Virus record (IMG/VR): IMGVR_UViG_3300043015_000560
Location: 16,086-80,085 of that record
Length of the DNA: 64,000 nt
Reading direction: 5' to 3' (one strand)
From: a virus
The notes beneath the pieces were generated by a model. It did not search any database and was not told where the DNA came from. It saw only the letters and a list, made by a program, of their open reading frames with translations. Made by a program: the position numbers and the translations under genes. Position 1 is the first letter of the stretch, and each line of letters begins with the position of its first letter. Shown here in pieces: positions 1 to 64,000 of this stretch.

Positions 1-100
1 AAAACTATTTTAATCTAAATGCAAACGCAAACGATTACGCATTAGCAGCATAAGCTAATTGGGGTATGGGCTCCACCTTATAATCAAACGGGCCCAACAT
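1..100 (+). ncRNA. ssrA: possible tmRNA (ssrA) fragment with proteolysis tag, cut by window edge
   Basis: Positions 21-53 encode the peptide ANANDYALAA followed by TAA. Its YALAA end and alternating A/N start are those of an SsrA degradation tag (E. coli ANDENYALAA), starting at a GCA resume codon. About 60 nt follow before the next gene, with a possible TTGGG/CCCAA helix (about 59-63 with 93-97). That is too short for the usual 3' half of a one-piece tmRNA, but would fit the coding piece of a permuted two-piece tmRNA as in alphaproteobacteria. The upstream part is outside the window. The alternative is the C-terminus of an unrelated protein, since the frame is open to position 3. Confidence 0.5.
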
Positions 101-115
101 TAAAGGAGGACTTCC

Positions 116-610
116 ATGAGAACAATTCTAGGAATAATCTTGGGACTTTCAACTTTTCCAAGTACAGGTACAGGATTAGATGAACCCACAGATGTTGATT
201 TAAGACAAGTACATTGTTTAGCACACAACATTTATTTCGAAGCATCCAACCAAGGAACTGCTGGAATGGTTGGAGTAGGACAAGTAACACTCAATAGAGT
301 AAAGTCTAAAAAATATCCTAATACAATTTGCGAGGTTGTATACCAAGCAGAGTATAGGATAAACTGGAAAGGTAATAGAGTTCCTGTCCTAAATCGGTGC
401 CAGTTCAGTTGGTATTGTGATGGGAAAGCAGAAACAATACGTTACCCAAAGGATTATGATGAAGCTTATATTATGGCAGAACTTCTAATAGAAGACCGCC
501 TAGTTGATATAACAGATGGTGCCTTATTTTATCATGCGGATTATGTTAGCCCAAAGTGGGCAAAGAGCATGGCACAAAAAATAAAAATAGGCGACCATAT
601 CTTTTATTAA
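116..610 (+). CDS. SleB-like cell-wall hydrolase (probable endolysin)
   Basis: 164 aa. The body matches the SleB/CwlJ hydrolase family (Hydrolase_2): the HCLAHNIYFEASNQG segment at residues 33-47 carries the conserved YxEA with the candidate catalytic Glu42, followed by GxGQVTLNRV and, near the end, ALFYHADYVSPKW. The first 20 residues are hydrophobic and resemble a signal peptide or signal anchor, suggesting Sec-dependent delivery to the peptidoglycan. A strong ribosome site, AAAGGAGG, sits just before the ATG. Since gp5 of this phage has no lysozyme domain, this is the best candidate here for host lysis. It could instead be a virion-associated hydrolase. Confidence 0.85.
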   Translation: MRTILGIILGLSTFPSTGTGLDEPTDVDLRQVHCLAHNIYFEASNQGTAGMVGVGQVTLNRVKSKKYPNTICEVVYQAEYRINWKGNRVPVLNRCQFSWYCDGKAETIRYPKDYDEAYIMAELLIEDRLVDITDGALFYHADYVSPKWAKSMAQKIKIGDHIFY

Positions 611-614
611 AAGT

Positions 615-643
615 TTGACAAATTACAAAAAAGATTATATAAT
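615..643 (+). promoter_or_regulatory. sigma70-like promoter before the epimerase gene
   Basis: TTGACA at 615-620, 17-nt spacer, TATAAT at 638-643. Both hexamers are perfect. The expected start of transcription is at or next to the ATG at 650, so the epimerase message would be nearly leaderless; no Shine-Dalgarno sequence is visible. Confidence 0.75.
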
Positions 644-649
644 ACACAC

Positions 650-1525
650 ATGAATAAAACAATTCCAAATATTATAGTAACCGGCGGGTGTGGATTTATT
701 GGGTCACATCTTGTTGAAAGACTTCTAGCAGAGGGGTTCTTTGTTACTGTAGTAGATGACAGACGGGCGGGTAACAATGTAGTTACGCATCCTAATGTGT
801 TATACATTTTCCAAGACGTGGGAGTATTCAATCCTTTTGTTTCAGAGATAGACCCGCCCGTCGCAATATTTCACTTAGCAAACAGTCCGAGAGTTAGACG
901 CTCTTTAGATTACCCTACAGAGACCATTGTCAATAATGTTGTTACTACTGCCACTGTCTGTGACTGGGCACGAGTAATGAACTGTAGGCTGTTCTTCGCT
1001 ACATCTTCAAGTACCAAGTATATTAAGGAATCGAGAAACCCTTACACTTGGAGCAAGTATACCTGCGAAGATATGTTAACCCTTTATAAGGATCTATACG
1101 GACTAGAGTACACAAAGATGTTCTTTTATAATGTGTACGGTCCTCGAGAAGCAGACTATGGCGAGTATAGCACAGTTATTAGAAAATTTAAACAGGATTA
1201 CTTACAAGGAAAAAGTTTGACGGTATTTGGCACAGGTGCTAAAGAAAGAGACTTCACCCATGTTTATGATGTTGTCCAAGGATTGTTAGATTTATTGATA
1301 GACGAACAATGGTATGAGAATGTACACCTAGGCAAAGGTTCACCTCAGACTATTCAGTCTATTGCAGAAGAATTTAATACTTCAATTGTCTACTCTTTTG
1401 ATAAAGAAGGAGAGGCACAAAGAACCATGTGTGAACGACCGTATACAGAGTGCCCAACGAATGTTCATACTTATATTAGAAACTGGGTACGGGAGAACAG
1501 CGGTGACCGCCAAATTAGTCGTTGA
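650..1525 (+). CDS. NAD-dependent sugar epimerase/dehydratase
   Basis: 291 aa, extended short-chain dehydrogenase. The Rossmann motif TGGCGFIGSH lies at residues 11-20, the acidic residues VVDD end beta-2 at about 34-37, and the catalytic YxxxK is Y132-TWS-K136, preceded by the TSSS segment (118-121). The sequence NVYGPREADYGEYSTVI is typical of UDP-glucose 4-epimerase/dTDP-glucose dehydratase relatives. It would act on a nucleotide sugar in the cytoplasm; the exact substrate cannot be read. It may supply sugars to the glycosyltransferases at 33-40 kb (inference). It starts a unit with gp33 and gp59 downstream. Confidence 0.88.
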   Translation: MNKTIPNIIVTGGCGFIGSHLVERLLAEGFFVTVVDDRRAGNNVVTHPNVLYIFQDVGVFNPFVSEIDPPVAIFHLANSPRVRRSLDYPTETIVNNVVTTATVCDWARVMNCRLFFATSSSTKYIKESRNPYTWSKYTCEDMLTLYKDLYGLEYTKMFFYNVYGPREADYGEYSTVIRKFKQDYLQGKSLTVFGTGAKERDFTHVYDVVQGLLDLLIDEQWYENVHLGKGSPQTIQSIAEEFNTSIVYSFDKEGEAQRTMCERPYTECPTNVHTYIRNWVRENSGDRQISR

Positions 1526-1532
1526 CAATACT

Positions 1533-1793
1533 ATGACAGAAGAAAAAATAAGTGATGTGCTTTTAATCACTAAAAAATTTAAAACATCTATAGAATTTTC
1601 ACAATTTATTGAGAGACGTTCCTTTGACGAGAGATCGTCAATCATGGACGTTATAATTGATTATTGTGAGAAGGAACAAATAGAACTTGAGTCCGTTAAC
1701 AAATTACTTAGCCCTAGTCTTAAAGAAAAAATTAAGGTAGAGGCGATGTCATTAAATATGCTCAAGGAGAAAGAAAATCAATTACCAATATAG
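1533..1793 (+). CDS. 33: late transcription coactivator gp33
   Basis: 86 aa from the ATG at 1533, 7 nt after the epimerase stop. The frame is open further upstream inside the epimerase gene, but that part is not conserved-looking. The core, with SSIMDVIIDYCEKEQIE, LLSPSLKEKIKVEA and LNML, matches the short gp33 family of T4-like phages, which bridges the RNA polymerase beta-flap and the sliding clamp to activate gp55-dependent late promoters. Its partner gp55 is at 63294, and numerous TATAAATA boxes occur in the window. The following gp59 gene starts 7 nt later. Confidence 0.75.
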   Translation: MTEEKISDVLLITKKFKTSIEFSQFIERRSFDERSSIMDVIIDYCEKEQIELESVNKLLSPSLKEKIKVEAMSLNMLKEKENQLPI

Positions 1794-1800
1794 GTACAAT

Positions 1801-2409
1801 GTGGATCCCTTTGATGTTTACAAATTATATCTAGCTTTAAAGTTACACTTTACAACAGAAAGCTATGATATAACTAAAACTAAGGGTGCCGTGAGAGGTA
1901 AGAAAGAAACTTTTTTAAAGAGAAAAGATCTTACTTCAATTCGTAAACTAGCTAGAGATTATAGCAAGAAGGAAGTAATAGAATTGCTTGTTGCTAACTT
2001 TGTTAGTGGAGATAAATGGGGAGGAGTGTTTGACACTGATTCCGCAGAACGGTACAAGAAGTGGTTGACAACTAGGGATCGTTTGTTGTATACTTTTGGA
2101 GTAGATTTAGATAAAGTTATTTTCCGTATGGAGATAGAAGAGTCTAAGTCTGCAATTGAAGAAGAAGGGCATCCACTTATTTTTAAGATGTTGATGAGTG
2201 GTGAAATAAATTTAGAAACAGTTGTTATAATGGAAAAATTGATTCCATTTGTTGACAAGTATAAAGACGATTTTGTATTAGATGAATTGTGTTTATTGGT
2301 TTCTAAATATAAACCTTTTGTGAGGATTGATAAACAATCCGTTATGGAAAAACATCTGAACGCAATACAGAAGGTGTACGGCAATGTCCAAGTCGAGACG
2401 AAATCTTGA
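1801..2409 (+). CDS. 59: replicative helicase loader gp59
   Basis: 202 aa, close to T4 gp59 (217 aa). The N-terminal DPFDVYKLYLALKLHF resembles the T4 start (VYKLYLMIKQH), and the middle (IELLVANFVSGDKWGG) and C-terminal (HPLIFKMLMSGEINLETVVIME) parts also align by eye with the two helical domains of gp59. The protein loads gp41 helicase on forked DNA covered by gp32, which fits its place just before gp32. It starts at a GTG codon. The last 26 nt overlap the next small gene. Confidence 0.85.
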   Translation: MDPFDVYKLYLALKLHFTTESYDITKTKGAVRGKKETFLKRKDLTSIRKLARDYSKKEVIELLVANFVSGDKWGGVFDTDSAERYKKWLTTRDRLLYTFGVDLDKVIFRMEIEESKSAIEEEGHPLIFKMLMSGEINLETVVIMEKLIPFVDKYKDDFVLDELCLLVSKYKPFVRIDKQSVMEKHLNAIQKVYGNVQVETKS

Positions 2410-2590
2410 TGAAGATAAAAAAATAAAAAGAGTCGGCAAAACGGTAAAGCAGAAGCTTGACAAATACCCAGCTCTTATATATAATATGTACTCATCTGAT
2501 AACACGGATGAGATACAAGGTGTTATGGACGAACTTTACAATGAAGAACGAAATAACAAATATATAACGCAATACAACGCATACAAATAA
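2384..2590 (+). CDS. small hypothetical protein between gp59 and gp32
   Basis: 68 aa, basic at the N-terminus (KSRRNLDEDKKIKRVGKTVKQKLDK) and acidic in the middle. Not recognised. It overlaps gp59 by 26 nt and ends 14 nt before gp32, so it is probably translationally coupled. Its coding sequence contains a perfect sigma70-like promoter (2457-2485) that would serve gp32. Confidence 0.55.
   Translation: MSKSRRNLDEDKKIKRVGKTVKQKLDKYPALIYNMYSSDNTDEIQGVMDELYNEERNNKYITQYNAYK
2457..2485 (+). promoter_or_regulatory. sigma70-like promoter for gp32
   Basis: TTGACA at 2457-2462, 17-nt spacer, TATAAT at 2480-2485, inside the preceding small ORF and about 120 nt upstream of gp32. This would let gp32 be made at higher level than gp59. 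Confidence 0.7.
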
Positions 2591-2604
2591 TACAGGAGAA
2601 ATAT

Positions 2605-3516
2605 ATGTCGTTTAATTCACTATCGGATCTACGCAAAGCGCGTGGTGGCTTCGACAACTTAATGAAAGAAGTCGAAAAAATTGGTAACCCTAGTCAAGGA
2701 AATAATTCCGCTGACGAACGGGAATGGAAACCCACAGTAGATAAAGCAGGCAACGGTTATGCCGTTATTCGCTTTCTTGCACCAACAAAAGGAGAGGAAT
2801 TTCCTTGGGTGCGTTTATGGAATCATGGATTCCAAGGACCTACTGGCAAATGGTATATCGAAAACTCTCTCACTACCCTAAATCAGAATGACCCTGTTTC
2901 AGAATTGAACAGTGAACTCTGGAATAGTGGCGTAGAGGCAAATAAGGAAATCGCTCGTAAACAAAAGCGAAGACTTGCATACTATGCTAATATTCTTGTA
3001 GTACAAGATTCTGGCAACCCTTCGAATGAAGGTAAAGTGATGCTTTACAAATTTGGTAAAAAGATCTTTGACAAAATTAAAGATGTTATGCAGCCACAAT
3101 TTGAAGATGAAGCTCCACTTAACCCATTCGACTTCTGGGACGGTGCTAACTTTAAACTAAAAATTCGTCAAGTGGAAGGATACAGAAACTATGACAAATC
3201 TGAGTTTGATTCAGCATCACCAGTAGCAGCAACCGATGAAGAAATCGAAGCAATCTGGAGTAAACAGCATTCTCTACAAGAGATCGTTGCTCCAAGCAAC
3301 TTTAAAGATTACGCAACTCTGAAAACGAAACTGACACAAGTTTTAGGATCAGGTGCTTCAGTCGGAACTGCAGAACAGGTTTCAATGCAAACTAACGATG
3401 CCGAAGATGATAACTTTGCACAAAAAGTTGTTGCTCAGCAAGCTACAGTAAGTAGCGCATCCGAAGATGAAGATGAAACTTTATCCTACTTCGCAAGTCT
3501 AGCACAAGACGACTAA
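2605..3516 (+). CDS. 32: single-stranded DNA-binding protein gp32
   Basis: 303 aa (T4: 301). The N-terminal basic segment (LRKARGGF) is followed by the OB-fold core with IRFLAPTKGEEFPWVRLWNHGFQ, the KQKRRLAYYANILVVQDSG strand, GKVMLYKFGKKIFDKI and NPFDFWDGANFKLKIRQVEGYRNYD. The C-terminus is acidic (EDEDETLSYF, QDD), as needed for gp59, gp43 and UvsY contacts. The zinc-binding Cys/His cluster of T4 gp32 is not present in the corresponding loop (QNDPVSELNSELWNS has no Cys). It protects ssDNA in replication and recombination; partners gp59, UvsY and UvsW are also in the window. RBS AGGAGAA; strong terminator downstream. Confidence 0.95.
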   Translation: MSFNSLSDLRKARGGFDNLMKEVEKIGNPSQGNNSADEREWKPTVDKAGNGYAVIRFLAPTKGEEFPWVRLWNHGFQGPTGKWYIENSLTTLNQNDPVSELNSELWNSGVEANKEIARKQKRRLAYYANILVVQDSGNPSNEGKVMLYKFGKKIFDKIKDVMQPQFEDEAPLNPFDFWDGANFKLKIRQVEGYRNYDKSEFDSASPVAATDEEIEAIWSKQHSLQEIVAPSNFKDYATLKTKLTQVLGSGASVGTAEQVSMQTNDAEDDNFAQKVVAQQATVSSASEDEDETLSYFASLAQDD

Positions 3517-3525
3517 GGAGTTTGT

Positions 3526-3556
3526 AAGGGGTCGGCAACGGCCCCTTCTTTTTTAT
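3526..3556 (+). terminator. rho-independent terminator after gp32
   Basis: AAGGGGTCG, loop GCAA, CGGCCCCTT (9-bp stem with one G-U), followed by CTTTTTTATT. It lies between gp32 and the sulfotransferase-like gene. Confidence 0.9.
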
Positions 3557-3557
3557 T

Positions 3558-4136
3558 ATGATAGTAATCTCAATGCCACGATGTGGTGGAACTAAATACT
3601 GCCAAGACTTGTCCAATACAACAGGACTTCCTTATAAGGGAGACATGGACATTTACAACCTTCCCGAATTAGGATCGGTTTGGCACCATATTAAAACTAC
3701 ACACCACGAAACTAATACTGGCGGATTGATTACAATCGACGATACTGTAGACACGGTATCTAACTATAAGGACAACATCGTTCTAATTAACAAAAACTTT
3801 ACACCCATGTTACCATTCGGCGATGTGTATTTAATTAGAAAGAACCTTAGAAACATCTTTACAAGTTTAACCGAGTATTGGCTACGAATAGGTGGGGGAG
3901 AGTTTCCTACCATATTTAATGAAAAGAACTTGAAAGAGATGGCAGTTCAGTGTAAAATATACATTGAATATTTAAACAACAATAATATTGAACCGGTTTA
4001 TTACGAAGATTATTTTAACGATCATCCTCACAATACACCAATACTAGATAACCACAAAGCTAAGGAAGCATACTTACACTTTATAGATGAGACTATGTCT
4101 CAATTAGGATTAAGCGCTCTTAGCTCAACTGGATAG
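3558..4136 (+). CDS. sulfotransferase-like P-loop protein
   Basis: 192 aa. The N-terminal ISMPRCGGTKYCQDL (residues 4-18) has the form of the 5'-phosphosulfate-binding loop of sulfotransferases (usually PRSGTT), and LIRKNLRNIFTSLTEYW (about 94-110) resembles the conserved RxPxxxxxSxxxxW region that binds the 3'-phosphate of PAPS. The probable role is sulfation of a sugar or peptide, but acceptor and activity are not known. The gene starts immediately after the gp32 terminator and its last 23 nt, including the TAG stop, lie inside the tRNA-Arg gene, so the last residues are encoded by the tRNA acceptor/D-arm sequence. A general nucleotide-binding protein is the alternative. Confidence 0.65.
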   Translation: MIVISMPRCGGTKYCQDLSNTTGLPYKGDMDIYNLPELGSVWHHIKTTHHETNTGGLITIDDTVDTVSNYKDNIVLINKNFTPMLPFGDVYLIRKNLRNIFTSLTEYWLRIGGGEFPTIFNEKNLKEMAVQCKIYIEYLNNNNIEPVYYEDYFNDHPHNTPILDNHKAKEAYLHFIDETMSQLGLSALSSTG

Positions 4137-4190
4137 AGCAACGGCCTTCTAAGCCGTAGGTTGCAGGTTCGAGTCCTGCAGGGCGCGCCA
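4114..4190 (+). tRNA. tRNA-Arg (anticodon UCU)
   Basis: 77 nt including an encoded CCA (4188-4190). The acceptor stem GCGCTCT/AGGGCGC closes with one G-U pair; D-arm AGCTCAACTGGATAGAGC; anticodon stem-loop with TCT in the loop; T-arm GCAGG-TTCGAGT-CCTGC. AGA is a favoured Arg codon in the phage genes here, so this tRNA probably supports late protein synthesis. The 5' part overlaps the end of the upstream gene. Confidence 0.96.
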
Positions 4191-4231
4191 ATTAACAGAG
4201 GTCATTATGACAAGTAAAAGAGTATATCGCA

Positions 4232-4441
4232 ATGACAATGCCGAATGAAAGACGTTGGGCAGTTAACAACACTAGACAGTTCCTTCTAGACTTAATGGAT
4301 CCTAAGAAAACTCCTAGGGTACCAAGTGCTGTACGCAAAGAAGCATATCGTTGCTTAAAGCATTATCCAGGCGACTACCATATGGAAAAAGCGTCTGAAC
4401 AGGCACCTAACATATTTGGAGAGTGGGACAGTGGATTATAA
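4232..4441 (+). CDS. small protein resembling the BPSL0761 family
   Basis: 69 aa. MTMPNERRWAVNNTRQFLLDL, then PRVPSAVRKEAYRCLKHYP and APNIFGEWD. This layout resembles the short BPSL0761-type proteins of proteobacteria and phages, whose function is unknown. It follows the tRNA and overlaps the next gene by about 11 nt. Judged from memory of the motif only. Confidence 0.6.
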   Translation: MTMPNERRWAVNNTRQFLLDLMDPKKTPRVPSAVRKEAYRCLKHYPGDYHMEKASEQAPNIFGEWDSGL

Positions 4442-4769
4442 TCCAGACAGTTGGGTAGTATTAAAGATTAAAGAAGGCAAAGGTACATTCCCTTTTTACA
4501 AAGTTCTAGCAGGTTGGAGTGGTGGTTACTTGGATGGTGACTCTTGGCGTATGAACAGCGGTATCACTGGTGTAGAGAAACAGGCATATCTGTATGGATT
4601 CTACGGTAGTTCTGGTTCTGTGTATTGGTGTCATAAAGGAGGTTATCGCTTGTCAATGTCGCTCGCTGGAGTGTATAATCAACTCAAAGAGAAAGAGAAA
4701 TTCAAAGGTCAGATTCAACTGATGCCCGAAGATACTGATTGGCTTAGTATTGATTGGGTGATAGAATGA
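4431..4769 (+). CDS. hypothetical protein, overlapping start
   Basis: 112 aa if started at the GTG at 4431, which has GGAG 8 nt upstream; an in-frame TTG at 4416 would add five residues. Aromatic and glycine-rich (WVVLKIKEGKGTFPFYKVLAGWSGGYLDGDSWRMNSGI), no cofactor motif seen. Not recognised. The overlap with the preceding small gene suggests coupled translation. Confidence 0.6.
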   Translation: MDYNPDSWVVLKIKEGKGTFPFYKVLAGWSGGYLDGDSWRMNSGITGVEKQAYLYGFYGSSGSVYWCHKGGYRLSMSLAGVYNQLKEKEKFKGQIQLMPEDTDWLSIDWVIE

Positions 4770-4785
4770 CATTATATATAAGAAC

Positions 4786-5079
4786 ATGAAAAAAGTACAA
4801 CCAAAACAAATGGACTCTGTAAGGGAAACAATCGACAAACTCGACAGACTTCTTGTAGAATTAATTGGCCAACGTATAACTCAAATAGAACAAGCAGCCT
4901 TTATTAAAGGGGATAGGAATCTTATTATTGATGAATGGCGTATCGAAGACGTTATTACAAAGGTAAGAGCCGCTGCTGAAACCCACTATGTTAATCCAAA
5001 TTTAGTAGAAAAAGTTTGGAGAGTATTAATTGACGAATCTATCAAACATGAATTTGATGTTTACGATTCTAGCAATTAA
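4786..5079 (+). CDS. chorismate mutase (AroQ type)
   Basis: 97 aa, the normal length of a single-domain AroQ enzyme. The active-site residues are in register with E. coli and PchB enzymes: R13, R30 (17 residues on), K41 (11 on) and R52 in DEWRIEDVI; the three-helix pattern ends with NPNLVEKVWRVLIDESIKHEF. It would convert chorismate to prephenate in the cytoplasm, the branch point to Phe and Tyr; an isochorismate pyruvate-lyase side activity, as in PchB, is possible. No other shikimate-pathway gene is near. The start lies shortly after a TATATA sequence. The 3' end overlaps the convergent tape-measure gene by 4 nt. Not a usual T4-like gene. Confidence 0.85.
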   Translation: MKKVQPKQMDSVRETIDKLDRLLVELIGQRITQIEQAAFIKGDRNLIIDEWRIEDVITKVRAAAETHYVNPNLVEKVWRVLIDESIKHEFDVYDSSN

Positions 5080-7925
5080 CCTCGATATCTACGATCCTGA
5101 TAACGTTCAATTGTATTAGTATTTGGCCTAGGAGTAGGTGCATTGGCTACGACAACTTTAGGTTCTTTACTAGCGCCACCACCACTATTATTTGTAACAT
5201 TGTTAATCACAGGAGCCGGTGCGTTTTGTGACGCTGGCATATTCTCTAGAGCAGTGCCTGTAGGTACAGGTTGTCCCGGAGCAGCAGTAGCTATCATTGT
5301 TCCTTGTTCTAATTGATCGGCTGACTCAAACTTGTCTTCGGGCTTGCCGAATATCCGATCGTTTTCTGATCGGAGAGTCTTCTCTAGTCCTGTTTCAGCG
5401 CTATCATCTGACAGGAAAGGGTGATCGGTGTGAGCACCTGAGTCCGGATACAGCATCTGCATAGATTTTTCCTGTAACTCTTCAGGTACATCCTGTCCGT
5501 TGATTTTAGTTACCTTGCCCATCTTTACTGTAGCTTCCACTTTACCTTTACTTGTATCAATACCCATCTCTTGAGCGATCTGTTCAACTACAGCGGTCTT
5601 ATGATCACCTTCTTTTTTTCTTCGCTCAATTTGATTTTGTCTTCTGTTAGAGGCACCACCGGCAAGTCCTTCTGCTTGTTCAGGGTTAGAGGTATCAGTG
5701 GTTTCTAGTTTGGATAAGTCTACATTAGCACCTTCTGCTTGTAGTTTTTGTATTGCCGCATCTTTGTTTTGTATGGCCTTTACAAGTCCCGCATTCTTCA
5801 TTGCTGCCTTATCATTATCAGAGTATTCATCTTCTGATTTGTCACCTAACAGTGCTTGATAATTATCTTCAGCTTGTTTCTCAATCTCTGCTCTTAACTC
5901 TGGGTTTACTTCTTCAATTTTATCTAAAGCTACTTGGGCTGCCTCATTTGATTCTGCAATCTCGCCCGGATCGACGGGTATTGCATCTGCTAAAGCCTCG
6001 CCTGCTTTACCACCTAACCAACTACCACCAAAGTATCCTAAAGCACCACCTATAATACCACCAATAGCTGTACCAACAATAGGAACAACAGAGCCAATAG
6101 CTGCACCTGCGGCCGCCCCTGCTATAGCTCCACCAGCACCACCGGCACCTGAACCAATGGCCTCACCTTTTTGTGATTGTGCTTCTTCCGCGGAGATTTC
6201 TAAATTCTCCATTTTATTTTCGGCGGACATGACACCTGTTACTGCTTCATAGGCACCCATGCCCACACCCGCAATGGCACCGCCGAAGCGGCCAATACTG
6301 CCCATGGCGCCCTTCATTACACCACCGCCGAGTAATCCTTTACTTGTTCCTTTTAAGGCCTTGCCGATTTTACCCATTCTGCTTTTAGGTTTCCGGCCGC
6401 TTTTGTTTTTACCTTTGTTTTTACCACCGAAGCCGCCAAAGAATCCACCGCCGCCATCGCTGCCACCCATACCACCGTTGGCAGCAACATCTTCTAAAAT
6501 GTCTTTGATGTCTTCTAGAAGTTCTACTTGTTTTTGACCTGTAGTCTCTTTATCTATTCCACTTTTAAATGTTCCATCACCTGGCTTAGTGCTTGTTGCT
6601 CTAGCTTGGGCTACCTTACTAGTGTTGTTATTAGTAGTATTCTCAGTAGTCTTTGTATTTGTAATCTTATTATTGTTTTCTTCTGTAGCAGAATCTAGTG
6701 CTTGACTAGTGTTATTAGATGTTTTTATAGAGTCTGTTTTTATTTTTACAGTCTCAGCTTTAATTTCTTTTGTTCCACCTTCTATAGTGTTGGTTTGAAT
6801 CTCTTTACTAGACTCTTTTTCTATAGTAGACTCTTTTTCTATAGTAGACTCTTTTTCCTTAGAAGCGCCTTTAGTTTTCTTAGACTCAGCGGGAGATTTA
6901 ACATCAACTTCATCTCCGCCAATTAACTGTAGACCCTCTGCACCAACGGCAGCTGCCATACCTTTGGCTTGGTCTTCTTTGGCAATTTCCATACGAGCAT
7001 TTTTAGCTTGCTGTGCGTCGGCGGCTTTATCGCCTGTTCCCAATACCTTAGATGCTAGGCCGCTCATTATACCACCACCGCCAGATAAGCCGCCGGTATT
7101 GGCATCACCGAATAAACGTGTTGGACTGAATGCTTGTTTTACTGCTGTTAATCCTGTAGCACCTTGATCTATATTAAGAGCTTCTTTTATTCTACTACCG
7201 GATCTTAAATCTTTTTTAACATTGTCTAAACCCAATGCCTGGTTTATCTTGTCTTTATTGTCGCCTGCTTTTGTTTCTAGTCTAGCAACTTGTTTAGATA
7301 TTTCATTTTTGGCTTTCTCTGCATCCTTACCTTTGAGGTCTTGTGCATTAGCCATAAGTTCGACAAGTTTCTTTAGCTCTGCTTGTGTTTCATCGCCTTC
7401 TTTTTCAAATATTTCTTGTAGGGTACCTGCATTGTCGCCAATATTTTTAGATAAACCTGCAGATGCTTTAGCTGCTCCAAACCCTAAGGTACTTGTATTC
7501 TCTTCCATTGCGCCAATAGTTTTACCTTTTCTAATACTATTAGCTAGTGACGCTATTCTAGATTCACTATCATCGAACCTTTCTTCAGTAGCATATTGTC
7601 CAGATGTTTCGTCTCTGAATTTTTCTCTGCCTTGCTTGTCGGTTTCCTTTCTTACTAATGTTTCACCGCCAATTTTAAGTCTACGCATTTGGTTGTTGGC
7701 ATCGCCGCGAACGGATCTAGCTCGGACATCTTTTAAGTCTTCGTTCGTCGTATCTGATAACACTTCAGTAGAGAGATTTCTTGTTTTATCATAAGACTGT
7801 ATACCCTCTGATCTAGAATCTTCTAGCGCAGATGCCGAGCCACTTTGTTTGAGCTCGTTATCCTTCATGGACTCTTCTCGCAAGTCCTTTTTACGGGTGT
7901 CTTTTAAATCGTCTCTTTCAGCCAT
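5076..7925 (-). CDS. 29: probable tape-measure protein (gp29-like)
   Basis: 949 aa. N-terminal third rich in K, D, E and S (coiled-coil and low complexity); a region of TIEKES repeats and T/N-rich sequence around 360-440; a Gly-rich segment; then an alanine/glycine hydrophobic stretch (about 575-640, with GAIAGAAAGAAIGSVVPIVG) of the kind found in tape measures that form membrane channels. The sequence itself does not clearly show homology to T4 gp29 (590 aa). Position is the main argument: it follows directly (5 nt) the frameshifted end of gp26 and a tube-fold gene, the standard tube, chaperone, tape-measure order. It could be another large virion protein. Confidence 0.55.
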   Translation of the reverse strand: MAERDDLKDTRKKDLREESMKDNELKQSGSASALEDSRSEGIQSYDKTRNLSTEVLSDTTNEDLKDVRARSVRGDANNQMRRLKIGGETLVRKETDKQGREKFRDETSGQYATEERFDDSESRIASLANSIRKGKTIGAMEENTSTLGFGAAKASAGLSKNIGDNAGTLQEIFEKEGDETQAELKKLVELMANAQDLKGKDAEKAKNEISKQVARLETKAGDNKDKINQALGLDNVKKDLRSGSRIKEALNIDQGATGLTAVKQAFSPTRLFGDANTGGLSGGGGIMSGLASKVLGTGDKAADAQQAKNARMEIAKEDQAKGMAAAVGAEGLQLIGGDEVDVKSPAESKKTKGASKEKESTIEKESTIEKESSKEIQTNTIEGGTKEIKAETVKIKTDSIKTSNNTSQALDSATEENNNKITNTKTTENTTNNNTSKVAQARATSTKPGDGTFKSGIDKETTGQKQVELLEDIKDILEDVAANGGMGGSDGGGGFFGGFGGKNKGKNKSGRKPKSRMGKIGKALKGTSKGLLGGGVMKGAMGSIGRFGGAIAGVGMGAYEAVTGVMSAENKMENLEISAEEAQSQKGEAIGSGAGGAGGAIAGAAAGAAIGSVVPIVGTAIGGIIGGALGYFGGSWLGGKAGEALADAIPVDPGEIAESNEAAQVALDKIEEVNPELRAEIEKQAEDNYQALLGDKSEDEYSDNDKAAMKNAGLVKAIQNKDAAIQKLQAEGANVDLSKLETTDTSNPEQAEGLAGGASNRRQNQIERRKKEGDHKTAVVEQIAQEMGIDTSKGKVEATVKMGKVTKINGQDVPEELQEKSMQMLYPDSGAHTDHPFLSDDSAETGLEKTLRSENDRIFGKPEDKFESADQLEQGTMIATAAPGQPVPTGTALENMPASQNAPAPVINNVTNNSGGGASKEPKVVVANAPTPRPNTNTIERYQDRRYRG

Positions 7926-7930
7926 CGCTT

Positions 7931-8119
7931 TTAACCTTGTTGTTTAGACCTCTCAGCCTTTTTCTTTAAATGTGTTATTAACATAGCAACGTAAACTTCT
8001 CTTTCCCATGGCATCATATTTTCTAGTTCCGTCAAACTGTAATGATGTTCTTGCATTAACAAAAAATTAGTCTTGTAATAATTCTCAAGACTATCCTGAG
8101 AAAGAGTTAGGCGAAAAAA
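7931..8119 (-). CDS. gp26 -1 frameshift extension (tail assembly chaperone C-terminal part)
   Basis: On the minus strand the gp26 reading frame ends ...GAA CAT TTT TTC GCC TAA. The heptamer T-TTT-TTC (8119-8113) is a standard X-XXY-YYZ slippery site. A -1 slip there enters an open frame that runs 60 codons to the stop at 7931-7933, 5 nt before the tape-measure start. The extension contains QEHHYSLTELENMMPWEREV and KKKAERSKQQG. It has no good start of its own: the only early ATG lacks a Shine-Dalgarno sequence. The HHYSLxEL..M.P.ER pattern resembles the short C-terminal domains made by frameshifting in other tail chaperones. Confidence 0.6.
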   Translation of the reverse strand, partial: FFRLTLSQDSLENYYKTNFLLMQEHHYSLTELENMMPWEREVYVAMLITHLKKKAERSKQQG

Positions 8120-8799
8120 TGTTCGTATCCATTGATATTAACACTGTTCTGCCCTTCACATTTAGGACACTTGAAATCAATCGTGTGCCCGAGTAAAGGA
8201 ACATTCTCAAAAAATTCTTTAACTTTTGAAAGTGTATTTACTGGCATATTGTCTATATATTCAATTAACTCTTTATAATCTATATCCTTTGCTTCCCAAA
8301 CTTCATCTTCACTATAGATGCATTCAACGCATTCTAAGATGAGTTCGTCGTCTTGTAGATTTTCCGCTTTGCCCATTGTTTTGGCGGACGGGTATTTTAA
8401 AACAATACCGTTCTTATCGTCAATTTCAATCTTTCTATTAGCCTTTTCTTCTAGTCCAACAAGTTTGAAATCGTTCAAGTTTACCTGCCATGGCAAATTA
8501 GCAGAACAATGTCCACAAATAAGAGTGAACTCTTGTAACTCACTTACTGACTTAGATCTAAGTTGTAAGAAGATCCACTGTAAATCAAACATAGGAATCT
8601 CTTCCACATCCAATTCGCCAAAGGAACAGTTACTTACAACCTGTTGACAAGCTGCCACCATTTCAGAGGCATCTTCAGCCTCGCTAGCAAGTGTTAATAT
8701 TTTTTCTTCTTTTACAAGAAAAGGCCTAAATTTCATCTCTTTTTTAGATGAAGGTATTTCCAACTTAAATGTTGGCGTTTCAATTGTGGGTAATCCCAT
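8107..8799 (-). CDS. 26: baseplate/tail assembly protein gp26
   Basis: 230 aa (T4 gp26: 208), T4_baseplate family. N-terminus GLPTIETPTFKLEIPSSKKE, then KFRPFLVKEEKIL, LQLRSKSVSELQEF, and two CxxC pairs (CGHC about 103, CPKC near the C-terminus) that could bind zinc. T4 gp26 is needed for hub assembly but is little represented in the virion, which would fit an assembly chaperone. The end carries a T-TTT-TTC slippery site with a 60-codon -1 extension. It lies between a tube-fold gene and the tape-measure candidate. RBS AGGAG before the ATG. Confidence 0.82.
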   Translation of the reverse strand: MGLPTIETPTFKLEIPSSKKEMKFRPFLVKEEKILTLASEAEDASEMVAACQQVVSNCSFGELDVEEIPMFDLQWIFLQLRSKSVSELQEFTLICGHCSANLPWQVNLNDFKLVGLEEKANRKIEIDDKNGIVLKYPSAKTMGKAENLQDDELILECVECIYSEDEVWEAKDIDYKELIEYIDNMPVNTLSKVKEFFENVPLLGHTIDFKCPKCEGQNSVNINGYEHFFA

Positions 8800-8821
8800 T
8801 ATATTCTCCTAATAAATAAAA

Positions 8822-9352
8822 TCAAATTCGCTCCCAATACGTGGAAGCCATTGTTATTGAACACCTAATTGCTGATGTGTTTGCCGATGATACGGGAATC
8901 AAACTCAAAAGTTTAGGCATTGTTTCATAAAATTTCCATCCAGCTAATACTGAATCGTCCACAGCCAAAGAGTATATAGATATTGATCCGTATATATCTT
9001 CTGGATATGAAGTTTCTTTAGACACAGGATCAGAGCAAAGAAAAGCCCAGTTTTCAAACGCTGTTCTAATGCCCCAGTTTTGGTCTGCTAAGAAAGTGAA
9101 CACCGCTTCTGCACCTAAGAACTCTAAGTTTTGTGTTCTATACTCTGTCCAAGCACCAATTCTAAAAGGCAGGTTTGTTGCAACCAATCCAGGTATTTGT
9201 GCTTCTTCACATAATATTGAAGTTGTTCTAGCGACGTCAGGTGGTAAGGCAAGACTGCCAGGAAAGTTGACAACCACCTCAAACCTATCGGAACGAGGAG
9301 TATGTGAACTTCTAACTGTAGCTAGAAAATTACCAAAATTATTTTGTGCCAT
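8822..9352 (-). CDS. tail-tube-fold protein, gp54-like
   Basis: 176 aa. Shows the tail-tube/gp19 fold pattern: RFEVVVNFPGSL, CEEAQIPGLVATNLPFRIG, EFLGAEAVFTFLADQNWGIRTAFENW, EDIYGSISIYSLA and a C-terminal strand AIRCSITMASTYW. The true tube protein gp19 is at 53221, so this is probably the baseplate-tube junction protein corresponding to T4 gp54 (shorter than its 320 aa). It overlaps the upstream gene by one base and precedes gp26 by 22 nt, within a minus-strand tail-assembly unit. Confidence 0.6.
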   Translation of the reverse strand: MAQNNFGNFLATVRSSHTPRSDRFEVVVNFPGSLALPPDVARTTSILCEEAQIPGLVATNLPFRIGAWTEYRTQNLEFLGAEAVFTFLADQNWGIRTAFENWAFLCSDPVSKETSYPEDIYGSISIYSLAVDDSVLAGWKFYETMPKLLSLIPVSSANTSAIRCSITMASTYWERI

Positions 9353-9903
9353 TATAGTAGCTCCCTACTGTCTCTCCAAACCTCGGCATTGTCTGCACCT
9401 TGGAAGTCTGCCAGCGGAAGGAAGATTGCCGGTTTCCAATGATCTGGATTGATTTTTAAAAATTGTGACTTGACCCCATCTATACGATATCGCTTAATAC
9501 ACGCTTTAATTCCTGGAAATTTTTGTATTATGCCCCAACTAGTTGATGTGAACTTTCCGTCTTTAGAAATGTTTAATAGCTTTGCGAATAAATCGGCTCT
9601 AAGCATAGGGGGTAGGTAATGTAAGTTGATGCCGTAGAAACCACCTTTAGTATTTTCTACGGGTATACACAAAGGGAATCTATCCCAATACGGGAGTCGG
9701 TCTTTGTGTTTAGCATCATATAAGAACATATAGAGGCCACTATTAACTTCAAGAGAGTTTTTTAGTTCTCCCAAGTCAGAGCGTCTAGCATCTACAGGTG
9801 AATTAATGCCGCTAGCTAGCTTACGAACAGCTGTCATATACCATTGATATGATCTGTCTTTGTTTCCTGCTTGTCCAGATAACTGGTGAAATACGTCTTT
9901 CAT
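9352..9903 (-). CDS. head/tail completion protein, candidate gp2 (DNA-end protector)
   Basis: 183 aa. The central part (LYMFLYDAKHKDRLPYWDRFPL, then GGFYGINLHYLPPMLRADLF) and the end (WKPAIFLPLADFQGA, VWRDSRELL) belong to a family conserved in T4-like marine myoviruses. I believe it corresponds to gp2, which binds packaged DNA ends; in T4 gene 2 is next to gene 4, and gp4 is directly upstream here. Direct sequence identity to gp2 could not be verified. A TATAAATA box (9916-9909) lies only 6 nt before the start. Confidence 0.45.
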   Translation of the reverse strand: MKDVFHQLSGQAGNKDRSYQWYMTAVRKLASGINSPVDARRSDLGELKNSLEVNSGLYMFLYDAKHKDRLPYWDRFPLCIPVENTKGGFYGINLHYLPPMLRADLFAKLLNISKDGKFTSTSWGIIQKFPGIKACIKRYRIDGVKSQFLKINPDHWKPAIFLPLADFQGADNAEVWRDSRELL

Positions 9904-9908
9904 AAACG

Positions 9909-9916
9909 TATTTATA
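9909..9916 (-). promoter_or_regulatory. possible late promoter box, minus strand
   Basis: TATAAATA on the minus strand, 6 nt before the ATG of the gp2-like gene. The transcript start would fall at the start codon, so either the message is leaderless or the match is chance. Confidence 0.3.
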
Positions 9917-10355
9917 AGGGTAAGCCTAGTTCCTTTTCAGTTATTATCATAAATTCCCACCCTCTGTCTAAACAAAACTCTGTAGCAGTTTCCCATTTAG
10001 CTAGATTAACACCGTATGTCATAACCTCATTAATAAATCTTTTGGTTTTACGTTTAGGTATTACGGGTTCCTTTGTGAATCTATAAGGCTTAACTTCGAT
10101 TAAATATTTTTTAGATTCAGTCTTTACAAAGAAGTCTGGAAAATATCTGTGTATCTTTTTATCCAGAGGCGATCTATAAGGTATTACAATTTCTTCAGAT
10201 CCCCAAGCAAGCACATCTGTATTAGTATCACACCAATTCATAAACTTTAACTCATAACTAGATCTGTATATAATCTCCATAGAGTTGCCAACGTATTTCT
10301 CAGGATTGTTACAAACAAACCTGCCCTTATAAACATTCTTAGAATACATTACCAT
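9912..10355 (-). CDS. 4: head completion protein gp4
   Basis: 147 aa, close to T4 gp4 (150). N-terminal KGRFVCNNPEKYVGN is followed by the nuclease-like core: YRSSYELKFMNWCD, W..EEIVIPY, YFPDFFVKT and KYLIEVKPYR. The E..P D..F and ExK residues give the PD-(D/E)XK layout seen in TnsA-like endonucleases. The protein acts at head completion before tail joining. It overlaps the preceding small gene by 7 nt. Confidence 0.85.
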   Translation of the reverse strand: MVMYSKNVYKGRFVCNNPEKYVGNSMEIIYRSSYELKFMNWCDTNTDVLAWGSEEIVIPYRSPLDKKIHRYFPDFFVKTESKKYLIEVKPYRFTKEPVIPKRKTKRFINEVMTYGVNLAKWETATEFCLDRGWEFMIITEKELGLPL

Positions 10356-10612
10356 TCCTCTATCATAGGTTTTAGTTTTTTGGTGTGTAAATCTTCTAAC
10401 ATTTTAACAATGGGTTGCCCGTCGGTTAGTAGAAATAAATCCATATCTTCTTTTGTCTGTGTTACAAATGTCATTCTGATTCTCACAGGATCTGTTTGAT
10501 CCGGGAAAAATTCTATATCATCAGTAAACTGTGCCGTCTTTAAGACATCTTCTATGACATTAAAATCAAGAGCAAGGTTGTCTCTGATAAAGCTTAATCG
10601 CCAAGTGTACAC
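10349..10612 (-). CDS. small hypothetical protein
   Basis: 87 aa: MYTWRLSFIRDNLALDFNVI, later FPDQTDPVRIRMTFVTQTKE. Not recognised. The beta-rich pattern and place in the head/tail-completion unit suggest a structural or assembly role, which is inference. It overlaps the ANL gene upstream by 19 nt and gp4 downstream by 7 nt, so it is certainly in a co-translated chain. Confidence 0.6.
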   Translation of the reverse strand: MYTWRLSFIRDNLALDFNVIEDVLKTAQFTDDIEFFPDQTDPVRIRMTFVTQTKEDMDLFLLTDGQPIVKMLEDLHTKKLKPMIEEW

Positions 10613-11907
10613 AAATATCCTCTCAATTGATCCATATTAACTTTGGTTTCTGTAGTAAAATCTTTCTTGTTTAATGTCGTAATAGTTTTAAATATATTTG
10701 TATTTATCCTATCTGTATTGTAGCTAACAGTAGGCTCCCATAGAACTAAGTGTAAGTCTTCTCCTACAATGTCAAACTCTCCAGCATAATGTTTACTTAC
10801 AAAATTATCTAAAACGTGTTTTTTATCTCTACCCATATGTATCCAGGTGTTTCCTTTTTTATTTAATTGATCGCCTAACAATCTTTTATTAGGCCATAGT
10901 TCGCAGTTAACAACTACTCTGTCATCTACAAGTTCCATGGTATAAAAGTCATCTGGTTGACAACCTAAACTGCTCTTTGTCCAATCACTATCTTTTGTAA
11001 CATGATTGACTAGAAGTGGAATACCGGTGTCGATAGAACCGAAGTGAGACATAAATTCAATATTATTTTCCTCACACAATCCTACAAAATAATCTGGCAC
11101 TGTAAATCCACTCATGTTAATTAATAAGGTTGTATCTAATTTGGGTATTGCTTTTAAGAATATATCCATACACCGCATATTGATCATCATCATTTTAGTT
11201 GGTTGCCATTTAACTATTTCATCTGCAAACCAACCTGAAATATGTTCAACTGTCATTGGATTCATTACAATGTTTCTGTGATTGTCAGATGCCATTAGGC
11301 TAGGAAACAAATGAGTTAATATGCTACTAGCGTGGTGCATATTTTTACTGTGAACAACTTTATCATCTTTTACAAACTTGAACACATCTATATTTCTTTT
11401 GGATATTGTATAAACCTCATTCTGCGTAAACAGCACTGGCTTAGAATCACTTGTTGTGCCTGAGGTCGAGCCTAATAGATAAGGAGTATGTAATTCGTTA
11501 AATTTATCTTCACATTCTTCATAATAATTTAAAATATCGTCTTCGTGTAAAACATTCTCACTATAACGCTCTACCATAATGTGGTGAATAGGATGAGATT
11601 TTAACCAATCACATTCTACTGTAAACTTAACGGGTCCAAACAAACCTAACTTTGTTTTGTGTATTGTTTGTGGGTTTACAGGGAAATCTAATATGAAAAG
11701 GATCAATCCTAATTCAGCGGCTGCAAAAGACAACGCAACTTGATTAACGTTAACTTCCATAATTGATATAGCAAGTTTATCGCCTTTCTCAGCGTTATAC
11801 TTATGTTTTAAGAGGTGTTTCCAGCGATTTGTTAGACTAATAATATCAGATTTAGTGTATCCATCATAATCAAGCGAATCATTAATAATATTTGTTGTGA
11901 GCATCAA
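10594..11907 (-). CDS. ANL-superfamily adenylate-forming enzyme
   Basis: 437 aa. The P-loop-like ATP motif GSTSGTTSDSKP (residues 146-157) equals the A3 motif of acyl-CoA synthetases and NRPS adenylation domains. FGSIDTG (289-295) takes the place of the A5 YGxTE motif, and WIHMGRDKKHVLDNF (355-369) the A7/A8 GR.D hinge. The C-terminal domain after the hinge is only about 75 residues and shortened. It would activate a carboxylate as acyl-AMP, for CoA, carrier protein or peptide linkage; the substrate is unknown. No carrier or condensation gene is seen. It is the first gene of the minus-strand unit, with a late promoter box just upstream. An unusual gene in this setting. Confidence 0.75.
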   Translation of the reverse strand: MMLTTNIINDSLDYDGYTKSDIISLTNRWKHLLKHKYNAEKGDKLAISIMEVNVNQVALSFAAAELGLILFILDFPVNPQTIHKTKLGLFGPVKFTVECDWLKSHPIHHIMVERYSENVLHEDDILNYYEECEDKFNELHTPYLLGSTSGTTSDSKPVLFTQNEVYTISKRNIDVFKFVKDDKVVHSKNMHHASSILTHLFPSLMASDNHRNIVMNPMTVEHISGWFADEIVKWQPTKMMMINMRCMDIFLKAIPKLDTTLLINMSGFTVPDYFVGLCEENNIEFMSHFGSIDTGIPLLVNHVTKDSDWTKSSLGCQPDDFYTMELVDDRVVVNCELWPNKRLLGDQLNKKGNTWIHMGRDKKHVLDNFVSKHYAGEFDIVGEDLHLVLWEPTVSYNTDRINTNIFKTITTLNKKDFTTETKVNMDQLRGYLCTLGD

Positions 11908-11914
11908 TAGGCCT

Positions 11915-11922
11915 TATAAATA
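11915..11922 (+). promoter_or_regulatory. late promoter box before gp48
   Basis: TATAAATA, about 32 nt before the gp48 ATG. It is interleaved with a minus-strand box at 11954-11947, forming a divergent late promoter pair. Confidence 0.65.
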
Positions 11923-11946
11923 AAGTAAAGTTTAACATACAAAGGA

Positions 11947-11954
11947 TATTTATA
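11947..11954 (-). promoter_or_regulatory. late promoter box for the minus-strand tail unit
   Basis: TATAAATA on the minus strand, 40 nt upstream of the ANL gene start. Its last base touches the gp48 start codon. Confidence 0.55.
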
Positions 11955-13102
11955 TGAGTTTTTTCTCATTCTTTGAAAGCGACGACGATGGGGTCGTTAC
12001 CGAAGATAGCCGTCAGGATGCTAGGACCGCAGCTCGTAACGAACAAAGAGCTAGAACCTCTGCGGTTGTTAGCTCACCGACAACAGCGTCATATCCTTCT
12101 GATGCTAGTGCAGGTAGACAACCACATAGTGTTGTATTCCATATTAATGCCAGATCTAATTCAGCTGCAGGAGCAGCAGCCCAATCTGCTAATGCAGGCA
12201 CGGCGGCTTGGAATAATGCACAAGGGGCTTTACAAAGTCAACAGGCAAGTGAAAACAGAGCATCCGCAGATGCTAGCGATACAGTAATGGCAGGAGCCTC
12301 GGCTGTAGCGGCCGGCGCTTTAACGGCAGCCATAGGGCCAAAGATGACAGGGGACAACGCATCTAAACTAGCAGTGCCACTTCTTGCTACAGGAGCGGCA
12401 GTTGTTGCTGGAGCACTTGGTGGATCTTTAACAGGTTCGAATAATACAGTTAGACTATTAGGATCAATTCAACTACATATCTCACAAGCACCGGTTACAG
12501 CATATAGTGCTAACTGGGACGAAGAAACATTAGGCACAGCAGCAGGCTTGTTAGCAAGTGGTAGAGCTGGGTTGTCAGATATTCTTGGCGGGGCTGAGTA
12601 TCTTTCTCGTGGTGTTATTGGCGCGGCAGCTAATATTCCAAAAGAGCTAGGTATCGGCGATCAAAACATTGCAGGAGCAATTGAGGCAACATCTAAGAAA
12701 GTAGCAAACCCATACAAAGAACAATTGTTTAAATCAATGGGATTCAGAAAGTTCTCTTTTGAATATAAGTTTATGCCAAAGAATGCAAGCGAATACAATA
12801 CAGTTCAAGGCATACTTAAACAGTTTAGATTACATATGCACCCAGACAAAGGACAAGACGGCTTTTTCCTAATTTATCCTTCAGAGTTTAATATTGAATA
12901 TCGCTATAAGGGCGGAGTAAACGGACACATTGCTAAAATTGCATCCTGTGTTTTAACCGATATGAAAATTACATACGGTTCTTCTGATGGAACATTTAAT
13001 ACTATTAAAGGCACGGGTGGCGCGCCAAACGAAATTAATATGTTGTTGTCCTTCACAGAACTAGAAACATTAACAACAGATAGAATCGAGGACGGGCTAT
13101 AA
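11954..13102 (+). CDS. 48: baseplate tail-tube cap gp48
   Basis: 382 aa (T4 gp48: 364). The N-terminal 200 residues are Ala/Ser-rich low complexity (GAAAQSANAGTAAWNNAQGA; MAGASAVAAGALTAAI). The C-terminal domain has FKSMGFRKFSFEYKFMPKNA, a short HPDKGQDGFFLIYPSEFNIEY segment, and the closing strands with TDMKITYGSSDGTFNTI and NEINMLLSFTELETLTTDRI, as in gp48/gp54 of T4-like phages. It links hub and tube. It shares its stop with the start of gp53 (ATAATG). Confidence 0.72.
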   Translation: MSFFSFFESDDDGVVTEDSRQDARTAARNEQRARTSAVVSSPTTASYPSDASAGRQPHSVVFHINARSNSAAGAAAQSANAGTAAWNNAQGALQSQQASENRASADASDTVMAGASAVAAGALTAAIGPKMTGDNASKLAVPLLATGAAVVAGALGGSLTGSNNTVRLLGSIQLHISQAPVTAYSANWDEETLGTAAGLLASGRAGLSDILGGAEYLSRGVIGAAANIPKELGIGDQNIAGAIEATSKKVANPYKEQLFKSMGFRKFSFEYKFMPKNASEYNTVQGILKQFRLHMHPDKGQDGFFLIYPSEFNIEYRYKGGVNGHIAKIASCVLTDMKITYGSSDGTFNTIKGTGGAPNEINMLLSFTELETLTTDRIEDGL

Positions 13103-13608
13103 TGTATTTTAAAAATATGCCAAATATTGTTTATAAGTTTAATGACAAACAAATCCTTGTTAAAGATATATTCAGAAGAATTCAACTATCTACAGAAGCA
13201 AAAGATAGACGCCAACTAATCAATTACATTATTGAAGACGGCGAAACCCCAGATGCAGTTGCTTATAATTTTTATGGGTCTTCTGAAATGCACTGGCTTA
13301 TACTTTTAGTTAATGAAATATTCAGTGTAAAAGAAGAATGGCCTATTCACCAACAAGACATTTTTAGATATACAGAAAGCAAGTACGGTGTGGGTAACGC
13401 TTCAGATATCCATCACTATGCACTCTCAGAAGATACAAATATTATCGTAGACTACAATGCCGCTGATTTGGCTAATGGTGTAATTGAGGAAGTTACTAAC
13501 TATGCCTACGAAGAATCTTTGAACGACGACAAGCGTCAGATTTTTCTATTGAGGAACGAATATGTTCAACAATTTACTATGCAGTATAAAAAACTAATAC
13601 AGGCTTAA
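13102..13608 (+). CDS. 53: baseplate wedge gp53
   Basis: 168 aa (T4: 196). The LysM-like core EDGETPDAVAYNFYGSSEMHWLILLVNEIF matches the gp53 motif (in T4 AIYGNPQLYWVLLMCND) and is followed by EEWPIHQQDIFRYTESKYG. gp53 joins wedges around the hub. It lies between gp48 and gp27, with 1-nt spacing to the next gene. Confidence 0.85.
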   Translation: MYFKNMPNIVYKFNDKQILVKDIFRRIQLSTEAKDRRQLINYIIEDGETPDAVAYNFYGSSEMHWLILLVNEIFSVKEEWPIHQQDIFRYTESKYGVGNASDIHHYALSEDTNIIVDYNAADLANGVIEEVTNYAYEESLNDDKRQIFLLRNEYVQQFTMQYKKLIQA

Positions 13609-13609
13609 C

Positions 13610-14914
13610 ATGGCAGAACTTATATACAAGCCCGGTGAGGTGAGAATTGAGAATCTTGCTATTACAAATGCCAAAACCGGCGACACATTAGATTTAACAA
13701 ACTTCGCAGCTGAGATTAATATTTACGAAGATATCTTTTCTCCTGTTATATTTGGTAACATTATTATATCTGATGCTGTTAATGCTATTAATACTTTTCC
13801 TATCCTAGGAACAGAAGTTATTAACATAAAACTTAGAACCCCTCAATTAGGAACAGCGATTGAAGGTAATTTTCAGCTATACGCTATTGAAGACAGGCAG
13901 CTGTTAACAGACAGAGAACAGTCCTATAGACTAGCTTTTATTTCTAGAGAAGGATATAGGGACCAAGTTACAAACATCTCTAAAACTTTTAGAGGTAAAA
14001 CCCATGAGATTGCGGCAGATATCTTTGGTGAATATGTACAATTAGACAAAGATTTAATTATAGGCGACACCCCACATCAAAGTAAAATAACTTATACTTC
14101 TAACTTTTGGACAGCCTTTAGAAATTTTAATTTTTTATCTAAGAGATCAAAGGGTTCAGACTTAGGGGCAAATGATTTTTTATTCTTTGAAACTAATTCT
14201 TCTTTTTGGTGGGCATCAACTGAATGGTTAATTGACGAACAATTAAAGAATGGTTTATTCGAAGAGTACATATACGAACCACCTGGAGTAAAGCTACCTA
14301 GAAGGGTTAGTGGTTATAATTTTGTTGGGGCAGTTTTGCCGCCCGAATTTACACAGGTAGAAGATATAAAAATACCTAAAACTATGGACTTGTTAGAACA
14401 ACAAGACTCAGGGTTTTATTCTAATGGTGTTAGAGCTTTTAATTTTACAACAGGCGAACATTTTGAAAAGAACTTCAACGCTATAGAGGAATGGGAAAAG
14501 TATGTTAGGACAGACAAAGGTTCTATTATTCCCGCACTTGTTGAGAAGATGCCCTATAGTAATGTGCAATTTATTCCTCTAAATAGTTGGGTACATAATG
14601 ATTACGAATTTGATGATGAATATTTAGATAATCCATCACAGAGACAGACATATTCTAACTCATTTAAACAATTTAAGTTTCAAATGGAAGTGCCGGGAAG
14701 AACAGACATAGAAGTGGGTAAACTTATTGTTGTCATGTTTCCTAATGTAAAAAGTAAAACAATAGACGACCCACAAACTATGGATATGGCTTTTGACGAA
14801 TTGTTAACGGGCCCTTATCTAGTAACAGCAATTAACCACAAAATAGATAATGCTAAACATTATATGATTTTAGAAATAGTAAAAAATGGACTAACCAAGT
14901 CTATAGGAGATTGA
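13610..14914 (+). CDS. 27: baseplate hub protein gp27
   Basis: 434 aa (T4: 391). IYEDIFSPVIFGNIIISDAVN, FPILGTEVINIKLRTPQ and RLAFISREGYRDQV mark the first tube-like domain; the last part (FQMEVPGRTDIEVGKLIVVMFP, GPYLVTAINHKID) matches the later domains of gp27/VgrG-type hubs. It forms the trimeric base for the gp5 spike, encoded immediately downstream. Confidence 0.82.
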   Translation: MAELIYKPGEVRIENLAITNAKTGDTLDLTNFAAEINIYEDIFSPVIFGNIIISDAVNAINTFPILGTEVINIKLRTPQLGTAIEGNFQLYAIEDRQLLTDREQSYRLAFISREGYRDQVTNISKTFRGKTHEIAADIFGEYVQLDKDLIIGDTPHQSKITYTSNFWTAFRNFNFLSKRSKGSDLGANDFLFFETNSSFWWASTEWLIDEQLKNGLFEEYIYEPPGVKLPRRVSGYNFVGAVLPPEFTQVEDIKIPKTMDLLEQQDSGFYSNGVRAFNFTTGEHFEKNFNAIEEWEKYVRTDKGSIIPALVEKMPYSNVQFIPLNSWVHNDYEFDDEYLDNPSQRQTYSNSFKQFKFQMEVPGRTDIEVGKLIVVMFPNVKSKTIDDPQTMDMAFDELLTGPYLVTAINHKIDNAKHYMILEIVKNGLTKSIGD

Positions 14915-14915
14915 G

Positions 14916-16757
14916 ATGAGTGATATTAGAATGCCTAAGTTCTTTTGGTGGATTGGAGTCGTAGAAGATAGACTCGATCCAGAATTCTTAGGTAGATATA
15001 GAGTTAGAATTTTAGGTTATCATACGGGTAACAAAGAAACTCTACCAACTGAAGATTTGCCTTGGGCGGTACCAGTACTCCCAGCAAATTCGGGCAGTAT
15101 GTCTGGCGTAGGCGTGAGCGGTGGCGGGCTTGTTGAGGGCTCTACTGTTATTGGATTTTTTGCTGACGGCGAAGATGGACAATCTCCTCTTATATTTGGA
15201 ACATTCCAAACAAATCCTCAAGTCGATTATAATGGCAACGATCCTGAATCTGCAGCTGTGGATTCAGCAAAAACCTCAGAGATGATTGCTGAACTTACTA
15301 AACAGGTACAAGGATTAGAAGAGATAATCCGACAACAGGCAAGAGAAAACAAACCTACAGAAAGTTACGAAGCAGAAAGAGATTTACTCAAACAACAAAT
15401 CGACGCCTTAAATGGTGTTGGTGATACTTTGGGATTTACTGATCCTAGAAAAATATTTCCTAGAACTCCAACAGGCACGGGTTATAACACATTAAAAGAA
15501 CCAAACTCTAGTAGACTTTCTAGGGGCCCAGATGCAGAACTTCACGCTTCACTTGTTAATAAAAGAACTACAAGACTGGGAGAAGAAGGCACAGAGATTC
15601 CTATGGCAACCGCTGCTAGTGTTGTATCGGTATTAGACGATAAAGACGGTGTACCATACGAAAGACCTTTCTGGGAAGAACCACATCCTAGATTTGGGTG
15701 GGACAAGAAAAGTTATTGCCCACATGGCACTAAGCCAACTTCAGAACACATGAAGTTTAGCGAGTCTTCACTTTACCCTTATAACAGAGTTCTTGAAACA
15801 GAAACAGGACACATATTTGAAGTTGATGATACACCAGACAATGGAAGAATACACGAGTATCACAACTCCGGCACATTTTACGAAATACAAGCAGACGGTA
15901 AAAAGATAACCAAAGTAGTTGGTGACGATTACGACATTACAATTAGAGATAAAAAAGTTTTTATTGGTGGTAGCTGTACTGTTACTATTGAAGGCGACGC
16001 TAGTGTTTATGTTAAAGGTAATAGCTACGAGGAAGTAGATGGAGACAAATTTGTAAGCGTAAAAGGAGATCATGTTACAAAGGTTGGCGGTAACCAAGTA
16101 TTAGAAGTGTTAACTGATTCCAATTCACAGATCAATGGATCAAAGGGTTACAGAGTATCAGGCGACGATAGTGAAACTATTGTTGGTAATCAAACACACT
16201 CAGTTGCCGGAACAAAGATGACCACAGTCAATGGCAATGTAACAGAAAAATATTTGAGTGAGGTTAAGGTTACTGTAGGAAAGAGTTATGCTCAACTAGT
16301 TGCTGAGAAATGGAATGTAGGTTCAGGCAAAAACATGGGACTTGGTTCGGCCGAGAAAGTAAATATTAAATCTAAATTAGAAATGGAAATTGAATCTGAG
16401 TCAACACAGCTAGTCAAGTCTAAAGAAGAACAAACCTTTACGGCGCTTGCCACACAAGTATTTAATGTTGGCACAGTACAGACAATGACAATGGGAGCTG
16501 ATGAAGTACCAGCAGATGGAGACACACCTGCAGAACCAGCAGTACCTGGAGAGCAGATCATCGGAGTGAAAGGTGGCACCCAAACGTTTACAGCAGATCA
16601 AACTATTATTGAGAATGATGTAAGGATTGAAGGAGCTACACATTCAGTCGAAGATGTTTCAACAGATGCGGGCAATGGACCTACATTGGCTACACATAAA
16701 CATAAAGAGATACCGGGTAGCGGCGATCCAACAGATACAACGGTAGCAGACGCGTAA
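14916..16757 (+). CDS. 5: baseplate spike gp5, without lysozyme domain
   Basis: 613 aa. N-terminal OB-fold (1-110): FFWWIGVVEDRLDPEFLGRY, LPWAVPVLPANS, GSTVIGFFADGEDGQSPLIFGTF. Residues about 120-175 form a coiled coil (MIAELTKQVQGLEEII, AERDLLKQQIDAL) where T4 gp5 carries its lysozyme; no glycosidase motif is found. Residues about 330-500 form the triple-stranded beta-helix, with repeats such as VEGDASVYVKGNSYEEVDG and VGGNQVLEV. Near the C-terminus THKHKEIPGSG contains an HxH like that used for iron at the tips of P2-type spikes. It forms the membrane-piercing needle. Confidence 0.88.
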   Translation: MSDIRMPKFFWWIGVVEDRLDPEFLGRYRVRILGYHTGNKETLPTEDLPWAVPVLPANSGSMSGVGVSGGGLVEGSTVIGFFADGEDGQSPLIFGTFQTNPQVDYNGNDPESAAVDSAKTSEMIAELTKQVQGLEEIIRQQARENKPTESYEAERDLLKQQIDALNGVGDTLGFTDPRKIFPRTPTGTGYNTLKEPNSSRLSRGPDAELHASLVNKRTTRLGEEGTEIPMATAASVVSVLDDKDGVPYERPFWEEPHPRFGWDKKSYCPHGTKPTSEHMKFSESSLYPYNRVLETETGHIFEVDDTPDNGRIHEYHNSGTFYEIQADGKKITKVVGDDYDITIRDKKVFIGGSCTVTIEGDASVYVKGNSYEEVDGDKFVSVKGDHVTKVGGNQVLEVLTDSNSQINGSKGYRVSGDDSETIVGNQTHSVAGTKMTTVNGNVTEKYLSEVKVTVGKSYAQLVAEKWNVGSGKNMGLGSAEKVNIKSKLEMEIESESTQLVKSKEEQTFTALATQVFNVGTVQTMTMGADEVPADGDTPAEPAVPGEQIIGVKGGTQTFTADQTIIENDVRIEGATHSVEDVSTDAGNGPTLATHKHKEIPGSGDPTDTTVADA

Positions 16758-16767
16758 GGAGGAGAAA

Positions 16768-17409
16768 ATGAGTTGTGGACCAGCGGCAGGATTAAAAGGA
16801 CTAGCAGATAAGATAGAGGCTGCTAATGATGAATTAGATAGTTTATTGGAGAGTGCCACAGGTGGTATTACCGATTTACTTGACAGCTTAGAAAGCATAG
16901 TCCAAGAGGAAGTTAATGGCATTGAGGATAAACTTACTAGTATGATCCCTTCATTGTTAGATCCTCCGCCCGATAGTATTTTAGGACAAGTACAGGATAT
17001 TGGTAAACTCTTAGCTTTGGGTGTTGTTGCAGGACCTCAGGTACTTGCAGCAGCAAAAAACTTTGAAACAAAATGGGGCGGCATTCTTAAATCTAATCCA
17101 GTCTTTGATGGGGACTTAGAAATAAGTGACATCGGTGGAATGGTGGATTTGTTAAGACAGGGAGCAGCAGATATAGACGGTCTATGTAAACTTCTCCCCA
17201 ACGTAAAAGATGACGGAATTGTTATTAGCATTTTAGCGTCTCCTGTAAGTTTCCCTGAAGTAGATGCAGTCGCTATGATAAAAGGACACAAATTACCAGA
17301 ATTGCCAAAACCCAAATTTGAACTTGAAGTTGGTAGACAGAAGAAGGAAGCAGAAGCATCCTTTGTAAACTATGAAGTTCCTAAGATTTATTTTGGCCCA
17401 AGAGGTTAA
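16768..17409 (+). CDS. hypothetical baseplate-region protein
   Basis: 213 aa, helical N-terminus (LKGLADKIEAANDELDSLLES, EVNGIEDKLTSMIPSLLDPPP), then AAKNFETKWGGILKSNPVF and VDLLRQGAADIDGLCKLLPN. Not recognised. It lies between gp5 and gp25 with RBS AGGAGGAG, so it probably belongs to the hub or wedge (inference). The last bases overlap the open frame upstream of gp25. Confidence 0.6.
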   Translation: MSCGPAAGLKGLADKIEAANDELDSLLESATGGITDLLDSLESIVQEEVNGIEDKLTSMIPSLLDPPPDSILGQVQDIGKLLALGVVAGPQVLAAAKNFETKWGGILKSNPVFDGDLEISDIGGMVDLLRQGAADIDGLCKLLPNVKDDGIVISILASPVSFPEVDAVAMIKGHKLPELPKPKFELEVGRQKKEAEASFVNYEVPKIYFGPRG

Positions 17410-17415
17410 AGGAAG

Positions 17416-17423
17416 TATAAATA
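17416..17423 (+). promoter_or_regulatory. possible late promoter box before gp25
   Basis: TATAAATA, 5 nt before the gp25 ATG at 17429. The transcript would be leaderless, and AGGAAG lies upstream of the box, so this may be a chance match or an internal promoter of low output. Confidence 0.35.
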
Positions 17424-17428
17424 CAGTT

Positions 17429-17833
17429 ATGGCCATAACAAATCTATCATTAAGTAAGATATATAAAGACATAGACTTCGGGTTTAAGGCAAACCCGGCA
17501 TCTGGCGACCTTTCTAAGAAAATAGATGTTAAAGCTGTGTTGCAGTCTGTTAAAACACTGATCATGCTTAACTATTACGAAAAGCCGTTTCGCCCAGAGA
17601 TTGGGACAGGAATTCGGGGGCTATTGTTTGAACCGCTGTCTCCTGTAGTCGGTGCTACATTAGAAAAAATAATTGAGCAAGTAATAGAATCATATGAGCC
17701 TAGAGCAAAAAAGATTAGAGTTATTTCAGAGCCAGATTATGATAGTAATACATACCGCATGACCTTAGAGTTTTACGTGGTTGGTATTGAAAGTCAACAA
17801 AAACTACAGGTAGAATTAAAGAGGTTAAGATAA
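17429..17833 (+). CDS. 25: baseplate wedge gp25
   Basis: 134 aa (T4: 132). The frame is open upstream to 17372 within the previous gene, but homology begins at MAITNLSLSKIYKDIDFGF. The gp25/GpW fold is shown by VKALIML-like VLQSVKTLIMLNYYEKPFRPE, GTGIRGLLFEPLSP and the C-terminal strands. gp25 initiates sheath assembly on the baseplate with gp6 and gp53. Followed directly by gp6. Confidence 0.9.
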   Translation: MAITNLSLSKIYKDIDFGFKANPASGDLSKKIDVKAVLQSVKTLIMLNYYEKPFRPEIGTGIRGLLFEPLSPVVGATLEKIIEQVIESYEPRAKKIRVISEPDYDSNTYRMTLEFYVVGIESQQKLQVELKRLR

Positions 17834-17836
17834 GCA

Positions 17837-19747
17837 ATGGCACAATTAAACGTAACAGAACTAGACTTTAACAATATAAAACAGAATTTAAAGGCTTATC
17901 TATCTTCCCAAGAAGAATTCTCAGACTTTAATTTTGAAGGTTCTGCTTTGAACGTCCTGATGGATACCTTAGCATATAACACGCATTACAACGGTATGTT
18001 GGCTCATATGCTTGCAAATGAAAACTTTTTAGACAGTGCCATTAAAAGATCCTCGGTTGTTTCTTTAGCCAAAGCGCTAGGCTATACTCCTGTTTCTAAA
18101 AGAGCGGCAAGTGCTAGAGTCAATATTTTACTCTACCCAGATCCTTCGTATACACCAACAGTTTACACACTAAGCAGAGACACACAATTTAGAGCAACAC
18201 TTGATGGAAAATCTTATGTATTTTATCCACAAGAAGATCGCTTAATTCCTCTAGTCAACTCAAACGGAGTAGACTTATTTTACTTTGCGGATGTTGAGAT
18301 TAAAGAGGGTAGACGACTTAGCAATAGTTTTTTAATTGATTCTAATAGTAGATCAGGACCTTTAGTGGTACCGAATGCCGACATTGATACAACAACATTG
18401 AGAGTAAGAGTACAAAACTCAGCAACAGATGTTGGCGTTAGAACGTTTGTTAAAAAGTCTGGCTTTATAGATGTTAAAGGAACTGACAATGTTTATTTCT
18501 TGGAAGAAGGCCCTACAGGGCTTTATCAATTAAGGTTCGGAGACGGTGTTATAGGACAAAAGTTATCCGAAGGCAACATTGTAATTATAGATTATCTAAA
18601 CACTTCAGGTATTAATTCTAATACCGCAAAACAATTTACTATTACAGACGTTTTGACAGGTTCTGGAGAAACACTATCAGTTCAAACAGTATCACCTGCA
18701 TCGGGCGGCGCTACAAGGGAAAGTGTTGATAGCATTAAAATTAATGCTCCACGATACAATGCTACAAAAGAAAGAGCAGTTACATCTAACGATTATGAAT
18801 CACTAATTAAGATTGAAAATCCATCAGTACAATCTGTATCTGTTTGGGGAGGAGAAGAAAACGATCCTCCTATGTACGGAAAAGTATTTGTCTCGTTGAA
18901 TCCGTTTCCTGGCAGTGTTATTACAGAAAATACCAAACAAAAAATTCTAACAGAAATTATAACTCCTAGAGCACCTATTGCTATTGAGCCAGAATTTATA
19001 GATCCAGAGTATACTTATGTTGGAGTTAAAACAGTCGCTACATATTCTGTCAAAGAAACAGCACTAACATCTGGACAGATTTCAGCTGCCGTTAATGCCG
19101 CAATACAGGGCTACTTCACAACTGAATTAAATATTCTAAATAAGAGTTTATATTATTCTAGATTGCATGAAGTAATCAAAACAGTTTCGCCATCTATTAT
19201 TTCAGTGGCTCTCAACCTAACTATACAAAAAAGAATCTCTTTAGTAGATTTAAATGCAGTTGGAACATTGTTCTCAAACTTCAATGAAAAAATTCAACCC
19301 AGAACTTTACACACTACTTGGTTTAATGCTGTTGTTAATACACAAACATACAAGTGCAAAATTATTGACTTGCCAGAAGCAACCGTAGTATCACCTAACC
19401 ACAATGGCTTTGGTAAACTTTGGTTACAATCTGATACAGGTAAAAATATTGCAGAGATTGGAACTATTAATTACGACACTGGTAAACTTACTATTTTAAA
19501 ACTTCAAGTGTCCTCTTTATATGGCACTGAGACACATTTACGTCTCACAGTAGACCCACATAATACGACTAAGGATATTACAACAGATATCTTAACTAGA
19601 ACATCAGAAATAAAAGAGTCTGCTGTTGTAGCGAAGCCATCGAAAAATACAATTATAACTCTCAATCAAACAGTGGGAGATATCATAACTGGAGCAAGAT
19701 CTTCATTCATAATTGAAGCAAAACCAAGAGTAAAAGAGACACTGTAA
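17837..19747 (+). CDS. 6: baseplate wedge gp6
   Basis: 636 aa (T4: 660), baseplate J family. NVTELDFNNIKQNLKAYLSSQ, ALNVLMDTLAYNTHYNGMLAH and NENFLDSAIKRSSVVSLAKALGY are the conserved N-terminal helices. The middle has FGDGVIGQKLSEGNIVIIDYL and NAPRYNATKERAVTSNDYESLI, typical of J-like wedge proteins. gp6 dimers form the continuous wedge ring around the hub. The next gene (gp7) begins at the following base. Confidence 0.92.
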   Translation: MAQLNVTELDFNNIKQNLKAYLSSQEEFSDFNFEGSALNVLMDTLAYNTHYNGMLAHMLANENFLDSAIKRSSVVSLAKALGYTPVSKRAASARVNILLYPDPSYTPTVYTLSRDTQFRATLDGKSYVFYPQEDRLIPLVNSNGVDLFYFADVEIKEGRRLSNSFLIDSNSRSGPLVVPNADIDTTTLRVRVQNSATDVGVRTFVKKSGFIDVKGTDNVYFLEEGPTGLYQLRFGDGVIGQKLSEGNIVIIDYLNTSGINSNTAKQFTITDVLTGSGETLSVQTVSPASGGATRESVDSIKINAPRYNATKERAVTSNDYESLIKIENPSVQSVSVWGGEENDPPMYGKVFVSLNPFPGSVITENTKQKILTEIITPRAPIAIEPEFIDPEYTYVGVKTVATYSVKETALTSGQISAAVNAAIQGYFTTELNILNKSLYYSRLHEVIKTVSPSIISVALNLTIQKRISLVDLNAVGTLFSNFNEKIQPRTLHTTWFNAVVNTQTYKCKIIDLPEATVVSPNHNGFGKLWLQSDTGKNIAEIGTINYDTGKLTILKLQVSSLYGTETHLRLTVDPHNTTKDITTDILTRTSEIKESAVVAKPSKNTIITLNQTVGDIITGARSSFIIEAKPRVKETL

Positions 19748-22297
19748 ATGTCAAATATAATACCAAGTTATTATAGATATATTTCAGGATTAGTAATTAC
19801 TAATGCGGGATCTGGGTTTACCTCGGTTCCTGATATCGTAATTTCTGGTGGCGGTGGTACTGGCGGTGCCGCGGTTGCCGAAATCTTTAATGGTAGAATT
19901 ATAGGCGTAACACTTACCAATATTGGTACTGGTTATACTACATCTCCTAATGTTGCCGTAGTGGGCGGCGGTGGAAGTGGTGCAGTTATTACTGCTAACG
20001 TATCCTTTGCCTCAGGTGTGGGTGAGATAGCTAATGTAAAAGCTAGTTCTCTTATAGACAAAGATCTTCCAGAGTTTGTTAGACAAGACCACCCAGAATT
20101 CACAAATTTTATTAAGAAATATGTTGCTTGGATGGACCAAGAAGGCAATCCAAATAATATACTTCTAAACAAAAAGTATAATGATATAGATTCTGCTACA
20201 GAAGCAGAGCTGCTAAAGTGGCAAAATCAATTAGGCAGGGACTTGCCTAACAGTTTAGCAGTAGATAAAAAGACCCTACTAAAAAGATTAAAAGATCTTT
20301 ATGAGACAAAAGGATCTAGAAGATCCATAGAACTATTCTTCAGATTATTGTTTGACGAAGAAGTTACTGTTTACTACCCACAGGAAGAACTATTAAGAGC
20401 ATCTGACGGCAGATGGGTTGAAGATAAGGCGATTCGTGTATCTGGTATTGCAGGACAGGCTGACTTACTAACATACCAAGGCAAGTTAATTGACATTCAT
20501 GTCTTTAAGACTGTTGGTACACTTACAACATCAAAGATCATTGAAGCCACTGTAACACAGGTTGAAAAAATTGCCTACTCTAAACCCACAACTTATGAGT
20601 TCATAGTTCAATTACCAGCCGGCACAACGAATATAGACGGACCGGGTGCAGACGCCTCATTAAATATAAATGTAACTGCTGGAGTAATTACATCTGTAGA
20701 CGTATTGATAGCAGGATCTGGATATAATGCAGCGCCAGTACTGGAAATATATGACAGCGCAGGCACAGGAGCAGATTTAAGAGTAATTGTTGAAGACGGA
20801 AAAATTGCTAGCGTAACTGTTGCCGACGGTGGTTCTGGTTATGTTGCCCCCGAATATATTTTAAATTATGATAGCATTCAAACTTATGTCACTTTAAGAG
20901 GCGAAACAGTACCTGAAGGATATTTAATTAGAACACTGAACAGTGTTACTACTGTCACTCCTTACACTGGAGACAATCTTAATTTACGAGTTGGTAATAT
21001 TTTTGAGATTAATGAATCAGGAGACGACGGCAGAGGATATGCCCTAGATTATTTTGCAGAAGAATACACATATATCGGCGGCGACAACGGCGCTTATATT
21101 AGAGTAGAACGAGTAGACACAACCGGAATGCCAACATTGTGGTCAATCGTACAATCTGGTTCTGGCTTCTTAGGAGCAGATACAACTTTGCCCATTACAA
21201 CACCAAGTGGGTTAAATTTTAATATCAAATTAATTACAGGGTACTTATATTCTTATCCTGGTAAATACTTAAATGATAGAGGCAAACTATCGGACGTAAA
21301 CAGACTACAAGATAATAGAAAATATCAAAAGTATTCTTACGTTGTTAAAACCGGAATTCCACAAAGCCGATGGAACAAGTCTATAAGAGAATTGGTACAC
21401 CCCGCGGGTATGGAAGTTTTCGGCGATCTAATTATTAAACACAATATAGATTTTGGCGCAAACTTATCTATAGTAACAGACGGTGTTATCTTCAGTAAGT
21501 TCTTTGCAACTGATGATGTTAATGCTTCTGTTATTGTAGTTAGGCTACATATTTACAAAAACTTCTCAGAGGCATTAAATGTTTCTGAAAGTGTAAGTAA
21601 GACTTTCGGAATTAATAAACAAGACACCACCACACAAGGTGAGTCGGTACTTCAACTATTTGAAACAAGTAAATCTGATACAGCAAATGTGTCTCAGATA
21701 TTTGATAGAGTGGTGGATTATAATAGAGAATTTCAGGAGGCACAAAATGCCACTGATATATTCGAATCATTAATTTCGTACAATAGGACGTTTACTGAAA
21801 ATCAGTCAACTTCCGAATTAATTGCTAAGGTACTAGGCAAAGCAGAATCAGAAACAGTAGCACTTTCAGAAGATACTGTTTATGATATGCAGAAAGGTAT
21901 ACAAGAGAGTCTCACAGCAGTGGGCTCATTTGGTTTAGAATTTAATCAAGGCACTATTACAGACTCTGTAACGGCTACATCATTGCCCGCAATTACGGCA
22001 GGTATTGTACCACACGAAGAGGAGGCTCAGACGTTTGAAGAATTGCATATTCTAACAAACAGTTATGCTGCCCAAGATTATTTCCTGGAAGATTACGTAG
22101 GGAGTATTATTTCCTATATAAATAAACACAAGAAACTAGTGTTAACGGCGTCTGCTATAGATAGCGTTGCACTTAATACAACAACAACTTTAACCCCAGA
22201 TTCCACTAGTAGCTCAGACTCTGGAATATTAAACTTACAGGATTACGCAGGAGATGTATTCGGCGGAGATTATGTAGGTAGTGGATATGGAATTTAA
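19748..22297 (+). CDS. 7: baseplate wedge gp7, with beta-repeat modules
   Basis: 849 aa (T4 gp7: 1032). Two copies of a Gly-rich beta module at the start (ITNAGSGFTSVPDIVISGGGG; LTNIGTGYTTSPNVAVVGGGG) and another at about 295-370 replace the T4 N-terminal domains. Residues about 100-225 match the T4 gp7 C-terminal part by eye: DHPEFTNFIKKYVAWMDQEG, LYETKGSRRSIELFFRLLFDEE. About 535-570, GIPQSRWNKSIRELVHPAGMEV, equals T4 LPSSRWKSDVIRFVHPVGF. The last 280 residues hold repeats of the EALNVSESVSKTF type. It connects the wedge arms to gp8 and peripheral proteins. Confidence 0.8.
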   Translation: MSNIIPSYYRYISGLVITNAGSGFTSVPDIVISGGGGTGGAAVAEIFNGRIIGVTLTNIGTGYTTSPNVAVVGGGGSGAVITANVSFASGVGEIANVKASSLIDKDLPEFVRQDHPEFTNFIKKYVAWMDQEGNPNNILLNKKYNDIDSATEAELLKWQNQLGRDLPNSLAVDKKTLLKRLKDLYETKGSRRSIELFFRLLFDEEVTVYYPQEELLRASDGRWVEDKAIRVSGIAGQADLLTYQGKLIDIHVFKTVGTLTTSKIIEATVTQVEKIAYSKPTTYEFIVQLPAGTTNIDGPGADASLNINVTAGVITSVDVLIAGSGYNAAPVLEIYDSAGTGADLRVIVEDGKIASVTVADGGSGYVAPEYILNYDSIQTYVTLRGETVPEGYLIRTLNSVTTVTPYTGDNLNLRVGNIFEINESGDDGRGYALDYFAEEYTYIGGDNGAYIRVERVDTTGMPTLWSIVQSGSGFLGADTTLPITTPSGLNFNIKLITGYLYSYPGKYLNDRGKLSDVNRLQDNRKYQKYSYVVKTGIPQSRWNKSIRELVHPAGMEVFGDLIIKHNIDFGANLSIVTDGVIFSKFFATDDVNASVIVVRLHIYKNFSEALNVSESVSKTFGINKQDTTTQGESVLQLFETSKSDTANVSQIFDRVVDYNREFQEAQNATDIFESLISYNRTFTENQSTSELIAKVLGKAESETVALSEDTVYDMQKGIQESLTAVGSFGLEFNQGTITDSVTATSLPAITAGIVPHEEEAQTFEELHILTNSYAAQDYFLEDYVGSIISYINKHKKLVLTASAIDSVALNTTTTLTPDSTSSSDSGILNLQDYAGDVFGGDYVGSGYGI
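22117..22124 (+). promoter_or_regulatory. possible internal late promoter box
   Basis: TATAAATA inside the gp7 gene, about 190 nt upstream of the 146-aa gene at 22315. It may be functional or coincidental. Confidence 0.3.
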
Positions 22298-22314
22298 ACA
22301 AATGGAGAATAACA

Positions 22315-22755
22315 ATGTTTAATAAAGATAGCCTTAAGGCTAAAGGTAAAGTCCATGTAGTCGTTAAAGACGCTCAAGGTTTAGTAAAAGAAGAATTTAC
22401 TACTAACAACCTAGTCGTTGACGCAGGTTTAGATTTTATTGCATCAAGAATGAATTCTACACCTGGAGCGATGTCACACATGGCAATTGGTTCAGACGAT
22501 ACAGCAGCAACTTCAGTCGATACCCAGCTGGGTAACGAACTGGCAAGAGTAGCTCTAACTTCTGATACTGTTACAAATAACTCTATTGAGTTTGTAGCAT
22601 CATTTGCTGCAGGTACAGGTACAGGAGCAATTACAGAAGCAGGCGTTCTTAACGGCGCATCTGGCGGCACTATGCTTTGCCGTACAGTGTTTTCTGTAGT
22701 TAACAAAGGCGCTCAAGATACTATGACAGTAACTTGGACCGTAACTATTTCTTAA
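22315..22755 (+). CDS. putative tail/baseplate structural protein
   Basis: 146 aa: KGKVHVVVKDAQGLVKEEFTTNN, LVVDAGLDFIASRM, MSHMAIGSDDTAA, ELARVALTSDTV, AITEAGVLNGASGG, CRTVFSVVNKGAQDTMTVTW. This pattern occurs in short phage fibre/tail proteins of many marine and enteric phages; no enzymatic motif. It lies between gp7 and gp8, an unusual insertion compared with T4. Probably a small trimer-forming appendage (inference). Confidence 0.6.
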   Translation: MFNKDSLKAKGKVHVVVKDAQGLVKEEFTTNNLVVDAGLDFIASRMNSTPGAMSHMAIGSDDTAATSVDTQLGNELARVALTSDTVTNNSIEFVASFAAGTGTGAITEAGVLNGASGGTMLCRTVFSVVNKGAQDTMTVTWTVTIS

Positions 22756-22772
22756 TAGAATAGGAAAATATA

Positions 22773-24383
22773 GTGGCAGTATTACTACGACAAATTGGAA
22801 GAGCAGAGTTAGCAAGATCCTATTATAGAGATATAATTAATGGATATGATATCTTTAACTTTGCGGTAGGTAAAACTACACCTTGGGCTGATGAAGAATC
22901 GCCTGAGCTTCCAATTGACTCAGATTTATATGTGAACAATTTCAAAAATGAAACATTGTTTCTACAAAAAATAAATCCAGCAGATATCTGTCTACTAGCA
23001 AGAAGAATTGACTGGACTAGTGGGACTGTTTATGACACTTACGACATAAACTACTCCCCTAGTTCATTGTCATATTCAGGTGCGTCTACGTTACATGAAG
23101 CGAACTTTTATGTAATGACAGACGAATATAAAGTGTACAAGTGTCTTGGCAACAATTATAATGCTCCAAGCACAATAAAGCCTAATAGTATTAGTTCTTC
23201 AGTACACGAAACTTCCGACGGGTATGTATGGAAATTTTTATTCCAAATTGCATCCTCGGACAGGACAAGATTTTTAGACTCCGAACATATACCAGTTAGA
23301 AAACTAACAGGAGCCCCAGAGTTCGACGTCAACGGTGAATTAGATTTAATCACCGTAACAGCGCCAGGTAGCGGGTATACCTCAGCACCGGCAGCTGTTA
23401 TAACAGGAGATGGTATTGGGGCAACCGCAGAAGTTACCGTAGTAGCAGGAGAAGTTACGGCTATTAATATTACAAATGCCGGCTCAGGTTACACCTTTGC
23501 ATTCATCTCATTAGTGGGCGGCGGTGGAACTGGCGCAACAGCATCGGTATCACTCGGTGACGTTGATGCTCTCCCTTCACTCCAAACAAACGTAGAAGGT
23601 TCTGCAGTTTCTGGAACGTTGGACAGAATTGATATTGTTACAACAGGACAGGATTATATTGCCGGCGATGCTAAATGTGTGGTTGAAGGCGACGGATCTG
23701 GAGCAGAATGTACAATATTTGTAGCCCCAGGAACAGGAGCTATATTAGGAGTAGAGATTACAAATCCAGGATCTGGATATACATGGGTTAACGTTACAAT
23801 TGTTAATACCGACCCTGCAGCCACTGGCTCGGGAGCAACGGCTCGTGGTGTTATATCTCCTCAGGGCGGACACGGATCACACCCACCCAAAGAATTGTTT
23901 GCTACTACTCTCGGTATTACTATATCCCTTGCTGATAATAGTAACGAAGATTTGATAAAAGGAAACGATTTTAGACAAGTTGGACTAATTAAGAATGTCC
24001 AAAATTATTCAGACAGTAACATATATAATAACCTCACAGGAACAGCAAGTTTTATAGTTAATGTAGATCTAGCTGATGCTTCAAAATATGTTGAAGACGA
24101 TATCATTCAAAGTAATGATAAAGGTAGATTTAGAGTAATTACCTCAGTCGCAAATAGCGATGGATTAACTCAAGACGTATACTTACAAGGAATTGTTCCG
24201 TATATTACGGTAGCTAGTATATTAGAAAATACCACTCAAGGGGAGACTGGAATGACTATAAATAGTATTACAGCTCCCGAGGTTAATATGAAAACCGGAA
24301 CTCTAGTGTATATAGAAAACAGGCCTGCTATTACAAGATCTACAGATCAGGTTGAAACTATTAAAGCTATAATTAATTTTTAG
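22773..24383 (+). CDS. 8: baseplate wedge gp8, enlarged by beta repeats
   Basis: 536 aa; T4 gp8 has 334. It starts at the GTG at 22773. The gp8 core is clear: YYRDIINGYDIFNFAVGKTTPW, ANFYVMTDEYKVYKCLGNN, PSTIKPNSIS and TSDGYVWKFLFQIASSDR; the end (YVEDDIIQSNDKGRFRVITSV; MKTGTLVYIENRPAITRS) also fits. Residues about 190-370 are an insertion of four Gly-rich beta modules (ITVTAPGSGYTSAPAAVITG; INITNAGSGYTFAFISLVGGGG). The insertion accounts for the extra length and may bind fibres. Confidence 0.85.
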   Translation: MAVLLRQIGRAELARSYYRDIINGYDIFNFAVGKTTPWADEESPELPIDSDLYVNNFKNETLFLQKINPADICLLARRIDWTSGTVYDTYDINYSPSSLSYSGASTLHEANFYVMTDEYKVYKCLGNNYNAPSTIKPNSISSSVHETSDGYVWKFLFQIASSDRTRFLDSEHIPVRKLTGAPEFDVNGELDLITVTAPGSGYTSAPAAVITGDGIGATAEVTVVAGEVTAINITNAGSGYTFAFISLVGGGGTGATASVSLGDVDALPSLQTNVEGSAVSGTLDRIDIVTTGQDYIAGDAKCVVEGDGSGAECTIFVAPGTGAILGVEITNPGSGYTWVNVTIVNTDPAATGSGATARGVISPQGGHGSHPPKELFATTLGITISLADNSNEDLIKGNDFRQVGLIKNVQNYSDSNIYNNLTGTASFIVNVDLADASKYVEDDIIQSNDKGRFRVITSVANSDGLTQDVYLQGIVPYITVASILENTTQGETGMTINSITAPEVNMKTGTLVYIENRPAITRSTDQVETIKAIINF

Positions 24384-24392
24384 GAAAAATAA

Positions 24393-30596
<6,204 letters not shown>

Positions 30597-30600
30597 AATT

Positions 30601-30843
30601 ATGAAGACTATAAATACTACATTAATAAGCCTAGACGATTCCGCAGAGTTAAAGAGAGACCCTCACTCTAAGGCATTGTTAAGCACTAGTATTAACAAGC
30701 TCGAAGCGTATCGAGAGAAAAAGAGAGTTAATTTACAACAGAAAATGCGTATAGATCAATGCGTAGATGATATAAATACTCTTAAACAAGAGATGACAGA
30801 TATTAAAGTAATGTTAACTCAAATTATTAATAAAATTAATTAG
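30601..30843 (+). CDS. small coiled-coil protein
   Basis: 80 aa from the ATG at 30601 (an in-frame start at 30580 lies inside the previous gene). MKTINTTLISLDDSAELKRDP, then KLEAYREKKRVNLQQKMR and a heptad C-terminus (CVDDINTLKQEMTDIKVMLTQI). Not recognised; a fibre-assembly chaperone or a trimeric stalk are both possible. It contains two TATAAATA sequences (30609, 30771). Confidence 0.55.
   Translation: MKTINTTLISLDDSAELKRDPHSKALLSTSINKLEAYREKKRVNLQQKMRIDQCVDDINTLKQEMTDIKVMLTQIINKIN
30771..30778 (+). promoter_or_regulatory. possible late promoter box before fibre genes
   Basis: TATAAATA about 75 nt upstream of the fibre gene at 30855, inside the coiled-coil gene. A second copy is at 30609-30616. 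Confidence 0.4.
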
Positions 30844-30854
30844 AAGGTAAAGAC

Positions 30855-31355
30855 ATGGCAACAATTACATTAAGATCAGTTAAGGGTAGTCCTTTAACTA
30901 ATAATGAAGTCGATACAAACTTTACCAACCTAAATACTGACAAATACCAATCCGGGGACTCAATCGTAGCCGCTGATTTAACAGCATCCGGAGATTTTTC
31001 AGTAACCGGTGAGACTAAGCTTGGTACTACTTCGGGTGTTACAGCAGCAGGAACAACACAAGGTGACGCAACAGCGTTAACAAAAACCTTCCACGTTGTA
31101 ACTAATGCGACGGCAGCACAAGGTGTCAAACTACCAGCAGCAGAAACCGGTAAGGTTGTTACAGTATTAAACGACACTTTGGTAAGTATTAAACTATGGC
31201 CTGAATCGGGCGATCAAATAGACGGTGGTAGCGTAGACGCAGCTAGAGATCTAGGTCCTGGCATGACTCTGAGGCTTGTAGCGATCTCAGGCGTTAAATG
31301 GAATTCGCTTTCAGATACACTAATTTTTAACAGCTCAGGCACGAGGATTAATTAA
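30855..31355 (+). CDS. short tail-fibre protein
   Basis: 166 aa. The start, ITLRSVKGSPLTNNEVDTNFTNL, is the common N-terminal attachment segment of marine T4-like fibre proteins. The rest is a small beta domain (VKLPAAETGKVVTVLND, IKLWPESGDQIDGG). It is followed 2 nt later by the Tyr/Gly repeat protein. RBS AGAAGGTAAAG before the ATG. Confidence 0.65.
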   Translation: MATITLRSVKGSPLTNNEVDTNFTNLNTDKYQSGDSIVAADLTASGDFSVTGETKLGTTSGVTAAGTTQGDATALTKTFHVVTNATAAQGVKLPAAETGKVVTVLNDTLVSIKLWPESGDQIDGGSVDAARDLGPGMTLRLVAISGVKWNSLSDTLIFNSSGTRIN

Positions 31356-31357
31356 GA

Positions 31358-32749
31358 ATGAGACCTTTACGAATCAAAGCATCAGGCACTCCTATAACAG
31401 GTGCAAATTACCAGGGCTTACAAGAGATGAGCGATGGTGAAATTAATCAATATCTCTCAAATGTTATTACACAAAAGTTTGCCGATGACTCTGATGGTAC
31501 AGGCACAGCTGAGTTAAACATTAACGGATCGGGTACTGGCATTGGTACATTCGTTGATACACAAAGAAACGATGCAATTGGCGCTCACCCTTCAGGTGGA
31601 GCTACCACAACTACTAATTACGCATTTAACCAAGTAACAACAGCAGCAACCGAAAGTATTACTGATAGAGTAGTTGGTTGGGATAACGCAATCAAACAAA
31701 TGACTGACGGCGACTTAGATACTGACGTTTTAGATAAAGCGATTGATAGTATGGTTACCGAATCAGATTACACCGTTGGACAGTATTCACTTAGACCTAC
31801 TGCTCCTACAGGCGGCACGTGGACATCTAGATATACAATTACAGACACCGCACAAGGCGGCAACTCCACAACTTACTTGTGGCAAAAGACTGCACCTACA
31901 TCTAGCCCCAACTCAGATTTAGCAGCACTTAAAACTGACGGATCTTCTGTTAGAATGATGAGCGATGCAGAAATGGAACAGATGGTTCCTAGTTTTAGAA
32001 ATAGAATCATAGATACAAATATCGGAACATACAAGGTACAACAATCTGCTCCTTCATCTGGTGGTACTTGGGTACAGATGGGAGATTCCTTTAGTAACAC
32101 TCAACAGGAAATAGAATCTGAAAACTATGTAGGGAACTACACAGGATCTTACACCGGGGCTTATAACCAGGCGTTCTCAGGAACATATGCAGGTAACTAC
32201 ACGGGCGCCAAAACATACACCGGTAACTATTCTGGAACATATGCAGGTAACTACGTGGGTGGTTATGTGGGCGCCAAAACATACAGTGGAAGCTACTCAG
32301 GTAACTACGCAGGATCGTATCAAGGTAACTATGCAGGAACTTCAGCATATGCTGGAAACTATTCTGGATCGTATCAAGGTAACTATGTTCTATATTACGC
32401 AGGTTATGCACACGCTACATATACAGGATACTATTCTGGAACGTATACGGGTTACTACACAGGACCTAAGACATACACCGGGTACTACACTGGAACGTAT
32501 ACTGGTTACTACACAGGTAACTATGTAGGAACTTCAGCATATTCCGGAACCTATACAGGTTACTATGATGGAACCTATACAGGTAACTATGTAGGAACTT
32601 CAGCATATACAGGTTACTACACCGGCTCATATACTGGGTATTTCTCAGGATCGTATTCAGGCACATATGCCGGAACATACGCAGGCGACACTATTCAAGC
32701 GAGTAAAGAAACACTTTCAACCATTGCACTTTGGTTGAGAACTGCTTAA
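31358..32749 (+). CDS. Tyr/Gly-repeat tail-fibre protein
   Basis: 463 aa. Residues 1-255 are non-repetitive (MRPLRIKASGTPITGANYQGL; SEMEQMVPSFRNRI-like segments). Residues about 258-445 consist of tandem four-residue units of the form Y-x-G-x/T (GNYTGSYTGAYN, GTYTGYYTGPK), interrupted by KTYTG and TSAY breaks. This would form a long regular beta or polyproline-like rod with an aromatic ladder. Exposed Tyr, Ser and Thr side chains are candidates for the neighbouring modification enzymes (inference). The end is a short helix, STIALWLRTA. Confidence 0.65.
   Translation: MRPLRIKASGTPITGANYQGLQEMSDGEINQYLSNVITQKFADDSDGTGTAELNINGSGTGIGTFVDTQRNDAIGAHPSGGATTTTNYAFNQVTTAATESITDRVVGWDNAIKQMTDGDLDTDVLDKAIDSMVTESDYTVGQYSLRPTAPTGGTWTSRYTITDTAQGGNSTTYLWQKTAPTSSPNSDLAALKTDGSSVRMMSDAEMEQMVPSFRNRIIDTNIGTYKVQQSAPSSGGTWVQMGDSFSNTQQEIESENYVGNYTGSYTGAYNQAFSGTYAGNYTGAKTYTGNYSGTYAGNYVGGYVGAKTYSGSYSGNYAGSYQGNYAGTSAYAGNYSGSYQGNYVLYYAGYAHATYTGYYSGTYTGYYTGPKTYTGYYTGTYTGYYTGNYVGTSAYSGTYTGYYDGTYTGNYVGTSAYTGYYTGSYTGYFSGSYSGTYAGTYAGDTIQASKETLSTIALWLRTA
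32128..32690 (+). repeat. in-frame 12-nt tandem repeat array (Tyr/Gly)
   Basis: Degenerate 12-nt units such as GGTAACTATGCA and GGAACGTATACG, always in frame, plus larger reused blocks (GGTAACTATGTAGGAACTTC occurs twice at about 32515 and 32581). It is prone to copy-number change by slippage or recombination. Confidence 0.85.
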
Positions 32750-32756
32750 ATAGGAC

Positions 32757-32788
32757 TTGACAAGGCATTATATATAAGTTATAATGCC
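32757..32788 (+). promoter_or_regulatory. sigma70-like promoter overlapping a perfect inverted repeat
   Basis: TTGACA at 32757-32762, 17-nt spacer, TATAAT at 32780-32785. The spacer and -10 box lie within GGCATTATA-7 nt-TATAATGCC (32764-32788), a perfect 9-bp inverted repeat that could be a repressor operator. It drives the 164-aa gene and probably the modification genes after it. Confidence 0.7.
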
Positions 32789-32816
32789 GTTATACATTTT
32801 AATTATGGAGTAAATT

Positions 32817-33311
32817 ATGGCGAGAAGTAAAAAGAAGTTTGATGTCAAAGATGTCAAAGTTGAACTAATCGATCCTAAAAAAGCAAAAAAAGAACCTACC
32901 AAATTTGAATTTCCGTATTGGTCCAATAAGGAAGCAAAGCATCTTATTGCTACTATTGTTATGCCAGATGGCAGACGTAGCCTCGCTTCTATTATGGATA
33001 AGGATGGAACGAATCCCGACTATCTAGCAATACTAGAACAATTCACCGAAGAACAAATTGACGAAAATACCGCAGAGGGTCTAAAGCGCAGAAACGAAAA
33101 TGTGCGTAGACAAATGGAAAGGCGAGAAGCCGAAGCAGCAAGAGCACAACAAGAATCACTGTTTGCATCAAAGTTGGAAGCATTTGAAATACCTCTTATT
33201 AAAAACTCTACCAACGTCGAGTTTAAAAAACTAATTCGAAAGTCCAAATCTCCTATGGAGGTAGCAGCATACGCTACGATATTGTTACAAAAAGAATTAG
33301 AATCCGAATAG
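32817..33311 (+). CDS. hypothetical protein, conserved-looking
   Basis: 164 aa. Basic N-terminus (ARSKKKFDVKDVKVELIDPKKAKK), a domain with FPYWSNKEAKHLIATIVMPDGRRSLASI, then a charged helix (KRRNENVRRQMERREAEAARAQQ). Not recognised. It has its own strong sigma70-like promoter with an operator-like palindrome, and RBS ATGGAG. It opens the plus-strand part of the modification island; a regulatory or structural role is equally possible. Confidence 0.6.
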   Translation: MARSKKKFDVKDVKVELIDPKKAKKEPTKFEFPYWSNKEAKHLIATIVMPDGRRSLASIMDKDGTNPDYLAILEQFTEEQIDENTAEGLKRRNENVRRQMERREAEAARAQQESLFASKLEAFEIPLIKNSTNVEFKKLIRKSKSPMEVAAYATILLQKELESE

Positions 33312-33320
33312 GAATATATT

Positions 33321-34049
33321 ATGTCTAAGCGAGAAGGCGACGGTTTTGTAATTGTCGCAACTAAAATGCCAGGCTACTTTAGAGCCGCAATCAAACTAGC
33401 AGAGTCTATTATAGACTTTTGGCCCGAAGCTAAAATTACTTTCTACACAGAAGAAAAATGGGTAGACACCGCACACCCAGAGTGCGAACTAAAACCTGGA
33501 CAATATCAATTATTTGATAATGTAATTACATGGGAAGTCCCTAGTCATATTAGAGCTAAACTCTGGGCACTAGAACATACTCCATACGAAAGAACTTGTT
33601 ATTTAGATTGTGATATGGAATGTTGGCATGAAGATATCCAAGATGTTTTTGATCTACTCGGCGATAAAGATTTAGTCTTTACAAAGATAAGACCTTACAA
33701 TGCCAAACTAACAAAACTTTCAAACACAGAAGAAATGACTATGCACTGTGGTTGGTTTGTTTACAACGACAAACCTGATACACTGGCTCTAATGAGTGCG
33801 TGGTATGGTGAATACTTACACCAACAAACAAAAGAATATGATATCGCACATTATCCTATAGACGCAATTAAATGGGATACTTTTACAATGTGGCGACTAT
33901 TAACTTACAGCGATCATAAAGTAAATTGGGGATTTATTAATGAGCCTGACGCAAGGTGGAACTTTGTAAACGGATACAAGGATGAAGAACTTCAAGGGAC
34001 TGACATCGTTTTATACCACTACACAATTCCTAATTGGCAGCTTAAGTAA
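33321..34049 (+). CDS. glycosyltransferase-like protein
   Basis: 242 aa. FVIVATKMPGYFRAAIKLAESI, then KLWALEHTPYERTCYLDCDMEC with the DxD metal/nucleotide-sugar motif (D-C-D), and a C-terminal DIVLYHYT-PNW. This is the layout of GT-A fold transferases of the GT8/GT32 type. Substrates unknown. The stop overlaps the start of the next gene (TAATG), so it is co-translated with the methyltransferase and oxygenase. Confidence 0.7.
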   Translation: MSKREGDGFVIVATKMPGYFRAAIKLAESIIDFWPEAKITFYTEEKWVDTAHPECELKPGQYQLFDNVITWEVPSHIRAKLWALEHTPYERTCYLDCDMECWHEDIQDVFDLLGDKDLVFTKIRPYNAKLTKLSNTEEMTMHCGWFVYNDKPDTLALMSAWYGEYLHQQTKEYDIAHYPIDAIKWDTFTMWRLLTYSDHKVNWGFINEPDARWNFVNGYKDEELQGTDIVLYHYTIPNWQLK

Positions 34050-34672
34050 TGAGTGAAGTCGAGCAGTGGAAACTTTACAATGAGTGGACATACGACAACT
34101 TCTTTTCAGAAATTAAAGAGACAGATTCAGTTTTAGAATTGGGACCTTTAATCGGATTCCACACAGAACTTATCCAAAGAAGAAAACCAAAAATTCTTAA
34201 GGTTGTAGAACCTAACACAGGTGACGCACTAGAGGCTTTAAAGGTTAAGACATCATTAAGTGATAATCAAATATACAATGGCACTGCAAATGATTATTAC
34301 AAAGAACATAATGAGACATTTGATACGGTAGTTTGTTGCGGACTACTTTATCACTTGCTAGCACCAGAACACTTGTTAGAGCAGATAGTAAACCGATCTA
34401 AACCTAAAAGAATTATTATATCTAATTTAGAAGCAAAAGATTCTATTGTCAAGTATAATACTAGGGAAGATGGTAGAGAGGCGTTTGCTAGATCTGATGA
34501 TAAAGGAATAACTAAACCTATTAGATATGGAGTTTCTTTATCTGCAGATACAACACGAGGTATGTTAGAAAGTGTTGGTTATAAATGTTTGAGAAACTTA
34601 AATACAGTAGGTATCTGGGATAAGTATATATATTATTGGCAACTATATGAGGTAGACAATGAAATGGGTTAA
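34049..34672 (+). CDS. class I SAM-dependent methyltransferase-like protein
   Basis: 207 aa. Motif I is SVLELGPLIGFHTELI (about 29-44), motif II VVEPNTGDAL, motif IV DTVVCCGLLYHLLAPEHLLEQI (about 92-113). The C-terminus is a Rossmann-type strand (WDKYIYYWQLYEV). It would methylate a small molecule, sugar or peptide; the target is not evident. It overlaps both neighbours, between the glycosyltransferase and 2OG oxygenase genes. Confidence 0.75.
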   Translation: MSEVEQWKLYNEWTYDNFFSEIKETDSVLELGPLIGFHTELIQRRKPKILKVVEPNTGDALEALKVKTSLSDNQIYNGTANDYYKEHNETFDTVVCCGLLYHLLAPEHLLEQIVNRSKPKRIIISNLEAKDSIVKYNTREDGREAFARSDDKGITKPIRYGVSLSADTTRGMLESVGYKCLRNLNTVGIWDKYIYYWQLYEVDNEMG

Positions 34673-35309
34673 CATAAGCGACGAGCTATTAGATATTCTT
34701 CAACCGTACACCGACTGGTTTTTTAGTCAAGACTTAACTGAACTTGAAAAACATATTGACGGGAAAAGAGCAGGCGACGAAACTATAGATACTGCCTGTG
34801 AAAAAGAATACTTAGATATGATTGTTGCAAAGGATGGCGCCCATGTTGGATACCCAGAACATACAAAATCTATAGATATATTAATGGACGAAAGAACTCC
34901 TCGTGAACACAGAGAAAAGTGTCAAGAGTTAAATAGAGAATTGTGTGCTTACTTAGGTGCTAGAAATCAAGCAGTTCAAGTTTACTATCCTAAAGACGGA
35001 TTTATGGCCTGGCACAATAACTGGAATGCATCTGGCTATAATATTCTTTTATCTTATAGTCCAACGGGTAATGGATTCTTTAAGTATTTAGATCCTAAAA
35101 CTAAAGAACTTGTTACAATGAAAGATAAAGCAGGTTGGGCTTGTAAAGTAGGATACTACGGAAGGGGTAGAGAACCTGACAAAGTTTATTACCATTGTGC
35201 AGGTTCATATGAAGATCGCCTTACTTTAGGGTTTGTTATTCCACATTTAGAATTGTGGCGTAACATGATTGAAGATATCTCAGGAGAAGATGCTACTTCT
35301 TACCAATAG
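34659..35309 (+). CDS. 2-oxoglutarate/Fe(II) oxygenase-like protein
   Basis: 216 aa. The jelly-roll core runs from QVYYPKDGFMAWHNNWNASG to VYYHCAGSYEDRLTLGFVI. Candidate iron ligands are H119 and H179, and R187 would bind 2-oxoglutarate. The position of the acidic ligand (HxD/E) is Asn121, so the facial triad seems altered. Family members hydroxylate proteins or small molecules. It overlaps the methyltransferase gene by 14 nt, and its 3' end overlaps the convergent gene on the other strand by 17 nt. Confidence 0.7.
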   Translation: MKWVNISDELLDILQPYTDWFFSQDLTELEKHIDGKRAGDETIDTACEKEYLDMIVAKDGAHVGYPEHTKSIDILMDERTPREHREKCQELNRELCAYLGARNQAVQVYYPKDGFMAWHNNWNASGYNILLSYSPTGNGFFKYLDPKTKELVTMKDKAGWACKVGYYGRGREPDKVYYHCAGSYEDRLTLGFVIPHLELWRNMIEDISGEDATSYQ

Positions 35310-35970
35310 CCATAAATCTATCGTAAAACTTTTTACCGTCCCACGAATAATAATATTGAATTGTCTTGCCACTATAATAAGTGTCCTTTAATCCTATATT
35401 TTCTATTAGCGCAAGTTCGCTATCAACACAATTAATGCCGTACATTTCTTCCATTACGTTAGAAGACTGACAAGCAAATATTGCATGCTTGTTAGCAGTA
35501 TAAAGATCTTGTAACGGATACATCTGTTCGCACCCTAAAGATATAACAACATCTACATTCATCTGATTAAGTTCGTCAAACGCAAAAGGAACATCTAAGT
35601 TCCAGTGATTAATCTTAATGAACTCTTCTTTAATATAATGCCCATTAAAAACTTTAGATAACTCTAAAGCCTCAGGATCAATATCGACCAAGTGTAGTTG
35701 CCCTACAGATAAGTTTTCACAAAGCAGAGGCACTAAAGGAATACCTAACCAAGAATTTAGAACAAGAATATTCAATCCTTCTTCTTTCATATAGTGTTCT
35801 TCTAGAACTTTCTTTAGTTCTTCCACCATCCAAATACCTGCTTCCATAGTATTCGGATTGAGAGCCTGTCTAAAGTCCTCATGTTTATGCTTCATTTCAT
35901 GTTCGACTTTAGCTAGTCCATCGCCCCAGTGTTGGAGACTGTTTAAAAAATTATAGTTCAAATTTGACAT
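35293..35970 (-). CDS. class I methyltransferase-like protein
   Basis: 225 aa from the ATG at 35970, which has a strong GGAAGGAAAGAAG just upstream; the frame is open 141 nt further but within the preceding gene. NILVLNSWLGIPLVPLLCENL takes the place of motif I (glycines partly replaced), LHLVDIDPEALELSKVFNG is a clear motif II with the acidic ribose-binding residue, and VDVVISLGCEQMYPLQDLY is motif IV. Target unknown. Last gene of the minus-strand island. Confidence 0.7.
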   Translation of the reverse strand: MSNLNYNFLNSLQHWGDGLAKVEHEMKHKHEDFRQALNPNTMEAGIWMVEELKKVLEEHYMKEEGLNILVLNSWLGIPLVPLLCENLSVGQLHLVDIDPEALELSKVFNGHYIKEEFIKINHWNLDVPFAFDELNQMNVDVVISLGCEQMYPLQDLYTANKHAIFACQSSNVMEEMYGINCVDSELALIENIGLKDTYYSGKTIQYYYSWDGKKFYDRFMAIGKK

Positions 35971-36640
35971 CTTCTTTCCTTCCCATTGAATCAAATAAAC
36001 AAACGTAAGGCATTTGTCTATAGACTTGTTTTTCTGTATCATGGGGCCAAATATAACCTTGGTTATAACTGTACGCCCACCCAATTGGAAAATATTTAAT
36101 CCTAGCAACACCGCGGTGTCCGAAGAAATTATCTATTCCCCTGTAATACCAAAGTATCTGTTTTAGATGCTTGTTAAGATATAAAGTAATATCTTCGGTA
36201 TTTAAATTATCATTCCATCTTAAAACTGACGAGTTCAAGTCAGTATACTTATGTGGAATGTGTCTTGTATCTTTATATTGAGTTTCCATATCATGCCAGT
36301 GTGTCTTAATGAAACACAAACAATCCTCAGGATCAAACTCAACCCATTCGTCTAAGTTTCTTTGAATGATAACATCTAAGTCGAAAAACATTTTCTCGCC
36401 CTTTTGACGAACTACATTATCATCAAACAAGTACATTTTATTCCACCACTTTTCTAAGTTATTATTTTTAGGTAGTGGAATAACATTTATATCTTCAGAC
36501 AATCCTCTAGGGTCTTCTGTTAAACAAAAGAACTTAAACTCTGAGCTAATGTTCTTAACACAGGATTCGTAAATTGCTTGAACGTGCTTGTGGGAATACT
36601 TGTTTCCCCACTTCACGGTATAAATGTTTATCATTGCCAA
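35951..36640 (-). CDS. glycosyltransferase-like protein, island paralogue A
   Basis: 229 aa. Shares with three other island genes the N-terminal signature VKWGNKYSHKHVQAIY, a CLTEDPRGL segment and the metal-binding FFDLDVIIQRNL (DLD at about 87-89). These suggest a GT-A type nucleotide-sugar transferase. Another conserved part is IGWAYSYNQG near the end. It overlaps both neighbours by 10-20 nt. Confidence 0.7.
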   Translation of the reverse strand: MAMINIYTVKWGNKYSHKHVQAIYESCVKNISSEFKFFCLTEDPRGLSEDINVIPLPKNNNLEKWWNKMYLFDDNVVRQKGEKMFFDLDVIIQRNLDEWVEFDPEDCLCFIKTHWHDMETQYKDTRHIPHKYTDLNSSVLRWNDNLNTEDITLYLNKHLKQILWYYRGIDNFFGHRGVARIKYFPIGWAYSYNQGYIWPHDTEKQVYRQMPYVCLFDSMGRKEDVKFEL

Positions 36641-37443
36641 TGCTTTAATAGTTTAGGATCTACCAACTCATCTTGTTTGGTGTGTCCTCTACTCTTATCC
36701 TCAAATGGTAGTAAGTCTACATTAAACACGCAAACAATACAACCTTCTCTATAAACTCCGACATCCATATCACCACTGTCCCAATCTCTACCTCTGTTAT
36801 ACGAATAGGCGTATTCAGATGGGAAGTAGTCCCACAGGTTTTCACCATAGATGCCCCATTTCCAACTGTGATAGTTATCTGTTCCGTCGGTATAAGTGAA
36901 CCATATCTTTTCTTGATTCTCTAATACATCGTTCCAAATAATCTCACATTGATCATCGCTCCAAACTTGACAGGACCCGTTTGTGTATGCGCCGTGTGAA
37001 AGTTTGAATCTTCGTGTTTTCATTGGGCGGGGATCTTGCCACCATGAACGCATCTTTGTAGGACGCTCCATGTTGTAAGTAATGATAGGTTCTAAATCAC
37101 GTTGAATGATGACATCCAAGTCAAAGAAAATAAAGCGGCCAGTAGGTTTATCGTCTGCAAAATTATGAGTATTGAATACAAACGTCTTGGGTCTATCCCA
37201 ACATCTTGCCATGCCGTACTTGAAGTTGTCGCCACCAAACCAATACTTAGGATGGATATTGGGAATATCAGGAAAATCAATAACTTTAATATCATCTAAA
37301 AGTCCTTCTGCATCGTCGGTATAACAATAAAAATGAAAGTCGTGTTTTTTGTCGACATGCCGTTTCGTCATGTTATACAAACGATTAACAAAATGAGGCC
37401 CATACTTTGAGCCCCATTTAGAGCAGACTATATTTACCCTCAT
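36631..37443 (-). CDS. glycosyltransferase-like protein, island paralogue B
   Basis: 270 aa. CSKWGSKYGPHFVNRLYNM, YCYTDDAEGLLDD and FIFFDLDVIIQRDL (DLD about 128-130), followed by NGSCQVWSDDQCE and YAYSYNRGRDWD. Closest within the island to the paralogue at 39140. Probably cytoplasmic; acceptor unknown. The first bases overlap the end of the small gene upstream (4 nt). Confidence 0.72.
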   Translation of the reverse strand: MRVNIVCSKWGSKYGPHFVNRLYNMTKRHVDKKHDFHFYCYTDDAEGLLDDIKVIDFPDIPNIHPKYWFGGDNFKYGMARCWDRPKTFVFNTHNFADDKPTGRFIFFDLDVIIQRDLEPIITYNMERPTKMRSWWQDPRPMKTRRFKLSHGAYTNGSCQVWSDDQCEIIWNDVLENQEKIWFTYTDGTDNYHSWKWGIYGENLWDYFPSEYAYSYNRGRDWDSGDMDVGVYREGCIVCVFNVDLLPFEDKSRGHTKQDELVDPKLLKHWQ

Positions 37444-37676
37444 AGTTCTTCCACGACGTGTTGAATGACAAAATCTCTACCATACATCAAGCTATAGTTA
37501 ACTAGCTCAGAAACAATATCCTTTGTCTTTTCCTCAAATTGATTTTTATTACAATGAACGACAATAGAAACAAACTTGCCGTTTCTAACAGAGTCGATTA
37601 CATCGTCCGTATCTTTTTTATCCCAAGTATCAAAGGATCCAAAATACGCATCCGCTTTCCTTGTTGATTTATACAT
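37440..37676 (-). CDS. small protein, possibly a degenerate nucleotidyltransferase
   Basis: 78 aa from the ATG at 37676, with GGAG 9 nt upstream (an in-frame GTG lies at 37691). AYFGSFDTWDKKDTDDVIDSV and KFVSIVVHCNKNQFEEKT resemble the GxFDxxHxGH start and following strand of cytidylyl/adenylyltransferases, but both active-site histidines are absent. The resemblance is weak. The start overlaps the end of the SPASM fusion gene (ATGTATAA). Confidence 0.5.
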   Translation of the reverse strand: MYKSTRKADAYFGSFDTWDKKDTDDVIDSVRNGKFVSIVVHCNKNQFEEKTKDIVSELVNYSLMYGRDFVIQHVVEEL

Positions 37677-39174
37677 TTTTGCACGCTCCACATTTTAGTT
37701 TACAAATGTTGCTAGGGTCTAGTTTTAATTTATTATTGAAGTATGCTGTGTAAAAAGCATTCGTCAAAATAGACTCTAGCGGTTCTAACTTACAATTGTT
37801 GGCCTTCCAATTATATATGATGTCTGTATCTTCATAAGGATTAATGTCTGCTTCTAGTATTTCTCTAGCAGTGTAAACACACGGGAAAACATTTCCTCGC
37901 TTGTCTATGTAACATTTATTCTCAATTTTAGATTTACATCTAACCTTCTTCTCAAATTTAACTTTTACATCTACATAGTCTGCCTCTTTAGGTTTTGTTT
38001 GTAGAGTATCAAGTTCTATTAACTTATAGTCTGGAAGTTCTTTAACAATTATTCTTTCTTCTTTAACTGGTAGTTCAGGTGGCTTGTTTTCAATAAAAGT
38101 AAAGCCACTGAATTTATGTTTTTTGGATAACGCTCTTGCCTCTTCAATGTCATTATCAGATTGTGTGGTTCTAGTGTATTGCCAAAAAACACGAGCTCCA
38201 CTCTTTAACAAGGCCTTTGCATTTGTAATTTGTTTATCAAAGTCTTTGTTATTAATGTCATCAATTGTAGCAGTGATGTTACCCATTTTTCTATATAGTA
38301 TCCCGGTGCTACCCCACCAAAATTCATCATGTGATGTTAAGTCTGTTAATACATCTACACTCACACCTTCAAACTCTAGAAAGTATTCAGAGATGTCGTA
38401 AAAGTCCTCACATAAACTTGGCTCTTCTACGTCATTGGATAAAATTAACTTGGTCATTCTAGACTTTCCTAGAAAGTCCTTATTAAAGATCCTAACAACC
38501 TCATCATAGCTAAATCCATTTACTTCCATTTCTATTTCAGAAGGCAAGTAAGGATACAAATCTATAGACCTATTATAACAGTTTTCTACGTAGCTGTCAA
38601 GAGTATGAGTGTACCAATAAGGAAAGGTAACGATATCATCTGTAAGACTAATTGGATAGTCTTTGTTTTGTGTATTTAAAAACGGAAGTGATGGTAGTTC
38701 GTTAACTTGAAACTCTTGTTTGAATTCGTAGTTATAAAATGTTATGTCTTGTTCGTCTCTATCCCATTTTTGTATCAGATTCTGTACATATTTGTTCTTA
38801 TGTATATAATATGTAACATTTTCGTCTTGCATTAAAACTTTATCAATACCACTGCCTTTGTACGATAAAAGGGCCATAGGATCATTTAATAAGACGTTTG
38901 GAGTAGTAAAAAGACTAACTCCATTATCCTTGGTATGTTGTATTAAGTCTATTTCTAACCACTGCTTTCCATACTTTGGAACATGGAATTGAATGCCGTC
39001 TACAAAGCCGTCTCGCTTTTTAGTGCTATTGATATTGTCGAGTTCTTCCTGTGTAGTGAAAACAAAGAAGTCAAAAGGCTGCTCAATCAGGTTCTTTGCC
39101 TGAGTATAGAAATTGTTTATATGGATTTGACTGTACTTACTATCCAGTAAGTTTGCTATTAAAGTTAGCTCCAT
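37669..39174 (-). CDS. GT-like / degenerate radical-SAM / SPASM fusion protein
   Basis: 501 aa. Residues 1-190 resemble the island glycosyltransferases (LDSKYSQIHINNFYTQAKNL; DFFVFTTQEEL), but where the DLD should be is SLFTTPNVLLND. Residues about 215-360 have the texture of a radical-SAM barrel (MTKLILSNDVEEPSLCEDFYD; TSHDEFWWGSTG), yet no CxxxCxxC exists. The C-terminus has SPASM-like cysteines: C413-x13-G427-x4-C432, then C461 and C491, C495, C498. It may be a modification enzyme that lost its barrel cluster, or a binding scaffold. Confidence 0.65.
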   Translation of the reverse strand: MELTLIANLLDSKYSQIHINNFYTQAKNLIEQPFDFFVFTTQEELDNINSTKKRDGFVDGIQFHVPKYGKQWLEIDLIQHTKDNGVSLFTTPNVLLNDPMALLSYKGSGIDKVLMQDENVTYYIHKNKYVQNLIQKWDRDEQDITFYNYEFKQEFQVNELPSLPFLNTQNKDYPISLTDDIVTFPYWYTHTLDSYVENCYNRSIDLYPYLPSEIEMEVNGFSYDEVVRIFNKDFLGKSRMTKLILSNDVEEPSLCEDFYDISEYFLEFEGVSVDVLTDLTSHDEFWWGSTGILYRKMGNITATIDDINNKDFDKQITNAKALLKSGARVFWQYTRTTQSDNDIEEARALSKKHKFSGFTFIENKPPELPVKEERIIVKELPDYKLIELDTLQTKPKEADYVDVKVKFEKKVRCKSKIENKCYIDKRGNVFPCVYTAREILEADINPYEDTDIIYNWKANNCKLEPLESILTNAFYTAYFNNKLKLDPSNICKLKCGACKNV

Positions 39175-39922
39175 GCCAATGCCTCAAAAGTTTCTCATCT
39201 TGTAATTCACTCATTTTAATCTGCGCCTTAGCTGCAGGGTCTGGAGTTAAGTCTGTATTAAACAAACAAACTTTATACTCCTCTCTATATTTATACTTCT
39301 CTTTATCCTCTTTATGATGAGCTCCTCTATTATAAGAGTAAACCCAATCCCAAGGAATGTTGCCCCAGAACTTTTTTTGTCTCCAGTAATGGTAGTTATC
39401 TGATCCTTTAAAGAATGTTTTAAATACTACATCTTGGTGTTCTAGAACATCGTAGTAAATTTTCTCACATTGACTCCCATTCCAACACATCATACTAGAA
39501 TTAAAATAAGTTCCTCTAATATCAATAAAGAATCTCTCATGTTGTTGTCCGGGTGGTTGCCATTTAGATTCGATTATTCTAGGTTTGTTTGCTAGATTGT
39601 ATAGATCGTTTATATTGTTTTGAACAATAACATCTAAATCAAAGTAACACCATTTACCCTCATAGCCTAGCCACTTATGAGAGTTGAATACAAGGAACTT
39701 AGCACGATCCCAACAAAAGTTTTCCTTTCCAAACCAATAGTCTGGATGCAGTGGCTCAATATTGGGGATAGGCGCGGTGGCGCAATCGAGTCCTTCTGCG
39801 TCATCTGTAAAACAGGTAAAGGTGCAGGGTCGAGTATAGTGTCTCTCAACCATTGCCTTTAAATTGTTTACATATTCAGGAGAATATTTACTTCCCCATT
39901 TGATACATACGAAGTTCATCAT
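39140..39922 (-). CDS. glycosyltransferase-like protein, island paralogue C
   Basis: 260 aa. IKWGSKYSPEYVNNLKAMVERH, CFTDDAEGLDCATAP, WCYFDLDVIVQNNI (DLD about 93-95), YFNSSMMCWNGSQCE and WDWVYSYNRGAHH. Same family and order of motifs as paralogue B. It overlaps the start of the fusion gene downstream by 35 nt, an unusually long overlap, and contains a minus-strand TATAAATA (39295-39288). Confidence 0.72.
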   Translation of the reverse strand: MMNFVCIKWGSKYSPEYVNNLKAMVERHYTRPCTFTCFTDDAEGLDCATAPIPNIEPLHPDYWFGKENFCWDRAKFLVFNSHKWLGYEGKWCYFDLDVIVQNNINDLYNLANKPRIIESKWQPPGQQHERFFIDIRGTYFNSSMMCWNGSQCEKIYYDVLEHQDVVFKTFFKGSDNYHYWRQKKFWGNIPWDWVYSYNRGAHHKEDKEKYKYREEYKVCLFNTDLTPDPAAKAQIKMSELQDEKLLRHWHGANFNSKLTG

Positions 39923-40538
39923 ATCTTTTTGCTATGTCCTCTTGAACTGATTCTTGTCCATTCAATAATGCTATTGTTGCGTCTTTTATTTTACCACCAT
40001 CAAACCAAAATGAATAAACCTCATTTTCGGGAAAGTGTTCAAATGTAAAACTCTCATGGTATAAAAACCTATCATCACCTGCATACTTTACCATATAGTA
40101 ATCTTTATTCTTTTCCCAGTAATCATATATATGTCTGTTATCTTCCCACATCATCACACTAGAATTAAAATTGCTTAAATAATTATATGACCACCTACTG
40201 TCTTTGTGATAAGGGAATTCTTGAGGTTTCCAGTAAGTGTAACATATGATGGGGTTCTTGTCAAGCATTTTCCACAAATGTTCTATACCTTTTTGTATTC
40301 TAATATCTAAGTCTAAATAAAGAACTTTGCCTAAGTTTTCAAGTTTGAACAGTTTAACCTTTTCCCAATGCCCTTCAATTTCATGATCTATAGGTATTGT
40401 TGTTATATTTTTATTGAGTCCAATAGGATTATCAGTTACACAGACGCGGTTGTAGTCACCTGGAATAGAATTATAAATACGATTAACGTCCTCAGACGTA
40501 TATTTGTCCCCGTATTTTAATGTCAAAATTGTTTTCAT
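39888..40538 (-). CDS. glycosyltransferase-like protein, island paralogue D
   Basis: 216 aa, first gene of the minus-strand unit. LKYGDKYTSEDVNRIYNSIPG, CVTDNPIGLNKNITTIP, VLYLDLDIRIQKGI (DLD about 77-79), FNSSVMMWEDN and EVYSFWFDGG. The most diverged paralogue. No late box lies directly upstream on this strand, so its promoter was not identified. Confidence 0.7.
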   Translation of the reverse strand: MKTILTLKYGDKYTSEDVNRIYNSIPGDYNRVCVTDNPIGLNKNITTIPIDHEIEGHWEKVKLFKLENLGKVLYLDLDIRIQKGIEHLWKMLDKNPIICYTYWKPQEFPYHKDSRWSYNYLSNFNSSVMMWEDNRHIYDYWEKNKDYYMVKYAGDDRFLYHESFTFEHFPENEVYSFWFDGGKIKDATIALLNGQESVQEDIAKRYDELRMYQMGK

Positions 40539-40555
40539 ATCAAGTTATATTTTCT

Positions 40556-40563
40556 TATAAATA
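40556..40563 (+). promoter_or_regulatory. late promoter box before the second fibre cluster
   Basis: TATAAATA 27 nt before the ATG at 40590. A second plus-strand copy is at 40472-40479, inside the opposite-strand gene. Confidence 0.6.
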
Positions 40564-40589
40564 AACGAGTATAAAAGGATAACCCGTAA

Positions 40590-40916
40590 ATGGCAACTGT
40601 TTCAAATTTAGTAATAGATCAAGGTACAACTTTTTCTCTTACTATGCAATTAGATAACGAAGACGGTTCAGATAAGGACCTGACTAGTTATACTGTGAAT
40701 TCGCAAATACGAAAATCGTATTACAGTAATACTTATACAAGTTTTACAACCGCGAAAACAAATTTGACGGGCGAATTAACCATATCTTTAACAGCAGAAC
40801 AGACTTCAAGTCTTAAAGCAGGAAGATATGTATATGATATTGAGATTTCCTCAAGTGCAGAAACATTAAGAGTGCTTGAAGGAATCGTAACAGTAACTCC
40901 AGAGGTAACCCGATAA
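40590..40916 (+). CDS. small beta-sandwich virion protein
   Basis: 108 aa. VSNLVIDQGTTFSLTMQLDNEDG, NSQIRKSYYSNTYTSFTTAK, ELTISLTAEQTSSLKAGRYVYDIEI, and RVLEGIVTVTPEVTR. This is the Ig/BppU-like pattern of small virion proteins upstream of fibre genes in marine myoviruses. Probably a baseplate or fibre adaptor. The stop overlaps the start of the next gene. Confidence 0.65.
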   Translation: MATVSNLVIDQGTTFSLTMQLDNEDGSDKDLTSYTVNSQIRKSYYSNTYTSFTTAKTNLTGELTISLTAEQTSSLKAGRYVYDIEISSSAETLRVLEGIVTVTPEVTR

Positions 40917-41149
40917 TGGCTATCAAGATAACTATACCAAGTAGTGGATCTTCAAACCGAGTAATTACTAACACCACCAAAAACTCTAAACAGGTGACCA
41001 GTGCTAAAGTAGAACAGCTCGCGAATATCGACATATCGAATGGTTTACAGGATGGTTATACACTGGTATATGATGAGCCTACGGGCAAGTGGGTAGCACA
41101 AAATATCGAAGCAGGACAATTGGAAAGCTTAGATGGTGGTACTTATTAA
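40916..41149 (+). CDS. small fibre-associated protein ending in LDGGTY
   Basis: 77 aa. Ser/Thr-rich N-terminus (TIPSSGSSNRVITNTTKNSKQ), then GLQDGYTLVYDEPTGKWVAQN and the end ESLDGGTY. The same terminal motif closes the proteins ending at 42734 and 43525. Function unknown; probably part of the fibre assembly. Confidence 0.6.
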   Translation: MAIKITIPSSGSSNRVITNTTKNSKQVTSAKVEQLANIDISNGLQDGYTLVYDEPTGKWVAQNIEAGQLESLDGGTY

Positions 41150-41201
41150 GAGTTTTAATTTATATTATAAAATTACAAACAAACATTCTAGGAGATAATA
41201 A

Positions 41202-42734
41202 ATGGCAACAGTAATTCAAATTAAAAGAAGTACCGCAGCTACAGCCCCTACAACATCGGATCTAAACGAAGGCGAACTGGCGTATAGCCAGGATAAAGCC
41301 AACTCAGGTGATTCCGCGATTCTTTATATTGAATCGGTTGATTCCTCAAATCAACAGGTTGTACATAAAATCGGTGGTAAATTTTACACCGATATCGTAG
41401 ACGGTGCCTCTTCTTCTAACACAGCTTCACAGCTTGTTAAGAGAGACGCAAGTGGAGATTTCTCTGCAGGAACAATTACAGCTGATCTTACAGGTAACGT
41501 AACAGGAGATTTAACCGGAGATGTCACAGGTGACGTAACAGGCGACCTTACTGGTAACGTAACGGGTAATGTCACAGGTGACGTAACAGGCGATGTAACC
41601 GGCGATATCACTGGTGCAGTAACAGGTAACGTAACAGGTGATGTAACTGGTGACCTTACAGGTAATGTAACAGGTAACGTAACAGGTGATGTAACTGGTG
41701 ACCTTACAGGTAACGCAGATACAGCAACAACAGCAGCGGCACTAACAACAGCTAGAGCAATTGCTCTTACAGGTGACGTAACAGGTACAGTAAATTTTGA
41801 CGGTTCAGGCGATGTAAGTATTGCAACTACAATGGCAGCAGACGCTATTGCACTTGGTACAGACACTACAGGTAACTATGTTGCCACAGTAGCAGACGCA
41901 GGAAGCGGCAACCTTACAGTAACTGGCTCAGGTTCTGAAACAGCAGGTGTAACACTTGATCTTTCTAACTCAGGCGTATCCGCAGGTTCATACGGTTCTA
42001 CAACAGCAGTTCCTGTTTTAACAGTAGACGCTAAAGGTAGGGTCACTGCTGCAACTACAGCAGCAATTGCAACATCATTTGATATTGCAGCGGACAGTGG
42101 AACAAATGATACAGTAGCTGGTGGCGAAACACTTACTTTTGCTGGTACAGCTAACGAAGTAACAACAACCGTATCAGACAATCAAATTCAAGTTGGACTA
42201 GCAACAAACCCAACAATTGGCGGTAACCTAACTGTATCTGGTAACTTAACAGTTTCTGGAACTACAACACAGGTTAACTCTCAGACATTGACAGTTAATG
42301 ATCCATTATTTAAAGTAGCAACTGGCAACTCTAGTGACGCTTTAGACATTGGTTTTTATGGTATCTTTAACGACGGCGCTGACAAATACTCTGGTTTATT
42401 CAGAGATGCTAATGACGGTAAATACAAAATGTTTACTGGCTCTAGCGTTGAGCCTACAACAACTGTTGACACTACAGCAAGTGGCTATTCCGTAGCAACA
42501 TTGGTTGCCAACATTGAAGGCAACGTAACAGGCGGAACTATTTCTGGACTATCAGCAGCGATTGGTGTTGCAGACGGTGGTACTGGCGCAAGCACTTTTA
42601 CTTCAAACGGTATCGTTTATGGTAACGGAACTAGCGCTCTACAAGTAACAGCAGCAGGCACAGAAGGGCAACTGTTAATGGCAGATGCTAGCGGCACGCC
42701 TGTTTGGGCAACACTAGACGGCGGTACGTTCTAG
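41202..42734 (+). CDS. tail fibre protein with GNVTGDVTGD repeats
   Basis: 510 aa. N-terminal TVIQIKRSTAATAPTTSDLNEGEL is the attachment segment of many phage fibres. Residues about 95-165 are tandem five-residue units (GDVTG, GNVTG, GDLTG) expected to form a beta-helix. Later parts (GNLTVSGNLTVSGTTTQVNSQ; DIGFYGIFNDGADKYSGLF) match long fibres of T4-like marine phages, and the end is ATLDGGTF. A Tyr-poor, Thr-rich surface. RBS AGGAG. Confidence 0.75.
   Translation: MATVIQIKRSTAATAPTTSDLNEGELAYSQDKANSGDSAILYIESVDSSNQQVVHKIGGKFYTDIVDGASSSNTASQLVKRDASGDFSAGTITADLTGNVTGDLTGDVTGDVTGDLTGNVTGNVTGDVTGDVTGDITGAVTGNVTGDVTGDLTGNVTGNVTGDVTGDLTGNADTATTAAALTTARAIALTGDVTGTVNFDGSGDVSIATTMAADAIALGTDTTGNYVATVADAGSGNLTVTGSGSETAGVTLDLSNSGVSAGSYGSTTAVPVLTVDAKGRVTAATTAAIATSFDIAADSGTNDTVAGGETLTFAGTANEVTTTVSDNQIQVGLATNPTIGGNLTVSGNLTVSGTTTQVNSQTLTVNDPLFKVATGNSSDALDIGFYGIFNDGADKYSGLFRDANDGKYKMFTGSSVEPTTTVDTTASGYSVATLVANIEGNVTGGTISGLSAAIGVADGGTGASTFTSNGIVYGNGTSALQVTAAGTEGQLLMADASGTPVWATLDGGTF
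41494..41715 (+). repeat. in-frame 15-nt tandem repeats (GxVTG/GxLTG)
   Basis: About fifteen degenerate copies of a GGTAACGTAACA/GGTGATGTAACT-like unit encoding G-D/N-V/L-T. It lies inside a fibre gene; it is not a CRISPR array because there are no unique spacers and every unit is in frame. Confidence 0.85.
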
Positions 42735-42757
42735 AATAATTAATTAAAGGAAATATT

Positions 42758-43000
42758 ATGAGTGAACAAAATCCAAATAATGTAGTTGACGAATATATTG
42801 CATTACTAAGTGCAAAACTTAACGAAACAACGCAAGAAAATCTCGTTCTAAAAGCTAGAATGAATATCTTACAAAAAGAACGAGATGCTCTTACGGCTCA
42901 GTTAGAAGAGTTAAACATACAGGAGAAAGAGGAAGATGGTAGACACAGTAATCAAACTGAAGAGGTCGGAAACAGCTTCGGCGGTGCCCACGCAGGCTAA
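42758..43000 (+). CDS. small coiled-coil protein overlapping a fibre gene
   Basis: 80 aa. VVDEYIALLSAKLNETTQENL and ARMNILQKERDALTAQLEEL form a heptad coiled coil. The last 65 nt overlap the next gene in another frame. Possibly a chaperone or stalk protein for the adjacent fibre; not recognised. Confidence 0.6.
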   Translation: MSEQNPNNVVDEYIALLSAKLNETTQENLVLKARMNILQKERDALTAQLEELNIQEKEEDGRHSNQTEEVGNSFGGAHAG

Positions 43001-43247
43001 CTTAGAAGTTGGTGAGGTTGCTCTAAATTTAGCAGACAAGATACTTTATACAAAGAATACCGACGGTGCGGTTGTAGCAGTATCTAACTATGTTGTAGGA
43101 GATGCCAACTTGGTGTTCCCAACAGGTGATTACGGCGACATGACTGCATCAAGTGTAGATGCTTTTGGTGTTGCAACTGAAAGATCTTATGATTGCCGAA
43201 CTGCTCCTCCTGGAATACTTATAACTGAAGATTTCGGAACACTTTAA
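42936..43247 (+). CDS. short fibre-like protein
   Basis: 103 aa. VDTVIKLKRSETASAVPTQANL, then VGEVALNLADKILYTKNTDG, the N-terminal domain common to phage fibres, followed by a short C-terminal tail (YDCRTAPPGILITEDFGTL). It looks like an adaptor that carries only the attachment domain. Preceded by AGGAGAAAGAGGAAG inside the coiled-coil gene. Confidence 0.6.
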   Translation: MVDTVIKLKRSETASAVPTQANLEVGEVALNLADKILYTKNTDGAVVAVSNYVVGDANLVFPTGDYGDMTASSVDAFGVATERSYDCRTAPPGILITEDFGTL

Positions 43248-43270
43248 TTCAAAATCTAGGAGTATAACCA

Positions 43271-43525
43271 ATGACAACTCAAGTACAATTTAGAAGAGGT
43301 ACTACAGCAGAAAACAATAATTTCACTGGCTTAGCCGGAGAGGTTACAGTTAATACTGGTAACTATGCTATGAGAGTTCACGATGGTGCTACTCAAGGCG
43401 GTCACGAATTGATGCTAGCTTCGGCTTCTAATATTTCAGGTAACATACCCTTTACAAATATTAGTGGTACGGTAGAAGCAGATACCCTCGCTGACGGCTC
43501 TACATTAGACGGCGGAACATATTAA
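43271..43525 (+). CDS. short fibre protein with Mtd-type N-terminal domain
   Basis: 84 aa. TTQVQFRRGTTAENNNFTG, AGEVTVNTGNYAMRVHDGAT is the beta-prism N-terminal domain known from major tropism determinant-type receptor binders. The rest is short and ends ADGSTLDGGTY. The start is nearly identical to that of the 654-aa fibre that follows, suggesting duplication. Confidence 0.65.
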   Translation: MTTQVQFRRGTTAENNNFTGLAGEVTVNTGNYAMRVHDGATQGGHELMLASASNISGNIPFTNISGTVEADTLADGSTLDGGTY

Positions 43526-43544
43526 ATAATTTAGGAGATTAGAA

Positions 43545-45509
43545 ATGCCAACACAGGTACAATTTAGACGTGGAACTGAAGCACAAAACAATGCTTTTAC
43601 TGGTGCCGCCGGTGAACTTTCCTTCGATACAGAGAACTCAGAACTCCGTGTCCATGATGGAAGCACACAAGGTGGATATGTAATAGCAAAAGACTCAGCA
43701 GTTCCCACAACATCAGATGACCTTACAGAAGGGTCAACAAATCTATTTTCAACGAACGAACGTATTGACGATAGAGTAGCTGCTCTTTTAGCAGCAGGCA
43801 CCGGCATCACATTGTCTTATGACGATGATGCTGGAACATTAACAATTAACGGACAATCTGGAGACATTACAGGCGTTACAGCAGGTAATGGTTTGACAGG
43901 TGGCGGTGAGTCTGGACTAGTAGAAGTTAATGTTGTCGGAGGAACAGGTATCAGTGTAAATGCAGATAGCATTACTGTTGATATGACGGACTTCAGCACT
44001 GACGACTTAGCAGAAGGTTCAACCAAGCTTTACTATACAGATGCTAGAGCACAAGCAGCCATTAGTGGCGGCACAGGTGTTACAGTAACATCTGGTTCAG
44101 TAGCAATTGGACAAGCAGTAGATACTACATCTAACCCAACTTTTGCAGGTGCTACATTTACAACAGACGTTGAAATGCAAGGCGATATTATCCCAGATAC
44201 AGATAATACACATAGTCTTGGTAGCACAACAAAACAATGGAGGGACGTATACGTAGGTCCTGGTTCATTATATGTAAACGGACAACAGGTTGTTTCTGAT
44301 AACTCAGGTACAATCACTGTTTCTGCAGATGCAAACCAAAACCTATCACTTCAAACAAGTGGTTCAGGCGATGTAGAGTTAGATGCAACTGGATCAGGTG
44401 TTATTGCAATTAAAGGACCTCTTCAACTAGAAGACGGTATTAATATTACAAACAGCGCCGGCAACGCAATTGCATTCACAAACCCAATCAACGTTGATTC
44501 GCTTGAATCTAAAACAGCAGATACAGACTTAACACTTACTGGTAAAGGTACAGGTAAAGTTTATGTCAATGATAATTTAGAAGCAACAGGCAACGTGGTG
44601 ATTGGTGGAGACTTAACAGTTTCTGGAACTACAACAACTGTCAACTCTGAAACAATTAGTTTGGCTGATAACATTATCGACTTAAACAGCAACTTTACTT
44701 CTGGAACTCCTAGTGAGAATGCAGGAATTAGAGTTCTTCGAGGAGATTCGACAGCAGTACAACTTAAATGGGTTGAAGCAGTTGATCAGTGGCAGTTTAC
44801 AAACAACGGCTCTGACTATTCAGAAATGGTTGGCGCAGACACAACACAAACATTAACAAACAAAACAATTAGCGGTTCGGATAACACATTATCTAATATT
44901 GCCAACGGCTCTTTGTCTAACTCAGAAATTACAATTAACGGTGTAGCTACAGCGTTAGGCGGAACTAGAACTTTAGACACAGATGACTTAGCTGAAGGCT
45001 CCAACTTGTTCTACACAGATGCAAGAGCAAATGCTCGAGTAGCTGCGGCAACAGGTGCCAACTTAGATCTAAGTAGCAAAGACACTGCAGACTTGGCTGA
45101 AGGTACAAGTTTATACTTTACTGACGCAAGAGCAAGAGCAGCAATTAGCGCTACAGGCGATGTAAGTTATAATAGTGGAACAGGTGTTATTAGCTTTAAT
45201 GAGTCGTATTCTACTCCTTCAGAACTACTGACAGCTATTAAAACAGTTGACGGTGCAGGTTCAGGATTAGATTCCGCTTTACTAGAAGGAAATGCAGCAT
45301 CGTTCTTTACTAATGCTTCTAACATGGTTAGCGGTACTCTTCCAAGTGCTAGACTTCCAGAATTAACAGTAGCTGACTTTGCTGGAGCGGCGATTCTAAA
45401 TAGCTCAGAAACATTTGCTAGTAACGATACTTCATTGTTAACAGCATCTGCTATTGAGAACAGATATAGAATCGACATATATAATACTAGTGGAACACTG
45501 CTTAACTAA
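43545..45509 (+). CDS. long tail fibre with Mtd-type N-terminal domain
   Basis: 654 aa. N-terminal PTQVQFRRGTEAQNNAFTGAA, ELRVHDGSTQGGYVIA. Four diverged repeats of DDLAEGS..LFYTDAR (about 65, 147, 480, 510) alternate with beta-helical stretches; a central part (GDIIPDTDNTHSLGSTTKQW, LYVNGQQV; TVSGTTTTVNSETISLADNI) is shared with long fibres of marine T4-like phages. The C-terminus (FASNDTSLLTASAIENRYRI) is probably the distal, receptor-facing or capping part. No separate chaperone is seen. Confidence 0.75.
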   Translation: MPTQVQFRRGTEAQNNAFTGAAGELSFDTENSELRVHDGSTQGGYVIAKDSAVPTTSDDLTEGSTNLFSTNERIDDRVAALLAAGTGITLSYDDDAGTLTINGQSGDITGVTAGNGLTGGGESGLVEVNVVGGTGISVNADSITVDMTDFSTDDLAEGSTKLYYTDARAQAAISGGTGVTVTSGSVAIGQAVDTTSNPTFAGATFTTDVEMQGDIIPDTDNTHSLGSTTKQWRDVYVGPGSLYVNGQQVVSDNSGTITVSADANQNLSLQTSGSGDVELDATGSGVIAIKGPLQLEDGINITNSAGNAIAFTNPINVDSLESKTADTDLTLTGKGTGKVYVNDNLEATGNVVIGGDLTVSGTTTTVNSETISLADNIIDLNSNFTSGTPSENAGIRVLRGDSTAVQLKWVEAVDQWQFTNNGSDYSEMVGADTTQTLTNKTISGSDNTLSNIANGSLSNSEITINGVATALGGTRTLDTDDLAEGSNLFYTDARANARVAAATGANLDLSSKDTADLAEGTSLYFTDARARAAISATGDVSYNSGTGVISFNESYSTPSELLTAIKTVDGAGSGLDSALLEGNAASFFTNASNMVSGTLPSARLPELTVADFAGAAILNSSETFASNDTSLLTASAIENRYRIDIYNTSGTLLN

Positions 45510-45523
45510 ATTAGGGTAAATGT

Positions 45524-46492
45524 ATGGCTTTATCAACACGACAGGAACTTATAGATTATTGTCTTAGACGATTAGGGTTTCCAGTCATAGAGATTAACGT
45601 TGACGAAGACCAAGTCAACGATCGCATCGACGATGCCATACAACTCTGGCAGGAATATCATTTCGATGGTGTTGAAAGAACTTATGTTCAACACCAAGTC
45701 ACAGGTAGCAGTTTAAGGATTGCTACATCTATTGCAGGTAGTTTTCAAAAGGGCGAGAAATTAACTGGCGGAACTTCTGGGGCTACAACTGTAGTCTCTT
45801 CCGGAGCGCTTAATACTATTACAGTAGAAAAGATTTCTGGAACTTTTGTGGGCGGAGAACAAATTACCGGCTCACAATCAGGACTAGTTGCAACTCTTCA
45901 GAGCACAGACTTCTACTCCGCAGGTGATATAGAAAACGGTTGGGTTCCTATCAGTAACGGAATTACTGGTATTATTAGAATGTTCAACTTTGGTGGTGCA
46001 GCACAGTCTAACACTAAAGATGGAACATTGTTTGATTTAATGTATCAATTTAGGCAAAATGATCTTTATAACCTAATGGGTGCAGACATGACATACTATT
46101 CAATGGTACAGTCTCACCTAACGACTCTAGAACAACTACTTGTAACTCAAAGACAAATACGTTGGAATAGAAAAACAAATAGATTATATATTGATACGGA
46201 TTGGGATAGAACCTTCAATCCAGGTGATTACATTGTGGCAGAGGCATATGCTATTGTTGACCCCGCAACGTATTCAGAGGTTTATGATGATATGTTTTTG
46301 AAAAAATATGCTACTGCTCTTATCAAAAGACAGTGGGGAGAAAACATGAAGAAGTTTGGAGGCATAGCACTACCTGGAGGAGTTACTTTAAACGGTGACC
46401 AAATCTTTCAAGAAGCAATCACTGATATCAATAATATTGAAGATGAGATGCAGAGAAGATATGAGTTACCCCCTAGCTTCTACGTGGGGTAA
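45524..46492 (+). CDS. 13: neck protein gp13, with inserted beta domain
   Basis: 322 aa (T4: 309). LSTRQELIDYCLRRLGFPVIEI, QVNDRIDDAIQLWQEYHFDG is the conserved N-terminus; FDLMYQFRQNDLYNLMGADM, YSMVQSHLTTLEQLL and KYATALIKRQWGENMKKFGG are typical of gp13. Residues about 60-118 (GEKLTGGTSGATTVVSSG, ITVEKISGTFVGGEQITG) form an inserted beta module like those in other virion proteins here. gp13 closes the portal vertex together with gp14. Confidence 0.88.
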   Translation: MALSTRQELIDYCLRRLGFPVIEINVDEDQVNDRIDDAIQLWQEYHFDGVERTYVQHQVTGSSLRIATSIAGSFQKGEKLTGGTSGATTVVSSGALNTITVEKISGTFVGGEQITGSQSGLVATLQSTDFYSAGDIENGWVPISNGITGIIRMFNFGGAAQSNTKDGTLFDLMYQFRQNDLYNLMGADMTYYSMVQSHLTTLEQLLVTQRQIRWNRKTNRLYIDTDWDRTFNPGDYIVAEAYAIVDPATYSEVYDDMFLKKYATALIKRQWGENMKKFGGIALPGGVTLNGDQIFQEAITDINNIEDEMQRRYELPPSFYVG

Positions 46493-46494
46493 GC

Positions 46495-47244
46495 ATGGCA
46501 ACGAATTTTTACTTTCAGAATGGTGATACAAGCGGAACCACTAATGAACAAAGATTAGTAGAAGACCTTGTAATTGAATCATTAAAAATCTATGGGCACG
46601 ATATTTACTATATGCCCAGAACACTTGTAAACAGAGACACTATCTTTGATGAGGATACCTTATCTCAGTTTACTCAATCATATCCATTAGAAATGTATTT
46701 GGAAAATGTAAACGGCTTTGACGGCGAAGGCGATCTGTTTACAAAGTTTGGTATTGAAATAAGAGACCAAGCTACATTTATAGTTTCTCAGAGACGCTGG
46801 GAAGAAACCACTTTAACTAGTGGAGGAACATTTACTCTTAATGAGCGTCCTGCAGAAGGAGATCTTTTATATTTTCCAAAGACAGGTTCTATATTTGAAA
46901 TTAAACTTGTAGAATTTACTAACCCATTCTATCAAGTCGGTAAACTTTTTGTATATAGATTACAATGCGAATTGTTCCAGTACAGCTCAGAGGTATTGGA
47001 TACAGGCACAGATGCCGATGAAATAGAAGACACTAATAGCTTGGATATGTTACAATATCAAATGTTGTTAGAAGACGGTGGACTTCTTAAGCAAGAAGTG
47101 GGTGGAGGATTAGTTCTAGAAGAATATCAAGCACAAAAAACAAATGTTAATACTGACAATACAGACTTTATTACTCAGAATGAAATTGAGTCTATCCTAG
47201 ACTTCTCAGAAATTAATCCATTCGGTGAGCTAGGAGGAAGTTAA
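46495..47244 (+). CDS. 14: neck protein gp14
   Basis: 249 aa (T4: 256). NFYFQNGDTSGTTNEQRLVEDLV, KIYGHDIYYMPRTLVNRD, FGIEIRDQATFIVSQRRW and GDLLYFPKTGSIFEIKLVE correspond to the gp14 core. It forms the neck with gp13 and joins the tail terminator gp15, the next gene. Confidence 0.88.
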   Translation: MATNFYFQNGDTSGTTNEQRLVEDLVIESLKIYGHDIYYMPRTLVNRDTIFDEDTLSQFTQSYPLEMYLENVNGFDGEGDLFTKFGIEIRDQATFIVSQRRWEETTLTSGGTFTLNERPAEGDLLYFPKTGSIFEIKLVEFTNPFYQVGKLFVYRLQCELFQYSSEVLDTGTDADEIEDTNSLDMLQYQMLLEDGGLLKQEVGGGLVLEEYQAQKTNVNTDNTDFITQNEIESILDFSEINPFGELGGS

Positions 47245-47247
47245 ATT

Positions 47248-48051
47248 ATGTTTAAAAATAAAACCTTTTATCACTCTCATATAAAGAAGGCTATTGTAGC
47301 TTTTGGTATGATATTTAATAATATTAATATTGAGAGGAAAGACAAAGACGGAACTGTATCGCAAGTTATTAGGGTTCCTTTGTCATATTCAACAAAACAA
47401 AAGTTCTTAGCTAGGATCGCCGCTGTACCCGACATTACCGAATATCGAGATGTACAAATAACATTGCCTAGGATCGGGTTTGAAATTACTGGTTTACAGT
47501 ATGACTCAGCTAGAAAAATTTCTCCTATACAAAGAAACCGAGCAGTGGGCGCAGGAGATGATACTAATACAGTAAGAACTACATTTATATCTACGCCATA
47601 TAATATGGGCATTGCATTATATGTCTTTGCTAAAAACCAAGAAGATGCTTTACAGGTTGTGGAACAGGTATTCCCGTTCTTCAATCCAGACTTTAATGTT
47701 ACAATCAACGAGCTACCAGAACTAGGAATCAAAAGAGATATTAAGATCACTTTAGACGGGGTAGATTATGATGACCAATATGAGGGAGACTTTACATCTA
47801 GACAAAGTATCATATGGACATTAAACTTTACGATGCGTCTAAACTTCTATGGTTACGTTGCTAACGTGGGAGTTATTAAAGAATCAATTGCTAAACTATA
47901 CACTGATATAGATTTAGATACTGTACAGGTTAAATCAGTACATGAGGTAGCAACCCTTGAAGGAGTTGCGGATAAAACGCTAACACCAGCAGATGACTAC
48001 GATTATATAAGTAATATACTAGAAAGTTTTGAGGGCGAAGATGTCAGCTGA
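47248..48051 (+). CDS. 15: tail terminator / sheath stabiliser gp15
   Basis: 267 aa (T4: 272). TFYHSHIKKAIVAFGMIFNNI, VIRVPLSYSTKQKFLARI, TLPRIGFEITGLQYDSARK and QVVEQVFPFFNPDFNVTI match T4 gp15 in order. It caps the tail tube and sheath. Its end overlaps the gp16 start (48041). Confidence 0.9.
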   Translation: MFKNKTFYHSHIKKAIVAFGMIFNNINIERKDKDGTVSQVIRVPLSYSTKQKFLARIAAVPDITEYRDVQITLPRIGFEITGLQYDSARKISPIQRNRAVGAGDDTNTVRTTFISTPYNMGIALYVFAKNQEDALQVVEQVFPFFNPDFNVTINELPELGIKRDIKITLDGVDYDDQYEGDFTSRQSIIWTLNFTMRLNFYGYVANVGVIKESIAKLYTDIDLDTVQVKSVHEVATLEGVADKTLTPADDYDYISNILESFEGEDVS

Positions 48052-48496
48052 TAATACATTTGAAAGTTTGGATAAAGCATTTAAAACAAAACCTACTTTT
48101 GCTTTGGATAAAAACTTATCCGAAGTAAGAAAGGAAAAGAACTTGCCTGTGCCAGAGCAAACACACGATCAACAGTTAGAAGATGACTTCCAAGAAGCCA
48201 GAGACATACTAAAAAGATCAGCAGCATACAGTGAAGAAGCAATTCAGGGCATAATGCACATTGCTAAAAATAGCGATCACCCTAGAGCATATGAGGTGGC
48301 AGGGCAGCTAATTAACTCTTTACAAAACAATGCTAAAGATATGTTAGATGTTCAGGCAAAACAAAAGAAGATAACACAAGACGACAAACCTAAGAGCAAA
48401 GGAGCCACAACTAATAACAACTTATTTGTTGGTAGTACCAAAGATTTACTTAGGGCATTAGGAAAAGAAGACGATACAAAAATTATTGAAGGATAA
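48041..48496 (+). CDS. 16: terminase small subunit gp16
   Basis: 151 aa from the ATG at 48041 (an upstream TTG at 48029 is less likely). QLEDDFQEARDILKRSAAYSEEA, IMHIAKNSDHPRAYEVAGQLI and NNLFVGSTKDLLRALG parallel T4 gp16 (LEDDYGVVRRNM, AKNADSPRHMEVFATLM, VFMGSPTELM). It regulates packaging by gp17, which here is separated from it by two extra genes. Confidence 0.88.
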   Translation: MSADNTFESLDKAFKTKPTFALDKNLSEVRKEKNLPVPEQTHDQQLEDDFQEARDILKRSAAYSEEAIQGIMHIAKNSDHPRAYEVAGQLINSLQNNAKDMLDVQAKQKKITQDDKPKSKGATTNNNLFVGSTKDLLRALGKEDDTKIIEG

Positions 48497-48502
48497 TATA
48501 TT

Positions 48503-49105
48503 ATGAATTGGCAAGATGTTGAAGGCTATGCAGGCTTAGGTTGTTATTTCTTTTTTGAAAAGATACTCAAAAAAATCCCACAAAATAAAATCTCCGTATT
48601 AGAAGTAGGCAGTTATCAGGGCAAGAGTGCTCTTATGATTAACCACATCTGCAACACACTAAAAAAAGAAGTTGATATACATTGTATAGATGCTTGGCCT
48701 GATTTTATTGTTAGAGAAACAGAGTTTGAGGAAGCTTGGCCCCCATTTTATCAAGGGGGAACTGAAATTAAGAAAAACTTTTTACAAAACATAAAAGACT
48801 TTCCTAATATCACATATGAAAAAATACCATTACAATTTCCAATGTCATTTGACAACCACAAGTTTGGTCCCTCATATGATTTAATATACATAGACGCGGA
48901 CCACAGTGAAGAATCTACTTATGCTTGTATAGATGCTTGGTTGCCATATTGTAAGAGCTATCTTGTTATTGATGATTATTTTTCAACAGCCATGGACTCC
49001 GTTAAACGAGGAACAGATAGAGTTGTCGAAGAAAGAGGATTGACGTTATCAATGGACGTGAGGCGGAACAATGGCGCAAAGGTTTGGATAGATTGTACGA
49101 CATAG
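48503..49105 (+). CDS. SAM-dependent methyltransferase-like protein
   Basis: 200 aa. SVLEVGSYQGKSALMINHICN (motif I, about 30-50), DIHCIDAWPDF (motif II), YDLIYIDADHSEESTYACIDAW (motif IV with the DADHS seen in Methyltransf_24-type enzymes) and SYLVIDDYF. Target not predictable: sugar, peptide or small molecule. It is inserted between gp16 and gp17 and overlaps the next gene by 22 nt, so the two probably work together. Confidence 0.8.
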   Translation: MNWQDVEGYAGLGCYFFFEKILKKIPQNKISVLEVGSYQGKSALMINHICNTLKKEVDIHCIDAWPDFIVRETEFEEAWPPFYQGGTEIKKNFLQNIKDFPNITYEKIPLQFPMSFDNHKFGPSYDLIYIDADHSEESTYACIDAWLPYCKSYLVIDDYFSTAMDSVKRGTDRVVEERGLTLSMDVRRNNGAKVWIDCTT

Positions 49106-49815
49106 GAAAATCATATGGTGAGTGGAAATATAGTGGCGAGCTACCTGCTACCCTAGAATATATTTCTACAGATAATAAACCTAATCCAGAATGGGACTTA
49201 CCTATTACTTATGAGATGAATGCTCAGGGATTTAGATGTGCGGAGTTAAAACAAAACTCAAATAGTATTATATGTCTAGGGCCTAGTACAGTAGCCGGTA
49301 TTGGTTTGCCTGAGGATAAAACTTGGCCGTATTTATTAGGCAAAGAGTTAAACTTAACCCACTATAACCTAGCAGAGCCTGGCGGAGGGTTTGATCACTT
49401 TTATCGTATTGCTAGTGTTTGGGTTCCTTATGTAAAACCTAAATATGTTTTTCTTACAGAGCCACCATTACAAAGACGAGAGCTATTCACAAAAAAGCAT
49501 CACCTTAATGTTGGCGCATGGTCCTTAGATTATGAACACTTAATTGAAACCGACGAAGAATTGAACCTAAATCGAAAAAGAAATTTAGATGCTATAGAAA
49601 ATGTTTGTAGATTAAATGGTGCAAAGTTCTTTTTTATTAAGGAAGTTTGGATAGACGATAAAGCTAGAGATAAGTTTCATACAGGAATTTCGGGACATAG
49701 TCGCTATTTTTCCCACTTTCTTAGACGTATAAATAATACTACGGAACAAGAAATAAAAGCACGGTTGTTGAATGAAAGTGTTGACGCAACTCCAAAAGAA
49801 CTAGTAAGAATATGA
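49084..49815 (+). CDS. SGNH-hydrolase-like protein
   Basis: 243 aa from a TTG start at 49084 (another TTG at 49093). SIICLGPSTVAGIGLPEDKTWPYLL has the block I GxS (Ser68) and the following GxGxPxxxTWPxLL typical of SGNH/GDSL hydrolases; YNLAEPGGGFDHFYRIAS is block II, and VKPKYVFLTEPP replaces block III. The terminal DxxH could not be located with confidence. Members remove or add acyl groups on glycans. It overlaps gp17 by 4 nt. Confidence 0.65.
   Translation: MDRLYDIGKSYGEWKYSGELPATLEYISTDNKPNPEWDLPITYEMNAQGFRCAELKQNSNSIICLGPSTVAGIGLPEDKTWPYLLGKELNLTHYNLAEPGGGFDHFYRIASVWVPYVKPKYVFLTEPPLQRRELFTKKHHLNVGAWSLDYEHLIETDEELNLNRKRNLDAIENVCRLNGAKFFFIKEVWIDDKARDKFHTGISGHSRYFSHFLRRINNTTEQEIKARLLNESVDATPKELVRI
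49728..49735 (+). promoter_or_regulatory. possible late promoter box before gp17
   Basis: TATAAATA inside the SGNH-like gene, 77 nt before gp17. It could give gp17 its own late transcript despite the two inserted genes. Confidence 0.45.
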
Positions 49816-51461
49816 GCGAAATAGAAACATCATATCACGGCAACCCTAACTTAAAAGCGCTAGGTTTTAAGCACGACTTCACAAAAGAACAAGTTACGGA
49901 ATATCTAAAGTGTCAAAAAGACGCAATCTATTTCATCGAAAACTTTTGTCAGATTATTACACTGGACAGAGGTTTACAACCATTCAAACTTTACGACTGT
50001 CAAAAAGAAAAAGTAGATATTATTTTAAATAATCGTAAGGTCATTCTTATGGAAGGCAGGCAGCAGGGTAAGACTGTAACTGCCGCAGCTTGTATTCTGT
50101 GGTATACTATTTTCCAAGAAGATAAAACTGTAGCTATTATGGCTAACAAGACTGCCGCTGCTAGAGAAGTATTGGCACGTTACCAAACAATGTACGAGAA
50201 CTTGCCTATATGGATGCAACAAGGTGTTAAGACTTGGAACAAGGGTGACGTTGAGCTGGAAAATAACTGTAAGGTTTTTACCGCAGCCACAACTACCAGT
50301 GGTATTCGAGGTAAGTCTGTAAACTGGCTATACATTGATGAGGCAGCTATTATTCCAAACAATGTTGCGGAACAGTTCTTTGCTTCTGTTTATCCTACTA
50401 TTTCAGCAGGTGAAACTACAAAGATTCTTCTTACCTCTACTCCATTAGGATATAATCACTTTTGGAAGTTTTGGAACGAAGCAGAGAAAAAAGCAAATGG
50501 ATTTGTAAACCACTTCATACATTATACTGAAATCCCTGGCAGAGATGAAGCTTGGGCAGAAGAACAATTTAAACTTCTAGGCGAATTGAAGTTTAACCAG
50601 GAAGTTTTGTGTGAATTTTTAGGTTCTAGTAACACTCTTATTAATGCTAAGACGATTGGCAACCTATCTTCGATTGATCCAGTATATCAAAATAGTGGTT
50701 TGGATATATATAACGAACCTAAAGAAAATAGGTTCTATGCTATTACAGTAGACACGGCTAGAGGTATCGGCGGGGATTATTCTGCCTTTGTTGTTTTTGA
50801 TATTACCGAAATGCCGTATAAAGTAGTAGCCAAATATAAAGATAATAAAATCGCTCCTATGTTGTATCCTAATGTGATATCTAAGGTGGGAGAAGATTAT
50901 AATAATGCTTATGTGCTTGTTGAGACTAATGATATAGGACAGCAAGTCGTAGAGTTGCTACACGAAGAGATTGAATACGACAATCTGTTTAGCACAGTGA
51001 CAGAAAAGGGCAGACAATATGTCTCGCCTGGTTTTGGTCGTTCAACTAAGCTAGGAGTTACTACTTCTAGACAAGTTAAGCGACAAGGATGTTTTTCCTT
51101 TAAGAGTTTAATGGAAGAACAAAAATTATTATGTTTTGATGCAGATATCATACATGAGATGTCTACGTTTGTTGAAAAAGGTAATACTTACCAAGCAGAC
51201 GAGGGATACAATGATGATCTTATTATGTGTATGGTTCTATTTGGATGGTTGACCAATATGCCATTTTTTAAAGAGTTGACTGATATTAACTCTAGAGAGG
51301 AATTGTACAATCATCAAATGAAGCAGATTAAGTCTAACCTTACTCCGTTTGTTATGAGAAAAGGTAACGATGAACCTCAAGGCGAAGTTATAGGGGGAGA
51401 TTATTGGTTGTTGGATGAAGAATACAGTAACAAAGTAAAAGAACTAGGACTTAAATTTTAA
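49812..51461 (+). CDS. 17: terminase large subunit gp17
   Basis: 549 aa (T4: 610). ATPase: Walker A EGRQQGKT (81-88), Walker B WLYIDEAA (172-179), coupling motif TSTPLG (208-213). Nuclease domain: ITVDTARGIGGDYSAFVVFD with Asp314, VETNDIGQQVVELL with Glu371 and Asp374, and YNDDLIMCMVLFGWL near the end. It cuts concatemers and pumps DNA into the prohead through the gp20 portal. All catalytic motifs look intact. Confidence 0.96.
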   Translation: MSEIETSYHGNPNLKALGFKHDFTKEQVTEYLKCQKDAIYFIENFCQIITLDRGLQPFKLYDCQKEKVDIILNNRKVILMEGRQQGKTVTAAACILWYTIFQEDKTVAIMANKTAAAREVLARYQTMYENLPIWMQQGVKTWNKGDVELENNCKVFTAATTTSGIRGKSVNWLYIDEAAIIPNNVAEQFFASVYPTISAGETTKILLTSTPLGYNHFWKFWNEAEKKANGFVNHFIHYTEIPGRDEAWAEEQFKLLGELKFNQEVLCEFLGSSNTLINAKTIGNLSSIDPVYQNSGLDIYNEPKENRFYAITVDTARGIGGDYSAFVVFDITEMPYKVVAKYKDNKIAPMLYPNVISKVGEDYNNAYVLVETNDIGQQVVELLHEEIEYDNLFSTVTEKGRQYVSPGFGRSTKLGVTTSRQVKRQGCFSFKSLMEEQKLLCFDADIIHEMSTFVEKGNTYQADEGYNDDLIMCMVLFGWLTNMPFFKELTDINSREELYNHQMKQIKSNLTPFVMRKGNDEPQGEVIGGDYWLLDEEYSNKVKELGLKF

Positions 51462-51465
51462 AAAT

Positions 51466-51473
51466 TATAAATA
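51466..51473 (+). promoter_or_regulatory. late promoter box before gp18
   Basis: TATAAATA, 50 nt upstream of the sheath gene ATG, in the gap after gp17. Confidence 0.75.
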
Positions 51474-51523
51474 ATTGAATGAAACAAAACTTGTGTCATT
51501 CATAATAAACCGAGGAGATAAAC

Positions 51524-53188
51524 ATGGCTTTTCAGCTATCACCAGGCGTTCTCGTCACAGAAAAGGATTTAACAACTGTAGTTCCTGCAGTCGCCACAAC
51601 TGGCGGCGGTATCGCGGGTTACTTCAAATGGGGTCCATGTGATGTTATTCGCACAATAGATTCAGAGAATACTCTGAGAAAAACATTCGGCTTGCCCGAT
51701 AACGATACCGCAGAAACGTGGTTTACAGCCGCTTCCTTCCTAGCTTATGGCAACAACCTTCAGGTTGTCCGTACAGTGGGTACAGGCGCTCTAAACTCAG
51801 GTTCAACTGCCGGTGTTTTAATTAGTAACGAAGATGACTATGCTTTTAATCATATTAATGGATTAGGTACTAATGGTATGTGGGCTGCAAAATGTCCAGG
51901 TACATTAGGCGATACTATTAAAGTATCATTTGCCGATTCAAGTGATTATGCGACATGGACATATAAAGACGAATTTGATTATGCCCCTGATACTACTGCA
52001 TCAACAACAGCAGCCGGCGGATCTAACGATGAAATGCACATCATTGTTATTGACTCGTTAGGAAAATTCACGGGTACAGCAGGTTCGATCTTAGAAAAAT
52101 TTGCAGGCGTATCTAAAGCCTCAAATGCTACAGGAAGAACTGGAGAAACAAATTATTACAAACAAGTAATTAACTCTCAGTCCTTGTACATTTGGTGGAC
52201 AGATCACCCAGCAGCAGAAACAACTTGGGGTCTAGACTCTACAACTACATTCACATCGTTGCACGTCAGCGGCGAATCAGACGACACTTTAACAGGTGGA
52301 GCAGATGCAGCACCTACAGACGGACAGATTCAAACAGGTTACGGCTTGTTCGCAAATGATGAACTTGTAGATGTATCATTGCTCCTAGCAGCAGGACACA
52401 GCACAACTGTTGGACGATATATCCAAGACAATATTGCAACTGTTCGTAAGGATTGTTTAGTATTCATTAGCCCACAGAAAGCTAGTGTTGTAAATAACGT
52501 AGGTACAGAAGCAGCATCCATTGTAACAGATAGAGCCTTGTATTCAACTACTTCATACTCTGTTATGGACAGTGGTTGGAAACTTATGTACGACAGATAC
52601 AACGATAGCTACAGATATGTACCTTGCAACGGCGACACCGCGGGCGTATGTGTTATCACAGATAACGCTGCTGATCCATGGTTCTCTCCTGCAGGATATA
52701 ATAGAGGTCAACTGAAGAATGTTGTTAAGATGGCTTACACACCTAACAAAACAGACAGAGACACCATTTATAAAGCCGGTGTTAACCCAATCGTTGGGTT
52801 CCCTGGAGAAGGTACTGTACTGTTTGGTGACAAGACTATGCTTTCCAAACCTTCAGCATTCGACAGAATCAACGTCAGAAGACTGTTCATTGTTCTTGAA
52901 AAAGCAATTGCAACCGCAGCTAAATTCCAACTCTTTGAATTCAATGATGCATTCACTAGAGCACAGTTTAGTTCTCTTGTAGAACCGTTCCTTAGAGACG
53001 TACAAGGACGTAGGGGTCTATATGACTTTAAAGTGGTTTGTAACGAAAGTAACAACACTCCTGAAGTCATTGACGGCAATCGCTTCGTAGCAGACATTTA
53101 CTTGAAACCTGCGAAATCCATTAACTTTATTCAGCTTAACTTTATAGCTACACGTACCGGCGTTTCTTTTGAAGAAGTCGGAGCGTAA
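51524..53188 (+). CDS. 18: tail sheath protein gp18
   Basis: 554 aa (T4: 659). FQLSPGVLVTEKDLTTVVPAV at the N-terminus and, in the C-terminal domain, VVKMAYTPNKTDRDTIYKAG, INVRRLFIVLEKAIATAAKF, FNDAFTRAQFSSLVEPFL and VVCNESNNTPEVIDGNRFVAD are the sheath signature. The middle, variable domain (about 90-270) is shorter than in T4. Contractile sheath of the tail. RBS GAGGAG. Confidence 0.95.
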   Translation: MAFQLSPGVLVTEKDLTTVVPAVATTGGGIAGYFKWGPCDVIRTIDSENTLRKTFGLPDNDTAETWFTAASFLAYGNNLQVVRTVGTGALNSGSTAGVLISNEDDYAFNHINGLGTNGMWAAKCPGTLGDTIKVSFADSSDYATWTYKDEFDYAPDTTASTTAAGGSNDEMHIIVIDSLGKFTGTAGSILEKFAGVSKASNATGRTGETNYYKQVINSQSLYIWWTDHPAAETTWGLDSTTTFTSLHVSGESDDTLTGGADAAPTDGQIQTGYGLFANDELVDVSLLLAAGHSTTVGRYIQDNIATVRKDCLVFISPQKASVVNNVGTEAASIVTDRALYSTTSYSVMDSGWKLMYDRYNDSYRYVPCNGDTAGVCVITDNAADPWFSPAGYNRGQLKNVVKMAYTPNKTDRDTIYKAGVNPIVGFPGEGTVLFGDKTMLSKPSAFDRINVRRLFIVLEKAIATAAKFQLFEFNDAFTRAQFSSLVEPFLRDVQGRRGLYDFKVVCNESNNTPEVIDGNRFVADIYLKPAKSINFIQLNFIATRTGVSFEEVGA

Positions 53189-53192
53189 CCGT

Positions 53193-53200
53193 TATAAATA
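53193..53200 (+). promoter_or_regulatory. late promoter box before gp19
   Basis: TATAAATA, 20 nt upstream of the gp19 ATG, with AGGAG between them. Confidence 0.75.
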
Positions 53201-53220
53201 AAAGTAATTAGGAGAACTAA

Positions 53221-53736
53221 ATGAATATAACAGAATTTAAAGCCAGACTTGGCGCAGGCGGAGCAAGACCTAATCAGTTTAGAGTTTTGCTAGGCTTTCC
53301 GGGTTATGTCTCAGGCGTAGATCCTTCCTACAGTTTGTTGGTATCAGGAGCAGCATTGCCTGCTTCTACTGTAAACCCAGCAATCATCCAGTATAGAGGT
53401 CGTGAAGTTAAATTAGCAGGCGAAAGGATTTTTGATCCTTGGACCATTACAATTGTTAATGATACTGAACAGTCTCTAAGAAAAGCTTTTGAAGCATGGA
53501 TGGAAGGGATGAACGGTAAAGGAGATAACACGGGAGAGCTTAACCCGAATCAATACCAAGCTGATATTGTTGTAGAACACTTAGATAGAAATGACGACGT
53601 ATTACCAGGTGGAACATACACTTTGAGAAACGCATTTCCAATTCAGATGTCTGAAATTGCATTACAGTATGCACAGAACGACATCATTGAAGAATTTACG
53701 GTGACTTTCCAATACCAGCATTACGACGTAGCTTAA
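53221..53736 (+). CDS. 19: tail tube protein gp19
   Basis: 171 aa (T4: 163). NITEFKARLGAGGARPNQFRV, GAALPASTVNPAIIQYRGREV, FDPWTITIVNDTEQSLRKAFE and QYAQNDIIEEFTVTFQYQHY are the gp19 pattern. Directly after the sheath gene as in T4. Related folds occur at 8822 and 60184. Confidence 0.93.
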   Translation: MNITEFKARLGAGGARPNQFRVLLGFPGYVSGVDPSYSLLVSGAALPASTVNPAIIQYRGREVKLAGERIFDPWTITIVNDTEQSLRKAFEAWMEGMNGKGDNTGELNPNQYQADIVVEHLDRNDDVLPGGTYTLRNAFPIQMSEIALQYAQNDIIEEFTVTFQYQHYDVA

Positions 53737-53759
53737 AGCTACTTTAGAGTTTATATAAT

Positions 53760-55280
53760 ATGAATATTTTTGGGTTTGAAATTTCTCGTCAGAAGGCACC
53801 ACAAACAGAGAAATCTTTTGTGGCGCCGACTGATGAGGGCTCTGTAGAAAGTATTAGAGCGGGTGGTTATTACGGCACTTACTTAGATTTAGAAGGTGTT
53901 GCCAATAACGACGCAGAACTAATTAAAAGATACAGAGACATATCTTTGATGGCAGACGTTGATGCTGCTATTGAAGATATTATTAATGATTGTTTGTCTA
54001 ATCTTGAGGATGAAGATCCCGTTACATTAAACTTAGACAAAGTTAAATTAAGTGCTAGTGTTAAGAAACAAATTTTTGAAGAATTTGAAAACATAACAGA
54101 TATACTAGACTTTAAGAATAGAGCTCAAGACTATTTTAGGCGATGGTACATTGATGGAAGAATGTTTTTCCATAAAGTCATTGATACCGCCGCTCCTAGG
54201 AAAGGTATTAAAGATATTAGATATATCGATCCTAGAAAAATTACTAAAGTTCGTGAAGTAAAGAAAGAGAAAAACGAACAAGGTGTTTTGTTTATTAAGG
54301 ATGTTGAAGAGTTCTTTATTTTTAATGATAAAGGAATCGCCAACAAGCCAGGGCAGTATAAAGCAGGACAAAATGATAATGCGTTAAAGATTACAAAGGA
54401 CGCAATTTGTTATGCACCAAGTGGTTTAGTAGATCAGGATAAGGGAACAGCTCTTTCTTATCTACACAAAGCGATTAGACCCGCTAACCAACTTAGAATG
54501 ATGGAAAATGCTGTGGTAATCTACCGTATTACACGAGCACCTGAGCGTAGAATTTTTTATGTAGATGTTGGCAACTTGCCTACAAATAAGGCAGAACAAT
54601 ATCTAAAAGACATTATGGATCGATATCGTAATAAATTAGTTTACGATGCCGGAACTGGCGAGATCCGAGATGATAAGAAATTTATGTCTATGTTGGAAGA
54701 CTTTTGGCTTCCACGTAGAGAAGGTGGTACAGGCACAGCGATTGATACTTTACCCGCAGGTCAAAACCTGGGGCAAATCGAAGATGTAGAATACTTTCAA
54801 AAGAAACTATATCAATCTCTCAACGTACCCGTATCCCGACTACAGCAACAGGCTGGACTTAACTTTGGCCGTGCTGCAGAAATTAATAGAGACGAACTTA
54901 AATTTACAAAGTTTGTCGCTAAGCTAAGGAATAAGTTTGCCGTCTTATTTGACGACTTGCTTAAGACACAGCTTTTACTAAAGAATGTTATTACTGAAGA
55001 TGATTGGAATTCTATTAAAGATGATATCCAATACAAGTTTGCTTCAGATGCATACTATACTGAATCTAAGAACCAAGAGATTCTAAGAAGCAGAGTAGAA
55101 GTGTTAAATGGAGTATCAGGTTATATAGGAACATTATTTAGTAAGAGTTATGTTCAAAAGAATATATTAATGTTAACTGATGAGGAAATAGAAGAGATGG
55201 CTCGGGATATGTCTTTAGAAGAACCGATGCAGGATCAACAACAAGGTGGAGATGAAGATGGACCAAACACAACAAATTAA
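53760..55280 (+). CDS. 20: portal protein gp20
   Basis: 506 aa (T4: 524). GGYYGTYLDLEGVANNDAEL, YRDISLMADVDAAIEDIIND, RRWYIDGRMFFHKVID, IRYIDPRKITKVREVKKE, VIYRITRAPERRIFYVDVGN and VPVSRLQQQAGLNFGRAAEI are the conserved portal segments. It forms the dodecameric portal that nucleates the prohead and docks gp17. An AT-rich TATATAAT just before the ATG may be a weak promoter. Confidence 0.95.
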   Translation: MNIFGFEISRQKAPQTEKSFVAPTDEGSVESIRAGGYYGTYLDLEGVANNDAELIKRYRDISLMADVDAAIEDIINDCLSNLEDEDPVTLNLDKVKLSASVKKQIFEEFENITDILDFKNRAQDYFRRWYIDGRMFFHKVIDTAAPRKGIKDIRYIDPRKITKVREVKKEKNEQGVLFIKDVEEFFIFNDKGIANKPGQYKAGQNDNALKITKDAICYAPSGLVDQDKGTALSYLHKAIRPANQLRMMENAVVIYRITRAPERRIFYVDVGNLPTNKAEQYLKDIMDRYRNKLVYDAGTGEIRDDKKFMSMLEDFWLPRREGGTGTAIDTLPAGQNLGQIEDVEYFQKKLYQSLNVPVSRLQQQAGLNFGRAAEINRDELKFTKFVAKLRNKFAVLFDDLLKTQLLLKNVITEDDWNSIKDDIQYKFASDAYYTESKNQEILRSRVEVLNGVSGYIGTLFSKSYVQKNILMLTDEEIEEMARDMSLEEPMQDQQQGGDEDGPNTTN

Positions 55281-55524
55281 AGATATGATGGACAGCATTG
55301 CAAATGGCAAGGCAAGTGAAATACAAGATAAGTTTAATGCTATAATGATGGACAGAGCAAACAATGCCGTCAATGATTATAAGCAAGAACTTTCTCAGTC
55401 TGTATTTAAAAACCCAGAAATGCAAGCAATGGGTTTGGCAGACGGAGAAGAACACATTACAGATGATCCTGCGATGGAGTCAGATGTAGAAGAAACAGAG
55501 GAAGAAACAGATGAAGAAGTTTAA
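55258..55524 (+). CDS. 67: prohead core protein gp67-like
   Basis: 88 aa from the ATG at 55258 (GGAG 6 nt upstream); in-frame starts at 55246 and 55252 are possible. QIKDMMDSIANGKASEIQDKF, NNAVNDYKQELSQSVFK, then a strongly acidic end (VEETEEETDEEV). Size, acidity and place after gp20 agree with T4 gp67, an internal core protein degraded by gp21. It overlaps gp20 and the next gene. Confidence 0.7.
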   Translation: MDQTQQIKDMMDSIANGKASEIQDKFNAIMMDRANNAVNDYKQELSQSVFKNPEMQAMGLADGEEHITDDPAMESDVEETEEETDEEV

Positions 55525-55798
55525 CGAATTTAGAAGTGGACTAGTAGAAGCCCCGGTTGACGGAGTAGCTCCTGGTTCTCTAGAGAACGATAAGCATATG
55601 TGTGCAAGTAAAATTTTTCACAAAGAGTGGAAAGAAGGCACACCTGTTATTGGTGAGCATGCTGAACCCGATGAGACGGGTAACATCTCATGGTATAGCG
55701 TTATGTTCGAGCACGGCATTGAGACTGTGCAAGTTGATGATTTAGATGTAGAGGTAGTAGAACTCCTCGAACATGGAAACCATAAAAAGAAAAAATAA
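55511..55798 (+). CDS. conserved-looking prohead-region protein
   Basis: 95 aa. MKKFNEFRSGLVEAP, AGLENDKHMCASKIFHKEWKEG-like start (actual SLENDKHMCASKIFHKEW), NISWYSVMFEHGIETVQVDDL, LEHGNHKKKK. Position corresponds to T4 gp68, but similarity could not be established. Probably a prohead core or assembly protein. Confidence 0.6.
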   Translation: MKKFNEFRSGLVEAPVDGVAPGSLENDKHMCASKIFHKEWKEGTPVIGEHAEPDETGNISWYSVMFEHGIETVQVDDLDVEVVELLEHGNHKKKK

Positions 55799-55811
55799 CT
55801 GGAGAGAATAA

Positions 55812-56201
55812 ATGGCAGCAACAGTATCAATGTTAAAGCTAACCCAAGTACAAGGGGTAGCAAGGGCTAGCGGAGCCAATTCAGAGACGGCAACAATTGA
55901 CTTGTCTGTAGACCTTAAGAAGGCAACTGAAACCGTAGGTACGCCCGTAGTTAACATTTCTAGAGTTCATTGGTACTGCGACAAAAATGCGTCGGCGACC
56001 ATTACTAGAAACGGCGTGACTATACTCCACCTTCACGATAATGGTTATACCGACTGGTATGGCTTCACAGAAAATACCGAGAATGAATCAGATATCGAAG
56101 TTGCATTTTCTAATGGCGAAGGTGTTGTACTCTTGGAACTATCTAAGAACGCAGGCTACGGTTCACAACAGCACCAAGGTGCAGATGGAGACTTAGGATA
56201 A
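55812..56201 (+). CDS. hypothetical head-region protein
   Basis: 129 aa, beta-rich: SMLKLTQVQGVARASGANSE, VVNISRVHWYCDKNASATITR, LHLHDNGYTDWYGFTENTE, GEGVVLLELSKNAGYGSQQ. Not recognised. Located between the core genes and the prohead protease, which shares its stop/start base, so it may be a capsid decoration or stabilising protein (inference). Confidence 0.6.
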   Translation: MAATVSMLKLTQVQGVARASGANSETATIDLSVDLKKATETVGTPVVNISRVHWYCDKNASATITRNGVTILHLHDNGYTDWYGFTENTENESDIEVAFSNGEGVVLLELSKNAGYGSQQHQGADGDLG

Positions 56202-56863
56202 TGAAACTAATTAAAGAAATTAACGAGGAAGTAAAATACCTCCAAGAAGTTAACGAAGAAACTGGAAAGAGATCTCACTTTATTGAGGGTATCTTTTTAC
56301 AGTCTAATCTAACAAATAGAAACGGTCGATGCTATCCGAAAGATGTGATGCAAGAAGAAGTCGCAAGATACACAAAAGAAAGCATTGACAAAAAACGAGC
56401 ATACGGTGAGCTTGGTCATCCTGATGGCCCCACTGTAAACTTAGACAGAGTTTCCCATATGATTGTTTCCTTAAAAGAATCAGGAGATAATTATATTGGG
56501 CGAGCAAAGATTCTTGACACCCCTATGGGGAAAATTGTTAAGGAACTTATTGACGAAGGTGCTTCTCTGGGCGTAAGCTCTAGAGGGCTGGGTACAATTA
56601 AGGAACGAAATGGTATCAACGAAGTACAGAGCGATTTTCACTTAGCTACCGCTGCTGATATTGTTGCAGATCCTTCAGCCCCGGATGCTTTTGTTCATGG
56701 GATAATGGAAAATAAGGAATGGGTTAATGTTGGCGGTGTTTGGCAAGAGCAATTTATCGATCAAGCCAAAGATTTTATCGACGACGCCACCTTAGCTGGA
56801 AACCTAGAAGAAGCTAAACTTCAAGTTTTTGAAAGTTTCTTAAACAAATTGTCCAAAATTTAG
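56201..56863 (+). CDS. 21: prohead protease gp21
   Basis: 220 aa (T4: 212). GIFLQSNLTNRNGRCYPKDV, KKRAYGELGHPDGPTVNLDRVSH-type segment, and GASLGVSSRGLGTI. Candidate catalytic residues are the His at 73 or 86 and Ser126/127 in the U9 serine-protease fold. It cleaves gp22, gp67 and gp23 during head maturation. Followed by gp22. Confidence 0.92.
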   Translation: MKLIKEINEEVKYLQEVNEETGKRSHFIEGIFLQSNLTNRNGRCYPKDVMQEEVARYTKESIDKKRAYGELGHPDGPTVNLDRVSHMIVSLKESGDNYIGRAKILDTPMGKIVKELIDEGASLGVSSRGLGTIKERNGINEVQSDFHLATAADIVADPSAPDAFVHGIMENKEWVNVGGVWQEQFIDQAKDFIDDATLAGNLEEAKLQVFESFLNKLSKI

Positions 56864-56867
56864 AATA

Positions 56868-56875
56868 TATAAATA
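56868..56875 (+). promoter_or_regulatory. late promoter box before gp22
   Basis: TATAAATA, 40 nt upstream of the gp22 ATG, in the gap after gp21. Confidence 0.72.
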
Positions 56876-56915
56876 TATTAGGCAATATAAACAAACCGTA
56901 AAAGGGAGTAAAACA

Positions 56916-58076
56916 ATGGGAGTAGAATCCAAAATTAGAGAACTTATGGAGGGCGCCGCAAATCGTCCTTTAGATAAGCAAACAGGTGATGCTACAGCCC
57001 CTACTCAAGGTAGTTCAGACGCTAACCCCGAAATGCAGGACCTAAGTGGTGCAGGCAATAAGGAAGGTGGATTGACATCAGAAGTAGGCAAGGCAGCATC
57101 AGGCAAAGCCTCTAAAGATAGTACTCTTCCTAAAGGCCAAGGCGCTGGTAAAGCACCTAACTTCTCAGACGAAGAAGATCCTAAGAATGTAGTTGCACAA
57201 GCTAGTTCAAAAGGAAACGTCGCTAAAGAAGAAGTTGAGTCTGAAGAAGAAGAAATTGTCGTAGAGGAAGAGATTGTAGACGAAGCAGAATTAGAAGTAG
57301 CTGAGGAAGAGGAAGTAATTTCTGAAGACGAAGCCGCTGAAGAAGAAGCAGAAGACGCACTTTTCGAAGAAGACCTTAAGGCCTTGTTCGCAGACGAAGA
57401 ACATCTCAGCGAAGATTTCAAAGTTAAAGCAGCTAATATCTTTGAAGCTATTGTTACATCTAGAGTAACATCTGAAGTTGATGCTATTGAAGCAGAACTT
57501 ACAGAACAGTACAATAGTGAAATGGAATCAGCAAAAGAGGGATTGGTAGAGAGTATCGACAAATACCTTAGCTATGTAACTGAAAACTGGATGAGCGAGA
57601 ACCAACTTGCAATTGAGCAAGGAATCAAAACGGAAGTTACTGAATCCTTTATCAAGGGTTTGCAACAGGTTTTCACAGAGCATTACATCGACATTCCAGA
57701 AGAGAAATACGATGTGCTTGGTGAGATGCAAAGTAAGATTGATGAACTGTCATCTAAGCTCGACGAGCAGACACAGGCAATGATTGAATCTACAGAGGAA
57801 GCAACTCAACTGAGGAAAGAAAAAGTATTTGCAGAAGTAGCAGAAAGCTTAGCTTCAACTGAAGCCGAAAAGTTTGCCACATTGTGTGAAGATATTTCTT
57901 TTGGAAGTGAAGAGATGTATAGACAAAAGCTTGTCGTTGTTAAGGAAAACTATTTTCCCAAAGACGTTGCAGAGTCTACGGAGAAACTAGTTGATAGCGT
58001 TGAAGGTGATGCCTTAATAGAGAACGGCACAATGGCAAAATATGCCAAGGCAATCTCTCAGTCATCCAAGTTTTAA
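56916..58076 (+). CDS. 22: prohead scaffold protein gp22
   Basis: 386 aa (T4: 269). Acidic, helical and largely free of aromatic residues: a long Glu-rich stretch (about 105-155) and coiled coils (ELSSKLDEQTQAMIESTEEA, TQLRKEKVFAEVAESLA). The end, DALIENGTMAKYAKAISQSSKF, matches the C-terminal NxxMxxYxxAISR-like segment of gp22 proteins. It forms the core removed by gp21. The N-terminal 110 residues, Gly/Lys/Ser-rich, make it longer than T4 gp22. Confidence 0.9.
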   Translation: MGVESKIRELMEGAANRPLDKQTGDATAPTQGSSDANPEMQDLSGAGNKEGGLTSEVGKAASGKASKDSTLPKGQGAGKAPNFSDEEDPKNVVAQASSKGNVAKEEVESEEEEIVVEEEIVDEAELEVAEEEEVISEDEAAEEEAEDALFEEDLKALFADEEHLSEDFKVKAANIFEAIVTSRVTSEVDAIEAELTEQYNSEMESAKEGLVESIDKYLSYVTENWMSENQLAIEQGIKTEVTESFIKGLQQVFTEHYIDIPEEKYDVLGEMQSKIDELSSKLDEQTQAMIESTEEATQLRKEKVFAEVAESLASTEAEKFATLCEDISFGSEEMYRQKLVVVKENYFPKDVAESTEKLVDSVEGDALIENGTMAKYAKAISQSSKF

Positions 58077-58095
58077 CAATCAAAGTTTAATTTTT

Positions 58096-58103
58096 TATAA
58101 ATA
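58096..58103 (+). promoter_or_regulatory. late promoter box before gp23
   Basis: TATAAATA preceded by a T run, 50 nt upstream of the capsid gene ATG. Confidence 0.78.
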
Positions 58104-58153
58104 ATTAGAGTTATATAATAACACAAATAACTGAAACAACAAGGAGAACTTAA

Positions 58154-59419
58154 ATGTATCTTTCAGAAGAACTACAAAACAAGTGGGAGCCCGTATTAAA
58201 GCACCCTGATCTTTCTGAGATCAAGGACGCTCATAGACGTGCTGTTACTACCGTTGTTCTTGAGAACCAAGAGAAAGCCCTCCGCGAGGAAAAGGCGGTT
58301 TTCAACGAAGCAACACACGCTAACCAGACAGGTTCAGGAATCGATAACTACGATCCTATCCTAATCTCTTTGGTAAGACGTGCATTACCAAATCTTATGG
58401 CATATGATGTCTGTGGTGTTCAGCCAATGACTGGACCTACAGGACTTATTTTCGCCATGAAATCTCACTATGCTAGCCAAACAGGCGACGAAGCATTATT
58501 TAACGAAGCAGACACTGACTTCTCAGGTGCAGGCACACACGCTGGATCTAATCCAGTAGACGGCGCTTACACTACTGGTAACGGTGTATCTACTTCTACA
58601 GCAGAAGGCTTTGGCGATACTACTACACTTAACGAAATGGCTTTCTCAATTGAGAAAACAACTGTTACCGCTAAGTCTAGAGCGCTTAAAGCAGAATACA
58701 CTATCGAACTTGCACAAGACTTGAAAGCTATTCACGGTCTTGATGCAGAGTCTGAATTGTCTAACATCCTCTCTCAAGAGATCCTAGCAGAAATCAACAG
58801 AGAAGTTATTAGAACAATTTACAAAGTCGCTAAAACAGGTTCTGCTTCTACAGCAACACCTGGTACATTCGACTTAGACGTTGACTCTAACGGTAGATGG
58901 TCTGTAGAACGTTTCAAAGGATTACTGTTTAACATCGAAAGAGATGCTAACGTAATTGCACAAGACACACGTAGAGGTAAAGGTAACTTTATTATCTGTT
59001 CAGCAGACGTTGCATCAGCAATGGCTATGGCAGGTGTTCTTGACTACACTCCAGCACTTTCAACTAACCTAAACGTTGATGACACAGGTAACACATTCGC
59101 TGGTGTACTTAACGGACGTTATAAAGTATACATTGATCCTTATTCCGCTAACACTGGAGCTGCTAGCCAGTTCTACACAGTTGGCTACAAAGGAACAAGC
59201 CCATACGACGCAGGTCTGTTCTACTGTCCTTACGTTCCTCTACAAATGGTTAGAGCGATTGATCCTAGCACCTTCCAGCCAAAAATCGGCTTTAAGACAC
59301 GTTACGGAATGATTGCTAACCCATTCGTAGTAGACGGTTCAGGTAACACAGACGGCGACAACTTTACAGCTGACAGAAACCAATACTACAGAAGTGTAAA
59401 AGTTTCTAACTTGATGTAA
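58154..59419 (+). CDS. 23: major capsid protein gp23
   Basis: 421 aa before maturation (T4: 521). NYDPILISLVRRALPNLMAYDVCG, QPMTGPTGLIFAMKSHY, TVTAKSRALKAEYTIELAQDLKAIHGLDAE, NREVIRTIY, GNFIICSADVASAMAMAGVLDY and GLFYCPYVPLQMVRAIDPSTFQPKIGFKTRYG are gp23 signatures. The N-terminal helical propeptide has a candidate gp21 cleavage site after Glu52 (F-N-E-A). Shorter than T4, as in marine relatives. No gp24 gene is in the window. Strong RBS AAGGAG and late promoter. Confidence 0.97.
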   Translation: MYLSEELQNKWEPVLKHPDLSEIKDAHRRAVTTVVLENQEKALREEKAVFNEATHANQTGSGIDNYDPILISLVRRALPNLMAYDVCGVQPMTGPTGLIFAMKSHYASQTGDEALFNEADTDFSGAGTHAGSNPVDGAYTTGNGVSTSTAEGFGDTTTLNEMAFSIEKTTVTAKSRALKAEYTIELAQDLKAIHGLDAESELSNILSQEILAEINREVIRTIYKVAKTGSASTATPGTFDLDVDSNGRWSVERFKGLLFNIERDANVIAQDTRRGKGNFIICSADVASAMAMAGVLDYTPALSTNLNVDDTGNTFAGVLNGRYKVYIDPYSANTGAASQFYTVGYKGTSPYDAGLFYCPYVPLQMVRAIDPSTFQPKIGFKTRYGMIANPFVVDGSGNTDGDNFTADRNQYYRSVKVSNLM

Positions 59420-59433
59420 GTCAAAAAAAAGAA

Positions 59434-59483
59434 TTCCGTAACAACGGAACACTTTAAAGGGACTCTTAGGAGTCCCTTTTTTT
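59434..59483 (+). terminator. double hairpin terminator after gp23
   Basis: First hairpin TTCCGT-AACA-ACGGAA (59434-59449), then AAAGGGACTC-TTAG-GAGTCCCTTT (59456-59479), running into a T tract (59477-59483). The second one is a classical rho-independent terminator. Confidence 0.92.
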
Positions 59484-59503
59484 GTGCCTTCAATCTTATA
59501 ACT

Positions 59504-59511
59504 TATAAATA
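59504..59511 (+). promoter_or_regulatory. late promoter box before the lipoprotein gene
   Basis: TATAAATA, 46 nt upstream of the lipoprotein ATG and after the gp23 terminator, making this an independent late unit closed by the terminator at 59945. Confidence 0.75.
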
Positions 59512-59557
59512 GTAGTGTCTTTACATTTAAGTGAAGACTAAACCAGAGGTATAATAA

Positions 59558-59833
59558 ATGAATAAATTATTCACTATTATTGCAGTCCTCGGTTTTGTAG
59601 TTTTATTACCTTCATGTGCTTCAGTTGGAGCAGTTATAGAAGGTGGTAAAGACGTGACTACAAGTATAGTTGATACATCTGTCAAAACAGCGGGTAACAT
59701 TGGTACGGCTGTTCTTAGAGATGCCTCTGACATTGTTAATACAGCAGCAGATGCAGCTGAAGGTGTCGTAGATACAGTAGTTACGGAGATTGATAAGCAA
59801 ACCGACGAGCTTCAAGAACCAAAAAAGGACTAA
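59558..59833 (+). CDS. small phage lipoprotein (zero-frame product)
   Basis: 91 aa. Signal peptide of the lipoprotein class: NKLFTIIAVLGFVVLLPSC, with LPSC as lipobox and Cys20 as the lipidated residue. The mature part is an amphipathic, Ala/Val/Thr/Asp repeat (VGAVIEGGKDVTTSIVDTSV, NIGTAVLRDASDIVNTAAD) ending in KKD. It would be anchored in the host envelope. Known phage lipoproteins include outer-membrane spanins and superinfection-exclusion proteins; neither can be shown here. It has its own late promoter and terminator. The last codons form an A-AAA-AAG slippery site. Confidence 0.8.
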   Translation: MNKLFTIIAVLGFVVLLPSCASVGAVIEGGKDVTTSIVDTSVKTAGNIGTAVLRDASDIVNTAADAAEGVVDTVVTEIDKQTDELQEPKKD

Positions 59834-59940
59834 GGATTTTCTCTATTCGCAACGAGAAAAGACAAGCCGATCAAGACATTAAAATTCTAGTTAAACGGAT
59901 ATTAAAGTATTGTGAGGATAATCCAAAAGAGTGCGAATAA
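59821..59940 (+). CDS. -1 frameshift extension of the lipoprotein
   Basis: The end of the lipoprotein gene reads CCA AAA AAG GAC TAA. A-AAA-AAG (59821-59827) is the dnaX-type slippery heptamer. Nine nt after it, TTTTCTC (59837-59843) pairs with GAGAAAA (59854-59860) around a 10-nt loop, and AAGGA lies in the spacer. A -1 slip opens a frame of 37 codons (GLRIFSIRNEKRQADQDIKI..., ending NPKECE) to the stop at 59938-59940, immediately before a terminator. The extension is basic/helical with two Cys and has no usable start codon of its own. Confidence 0.6.
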   Translation, partial: KKGLRIFSIRNEKRQADQDIKILVKRILKYCEDNPKECE

Positions 59941-59944
59941 ACTA

Positions 59945-59967
59945 GGGCAGGAAACTGCCCTTTTTTA
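59945..59967 (+). terminator. rho-independent terminator after the lipoprotein unit
   Basis: GGGCAG-GAAA-CTGCCC followed by TTTTTT (59961-59966). It is 4 nt after the stop of the frameshift extension, which supports that extension being part of the gene. Confidence 0.92.
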
Positions 59968-59971
59968 TCTT

Positions 59972-59979
59972 TATAAATA
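59972..59979 (+). promoter_or_regulatory. late promoter box before the small basic protein
   Basis: TATAAATA, 43 nt upstream of the ATG at 60023, directly after the terminator. Confidence 0.75.
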
Positions 59980-60022
59980 GTAGGTAAGCACAAGGAAGTG
60001 TTTATTTTTACAATGGAGAGAA

Positions 60023-60184
60023 ATGGCTAAATCATGGCAAAACACAAAGAACGCACTTAGACACATAGTTAAAGGTACATCACAAGGCGATGGTGGCAGA
60101 GGGCGAAAAACAAAACAAAACACCAGTACAATGAACAAACATAGAAGACGTTCATTTAAGAAATATAGAGGACAGGGCAAATAA
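60023..60184 (+). CDS. small basic protein
   Basis: 53 aa, below common ORF length limits. AKSWQNTKNALRHIVKGTSQ, then GGRGRKTKQ and a C-terminal NKHRRRSFKKYRGQGK. Strongly positively charged, no Cys. RBS GGAGAG and a late promoter precede it, and the stop overlaps the next start (TAATG), so it is clearly translated with the tail-completion protein. It might bind nucleic acid or be a virion peptide. Confidence 0.7.
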   Translation: MAKSWQNTKNALRHIVKGTSQGDGGRGRKTKQNTSTMNKHRRRSFKKYRGQGK

Positions 60185-60771
60185 TGGCATTGGACAAGAC
60201 ATTAAATATAACAGAAGCAGACTTTGATGCAGGTAACCCTAGTGAGTTAGACTATCTAAAGCCTAATGGGTTTAAGTTTCTTGTCCACAATTTACCTAAT
60301 GTTTCATTCTTTTGTCAATCAGCAAACATACCTGATATGACAATGGGCTCACCAGTAGTAGCAACACCGCTAGTTGATTACTTCGAACCAGGCGATAAAA
60401 TACAGTTTGGAGAGTTATCAATTAGATTCCTCATACAAGAGAACATGGCTAACTACACAGAGCTCTATGAGTGGCTAAGAGGTTTGGGCTTCCCAGAAGA
60501 CCATACCGAATACAAAAAGTTTACAGAATCACAAGGGTACCGTTTCCCAGACATTGCTCCTCACAAACAAGGATCCTTAGGCGAGAAGAGTGATGCAACA
60601 TTGTTTATTTTAGATAGTAATAATGTAGCCAAATCTAAAATCATATTTCAAGATGCATTCCCAATTGCTCTAAGTGGCTTGGACTTTGACATCTCTTCTG
60701 GCAATACAGAGTACTTCCAAGGGATTGCCTCTTTTAGGTATAGACAGTATATTATATCTACTAATATATAA
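60184..60771 (+). CDS. tail completion protein (gp3-like, tube fold)
   Basis: 195 aa. LKPNGFKFLVHNLPNVSFFCQS, ANIPDMTMGSPVVATPLVDYF, FGELSIRFLIQENMANYTELYEWL, SDATLFILDSNNVAKSKIIFQDAFP. The pattern is tube-like, and in marine T4-like phages the protein between gp23 and UvsY is generally annotated as gp3, the tail tube terminator. Direct similarity to T4 gp3 is not apparent to me. Alternative: a second tube-related protein. Confidence 0.65.
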   Translation: MALDKTLNITEADFDAGNPSELDYLKPNGFKFLVHNLPNVSFFCQSANIPDMTMGSPVVATPLVDYFEPGDKIQFGELSIRFLIQENMANYTELYEWLRGLGFPEDHTEYKKFTESQGYRFPDIAPHKQGSLGEKSDATLFILDSNNVAKSKIIFQDAFPIALSGLDFDISSGNTEYFQGIASFRYRQYIISTNI

Positions 60772-60787
60772 ACGGTCACCTTTGTCC

Positions 60788-60815
60788 TTGACAATCACAC
60801 CGTTTAGTGTATAAT
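60788..60815 (+). promoter_or_regulatory. sigma70-like promoter before uvsY
   Basis: TTGACA at 60788-60793, 16-nt spacer, TATAAT at 60810-60815, about 30 nt before the uvsY ATG. Confidence 0.75.
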
Positions 60816-60843
60816 ACGTTATATATAGCAACAGGACTTTATT

Positions 60844-61284
60844 ATGAAACTTGATGAACTACAAGCCGAATGGAAAAAAGACTCACAGATTGATGAGCTC
60901 AATCTAGGTTCAGCAGCAATTAAAACATCTGAACTACACGCCAAGTACCTTAATGTTCTAACTACTTTCAGACTTCAATCTCGAAAGTATGAATCACAAA
61001 TGTTGACGCTAAGACGAACCAAGTGGAGGTACTTCCGCGGAGAGTTGTCAAAGTCGGAGTTGGATCAATTAGGTTGGGATCAATACTTAGGACCTCAGCC
61101 ACTTAAAAACGAAATGAATGATTACTTAGACAGTGATCCTGATATTATCATCTTAGCAGATAAGGTTGAATATATTAGAGCTTGTTTCGATTATGTAGAG
61201 CGTATTATGCGCTCACTTAATAGTAGAACATGGGACGTGAAAAACGCAATTGAATGGACTAAATTTACAAACGGATTAATGTAA
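60844..61284 (+). CDS. uvsY: recombination mediator UvsY
   Basis: 146 aa (T4: 137). KLDELQAEWKKDSQIDELNLG, ELHAKYLNVLTTFRLQSRKYE, MLTLRRTKWRYFRGELSKSEL and EYIRACFDYVERIMRSLNSRTWDVKNAIEW are the family signature. UvsY loads UvsX onto gp32-coated ssDNA. It is followed 4 nt later by uvsW, as in T4-like marine phages. Confidence 0.94.
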   Translation: MKLDELQAEWKKDSQIDELNLGSAAIKTSELHAKYLNVLTTFRLQSRKYESQMLTLRRTKWRYFRGELSKSELDQLGWDQYLGPQPLKNEMNDYLDSDPDIIILADKVEYIRACFDYVERIMRSLNSRTWDVKNAIEWTKFTNGLM

Positions 61285-61288
61285 CGAT

Positions 61289-62770
61289 ATGATACACGTC
61301 ACAAAAGTAGACGAGTGCTACTTACATATTAAAACAGACCCTAGCACAGCACAAGAGATAAACGATTATTTCACGTTTGATGTTCCAGGTGCTCGCTTCA
61401 TGCCACTGTACAAAAACAGAATGTGGGATGGGAAAGCTAGACTTTTCAATATGTATAAATCGTCATTGTATGTTGGCCTACTACCTTATCTAGAGGAGTT
61501 TGCTAACACACTAGAATATCCCCTAACTAAAGACATCGAAGAAATAGGAGACCCTGTTTCTGTGTCGTACATGACTAAATTTACAAAGGAGTTAAATTTA
61601 CAATCTAATGGAAAAAGTATTGAAGCGCGTGACTACCAAGTTAACGCCATCACAACAGCAGTTAATCGAGGACGCTGTCTACTTGTCAGCCCAACTGCTT
61701 CTGGCAAGTCTCTCATTATTTATTCCTTGGTTCGTTATCATAGCAACCTAGGAAGAAAACAACTCATTATAGTACCAACCACTTCGCTGGTTGAACAAAT
61801 GTACGGCGACTTTCAAGATTACGCATCCGCAGACTCTTGGAAGGCTTCTGAACAATGTCATAGAATATACGGTGGAAAAGAAAAGTCCAATGATTTTCCA
61901 GTGACTATATCAACCTGGCAATCCATATATAAGTTTCCAAAGTCGTGGTTTGAGAAATTCGATGTCGTGTACGGAGACGAAGCTCATCAGTTTAAAGCAA
62001 AATCACTTACAAGTATCTTAGATAAATGTACCACTACTCCATATAGAATAGGAACTACGGGTACCTTAGATGGTACAAAGACACACAAACTAGTTCTAGA
62101 GGGTATCTTCGGTGAGGTTAAAAACGTTATTACCACCAAGAAACTAATGGATACGGATCAAGTTGCAACGTTGAAAATCATTGGAATGATCCTAGAATAC
62201 TCAGATGCAGATCGTCAATTAGTTAAAAAGATGAACTATGCTGAGGAAATGGATTGGCTTGTAACTAATCCTGTACGCAATACATTGCTAAGAAACCTTA
62301 CAATATCTCAAACAGGCAACACGCTTGTTCTTTTCCAATACGTTGAAAAGCACGGCAAAGTCTTATATGAGATGATTAAAGAAAAAGTCGCAGAGGGTAG
62401 AAAAGTATTCTTTGTCTTTGGTGGAACAGATACAGAACAGCGTGAAGAAATCAGACGCTTGACAGAGAAAGAAAACGATTGTATAATAGTCGCATCATAC
62501 GGCACATTCTCAACGGGCATAAATATAAGGAACCTACATAATATTGTGTTCGCTTCTCCTAGTAAATCTAGGATTAGAAACTTACAGTCCATAGGTAGAG
62601 GGCTAAGAAAAGGCGACAACAAAACGTCTTGTAACTTGTTTGATGTTGGTGACGATCTAATGTGGAAGTCTAAAAAGAACTACACACTAGGACATATGGT
62701 GGAAAGAATTAAGATATATAATGAAGAAAAATTTAATTACAAACTAGTAAGAATAAAAGTAGATGGATAA
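61289..62770 (+). CDS. uvsW: DNA helicase UvsW
   Basis: 493 aa (T4: 503). Superfamily 2: N-terminal domain with MWDGKARLFN, Walker A SPTASGKS (134-141), motif Ia VPTTSLVEQ, DEAH box (230-233), GTTGTL motif III (255-260), and motif VI QSIGRGLRKG near 430. It processes R-loops and branched DNA, ending origin replication in favour of recombination-dependent replication. All motifs are intact. Its end overlaps the next gene by 8 nt. Confidence 0.95.
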   Translation: MIHVTKVDECYLHIKTDPSTAQEINDYFTFDVPGARFMPLYKNRMWDGKARLFNMYKSSLYVGLLPYLEEFANTLEYPLTKDIEEIGDPVSVSYMTKFTKELNLQSNGKSIEARDYQVNAITTAVNRGRCLLVSPTASGKSLIIYSLVRYHSNLGRKQLIIVPTTSLVEQMYGDFQDYASADSWKASEQCHRIYGGKEKSNDFPVTISTWQSIYKFPKSWFEKFDVVYGDEAHQFKAKSLTSILDKCTTTPYRIGTTGTLDGTKTHKLVLEGIFGEVKNVITTKKLMDTDQVATLKIIGMILEYSDADRQLVKKMNYAEEMDWLVTNPVRNTLLRNLTISQTGNTLVLFQYVEKHGKVLYEMIKEKVAEGRKVFFVFGGTDTEQREEIRRLTEKENDCIIVASYGTFSTGINIRNLHNIVFASPSKSRIRNLQSIGRGLRKGDNKTSCNLFDVGDDLMWKSKKNYTLGHMVERIKIYNEEKFNYKLVRIKVDG

Positions 62771-63197
62771 TATACAAGTCTTAAAACTAGTCAATGGACA
62801 GACAATTGTTGGTATTACGGATTTGCTTCCCGATGGAAATACCTACGTTCAATACCCACTAGAAATTATAACTAGGTCCTTGCCTTCCCCGGACGGTCAG
62901 CCTGTAGGCGAAATGAACCACATACGTCCTTATTTAATGATGACAGACGTAGACAACGTTTCAATTGATCCTTTTAATATTATGACATCTTTTCCTTTGT
63001 CACAATCATTTCATCAATCATATAATAATTTAGTTGAAACAGTTTACAAACAGGAAGTTAGCTACGATGGTAGCTTTTTAGATGAAGTAGACGAGGATCC
63101 GTTGGCTAAAGATGTCGAGGATTTAACTGAAGAAGAGAAAGAATATTTAGATGGAGTATTAGAACAAGTAACGGGTAGTAAACGGACTGTACACTAA
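62763..63197 (+). CDS. hypothetical protein with Sm-like N-terminus
   Basis: 144 aa. IQVLKLVNGQTIVGITDLLPDG, YVQYPLEIITRS looks like the first strands of an Sm/Lsm-type barrel, and the C-terminus is acidic (DEVDEDPLAKDVEDLTEEEKE). Similar proteins occur after uvsW in marine T4-like phages; function unknown. Co-translated with UvsW. Confidence 0.6.
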   Translation: MDNIQVLKLVNGQTIVGITDLLPDGNTYVQYPLEIITRSLPSPDGQPVGEMNHIRPYLMMTDVDNVSIDPFNIMTSFPLSQSFHQSYNNLVETVYKQEVSYDGSFLDEVDEDPLAKDVEDLTEEEKEYLDGVLEQVTGSKRTVH

Positions 63198-63293
63198 GTT
63201 GTATTAAAGTTATTATTCCTTTTATCGCTACATAGCGAAGTATACACATACAAAAACAATTTGTCAAGCAATTTTTTTATAATGGAGACCAAA

Positions 63294-63884
63294 ATGGAAA
63301 AGAAGAAGGCAAGAGCTCACTACATTGACAATAAGGAGTTCTTAAAGCAAATAAGCGAGTACAGGTTAACTGTTCTTGCCGCAAAAGAAAAAGGAGTCGA
63401 TAAGCCTCCTGTAACAGGCTACCTAGGTGAGTGCTTTATTAAGATAGCAAACCACTTAGCATACAAGTCAAACTTTATCAATTATACATTTCGCGATGAG
63501 ATGATCTTAGATGGTATTGAAAACTGTCTAACATATATTGATAACTTTGATCCCGCAAAATCCTCAAACCCGTTTGCGTACTTTACCCAAATTACATACT
63601 ACGCATTCCTTAGACGTATTCAGAAAGAGAAGCGACAAATGGATACTAAGATGAAGTATCTACAAAGCGTTGACTTGGAAGGTCTAATTGCTGATGCCGA
63701 AGGAAGTGGTGAGGGTAGCAATGAGTTCTTAGATTGGATGCGTACACAATTAGATCTAACAGCACAAGACAATGCTAAGATTGAGGCACAAACTAGTAAG
63801 AACATTCCTAAGAGACGACCAAAATATTTAGATAAGAAACGGTCGGATGAGGAAGAAAAAGCACTTGACAATCAGTCTAAATAG
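63294..63884 (+). CDS. 55: late sigma factor gp55
   Basis: 196 aa from the ATG at 63294 (GGAG 6 nt upstream); upstream in-frame starts at 63261 and 63282 are less likely. KKARAHYIDNKEFLKQISEYR, KPPVTGYLGECFIKIANHLAYK, INYTFRDEMILDGIENCLTYIDNFDP, NPFAYFTQITYYAFLRRIQKEKRQM is the sigma region 2-like core conserved in gp55. It directs RNA polymerase to TATAAATA late promoters, which abound in this window, together with gp33 (1533). Confidence 0.94.
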   Translation: MEKKKARAHYIDNKEFLKQISEYRLTVLAAKEKGVDKPPVTGYLGECFIKIANHLAYKSNFINYTFRDEMILDGIENCLTYIDNFDPAKSSNPFAYFTQITYYAFLRRIQKEKRQMDTKMKYLQSVDLEGLIADAEGSGEGSNEFLDWMRTQLDLTAQDNAKIEAQTSKNIPKRRPKYLDKKRSDEEEKALDNQSK

Positions 63885-63893
63885 TCGTATAAT
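63865..63893 (+). promoter_or_regulatory. sigma70-like promoter before queE
   Basis: TTGACA at 63865-63870, 17-nt spacer, TATAAT at 63888-63893, overlapping the end of the gp55 gene, 30 nt before the ATG at 63923. Confidence 0.75.
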
Positions 63894-63922
63894 AGACAAA
63901 TAAATTTAGATAAAGGTATATT

Positions 63923-64000
63923 ATGAAAGTACGATTCTCGGAAATATTCTATAGCTTTCAAGGCGAGGCTGAACACGCAGGCACTCCTACGACATGGATT
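63923..64000 (+). CDS. queE: 7-carboxy-7-deazaguanine synthase QueE (5' part only)
   Basis: The first 26 codons are present: VRFSEIFYSFQGEAEHAGTP and TTWI. The pattern EIFYSxQGExxHAGTP-TTWI is the N-terminus of QueE, a radical SAM enzyme that makes CDG, the precursor of preQ0. In phages this pathway serves either queuosine in tRNA or 7-deazaguanine modification of DNA. The radical SAM cysteines are beyond the window. Confidence 0.82.
   Translation, partial: MKVRFSEIFYSFQGEAEHAGTPTTWI

Follow-up and report, generated by a model that had tools for sequence, protein, structure and literature searches.

Directly downstream of the gene for the major capsid protein (gp23) and its terminator, we find a short gene for a predicted lipoprotein (Table 1). 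Positions refer to the whole stretch of DNA that was analysed, 64,000 nucleotides, which we will call the window. Because the gp23 terminator stands upstream, the lipoprotein gene appears to be its own transcription unit. A scan of the window for lipoboxes found no other convincing lipoprotein ORF. The promoter sequence, TATAAATA, which is the T4-type consensus for the -10 element of late promoters, occurs 18 times in the window, as compared to 7.0 times expected from shuffling, and most of these boxes precede late genes.

Table 1. Features of the lipoprotein gene and its surroundings in the window
Feature	Position	Strand	Description or basis
gp23 terminator, 5' of the lipoprotein gene	59456..59479	+	sets off the lipoprotein gene as a separate transcription unit
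Late-promoter -10 box TATAAATA	59504..59511	+	exact T4-type; begins 54 nt 5' of the lipoprotein start codon
Lipoprotein ORF, frame 0	59558..59833	+	91 aa; signal peptide; lipobox LPSC (Cys20, +2 Ala); predicted mostly helical
Slippery heptamer A_AAA_AAG	59821..59827	+	in frame; a single codon separates it from the TAA
-1 frame extension GLRIFSIRNEKRQADQDIKILVKRILKYCEDNPKECE	59827..59940	+	37 codons + TAA; open frame, comparative support
0-frame stop TAA	59831..59833	+	sequence
7-bp stem-loop TTTTCTC/GAGAAAA	arms 59837-59843, 59854-59860	+	begins 9 nt after the heptamer; weak in the window, stronger and with covariation in relatives
Intrinsic terminator stem, then T run	59944..59961	+	begins 4 nt past the extension stop
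Next late promoter TATAAATA	59972..59979	+	serves the downstream 53-aa ORF and the tail-tube gene

The lipoprotein gene ends with a potential signal for ribosomal frameshifting. In frame 0, the heptamer is read as ccA AAA AAG GAC TAA, a phasing that allows both tRNAs to slip by -1 in tandem, and the -1 frame then runs from GGA to GAA (59827-59937) before its stop codon (59938-59940). We rechecked the heptamer, the stem-loop, the extension, and the terminator, and the positions in the first-pass annotation were all correct. In the window itself, the hairpin is weak, with a folding energy of -7.1 kcal/mol and a z of -1.1 (or -1.4 against synonymous shuffles). Elsewhere in the window, an in-frame A_AAA_AAG is found at none of the 9652 codons of the large ORFs, despite 23 Lys-Lys pairs.

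Several other genes in the window may be of interest. Between the lipoprotein and tail-tube genes lies a strongly basic 53-aa ORF (60023-60184) with its own TATAAATA promoter and a weak match to phrog_17967. Far from the lipoprotein gene, positions 116-610 encode a secreted cell wall hydrolase of the SleB type (PF07486), which is a candidate endolysin. The C-terminal half of the protein encoded at 31358-32749, probably a tail fibre or adhesin, contains long G-x-Y-x-G-x-Y repeats, and a cluster of glycosyltransferase-like proteins is encoded on the minus strand inside the tail region (35293-40538).

Relatives of the lipoprotein gene in uncultured viruses

Two profile scans of IMG/VR found 237 and 208 relatives of the lipoprotein, in overlapping sets. 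The best 80 were kept from each, and from the retrieved loci (referred to by L numbers), we scored the 108 distinct sequences whose end is complete. These relatives show that the gene is widespread among uncultured, mostly T4-like marine viruses. Searches for the lipoprotein with tblastn against 50,697 cultured-phage records, with megablast against phages, and in GTDB genomes found no match, among records that may exclude those very near the window. Matches among PDB sequences were at chance level, and Pfam, PHROGs, and NCBIfam gave weak matches only, with no described family.

The heptamer and the extension go together in these relatives. One of two heptamers, A_AAA_AAG (51 sequences) or G_GGA_AAG (20 sequences), precedes the stop codon in 71 of the 108, always at a distance of exactly 0 or 1 codon, and each of these 71 has a -1 extension that contains C-x6-C. 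Both the heptamer and such an extension are absent from the remaining 37. The lengths of the body and the linker vary; the position of the heptamer and the terminal motif are constant. The longer motif Y-C-x2-4-P-xx-C is present in 69 of the 71. One exception, L194, has F instead of Y, and L215 has a different extension in which C-x6-C is still present. In an alignment of 29 sequences, the Y, both C, and the P of the extension are invariant. The first-pass annotation had described the extension as a basic, cysteine-containing arm. The two C-terminal cysteines are conserved, but the basic character is local to the window; what is invariant is a helix (as predicted by AlphaFold, with a pLDDT of 84) that ends in C-x6-C.

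In L003-L006, the nearest relatives that lack the signal (with a ~90% identical lipoprotein), the protein ends with PKQD and a stop codon, there is no heptamer and no extension, and the terminator follows directly after the stop. Relatives with a conserved lipoprotein and an interrupted extension had been named in the first-pass annotation as potential counter-evidence. But since the heptamer and the extension were lost jointly, L003-L006 support the link between them.

In a sister lineage (L156:2545-3062 and L157:104-672), the extension and the stem are kept, the heptamer is lost, and a 1-nt deletion has moved the extension to the +1/-2 frame. This lineage may have switched to another type of frameshift.

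On a tree that was built without the C-terminal tail, and which has few columns and many unresolved forks (its starred branches require 3 to 5 changes for each heptamer label), A_AAA_AAG and G_GGA_AAG have been exchanged about 12 times. Because these heptamers encode different residues (KK or GK) and yet replace each other, it appears to be the slipperiness of the nucleotides, not the amino acids, that is maintained. The extension itself has a pooled pN/pS of 0.31, or 0.19 across its last 20 codons (23 independent pairs), and when codons are read in the -1 frame, there are 127 substitutions at first positions, 82 at second positions, and 228 at third positions. Judging from these patterns, the extension is evolving as a protein and is under purifying selection, which is the codon constraint that the first-pass annotation had proposed looking for.

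The relatives also make the case for an RNA structure. Their hairpins typically begin 6 nt past the heptamer, and the stems are of unrelated sequence in different clades (GCC..GGC, GCTCATTC..GAGTGAGC, CTTCATC..GATGAAG, or GCCATTC..GAATGGC). In all 26 representatives, a segment of 45 nt folds better than the mean of its synonymous shuffles (mean z of -2.3, with 21 of the 26 below -1.5). Within the window's own clade, stem covariation is 0.305, as compared to 0.138 for shuffled alignments (0/500), and it is lost if the pairing partner is slid along. These comparisons support a stimulatory structure downstream of the heptamer, and it is only through the relatives that it becomes convincing. A Shine-Dalgarno-like stimulator upstream of the heptamer, of the type known from dnaX, is found in just 19 of the 71 heptamer-bearing relatives; it is not obligatory for this class of frameshift.

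Probable programmed frameshifting and its alternatives

The features that define -1 frameshifting are a conserved heptamer in phase, a downstream structure, and a conserved -1 frame protein without its own start codon, and all of these are found here. We conclude that this gene very probably encodes two envelope proteins via programmed -1 ribosomal frameshifting. The first-pass annotation had proposed two products from the window's sequence; relatives with equivalent heptamers do exist, and the comparison strongly supports the proposal, through the linkage in 71 of 71, the selection on the extension, the RNA structure, and the lack of start codons. A chance run of lysine codons can be rejected, as the heptamer is absent from the window's other large ORFs, is conserved in 71 relatives, and is interchangeable with a second heptamer.

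We considered two other ways in which the extension might be expressed. RNA polymerase might stutter on the run of A and yield some mRNAs with an in-frame fusion, and runs of A6-A7 are indeed present in the A_AAA_AAG members of the family. But A6 is below the run length of more than 7 that is quoted for transcriptional realignment (PMC3711429), and 20 of the 71 relatives have GGGAAAG instead, with no run longer than 3. The conservation of the phase, and of a hairpin at the distance expected for frameshifting, also argues against this explanation. Because of the GGGAAAG members, which lack a homopolymer run, we reject transcriptional slippage as the main mechanism and consider it very improbable. 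Alternatively, the extension might be a separate small protein that is translated by reinitiation or from an internal start, as the -1 ORF overlaps the stop codon in the manner of coupled genes. However, in 69 of the 71 relatives, the -1 frame contains no ATG, GTG, or TTG between the last upstream stop and 6 codons past the heptamer, and a separate protein would not need a conserved heptamer. With no usable start codon in 69 of 71, this mechanism is also rejected as the main one, and we give it almost no credence.

Under programmed frameshifting, most ribosomes would read through to the TAA and produce the 91-aa lipoprotein. Ribosomes at ccA AAA AAG would pause at the hairpin, and a fraction would re-pair in tandem at -1, add 37 residues, and end with Y-C-x6-C plus one residue. 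The frameshift would set the ratio of the short form to the long form. Both forms share the signal peptide and the lipobox, so both should be lipidated, anchored in the outer membrane, and facing the periplasm. Sorting to the outer membrane is predicted from the +2 rule because the +2 residue is Ala, not Asp. Only the long form has cysteines beyond the lipidated one, so only the long form could form a disulfide. AlphaFold predicts that the lipoprotein is a single long helix (with a low pTM of 0.28).

Among the genes of DNA phages, -1 frameshifting is known mostly from tail chaperones and capsid proteins. The literature on recoding and on spanins that we searched, which covers these fields in part, does not mention a frameshift in a phage lipoprotein. 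With its naturally interchangeable heptamers, a conserved frameshift in an exported lipoprotein amounts to a clean natural experiment on how frameshift signals evolve. The extension is probably missed by gene callers, and the frameshift hypothesis is open to testing with small reporters.

Genomic neighbourhoods and possible functions

The neighbours of the lipoprotein gene vary across relatives. In L036, L083, L093, L104, and L108, which lack the extension, it directly precedes genes for a holin or holin-like protein and for an endolysin. In L215, which has the heptamer, the lipoprotein gene is followed shortly downstream (951-2328) by genes for a lysozyme, an Rz-like i-spanin, and an overlapping Rz1-like o-spanin. 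But most of the heptamer-bearing genes are in curli/CHASE2, replication, or capsid regions, and are not beside holin or endolysin genes.

Small transmembrane proteins are often encoded upstream. At 35 of the 71 heptamer-bearing loci, the lipoprotein gene is preceded by a gene for a protein of 43-76 aa (MKHMIKWLKI...) with one TM segment and a short tail after it, and proteins of ~100 aa with two TM segments are also often encoded just upstream. Sets of such genes, unannotated and of no clear family, are found at L016:3510-3945, L044:3509-3902, L122:2602-3368, and L159:2746-3521. The upstream proteins are candidates for holin-like proteins or partners of the lipoprotein. A search of the window found no homologues of them.

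Tentatively, we propose that the lipoprotein is a late, lysis-associated envelope protein, either spanin-like or assisting the spanins, which seems the most likely of its possible roles. The genes next to it in the five relatives with holin and endolysin and in L215 suggest a role in lysis, although most heptamer-bearing genes do not have such neighbours, L215 has its own i-spanin and o-spanin, and spanin profiles match just 1 of 27 members (E = 0.025). The first-pass annotation had suggested proteins for lysis or exclusion. The lysis cassettes in relatives favour lysis, and we found no evidence for exclusion.

More specifically, the long form might be an o-spanin proper, with the short form as a regulator or spacer. 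O-spanins are recognized as short proteins with a lipobox, which describes the 91-aa ORF, the only convincing lipoprotein ORF in the window; the helical body, the two C-terminal cysteines, the late promoter, and the lysis genes near some relatives are consistent with this as well. In the T4 o-spanin PseT.2, which also has paired C-terminal cysteines, both are needed for lysis (PMC6139136), and the parallel with C-x6-C is suggestive. On the other hand, besides the weak profile match, we found no i-spanin partner in the window, the one-TM protein encoded near 35 of the 71 loci has only a short tail beyond its TM segment for such a role, and the relatives without the extension sit beside holin and endolysin genes while lacking the cysteines. 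Because L215 already has an Rz/Rz1-like pair, the label of o-spanin is not established, and we think it rather unlikely that it fits.

A role in superinfection exclusion is also unlikely. As a small phage lipoprotein that faces the periplasm and is mobile between sites in the genome, the protein might jam a receptor from the periplasmic side, as do T5 Llp or Cor; there is precedent in Llp (PMC9586334). But it matches no described family, a single long helix is predicted, and its gene in the window is a unit by itself under a late promoter of the T4 type, whereas exclusion proteins are stated to be expressed early.

Another idea is that the lipoprotein belongs to a curli-like surface module. 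At L011:67-6495, the lipoprotein gene lies in a cassette that encodes CsgG, curlin-repeat proteins, a FecR protein, and a CHASE2 adenylate/guanylate cyclase, and across the 71 heptamer-bearing loci, CHASE2 is nearby in 41 and curlin-like genes in 25. Curli-related proteins of pelagimyophages have been described (PMC7029224), and a role in lysis was proposed for the phage CsgGF of methylophage Melnitz (PMC9004378). However, genes of the window, L039, and L044 types are outside of any such module and adjoin gp23, gp32, or gp43, so we consider membership in the module quite improbable.

Returning to a late role in the envelope, it is possible that this gene represents a new class of programmed frameshifting in phages. 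Slippage would set the ratio of a cysteine-free to a disulfide-capable outer-membrane lipoprotein, and, at the level of translation, would serve as a timer or a control of stoichiometry for the late disruption of the envelope in abundant uncultured marine phages. The gene offers a lead on envelope function in widespread phages, T4-like marine phages and others, whose lysis is little understood.

Comparison with known systems

The frameshift signal resembles that of dnaX (tau/gamma), which has the same A_AAA_AAG in the same phase, with a downstream hairpin at a similar spacing. Unlike in dnaX, frameshifting would yield the longer product, the gene encodes a phage lipoprotein, and the Shine-Dalgarno-like stimulator is present in a minority of members. 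The alternative heptamer, GGGAAAG, is the one used by the frameshift in the G/GT tail-assembly chaperones of phage lambda. There, too, a phage protein is C-terminally extended in a minority of cases, at a set ratio, but the lambda chaperone is cytoplasmic and unrelated, and the protein described here is predicted to be exported and lipidated.

The capsid genes of phages T7 (10A/10B) and T3 are structural genes that likewise give a short form and a C-extended form by frameshifting (PMC5009743). They differ in the gene and its location, and in our case the extension ends with a pair of cysteines. T4 PseT.2 and other o-spanins are similar in being small lipoproteins with two cysteines away from the lipid anchor, but there is no sequence match, and here the pair of cysteines would be supplied by frameshifting. 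T5 Llp and Cor share the small size and the orientation towards the periplasm. They too have no sequence match to this family, whose gene in the window has a late promoter and would give two forms of its product.
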